From: Bacteroidia bacterium
GTDB taxonomy: Bacteria; Bacteroidota; Bacteroidia; JABDFU01
Assembly (NCBI GenBank): GCA_020849195.1
Contig: JADLGT010000329.1
Span: 1 to 12,106, forward strand
Length of the DNA: 12,106 nt
Direction of reading: 5' to 3'
Shown here: piece by piece, positions 1 to 12,106 of the stretch
Layout: every line of letters starts with the position of its first letter
Numbering within the stretch: position 1 is the first letter of the stretch
Notes under the pieces: generated by a model
Seen by the model: only the letters and a program-made list of their open reading frames with translations
Database searches by the model: none
Told to the model about the DNA's origin: nothing
Made by a program: the position numbers and the translations under genes

Positions 1-23
1 AACCGAAAATGAATATGGCAGGG

Positions 24-44
24 CAAACAGCCGGTGGCTGTTTG
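24..44. repeat. Perfect 9-bp hairpin in the leader of the first gene
   Basis: The arms CAAACAGCC (24-32) and GGCTGTTTG (36-44) are perfect reverse complements around a 3-nt GGT loop. No T-run follows, so a classical intrinsic terminator is unlikely. It could be the 3' end of an upstream transcript or part of a structured leader. CAAACAG recurs at 71-77. The rest of 1-193 is AT-rich toward the gene, and I see no convincing TAnnTTTG promoter box, tRNA or other RNA gene in it. Confidence 0.5.
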
Positions 45-193
45 AGCCGGTTGGTGCGAAAGCCATGTGACAAACAGTTACTTACAAAATTATATACAGA
101 TGAACACTTGTACTTCGAGTACGCAGAGGAAATTTTAACTTCTTACATAGTTATTAATATGCTGATAATATTTATCGTATAAATTATTTTCGG

Positions 194-3004
194 ATGAAAA
201 AACAACTCCGCTTTTTTCGTATCCCCGCTTTAATAGTTGCGAGTGTTGGTGTTTTTGCACAAAACATCCCGATCACTATCGAGATGGCTACCCCTGATGC
301 TGCGGGAAGATCGGAAGCATTAAAAACCCTGAATGTAACAGGTATGCTCTTCACTAAAAATGAAGGTCAAGTTGCCGATATAAATGGTAATACTGTTCCC
401 TCAGCGCTATTTAAGTCACAAGCAAAAGGAGTCGATATCTATTTACGAAAAACAGGATTTAGTTATGTTTTTAGTAACCAATCAAGTGTATTACCCGAAC
501 TGGATAATCAATTAGAAACAGCAAATGTCCTCGGTTTTTATAATGGTAATGAAGAAAAAATTAAAAGAGATATTTTATTGAAAACAAAACTTAGATTACA
601 CAGAATTGACATGGATTTTGAAAATATTAATTTGAATATCGCAGTTCAGTCCGTTGGTATGTCGGAGGCGTATGAGAATTTTTACAACTCGCATTGTTTA
701 CAAGGAATAACGAATGTTAGATCTTTTAATAAAATAATTTATAAAAATATATATAACAAAATAGATGTTAAGTTCACCGGCAGTACAGAAAAAGGACTTA
801 AATATGATTTGATTATACATCCCGGAGGCAACCCGAGTGATATTAAATTAAAATACAGTGGAGCAGAAGCGATATCAATTATTAATGAAAAATTGAGAAT
901 ACGAACGAGTATAAATGAGTACGAAGAGTACATCCCTAAAGCATATCAAATTATTAACGGGCAAGTAGTTGATGTTAAAGCAAAATATGTACTTAATGGC
1001 ACCATGGTAAGTTTTGCATTTGAATCTGTTAACAGAAAGCGGACCTGGGATCCCGAATTTCCATTAATTATTGACCCTGCAACATGGATTACGTACTATG
1101 GTGGTAATGGCGTAGGACAGGAAGAGGCAGGTTCTGTAGCTGCCGATGCCCTTGGTAATTCGATTTATTCCGGGCGCGTTTCCAATACCGGTTTTCCGGT
1201 AAGTACCGGTGCTGCTCAGGTAATGCTTGGCGGAAGCATTGATGCTTTTGTAGTTAAAATGAATCCTGTGGGTGGACGAGTTTTTTCTACTTATTTTGGA
1301 GGGACAGGTTTTGATACCGGAGAGGGTATAGATACCGATATAAATAACGATATTATATTAACCGGCGGCACATACTCAGCCAACCTGCCCACCAAAATAT
1401 GGGGTGCCGCTTTTATGAAAACTATTTTTAGCGGTGGTGGTGGAGCCGACGCTTACATTGCTAAATTTTCCTCGACCGGCACCTTGATTTGGTCAACCTA
1501 TTATGGTGCAGCCGGAGTAGGTGATGATTGGGGCGTGGACATTACTTCGGATGGGCTTGGGAATATAGTGTTTGCAGGATACACGTCATCAGCTGCGTTT
1601 CCTACTCAAGCTCCATTTCAACTAACATTAAATGGTCCAATAGATGGATTTGTAGTAAAATTCTCTAATATGGGTGTGAGGCAATGGGCTACTTTTTACG
1701 GAGGGTCTAATCCGGGTGGTGTTGTAGGTGAATTTATATATGGAATAACCGTAGATCCATTAAATAATATTTATGCATGTGGGAAAACAAATTCAAATTC
1801 GTTTCCGGTTGTATTGCCTTATCAGCCTTCAAATGCAGGAGCGCTTGGATCGGAAGACGCTTTTATATTTAGGTTAAATCCGACAACAGGCTTCCCTGAT
1901 TGGTCAACTTATTACGGCGGTCCCGGACAGGATGCCGGAACAGCAATAGCAACTGATGGTTTAGGAAATGTTTTCCTTGCATTAAGCTCAACCTCCGCTT
2001 TGTCAATTACAACAGCAGGCACATTTCAAACTACTCTCAACGGACCACAAGATGCCGCACTTATAAAATTCGCAGCAAATACCGGTATGCGAATTTGGGG
2101 TACTTATATTGGTGGCTCCATTGGAAGCGTTAATCCGGGTTTAGACTATCCTACAGGACTTGATGTAGATTCGAGAAACAATATTGTAATTTCCGGAGAT
2201 ACTTACAGCTCGGATTTCCCGGTAACCGCTTGTTCATCTCAACCTACTTTTAAAGGAACGGAAGATATTTTCATCAGCACATTTAATCAACAAGCAAAAC
2301 TTATTTGCTCCGGTGTATTAGGAGAAAATTTAGTTCCACATAATGAAACGTATTATCGGGGTGGCAGTATCGCAGTTTCCGGTTCATTTGTTTTCCTGCA
2401 TGCCTGGAGCTATTGTAATTTTCCGGTAACGCAGGGTGCTTACCAAACTTTATGTGGAGGATCGTCTGATGTTGTTTTTGCCAAACTATGTATTTATAGC
2501 TGCGGAATTCCAAATACAACGGCATCTTTTGTTAGTGCAAATAATGTTTGCATAGGTATTCCTGTAAACTTTACATTAAGCTATATCTCATGCGATACAA
2601 CAAATTCAAGTTATTTATGGACTTTTACCGGCGCCGTTCCCGGCACTTCAAATGTGCAGCAACCGACCCATATTATTTGGAACTCACCGGGTACTTTTCC
2701 GGTATCTGTTACTATCTTTTCTAAATGCGATACAACTGTCATTTCATATCCGAATTACATTTCCGTAACAAATTGCGGCTGCACACTCACCGCCCAATAC
2801 ACCAAAGGCACCGCCAACTGCAGCAACTGCGGCTGCAAAGAATGGATAATGGTAAATGCAACAGGTGGTACAGCGCCGTATAGTTACACATGGTCCGATG
2901 GGTACGTGAACAGGTATAAAAATGGATTATGCCCCGGTGCATATTTAATTAATGTGAAGGATAAAAATGGATGCTCAGTAAACTTGAACGTGAATGCGCC
3001 ATGA
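194..3004 (+). CDS. Secreted SBBP beta-propeller protein with DUF7948-like head, PKD-like domain and Cys-rich SprB-like C-terminal module
   Basis: This is an exported 936-residue repeat protein. A basic-hydrophobic signal peptide covers residues 1 to about 22 (MKKQLRFFRI start, VFA-Q cleavage region). Residues ~53-295 contain the FTKNEGQ motif and end in PLIIDP, as in the DUF7948-like head that precedes SBBP repeats in Bacteroidota proteins. Residues ~297-760 hold six SBBP beta-propeller units, each opening with a T[YF][YFI]G motif. Residues ~775-860 resemble a PKD/Ig-like fold (YLWTFTG, SPGTFPVSVTI). Residues 868-936 are the 69-residue Cys-rich module also found in the next two large genes. 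There is no VYPNP-type T9SS type A sorting domain and no FSPNGDG type B signature. The ATG at 194 is chosen because it starts directly at the signal peptide. The next gene starts 46 bp downstream, so cotranscription is likely. A surface or matrix role is inferred; no enzymatic motif is visible. Confidence 0.88.
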   Translation: MKKQLRFFRIPALIVASVGVFAQNIPITIEMATPDAAGRSEALKTLNVTGMLFTKNEGQVADINGNTVPSALFKSQAKGVDIYLRKTGFSYVFSNQSSVLPELDNQLETANVLGFYNGNEEKIKRDILLKTKLRLHRIDMDFENINLNIAVQSVGMSEAYENFYNSHCLQGITNVRSFNKIIYKNIYNKIDVKFTGSTEKGLKYDLIIHPGGNPSDIKLKYSGAEAISIINEKLRIRTSINEYEEYIPKAYQIINGQVVDVKAKYVLNGTMVSFAFESVNRKRTWDPEFPLIIDPATWITYYGGNGVGQEEAGSVAADALGNSIYSGRVSNTGFPVSTGAAQVMLGGSIDAFVVKMNPVGGRVFSTYFGGTGFDTGEGIDTDINNDIILTGGTYSANLPTKIWGAAFMKTIFSGGGGADAYIAKFSSTGTLIWSTYYGAAGVGDDWGVDITSDGLGNIVFAGYTSSAAFPTQAPFQLTLNGPIDGFVVKFSNMGVRQWATFYGGSNPGGVVGEFIYGITVDPLNNIYACGKTNSNSFPVVLPYQPSNAGALGSEDAFIFRLNPTTGFPDWSTYYGGPGQDAGTAIATDGLGNVFLALSSTSALSITTAGTFQTTLNGPQDAALIKFAANTGMRIWGTYIGGSIGSVNPGLDYPTGLDVDSRNNIVISGDTYSSDFPVTACSSQPTFKGTEDIFISTFNQQAKLICSGVLGENLVPHNETYYRGGSIAVSGSFVFLHAWSYCNFPVTQGAYQTLCGGSSDVVFAKLCIYSCGIPNTTASFVSANNVCIGIPVNFTLSYISCDTTNSSYLWTFTGAVPGTSNVQQPTHIIWNSPGTFPVSVTIFSKCDTTVISYPNYISVTNCGCTLTAQYTKGTANCSNCGCKEWIMVNATGGTAPYSYTWSDGYVNRYKNGLCPGAYLINVKDKNGCSVNLNVNAP
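1084..2475 (+). repeat. Six SBBP beta-propeller repeats
   Basis: The repeats are recognised in the protein by the recurring motifs TYYGG, TYFGG, TYYGA, TFYGG, TYYGG and TYIGG. These are followed by an aspartate- or glycine-rich turn, a DxxGNIxxxG-type strand and a FP-containing strand (GFPVSTG, AFPTQAP, SFPVVLP, DFPVTAC). Spacing is about 55-75 residues. This is the established SBBP (beta-propeller repeat, Pfam SBBP) signature. Nucleotide similarity between units is low, so the duplications are old. Confidence 0.8.
2795..3001 (+). repeat. C-terminal Cys-rich module, copy 1 (69 residues)
   Basis: This encodes residues 868-936, ending at NAP-stop. The cysteines are 876, 879, 881, 913 and 927. 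The first part carries the Cys cluster and KEWIMV. The second part reads like a SprB repeat (ATGGTAPYSYTW, LCPGAY, DKNGC). Bases 2795-2855 are identical over 61 nt to 5415-5475, and 2804-2853 match 8861-8910 at 49 of 50 bases. After that block the copies diverge freely. Within the block, TGCAGC (2819-2824) and GCTGCA (2832-2837) could form a 6-bp stem with a 7-nt loop. Confidence 0.9.
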
Positions 3005-3050
3005 CAGAGAAGCCATTGCTTTATACTATCCCCCAAAGAAACATCGTGCA

Positions 3051-5624
3051 ATGAAACATACAAACACCGGGTTTTTAAGCAAAGTGAATTTACTTTTGGT
3101 TTCGATATTAATTATTGGATCACAAAACTACTTTTGTCAAATTCTTCAAGCTGTATCTTCGGTCGCAAATGCCAGCTGGACAATAAAAGACCCTTTCGAA
3201 CAAAAAGTTTTTATCGAAAACAAAGGGCAGTTTTACAATGAAAATATAAAAGAAAGTAATAGTGCGCATTACATAATTGACAATGCCGGAACTAAAATAT
3301 ATTTTTCTTCAACCGGACTAACGTATGAATTTAAAAAGTATGTGAAAAGAAAGAGGGACAAAAAAGAAAATAAAAACGAGAAGCACAATGATGAATACGA
3401 AGAAGAGAGAGAAAGAGAGAAAGAAGAGCATAACATAGCTTTTGAAAACATACTTGTAAGTATGCAATGGCAAAATGCCAACCCTGCAGCAGGTCTAATA
3501 GCTGAAGAAAAGGTCGCTGATTATTATACGTATGCTGATCCCAAAGGAAGGACTGCCGCCATTCTATCGAATGCGTACAAAAAGCTTATCTATAAAAATC
3601 TTTACCCGGGAGTAGATGTCGAATATGTTTTTCACGAAACAGAGGGAATTAAATACTCGCTTGTGCTTCATCCGGGTGCCGATGCAAGTGCTATTAAAAT
3701 GAAATATTTCTCATCGGAAAAAATATTTTCCGATGCAGCAGGAAATATTCATATACCAACACCGGTTGGGGACATTATCGATCATGCGCCTCAAACGTTC
3801 TACGAAAAAACAAGATCCCCCATAACCTCAGACTTTAAATTGAATAGGAACATTGTAGAGTTTAACCTTGCCGTATATGATGATAGCCAAACTGTTGTGA
3901 TTGACCCATGGGTTATAAGCCCAGGATTTACAGGCGTAAACAATGCCTACGACATTGATAAAGACGGAGCCGGCAATATTTATGTTTCGGGAGGAGCAAG
4001 TCCATTTTATTTGAAAAAGTTTACACCTGCGGGTGTACTTATCTGGACATTTACCTGCCCTGCTAACGGCGGTCCTTATTATGGAGATCATTGCGTTGAT
4101 AATGCCGGAAATGCTTATTTATCATACGGCTCATGGAGAGGCTCTGAATTAACGAAGGTAAGTCCTTCAGGGATCTTGCTCTACTCATACCTGAATGTTC
4201 CTATTGAGTCGAGCGCAGAGCTTTGGCGTTTAACAATTAACTGTATATCGGGTGAATTAATCGGAGGAGGAATAGTTTTTAAGACTATTAACCCAATTTT
4301 ATGTAACATAAACCCTGCCAATGGAACTTATAGCAACTTTGTAACCCCTTATCCCAATCAGACAAAAACAGAAGTGCGATCACTTACTAATGATGAAGCA
4401 GGAAATATTTACGCATTAACAGTAGACATGACGTATCCTGTACCTAATTCGCCCGGTATTAATAATAGAATTATAAAAACAACACCGGCTGCAGGCGGAC
4501 TAGCTACTTTGTTTAATGTTTCAAGTGGCTATACGTTGAATGAAGGCGCTTGCGGTTACGCATTGGGTACAGGCCCCGGCGGAACGTACTTAGATGGATT
4601 TTCAGGAGTAAACGCAATTGCTGTTGGCTGCGATTTATATACGTACAACGGGCTTACGTTGAAACGATGGAACAAAAACACCGGTGCTCAAATAGGAGCA
4701 AATGTAAATGTACCGGGAGGTGTTGTAATACAAGGCAATTTAAAAAATGCCGGAATTGTCGTAGATAAATGTGGAAATGTTTATGTTGGAATAGTTAACG
4801 GAATTGCAAAATACGATGATGCACTTAACTTTATCTCTACCGTTGCAATGCCATCGAATGTATATGATATTTGTCTTGGAAATATACCGGGCGAGATTAT
4901 AGCGTGTGGCAAAGGCTTTATATCATCTGTTAATATGAATGTTTGTACACAGTTCAGCGTTACAAAATCATCTACTCCATCTCTCTCTTGTTCTCCCTGT
5001 AATGGTACAGCAACAATTGATTTAAACGGGATATGCAATGTTTCGTATTTATGGGCGCCGACAGGCCAAACCGGGGCAACAGCAACAGGTTTATGCCCGG
5101 GTAACTATACAGTGACTATATCAAGCAGTTGCACCCCGCCACAAGTTGAAACATTTGCTATTACCGGTAGCCCCTGTGGCGGTCCTGCTGTTATAGCAAC
5201 CGGCAGCTCCATTTGCTACGGTGCTTGCGCCACAGTAACTTCAAGCGTTTCAGGCGGAACAGGTTCATACACTTATTCGTGGAATACCGGCGCAACAACA
5301 AAAGACATAAACCCCTGTCCAACCATTACAACAACCTATACGGTTAAAGTAACCGATGCCGGAGGTACCACTGCCACTTCAACAGCGGTGGTGACGGTAA
5401 ATAACATCAATGCTCAATACACCAAAGGCACCGCCAACTGCAGCAACTGCGGCTGCAAAGAATGGATAATGGTAACCGGCACAGGGGGAACACCACCGTA
5501 TAATTACCAATGGCCCGATGGGTACGATAAACGCTATAAAAATTCGTTATGTCCGGGTGCATATAACGTAATTGTTACTGATGGTAATGGTTGCAAAGCA
5601 ACAGTGAAGGTCAATGCGCCGTAA
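3051..5624 (+). CDS. Secreted DUF7948-head beta-propeller-like protein with Ig/SprB-like domains and Cys-rich C-terminal module
   Basis: This is an exported protein of 857 residues from the ATG at 3051. That start is preferred over the upstream in-frame start at 2994 because it opens on a signal peptide (MKHTNTGFLSK, hydrophobic stretch, NYFCQ) and does not overlap the previous gene. Residues ~54-285 form the same head as in the preceding protein (FIENKGQ, IYKNLYPGVDVEY, LHPGADAS, VVIDPW). The head is interrupted at residues 95-126 by a highly charged insert. Residues ~290-630 are a propeller-like region (DKDGAGNIYVSGG, DNAGNAYLSYG, DEAGNIYALT, DKCGNVYVGI). Two Ig/SprB-like units follow (~634-784; GATATGLCPGNYTVTIS, GSYTYSWNTGATTKD), then the 69-residue Cys-rich module at 789-857. 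No T9SS sorting domain is in frame. It is a head-and-tail paralogue of the preceding gene with a different middle. Its function is unknown. Confidence 0.86.
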   Translation: MKHTNTGFLSKVNLLLVSILIIGSQNYFCQILQAVSSVANASWTIKDPFEQKVFIENKGQFYNENIKESNSAHYIIDNAGTKIYFSSTGLTYEFKKYVKRKRDKKENKNEKHNDEYEEEREREKEEHNIAFENILVSMQWQNANPAAGLIAEEKVADYYTYADPKGRTAAILSNAYKKLIYKNLYPGVDVEYVFHETEGIKYSLVLHPGADASAIKMKYFSSEKIFSDAAGNIHIPTPVGDIIDHAPQTFYEKTRSPITSDFKLNRNIVEFNLAVYDDSQTVVIDPWVISPGFTGVNNAYDIDKDGAGNIYVSGGASPFYLKKFTPAGVLIWTFTCPANGGPYYGDHCVDNAGNAYLSYGSWRGSELTKVSPSGILLYSYLNVPIESSAELWRLTINCISGELIGGGIVFKTINPILCNINPANGTYSNFVTPYPNQTKTEVRSLTNDEAGNIYALTVDMTYPVPNSPGINNRIIKTTPAAGGLATLFNVSSGYTLNEGACGYALGTGPGGTYLDGFSGVNAIAVGCDLYTYNGLTLKRWNKNTGAQIGANVNVPGGVVIQGNLKNAGIVVDKCGNVYVGIVNGIAKYDDALNFISTVAMPSNVYDICLGNIPGEIIACGKGFISSVNMNVCTQFSVTKSSTPSLSCSPCNGTATIDLNGICNVSYLWAPTGQTGATATGLCPGNYTVTISSSCTPPQVETFAITGSPCGGPAVIATGSSICYGACATVTSSVSGGTGSYTYSWNTGATTKDINPCPTITTTYTVKVTDAGGTTATSTAVVTVNNINAQYTKGTANCSNCGCKEWIMVTGTGGTPPYNYQWPDGYDKRYKNSLCPGAYNVIVTDGNGCKATVKVNAP
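3333..3428 (+). other. Charged low-complexity insert in the head domain
   Basis: Residues 95-126 of the 857-aa protein run from a Lys/Arg-rich half (KKYVKRKRDKKENK) into a Glu/Arg-rich half (EEEREREKEE). At the DNA level this is a purine-dominated stretch of aag, gaa and aga codons. The corresponding place in the preceding paralogue (after YVF at about residue 93) carries an ordinary sequence. It is probably a solvent-exposed loop or short charged helix. A repeat-driven expansion is possible. Confidence 0.75.
5415..5621 (+). repeat. C-terminal Cys-rich module, copy 2 (69 residues)
   Basis: This encodes residues 789-857 of the second large protein, with cysteines at 797, 800, 802, 834 and 848. 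The spacings are identical to copy 1, with no gaps. The first 20 residues are identical to copy 1 and their DNA is identical too (61 nt). The remaining 49 residues match copy 1 at only 30 positions. It ends NAP and is followed directly by TAA. Confidence 0.9.
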
Positions 5625-5648
5625 AAAATTAGTTTAAACACTAATTTT
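5625..5648 (+). terminator. AT-rich inverted repeat right after a stop codon, possible transcription terminator
   Basis: AAAATTAGT (5625-5633) and ACTAATTTT (5640-5648) are perfect 9-bp complements around a 6-nt loop, starting at the base after the TAA. The right arm ends in TTTT, with another TTTT at 5652-5655. The stem has only two G-C-containing pairs, so it would be weak. Position suggests a 3' end for the transcript of the two upstream genes. Confidence 0.4.
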
Positions 5649-5677
5649 GCATTTTAAGTTCAACACCCTAATGTAAA

Positions 5678-5971
5678 GTGTGTTGGCATTGTTTTAATTC
5701 CGGCACACCAACCGGCATTCAACCGAATGAAGATGAAAGTAAAGTAACTGTTTATCCAAACCCTGCATCATCATTAATTTATATTACTGTTGATGATTTT
5801 AAAACAACCGGTGTTTTAAAATTTTATGATATGCTTGGACAAGAAGTGAAGAATGTTTTACTCTTAAATCCAATTACAATTGTTAATACGGATGATTTGA
5901 ATAACGGACTCTATATTATAACTGCCGGTAAAATAAAACGACCAGTTATAATAAACAAGGAGCTCAAATAA
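5678..5971 (+). pseudogene. Orphan T9SS type A C-terminal sorting domain (fragment without passenger)
   Basis: This is an open frame of 97 codons whose residues ~10-97 are a complete type A sorting domain. It has a TGIQPNEDE linker, the VTVYPNPASS motif, a strand with ITV, the LKFYDMLGQEV motif, DDLNNGLYIITAG and a basic end (VIINKELK). Such domains normally sit at the C-terminus of T9SS cargo and are cleaved at the outer membrane. Here there is no signal peptide and no passenger. The only start is a GTG at 5678, with no ribosome binding site. An in-frame TAA at 5669-5671 closes the frame just upstream. It lies in a different frame from the preceding 857-aa gene, which ends 53 bp before. It is most simply the 3' remnant of a lost or rearranged cargo gene. 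The domain shows no internal stops, so separation may be recent. A translated 97-aa protein cannot be excluded. Confidence 0.7.
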
Positions 5972-6022
5972 TTGAATGTTTAGGTCGCTATTGTAAGAGC
6001 CCCGAATAGTTAATGTACGCTA

Positions 6023-6068
6023 TTATACCAATTTTATTTATATTTTAGTCCAATCAATAGTGGTATAA
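6023..6068. repeat. Spaced 8-bp inverted repeat upstream of the kelch/SprB gene
   Basis: TTATACCA (6023-6030) and TGGTATAA (6061-6068) are perfect complements separated by 30 nt of AT-rich sequence, ending 20 bp before the ATG at 6089. The spacer contains TATATTTT (6039-6046), one mismatch from the TAnnTTTG box, but no TTTG lies at the expected distance upstream. It could be an operator-like site, a leader hairpin or chance in AT-rich DNA. Confidence 0.3.
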
Positions 6069-6088
6069 CACAACACCCTGCGGACTGA

Positions 6089-9061
6089 ATGAAGCTATTC
6101 TATAATAGATATATTAGGGGTAATAAAAAATTTCTTTTCTGTCTTATCGGTATTGTATCAGGTTCAGTTTTTTCTCAAACCAATATGTGGGTATGGAAAA
6201 AAGGCGACCTGGTTGCCGGATCTCCGGGCACACCCGGCACAACGGGGATATTCGCACCTGCTAACATCCCCCCGGGCGTGTATGGCGCTGCATATTGGAC
6301 TGGCAAGGATGGATACTTCTATATTTTTGGCGGATACAATAGTGCCTCAACTTATGAAAAAGCTTTGTGGAAATACGATCCCCATCCGGGACCAACTTAT
6401 AACCAATGGATGGTGGTATGGAAATACAATGCCGCAGCTCCTGTAGTTACTCCAGGAATATTTGATGCCGCATATGGCCCCGGTGCAAATACAACGTTGT
6501 GCTATGCGACATGGGTTGATGCATCAGGTTATCTTTGGCTGCTTGATGGCGCGCAAGCCATGTGGAAATACGACCCGAACCCGGGTCCAACATTTAACCA
6601 ATGGGCAAGGATGCATATTGGAGGACTTGCCTTATATGGCGTTCAGGGGATTCCCAGCCCATCTAATGTTCCACCATCAAGGGGAGAAAGTGTATGTGCA
6701 TGGACTGACAGTAAAAATAATTTGTGGCTTTTCGGTGGCCAGGCTTTGTTGAATGATCTTTGGAAATATGATATTGCTGTAAATCAATGGACTTGGGTGA
6801 GTGGTGATAATATAATAAATCAAAACCCTGTGTATGGTATAAAAGGCACACCCAATGCTGCAAATAAACCGGGTGCAAGATATCAATATTTACATTGGAT
6901 AGACAAGAATGATAATTTATGGTTGATGGGAGCATCCGGAAAAGGAACCGCCGGAACTACCGGTTATCAAAATGATATGTGGCGGTATGACCCCGCTACA
7001 AATTTATGGACTTGGGAAGCAGGGACGAACAACGTGTATGTGGGCGGAACAGTTTATACTTATACACCCGGAACTATTTGTGTTGAAGGGGAGCCAAATG
7101 TCCCGGCACCAATCGAGATGCATGAAGCCCGCGCCCAATGGACAGACTCTTGCGGTAACTTTTGGTTTTTCGGATCCCACCAGGGAAGAGTATGGAAATT
7201 TCGTCCCTCAACCAAACGATTTACTCTTATAAGTAACAAGCCGAACAACAACCCTGTGAGAGGGACGATGGGCGTACCTGCAGCAGCCAACACTCCGGGA
7301 AATTACGATGGCGGTGTTCCGTTTCAGAACAACGAAGGATTTTGGTTCTGGTATGGTGAAGGAGCATTCGTTTCAAACTCCAAATACAACGATCTGTGGC
7401 TATATATTCCTGATAAGCCAACGGCAAATTATACTTATGTTGCATCTGTATGTGGAAATGGCAATGTGAATTTCACAAGCACCAGTGTTCCGAACTGCAA
7501 TGAAATAAAAAGTTACAAATGGGATTTTGGAGATCCGGGTTCGGGAGGCGCAAACAATTCCTCTCTTGCTACACCGTCTCATGTTTATCCGGCAACAGGA
7601 AATTATTCAGTAAAATTAATCGTAACAAGTTGCACAGGCAGCAAAGATTCTATTACCCAAACAATTAATGTACCGGTAAGTACTCCCTGGACATTGGGAT
7701 CATCTTCTACTTTTTCAAATTGTAATTCTTCAACCGGCTCAGTAACACTAACCATTTCCGGCGGGTCTGTTAATTACACTTACAATTGGAGCAATGGTGC
7801 CTCAACAATTACATCAGCAGGTTCAAATACAATTACCGGTCTTTCTGCAGATACCTATACTGTTACCATTTCGGATGCGACGGGATGCACTACCAGTTCG
7901 GTGGTAGCTGTTACCAACCCCGCTAAGCCTTTGATTACAGGTATGCCCGTTACGCTAAATGGTCTTTGCCCCGGTACGGTAACCGGAAATATATCAGTAA
8001 CAATTACCGGTACTGCTCCAATACTATATACGTGGAGTACAGGAGCAACAACCGCGTCTGTTTCAAATCTTAATCCGGGCGTGTATGGTGTTACTATTAC
8101 CGATGTAAACAATTGTACAGCTGCTCAGAACACATCTATTTTTGATGCAACACCTGTTTTGATAAATACAACTTCCGTTAAGGCTAATACATCATGCAAA
8201 TTTCCGAATGGTTTTATCTGGGTTAACGTATCGGGTGGAAAAGCACCTCTTACTTATCTATGGAACACAGGCTCCACAGCAAGTGCACTTTACTCCGGGC
8301 TGAGCGCCGGAACATATACCCTTTCAGTTACTGATGCAAACAATTGTACTGTAACAAAATCGTTTACTATAACAGAACCTTCCATTAACATTGCGATCTC
8401 TGCTGGGCAGATAGTATGTTCGGGAGGTTCTGCAAGTGTTACTGCGACCACATCAAGTGGTACCGCCAACTACACGTATTCGTGGAGTACCGGCGCAAGT
8501 GCCGTTACATCTTCTCTTACCAATGCTCAAATTTTAACTGCAGGAGTTTATGTTGTTACAATAACTGATAACAATGGTTGTACATCTTCTACAAGTATTA
8601 CATTAACTGCACCCGATCCTATAACTGTAAACATCAGTACAGTACTCCCATTGTGTGCCACTCCAACCGGCGAAGCTACAGCTTTACCGACCGGAGGAAC
8701 CGGAACATATACTTACTTGTGGAGTAACGGTTCCACAACACAAACAACTTCCGGCCTTGCTGCCGGAAATTATACGGTTACTATTTCCGACGCTAATAAT
8801 TGTACTGCAATAAAGGTGGCGACAATAACCCCACCATCACCGCTGACTGCCCAATTTGTAAAAGGCACCGCCAACTGCAGCACCTGCGGCTGCAAAGAAT
8901 GGATAATGGTTAACGCAACAGGCGGAGCAAGCCCCTACAGCTACACGTGGCCCGATGGAAATACCAACAGATACAAAAATGGGCTGTGTCCGGGAACCTA
9001 TACTGTTATTGTGAAAGATAAGAATGGGTGCAGTGTGAATATAAACGTAAATGCACCCTGA
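6089..9061 (+). CDS. Secreted kelch/galactose-oxidase-like propeller protein with PKD domain, five SprB repeats and Cys-rich C-terminal module
   Basis: This is an exported protein of 990 residues. The signal peptide is residues 1 to about 30 (basic start, FLFCLIGIVSGSVFSQ). Residues ~31-437 are a kelch-type beta-propeller. Blades are marked by LWKYDPHPGP, MWKYDPNPGP, LWKYDIAVNQW, MWRYDPATNLW and VWKFRPS. They alternate with a GxxGxPxxxNxPG motif (GIPSPSNVP, GTPNAANKPGAR, GVPAAANTPG) known from kelch proteins of this kind. Residues ~441-528 are a PKD domain (YKWDFGDPG, PSHVYPATGNYSVKL). Residues ~530-920 are five SprB-type repeats (Y[TL]W[ST]TG, L..GxYxVTITD.N.CT). Residues 922-990 are the Cys-rich terminal module. 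It has no type A or B T9SS sorting domain. SprB repeats are known from the gliding adhesin SprB of Flavobacterium, so a surface adhesin or matrix role is plausible, but gliding cannot be concluded from this window. The ATG at 6089 starts directly at the signal peptide. Confidence 0.88.
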   Translation: MKLFYNRYIRGNKKFLFCLIGIVSGSVFSQTNMWVWKKGDLVAGSPGTPGTTGIFAPANIPPGVYGAAYWTGKDGYFYIFGGYNSASTYEKALWKYDPHPGPTYNQWMVVWKYNAAAPVVTPGIFDAAYGPGANTTLCYATWVDASGYLWLLDGAQAMWKYDPNPGPTFNQWARMHIGGLALYGVQGIPSPSNVPPSRGESVCAWTDSKNNLWLFGGQALLNDLWKYDIAVNQWTWVSGDNIINQNPVYGIKGTPNAANKPGARYQYLHWIDKNDNLWLMGASGKGTAGTTGYQNDMWRYDPATNLWTWEAGTNNVYVGGTVYTYTPGTICVEGEPNVPAPIEMHEARAQWTDSCGNFWFFGSHQGRVWKFRPSTKRFTLISNKPNNNPVRGTMGVPAAANTPGNYDGGVPFQNNEGFWFWYGEGAFVSNSKYNDLWLYIPDKPTANYTYVASVCGNGNVNFTSTSVPNCNEIKSYKWDFGDPGSGGANNSSLATPSHVYPATGNYSVKLIVTSCTGSKDSITQTINVPVSTPWTLGSSSTFSNCNSSTGSVTLTISGGSVNYTYNWSNGASTITSAGSNTITGLSADTYTVTISDATGCTTSSVVAVTNPAKPLITGMPVTLNGLCPGTVTGNISVTITGTAPILYTWSTGATTASVSNLNPGVYGVTITDVNNCTAAQNTSIFDATPVLINTTSVKANTSCKFPNGFIWVNVSGGKAPLTYLWNTGSTASALYSGLSAGTYTLSVTDANNCTVTKSFTITEPSINIAISAGQIVCSGGSASVTATTSSGTANYTYSWSTGASAVTSSLTNAQILTAGVYVVTITDNNGCTSSTSITLTAPDPITVNISTVLPLCATPTGEATALPTGGTGTYTYLWSNGSTTQTTSGLAAGNYTVTISDANNCTAIKVATITPPSPLTAQFVKGTANCSTCGCKEWIMVNATGGASPYSYTWPDGNTNRYKNGLCPGTYTVIVKDKNGCSVNINVNAP
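7680..8847 (+). repeat. Array of five SprB-type repeats
   Basis: Five units of about 75-80 residues each start near a conserved Cys and carry a GG or SG turn, a Y-[TL]-W-[SN] strand, G[AS][TS]T, an L-x-[AP]-[GD]-x-Y strand and a final TD-x-N-[NG]-C-T. Cores are NYTYNWSNGAS, PILYTWSTGAT, PLTYLWNTGST, NYTYSWSTGAS and TYTYLWSNGST. They match the established SprB repeat family. The terminal module is in effect a sixth, modified unit with a different Cys-rich front half. Confidence 0.82.
8852..9058 (+). repeat. C-terminal Cys-rich module, copy 3 (69 residues)
   Basis: This encodes residues 922-990, with cysteines at 930, 933, 935, 967 and 981, the same spacing as the other two copies. Bases 8861-8910 match copy 1 at 49 of 50 positions, the one change giving Asn to Thr. 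It begins QFVKG where the others have QYTKG. Its tail is closer in protein to copy 1 (39 of 49 residues) than copy 2 is, but with many silent differences. It ends NAP then TGA. Confidence 0.9.
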
Positions 9062-9097
9062 GATTTTGTGTAATTCGGGATTAATTTAACTTTCAAG

Positions 9098-9130
9098 TTT
9101 TTGTGCCTTACCCAAAATTGATTAGGTTTG
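9098..9130 (+). promoter_or_regulatory. Bacteroidota-type sigma promoter for the DUF5606 operon
   Basis: TTTTTG at 9098-9103 matches the upstream TTTG box, and TAGGTTTG at 9123-9130 is an exact match to the TAnnTTTG box. They are separated by 19 bp, as expected for the Bacteroidota primary sigma factor. Transcription would begin about 5-8 bases downstream, leaving a leader of some 15 nt before the ATG at 9152. It would separate the downstream genes from the exported-protein cluster. Confidence 0.6.
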
Positions 9131-9151
9131 CGTACTAAAAACATTTACACC

Positions 9152-9697
9152 ATGGACTTAAGCGGAATAATATCAATTGCAGGAATGAGCGGGATTTATA
9201 AAGTTGTTGCTCAAACAAAAAACGGTTTAATTGTTGAATCGTTGATCGAAAAAAAACGTATGCCTACTTACGCTACCCAACGTGTAAGCGCTTTAGATGA
9301 CATCAGCATTTTTACTTCCGGCGATGATATATCCTTGAAAGATGTTTTTCAAAAAATAATGGATAAGCTTAGCAACGCCCCCGCTCCCGACCATAAATCA
9401 ACTGACGATGAATTGAAAACTTTTTTTACGTCTGTTCTCCCCGAATACGATAAGGAACGAGTGTATGTATCCGACATCCGAAAAGTAGTGATGTGGTATA
9501 ACATATTGCAGAAAAACGATTTGCTGAAAAAGGAAGAACCCGCATCCGACGATTCCGAAAAAACAAAAATTAATATTGGATCCGACGAAAAAACAAAATC
9601 GTACACCAAACCTGTTATAAAAGATACAATCAGCAGACAAAACAAATCGGCAGCGCCAAAGAAAACACAAACAACCCGCAAAACAGGAGCAGCATAA
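9152..9697 (+). CDS. DUF5606 family protein
   Basis: This is a 181-residue cytoplasmic protein of unknown function with no signal peptide. Residues 1 to ~125 match the DUF5606 family as I know it from Bacteroidota. It opens with MDLSGIISIAGMSGIYKVV, then has NGLIVESL, TQRVSALDDISIFT, DVFQKI, VLPEYDKERVY and SDIRKVVMWYNIL. Residues ~126-181 are a low-complexity hydrophilic tail rich in Lys, Thr, Ser and Asp (KKEEPASDDSEKTK, PKKTQTTRKTG), probably disordered. The ATG at 9152 is preferred over a TTG at 9128 because the family begins at MDLSG and 9128 would overlap the predicted -7 box. It is the first gene of a likely operon, with the peptidase 29 bp downstream. Confidence 0.85.
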   Translation: MDLSGIISIAGMSGIYKVVAQTKNGLIVESLIEKKRMPTYATQRVSALDDISIFTSGDDISLKDVFQKIMDKLSNAPAPDHKSTDDELKTFFTSVLPEYDKERVYVSDIRKVVMWYNILQKNDLLKKEEPASDDSEKTKINIGSDEKTKSYTKPVIKDTISRQNKSAAPKKTQTTRKTGAA

Positions 9698-9726
9698 CAA
9701 CAGTACTATTATAAAACCTCCTTACT

Positions 9727-11451
9727 ATGGGCAGTATAACCGGAACCCCTCCCAAACTTAAGCGACAATTACTGCCCGCCAATTTCAAAATAAAACACTG
9801 GGAACAACTCGAACCATTCTACAAAGAACTGGCATCGCGCACTATTCAATCAACACCCGAATTAGAAAAATGGATGGCGGATGTAAGCGAAATGGAAACT
9901 GTTTTAAACGAAGACTTGGGCTGGCGATATATTCGAATGACCTGCGATACAACAAATAAAAAATACATTGATGCATACACCTTTTTTATTGAAACAATTT
10001 CCAATCACGTTGAGTATTATACCAATTTGCTCAACCAAAAACTGATTCAGTCTCCCTTTATTAACAAACTCAACAAGAACAAATACCACATTTATGTACG
10101 GGAAATAAAAAACGATTTGAAATTATTCCGGGAAGAAAACATTCCGCTATACACTAAATTAAATACTGAGGAACAAAAGTATGGTGCTATAAGTGGTAAT
10201 ATGTCTATAAAATACAAAGGGAAAGAAATAACTCTTCAGCAGGCAGCCGTTTATTTAAAAAATTCTGACAGAAAAAAACGAGAAAAAATTTACCTGATGA
10301 TTCAAAAGCGCCGAATGAGCGACGCTAAAAAAATCGACACACTATTTGACAAAATACTTACGCTACGCCAACAAATAGCCGCTAATGCCGGATTTAAAAA
10401 TTATCGCGATTACGCATTTAAAGCTTTGGGGCGGTTCGACTATTCCATCAACGATTGTTTTAATTTACATGAAGCGATAAAAACAGAAGTTATTCCCTTG
10501 TTAAAACAAATGGATGAAGACCGCAAGAAAAAATTAAACTTACATACGCTCAAGCCATGGGACATGGATGTGGACACCGACAATGCAATGGCTCTACATC
10601 CATTCAAAAATGGGAAGGATCTTATTGATAAGTCCATTGAATGTTTTAATCAAGTAAAACCTTTTTACGCACAATGCCTTAAAGTTATGAAAGCCATGAA
10701 TCGGCTTGATGTTGACTCGCGTAAAGGAAAAGCTCCGGGCGGTTATAATTACTCGCTGAACGAATCAGGTGTTCCTTTTATTTTTATGAATGCGGCCGGC
10801 GTTCACCGCGATATGGTAACTATTGTTCACGAAGGTGGCCATGCCATACATGCTTTCCTTACTAACAAGCTCAAACTGGATGCTTTTAAAAATTGCCCTT
10901 CGGAAGTTGCCGAACTGGCATCCATGTCAATGGAACTTATTTCAATGGAACATTGGGATGTATTTTTTAACAACCCCAACGATTTGAGGAGGGCTCGAAA
11001 AGAGCAGCTTGAAAAAATTATATATATACTGCCATGGATAGCTGTCGTAGATAAATTTCAACATTGGATATACGAAAATAAATTGCACACTGTTGAGCAA
11101 CGTAGAAAAGCATGGTTAACTATGCTGAAAGAATTTAGCAGTCCGGTAACCAATTGGGAAGGGCAGGAACAATTTAGAACCCGAAGTTGGCAAAACCAAA
11201 TGCATATTTTTGACGCACCTTTTTATTATATTGAATACGCAATGGCTCAACTTGGTGCCATAGCTATATGGAAAAATTACAAACACAATCCGAAAAAAGC
11301 GCTCAACAACTATGAAGCAGCATTGAAGTTAGGTTATACCAAGTCAATACCTGAAATTTACGCTGCTGCCGGAATCAAATTCGATTTCTCAAAAAAAAAT
11401 ATCCGAGATTTAATAAATTTTGTAAAAGAAGAATTGCGAAAACTATCTTGA
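9727..11451 (+). CDS. M3 family oligoendopeptidase (PepF-like zinc metallopeptidase)
   Basis: This is a cytoplasmic zinc peptidase that hydrolyses oligopeptides, probably recycling peptides after proteolysis or uptake. It is 574 residues, normal for this family, with no signal peptide. The HExxH zinc motif is HEGGH at residues 368-372. The third zinc ligand is most likely Glu396 in AELAS, 28 residues after the first His, close to the spacing known in M3 enzymes. Other family landmarks are GWRYIRMTCDTT (65-76), FREENIPLYT, GRFDYS, RKGKAPGGYNYS, VPFIFMNAAG, DKFQHWIYEN, and the FYYIEYAMAQLGA helix (~499-511) that supplies a substrate-binding Tyr in relatives. Nothing is truncated or missing. The ATG at 9727 gives the usual family N-terminus (MGSITGTPPKLKR). 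It is the middle gene of a three-gene run; its stop overlaps a possible TTG of the next frame. Confidence 0.93.
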   Translation: MGSITGTPPKLKRQLLPANFKIKHWEQLEPFYKELASRTIQSTPELEKWMADVSEMETVLNEDLGWRYIRMTCDTTNKKYIDAYTFFIETISNHVEYYTNLLNQKLIQSPFINKLNKNKYHIYVREIKNDLKLFREENIPLYTKLNTEEQKYGAISGNMSIKYKGKEITLQQAAVYLKNSDRKKREKIYLMIQKRRMSDAKKIDTLFDKILTLRQQIAANAGFKNYRDYAFKALGRFDYSINDCFNLHEAIKTEVIPLLKQMDEDRKKKLNLHTLKPWDMDVDTDNAMALHPFKNGKDLIDKSIECFNQVKPFYAQCLKVMKAMNRLDVDSRKGKAPGGYNYSLNESGVPFIFMNAAGVHRDMVTIVHEGGHAIHAFLTNKLKLDAFKNCPSEVAELASMSMELISMEHWDVFFNNPNDLRRARKEQLEKIIYILPWIAVVDKFQHWIYENKLHTVEQRRKAWLTMLKEFSSPVTNWEGQEQFRTRSWQNQMHIFDAPFYYIEYAMAQLGAIAIWKNYKHNPKKALNNYEAALKLGYTKSIPEIYAAAGIKFDFSKKNIRDLINFVKEELRKLS

Positions 11452-11477
11452 ATAGCAACAACTTATTTTTAACGATA

Positions 11478-11993
11478 ATGATACCCCGCCCAAAACCTAA
11501 CGAGTACCCCACTTATTTTGAAACGTATATCAAACTGGTAAAAGAGGAGGATGCACTCAAAACACTTGATGCCGGAATACTGAATATGCAGGTCTTACTT
11601 TCAGACATTCCTGAAGAGAAAGAAAATTTTGCCTACGCAACCAACAAGTGGACAGTAAAAGAAGTAATTGGACATATAATAGATACGGAGCGTATTATGA
11701 CGTACCGAGCATTGCGTTTTGCCAGGGGCGACGGGCAGGAATTGCCCGGTTTCGACGAAAACTCCTATGTAAAAAATGCTCATTTTGATAAGCGAACTCT
11801 TATTGATATGGCCCACGAGTTTAGCCAAATGCGCCAATCAAACATTGCATTATTCAAAAGTTTTGATGAGGAAGCACTAAACAGGAAAGGAATAGCCAAC
11901 AAAAATTTGGTTAGCGTTAGGGCCTTGGCATTCATCATACCCGGTCATCAACTGCATCACATGAGTGTAATTAAAGAGCGTTACCTGAAATAA
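11478..11993 (+). CDS. DinB-like four-helix metal-binding protein
   Basis: This is a 171-residue cytoplasmic protein of the DinB/YfiT-like fold, a four-helix bundle that commonly binds a divalent metal through a His triad; some relatives are thiol transferases. Candidate ligands are His66 in GHIIDTE, and His157 with His160 or His161 in PGHQLHHMS, which is the typical spacing. The N-terminal helix includes LSDIPEEKENFAYATNKWTVKEV, as in DinB_2 members. The ATG at 11478 gives MIPRPKPNEY, a familiar family start. A TTG at 11448 overlapping the peptidase stop is possible but adds an unlikely extension. It is the last gene of the operon, 26 bp after the peptidase. Its exact substrate is not visible from sequence. 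Confidence 0.85.
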   Translation: MIPRPKPNEYPTYFETYIKLVKEEDALKTLDAGILNMQVLLSDIPEEKENFAYATNKWTVKEVIGHIIDTERIMTYRALRFARGDGQELPGFDENSYVKNAHFDKRTLIDMAHEFSQMRQSNIALFKSFDEEALNRKGIANKNLVSVRALAFIIPGHQLHHMSVIKERYLK

Positions 11994-12015
11994 AAATCTT
12001 CGTGTAATTTTTATT
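11989..12015. terminator. AT-only inverted repeat between convergent genes, possible bidirectional terminator
   Basis: AATAAAAAT (11989-11997) and ATTTTTATT (12007-12015) are perfect 9-bp complements with a 9-nt spacer. The repeat spans the stop codons of both convergent genes (TAA at 11991-11993; minus-strand TAA at 12011-12013). It has T-rich right arms on both strands but no G-C pair, so hairpin stability is doubtful. The convergent context is the main support. Confidence 0.3.
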
Positions 12016-12106
12016 CTTTAATAAACTTATGCAAAATCCTTTCTTGGCTCGTTTGTACGCTTACAAAATAAACACCCGATGGTAAGTTAGCTACACTTAC
12101 AGGGGC
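12011..12106 (-). CDS. 3' end of a T9SS cargo gene: type A C-terminal sorting domain (partial)
   Basis: Reading the minus strand from the window edge gives 31 codons without a stop, then TAA (complement at 12011-12013). The peptide ends VSVANLPSGVYFVSVQTSQ followed by ERILHKFIKE. This is the last strand pair of a T9SS type A sorting domain: an L-x-x-GxYxV strand, then a basic K-F-I-K-E end. The passenger lies outside the window, so its function cannot be told. The gene converges on the DinB-like gene with 17 bp between stops. It shows that type A sorting signals are in normal use in this genome, in contrast to the three large proteins here. Confidence 0.8.
   Translation of the reverse strand, partial: APVSVANLPSGVYFVSVQTSQERILHKFIKE

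Follow-up and report, generated by a model that had tools for sequence, protein, structure and literature searches.

Three neighbouring genes with a common C-terminal tail

The window, a stretch of 12,106 nucleotides analysed at its whole length, belongs to a Bacteroidia genome that is 67.5% complete (G000). Its forward strand carries three genes whose products end in the same tail domain. ORF 1 (194..3004) encodes a protein of 936 amino acids with a signal peptide, a DUF7948 domain, SBBP propeller repeats, a PKD domain and the tail. ORF 2 (2994..5624; 876 amino acids as listed) encodes a signal peptide, DUF7948, a propeller-like part, SprB-like repeats and the tail; its start more likely lies at 3051, where the signal peptide begins. 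ORF 3 (6089..9061; 990 amino acids) combines a signal peptide with kelch, PKD and SprB repeats and ends in the tail as well. Domain searches located DUF7948 (PF25778) at 350..1078 in ORF 1 (E 6.9e-50) and at 3210..3911 (residues 73-306) in ORF 2 (E 1.1e-44), and a heuristic placed signal-peptide-like starts at 194..262, 3051..3140 and 6089..6178. The internal SprB-type repeats of ORF 3 (7661..8812; domain and profile search) are homologous to the tail and lack its signature. All these features are on the forward strand; genes for DUF5606/DUF6852, an M3 peptidase and a DinB-like protein lie downstream.

The tails occupy 2795..3001, 5415..5621 and 8852..9058, each 69 residues long and directly followed by the stop codon, as established by translation, alignment and profile search and, for ORF 3, also by a structure model. 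As the earlier note had claimed, the three modules aligned without gaps and with the same spacing of five cysteines (CxxCxC, +32, +14). The second shared 72% and the third 81% of its residues with the first, and 44 columns, including all five cysteines, were invariant. With E values of about 1e-45 for each, a chance resemblance is excluded. For the corresponding DNA copies (214 nt) the identity with the first was 79 and 75%. Among the copies of G000 the first 60 nt or so of the tail (2795-2854, 5415-5474 and 8852-8911 in the window) were nearly identical at synonymous sites as well, which was not so in the congeners G002 and G004.

The tail had been described as attached to three different passengers. 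ORF 3 is indeed of another kind, but ORFs 1 and 2 are related through DUF7948, a domain for which we know of no function. Passenger architectures were in general less varied than claimed, DUF7948 being present in 86 of 101 long complete tail frames. The 'NAP' ending was found in the window copies but is a habit of G000; among 160 tails the commonest endings were LTAP (54), LTTP (19), VNAP (17) and LSAP (12). The signal-peptide heuristic was positive for all three ORFs of the window and for 73 of the 101 long tail frames. Twenty of the 28 frames that it missed were read individually, and most had a hydrophobic start, two not clearly so. A kelch protein of G004 (L083:840-2027, forward strand) ends in a type A CTD, and the kelch protein of the window, ORF 3, ends in the tail.

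Terminal placement and relation to SprB repeats

In the fetched loci, 167 matches of at least 60 bits were obtained, duplicates included. All 166 that covered profile positions 40-60 in a frame with a stop ended within three residues of that stop. Between 40 and 60 bits, 13 matches were internal and 50 lay in frames without a stop; between 20 and 40 bits, 393 were internal, one was terminal and 191 lay in frames without a stop. The strong matches were thus terminal and not mostly internal within SprB arrays. After removal of duplicates 160 distinct tails remained, and 158 of them had no residue beyond the end of the match. Of the 160, 142 were 69-mers without gaps and with CxxCxC in register, and in 16 the distance from the third cysteine to the fourth was longer by two residues. 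All five cysteines, identified by their spacing, were present in 159 of the 160 tails, compared with none of 721 internal repeats.

Terminal copies from the genus and from two other families of the class (f24, represented by genome G028, and f23; see below) share a triple cysteine (C.CPC or C..C.C) followed by W..G...[RQK][YF]. This expression was found in 167 places, all of them terminal (158 in the genus, 3 in G028 and 6 in f23), and in no internal place; as it was written from known tails, the terminal count is not independent and the zero internal places are the informative part. When the front and [RQK][YF] were left free, 211 internal SprB cores matched. The features that set the tails apart from internal repeats are CxxCxC-KEW, RYK, the closing proline and the terminal place, with positions C14 and W17 conditioned in this column comparison by the choice of terminal tails carrying both. 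It is nearly certain that the tail is a dedicated terminal domain, as the earlier note had argued.

That note had also divided the tail into a SprB-like back half and a cysteine-rich front of another kind. The homology of the back half to SprB repeats was upheld. A separate front domain was rejected, since the front has its counterpart in the C.G.CNG stretch of ordinary repeats and the SprB profile matched over the whole length. One isolated tail scored 31.0 bits against SprB (PF13573; cut-off 28) and the other two 22.4 and 22.5 bits, while the remaining Pfam models found with isolated tails were weak and unconvincing. In hhalign the tail profile matched SprB repeats with a probability of 98.9%. 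Like these repeats, the tail has the core GG, PY.Y.W, G, LC.G.Y and D.NGC over its whole length. Unlike them, it is always terminal here, in all 167 signature places, where SprB repeats are usually internal, and it has its own CxxCxC-KEW, RYK and closing proline. Judged from sequence and model, the tail is a whole SprB-type Ig-like repeat across its full length.

An AlphaFold model built with 26 tails and 48 internal repeats (74 rows) reached a pLDDT of 85, so that the fold leans on that homology; the model from the 26 tails alone was poor (pLDDT 59) and was not used. A Foldseek search gave no match at E up to 0.001 for the tail model. Ig-like folds are generic, and many unrelated Ig-like chains tied with the RgpB CTD in structure comparison. 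In the grappling hook protein GhpA of Aureispira (9flp, 9flw) the repeats are internal in a chain of 5,898 residues, in contrast to the terminal tail.

Copy number, relatives and selection

The search for genomes of the family gave six in all (G000-G005). A profile of the three window tails, applied at E <= 1e-15, yielded 18 matches in G000 (17 full-length and one piece), 51 copies in G002 and at least 143 in G004. The number for G004 is a lower bound, as 150 of 1,249 candidates were scored, and that for G002 may be one, with 150 of 702 scored. No match was obtained at this threshold in the congeners G001, G003 and G005. The 17 full-length copies of G000 scored 136-157 bits and were followed by pieces of 88 and 55 bits, each at a contig edge; below these, starting at 51 bits, came ordinary SprB repeats mixed with more contig-edge pieces. 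The CGCKEW codon pattern gave a similar picture, with 19 places in G000, 42 in G002, 119 in G004 and none in the other three, and the reversed pattern, used as a control, occurred nowhere in the six genomes. With the mean length of the 101 listed G004 frames, counted from stop to stop, the 143 tail genes are estimated to occupy about 452 kb, or near 10% of the 4.5 Mb of this genome. Copies of DUF7948 numbered 23, 16, 59, 42, 140 and 1 in G000 to G005, and were thus high where the tail is abundant.

Beyond the genus, a broadened profile (E <= 1e-18; at most 15 candidates scored per genome) matched 29 of 395 genomes of the class: three of the genus, G028, six of family f23 and 19 others. G028 contained three copies, all strictly terminal. 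In f23, for which one locus was read per genome, the frame ended 0-3 residues past the match in all six cases. The best match was internal in each of the 19 other genomes. Divergent relatives in a strictly terminal position are present in families f23 and f24 as well.

Agreement of synonymous codons among the tails of G004 (99 tails) and G002 (25 tails) was 0.48-0.53, compared with 0.40-0.46 expected from codon usage. As these values are near the expectation, the fixed residues are held by selection. Among the 17 tails of G000 the first 20 codons agreed at 0.79 (0.46 expected) and the rest at 0.55-0.62. The codon pattern suggests that the tail front was recently homogenised or spread by recombination in this genome.

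Known sorting domains and the probable role of the tail

Known T9SS export tags are normally located at the extreme C-terminus, and T9SS substrates are recognised in genomes by their CTDs. CTDs of types A, B and C are listed in the part of PMC10202324 consulted, and the literature searched, which included PMC12618676 and was seen mostly as search listings, named these three types only. The NCBIfam library, searched with isolated tails up to E 1, gave no matching family. Neither type A (TIGR04183, PF18962) nor type B (TIGR04131, PF13585) gave a match for isolated tails, with hhalign probabilities of 5.2% and 0.9%, respectively. In Pfam, in NCBIfam and in hhalign against types A and B, no defined sorting domain matched the tail over its full length. 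The type A CTD thus differs from the tail in lacking any sequence match to it. The type B CTD, whose model is about 20 residues longer, likewise shows no match, yet it ends homologous DUF7948/SBBP passengers in the congeners. Type C (ChiA, cl41395) resembles the tail in being C-terminal and distinct from types A and B, according to the part of PMC10202324 consulted; the tails gave no NCBIfam match. By its sequence the tail is neither type A nor type B. That it is a divergent member of type A, B or C missed by the models is extremely unlikely in view of the absent NCBIfam match and, for types A and B, of hhalign values far below the 98.9% obtained with SprB repeats.

Tails and CTDs of type A or B excluded each other. 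Among 120 listed of 135 database proteins, with A and B ends judged by our own models from 20 congener CTDs each, none of the 102 proteins with a terminal tail had an A or B CTD, compared with 17 of the 18 with internal matches only. In a second set, obtained from a G028 relative, matches were internal in 71 proteins; 47 of these had an A or B end, and the 24 that had neither included many partial records. The absence of an A or B CTD alone therefore proves little. In G004 no frame was common to the tail list and the type B list.

The ends of DUF7948 proteins were compared in the genus. In the tail-free genomes G001 and G003, 16 ended in type B and one in type A, whereas in G000, G002 and G004, with loci partly chosen for tails, 93 ended in the tail, nine in type B and one in type A; 13 frames without a single recognised end were left out of these counts. 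Among loci of G004 not chosen for tails, the 84 DUF7948 proteins comprised 48 with a tail, six with type B and 30 undecided. Eight DUF7948 frames in the fetched G004 loci (L087, L095, L100, L101, L105 and others) had no recognised end domain, and some looked frame-shifted, by phase change or assembly error. On a tree of 120 DUF7948 domains the kind of end changed at least 16 times, compared with 21-27 times for shuffled labels; it thus appears partly clustered and repeatedly changed.

For every one of the 27 proteins with an A or B end, a tail protein could be aligned at 29-52% identity, the alignments covering 791-1,732 columns. Homology in the pair L240/L086 extended through the PKD domain, after which one protein continued with an Ig-like repeat followed by a type B CTD and the other with the tail alone. 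In 16 of the 27 pairs the alignment extended into the last half of the tail, which aligned weakly with an Ig-like repeat preceding the type B CTD. The tail may accordingly be either the last repeat left after CTD loss or a cassette in the place of the CTD. The residues that only tails share favour a common cassette. An ordinary last repeat, made terminal by loss of the type B CTD, without a sorting role and kept alike by recombination, would agree with the homology to SprB repeats, with these 16 pairs and with the homogenised first 20 codons in G000. We nevertheless consider it very improbable, as the residues are fixed in G004 and G002 despite synonymous codons near expectation, which argues that selection keeps them, and as two further families carry the signature at the terminus and none of the 211 internal cores has it.

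Among the parts of a T9SS that were searched, PorU was over the cut-off in five of the six genomes, and type A and B CTDs were found in all six. A 1,696-residue PorU-like protein (L197:710-6902, reverse strand) is encoded in G000 after a PorV-like gene (23.6 bits; cut-off 27), and a similar one was seen in G004 (L177). A dedicated second sortase was dropped as a candidate, because a similar C-terminal end, judged by eye, is also present in a frame of tail-free G001 (L178). Genes of type B CTD proteins are commonly, not universally, adjoined by a cognate PorP/SprF gene. The 85 non-tail neighbours in G004 loci formed no group larger than two except a family of about 515 residues and pieces of DUF7948 proteins; no shuttle gene recurred beside the tail genes of G004, and a dedicated shuttle identified by its neighbourhood was given up as a candidate. 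The 515-residue protein has no signal peptide and is encoded beside tail genes on the opposite strand, with 45 distinct frames in the fetched loci of G004, 15 in G002 and five in G000. Examples are L090:3541-5079, L092:17399-18943 and L104:4850-6394 on the forward strand and L106:6240-7790 on the reverse strand. It matched NF058569 (BT2802 family) distantly, below the cut-off, and may be a per-gene regulator.

Taken together, the tail is probably an undescribed class of T9SS sorting or surface-targeting CTD made from one SprB-type Ig-like repeat. This reading is based on a conserved terminal domain on signal-peptide proteins that have no other CTD, on its alternation with type B on like passengers, and on the recurrence of terminal relatives in two further families. 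The passenger protein would be exported by Sec via its signal peptide, as called by the heuristic, and the tail is modelled to fold as a small beta-sandwich. A T9SS component, translocon or shuttle, would then read CxxCxC-KEW, RYK and the exact C-terminal strand, and the passenger would cross the outer membrane to be held at the surface or released. That the T9SS reads the tail, and which parts of it, is what we infer, and the same applies to any cleavage or linkage of the tail.

The odd number of cysteines, kept in nearly all tails and in no internal repeat, would also fit a surface assembly or cross-linking cap, joined through its cysteines to other tails or to a partner and exported by another signal not seen here; internal SprB repeats are parts of adhesins, which agrees with such a cap. 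We regard it as unlikely, since no other CTD was found on tail proteins and the non-cysteine KEW and RYK are as invariant as the cysteines. On the same side we place the relatives in f23 and two of the three G028 copies, which keep the cysteines without KEW. If the tail is a sorting CTD as preferred here, it could also be a cysteine-based anchor, the invariant fifth cysteine of the CxxCxC front being covalently linked on export to another tail, a surface partner, a glycan or a lipid. Well over 100 interchangeable surface proteins of one genome would then share a common plug, many of them beside their own cytoplasmic BT2802-like protein of about 515 residues, perhaps a per-gene regulator. This extension is quite improbable.

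Should the tail be a CTD, a single genome would contain well over a hundred surface proteins, by estimate near a tenth of it, that have escaped recognition as T9SS cargo. It would also follow that an ordinary adhesin repeat can give rise to a sorting signal and that this signal can alternate, on the same passengers, with older ones; such alternation would open a direct route to finding out what is recognised by the T9SS.
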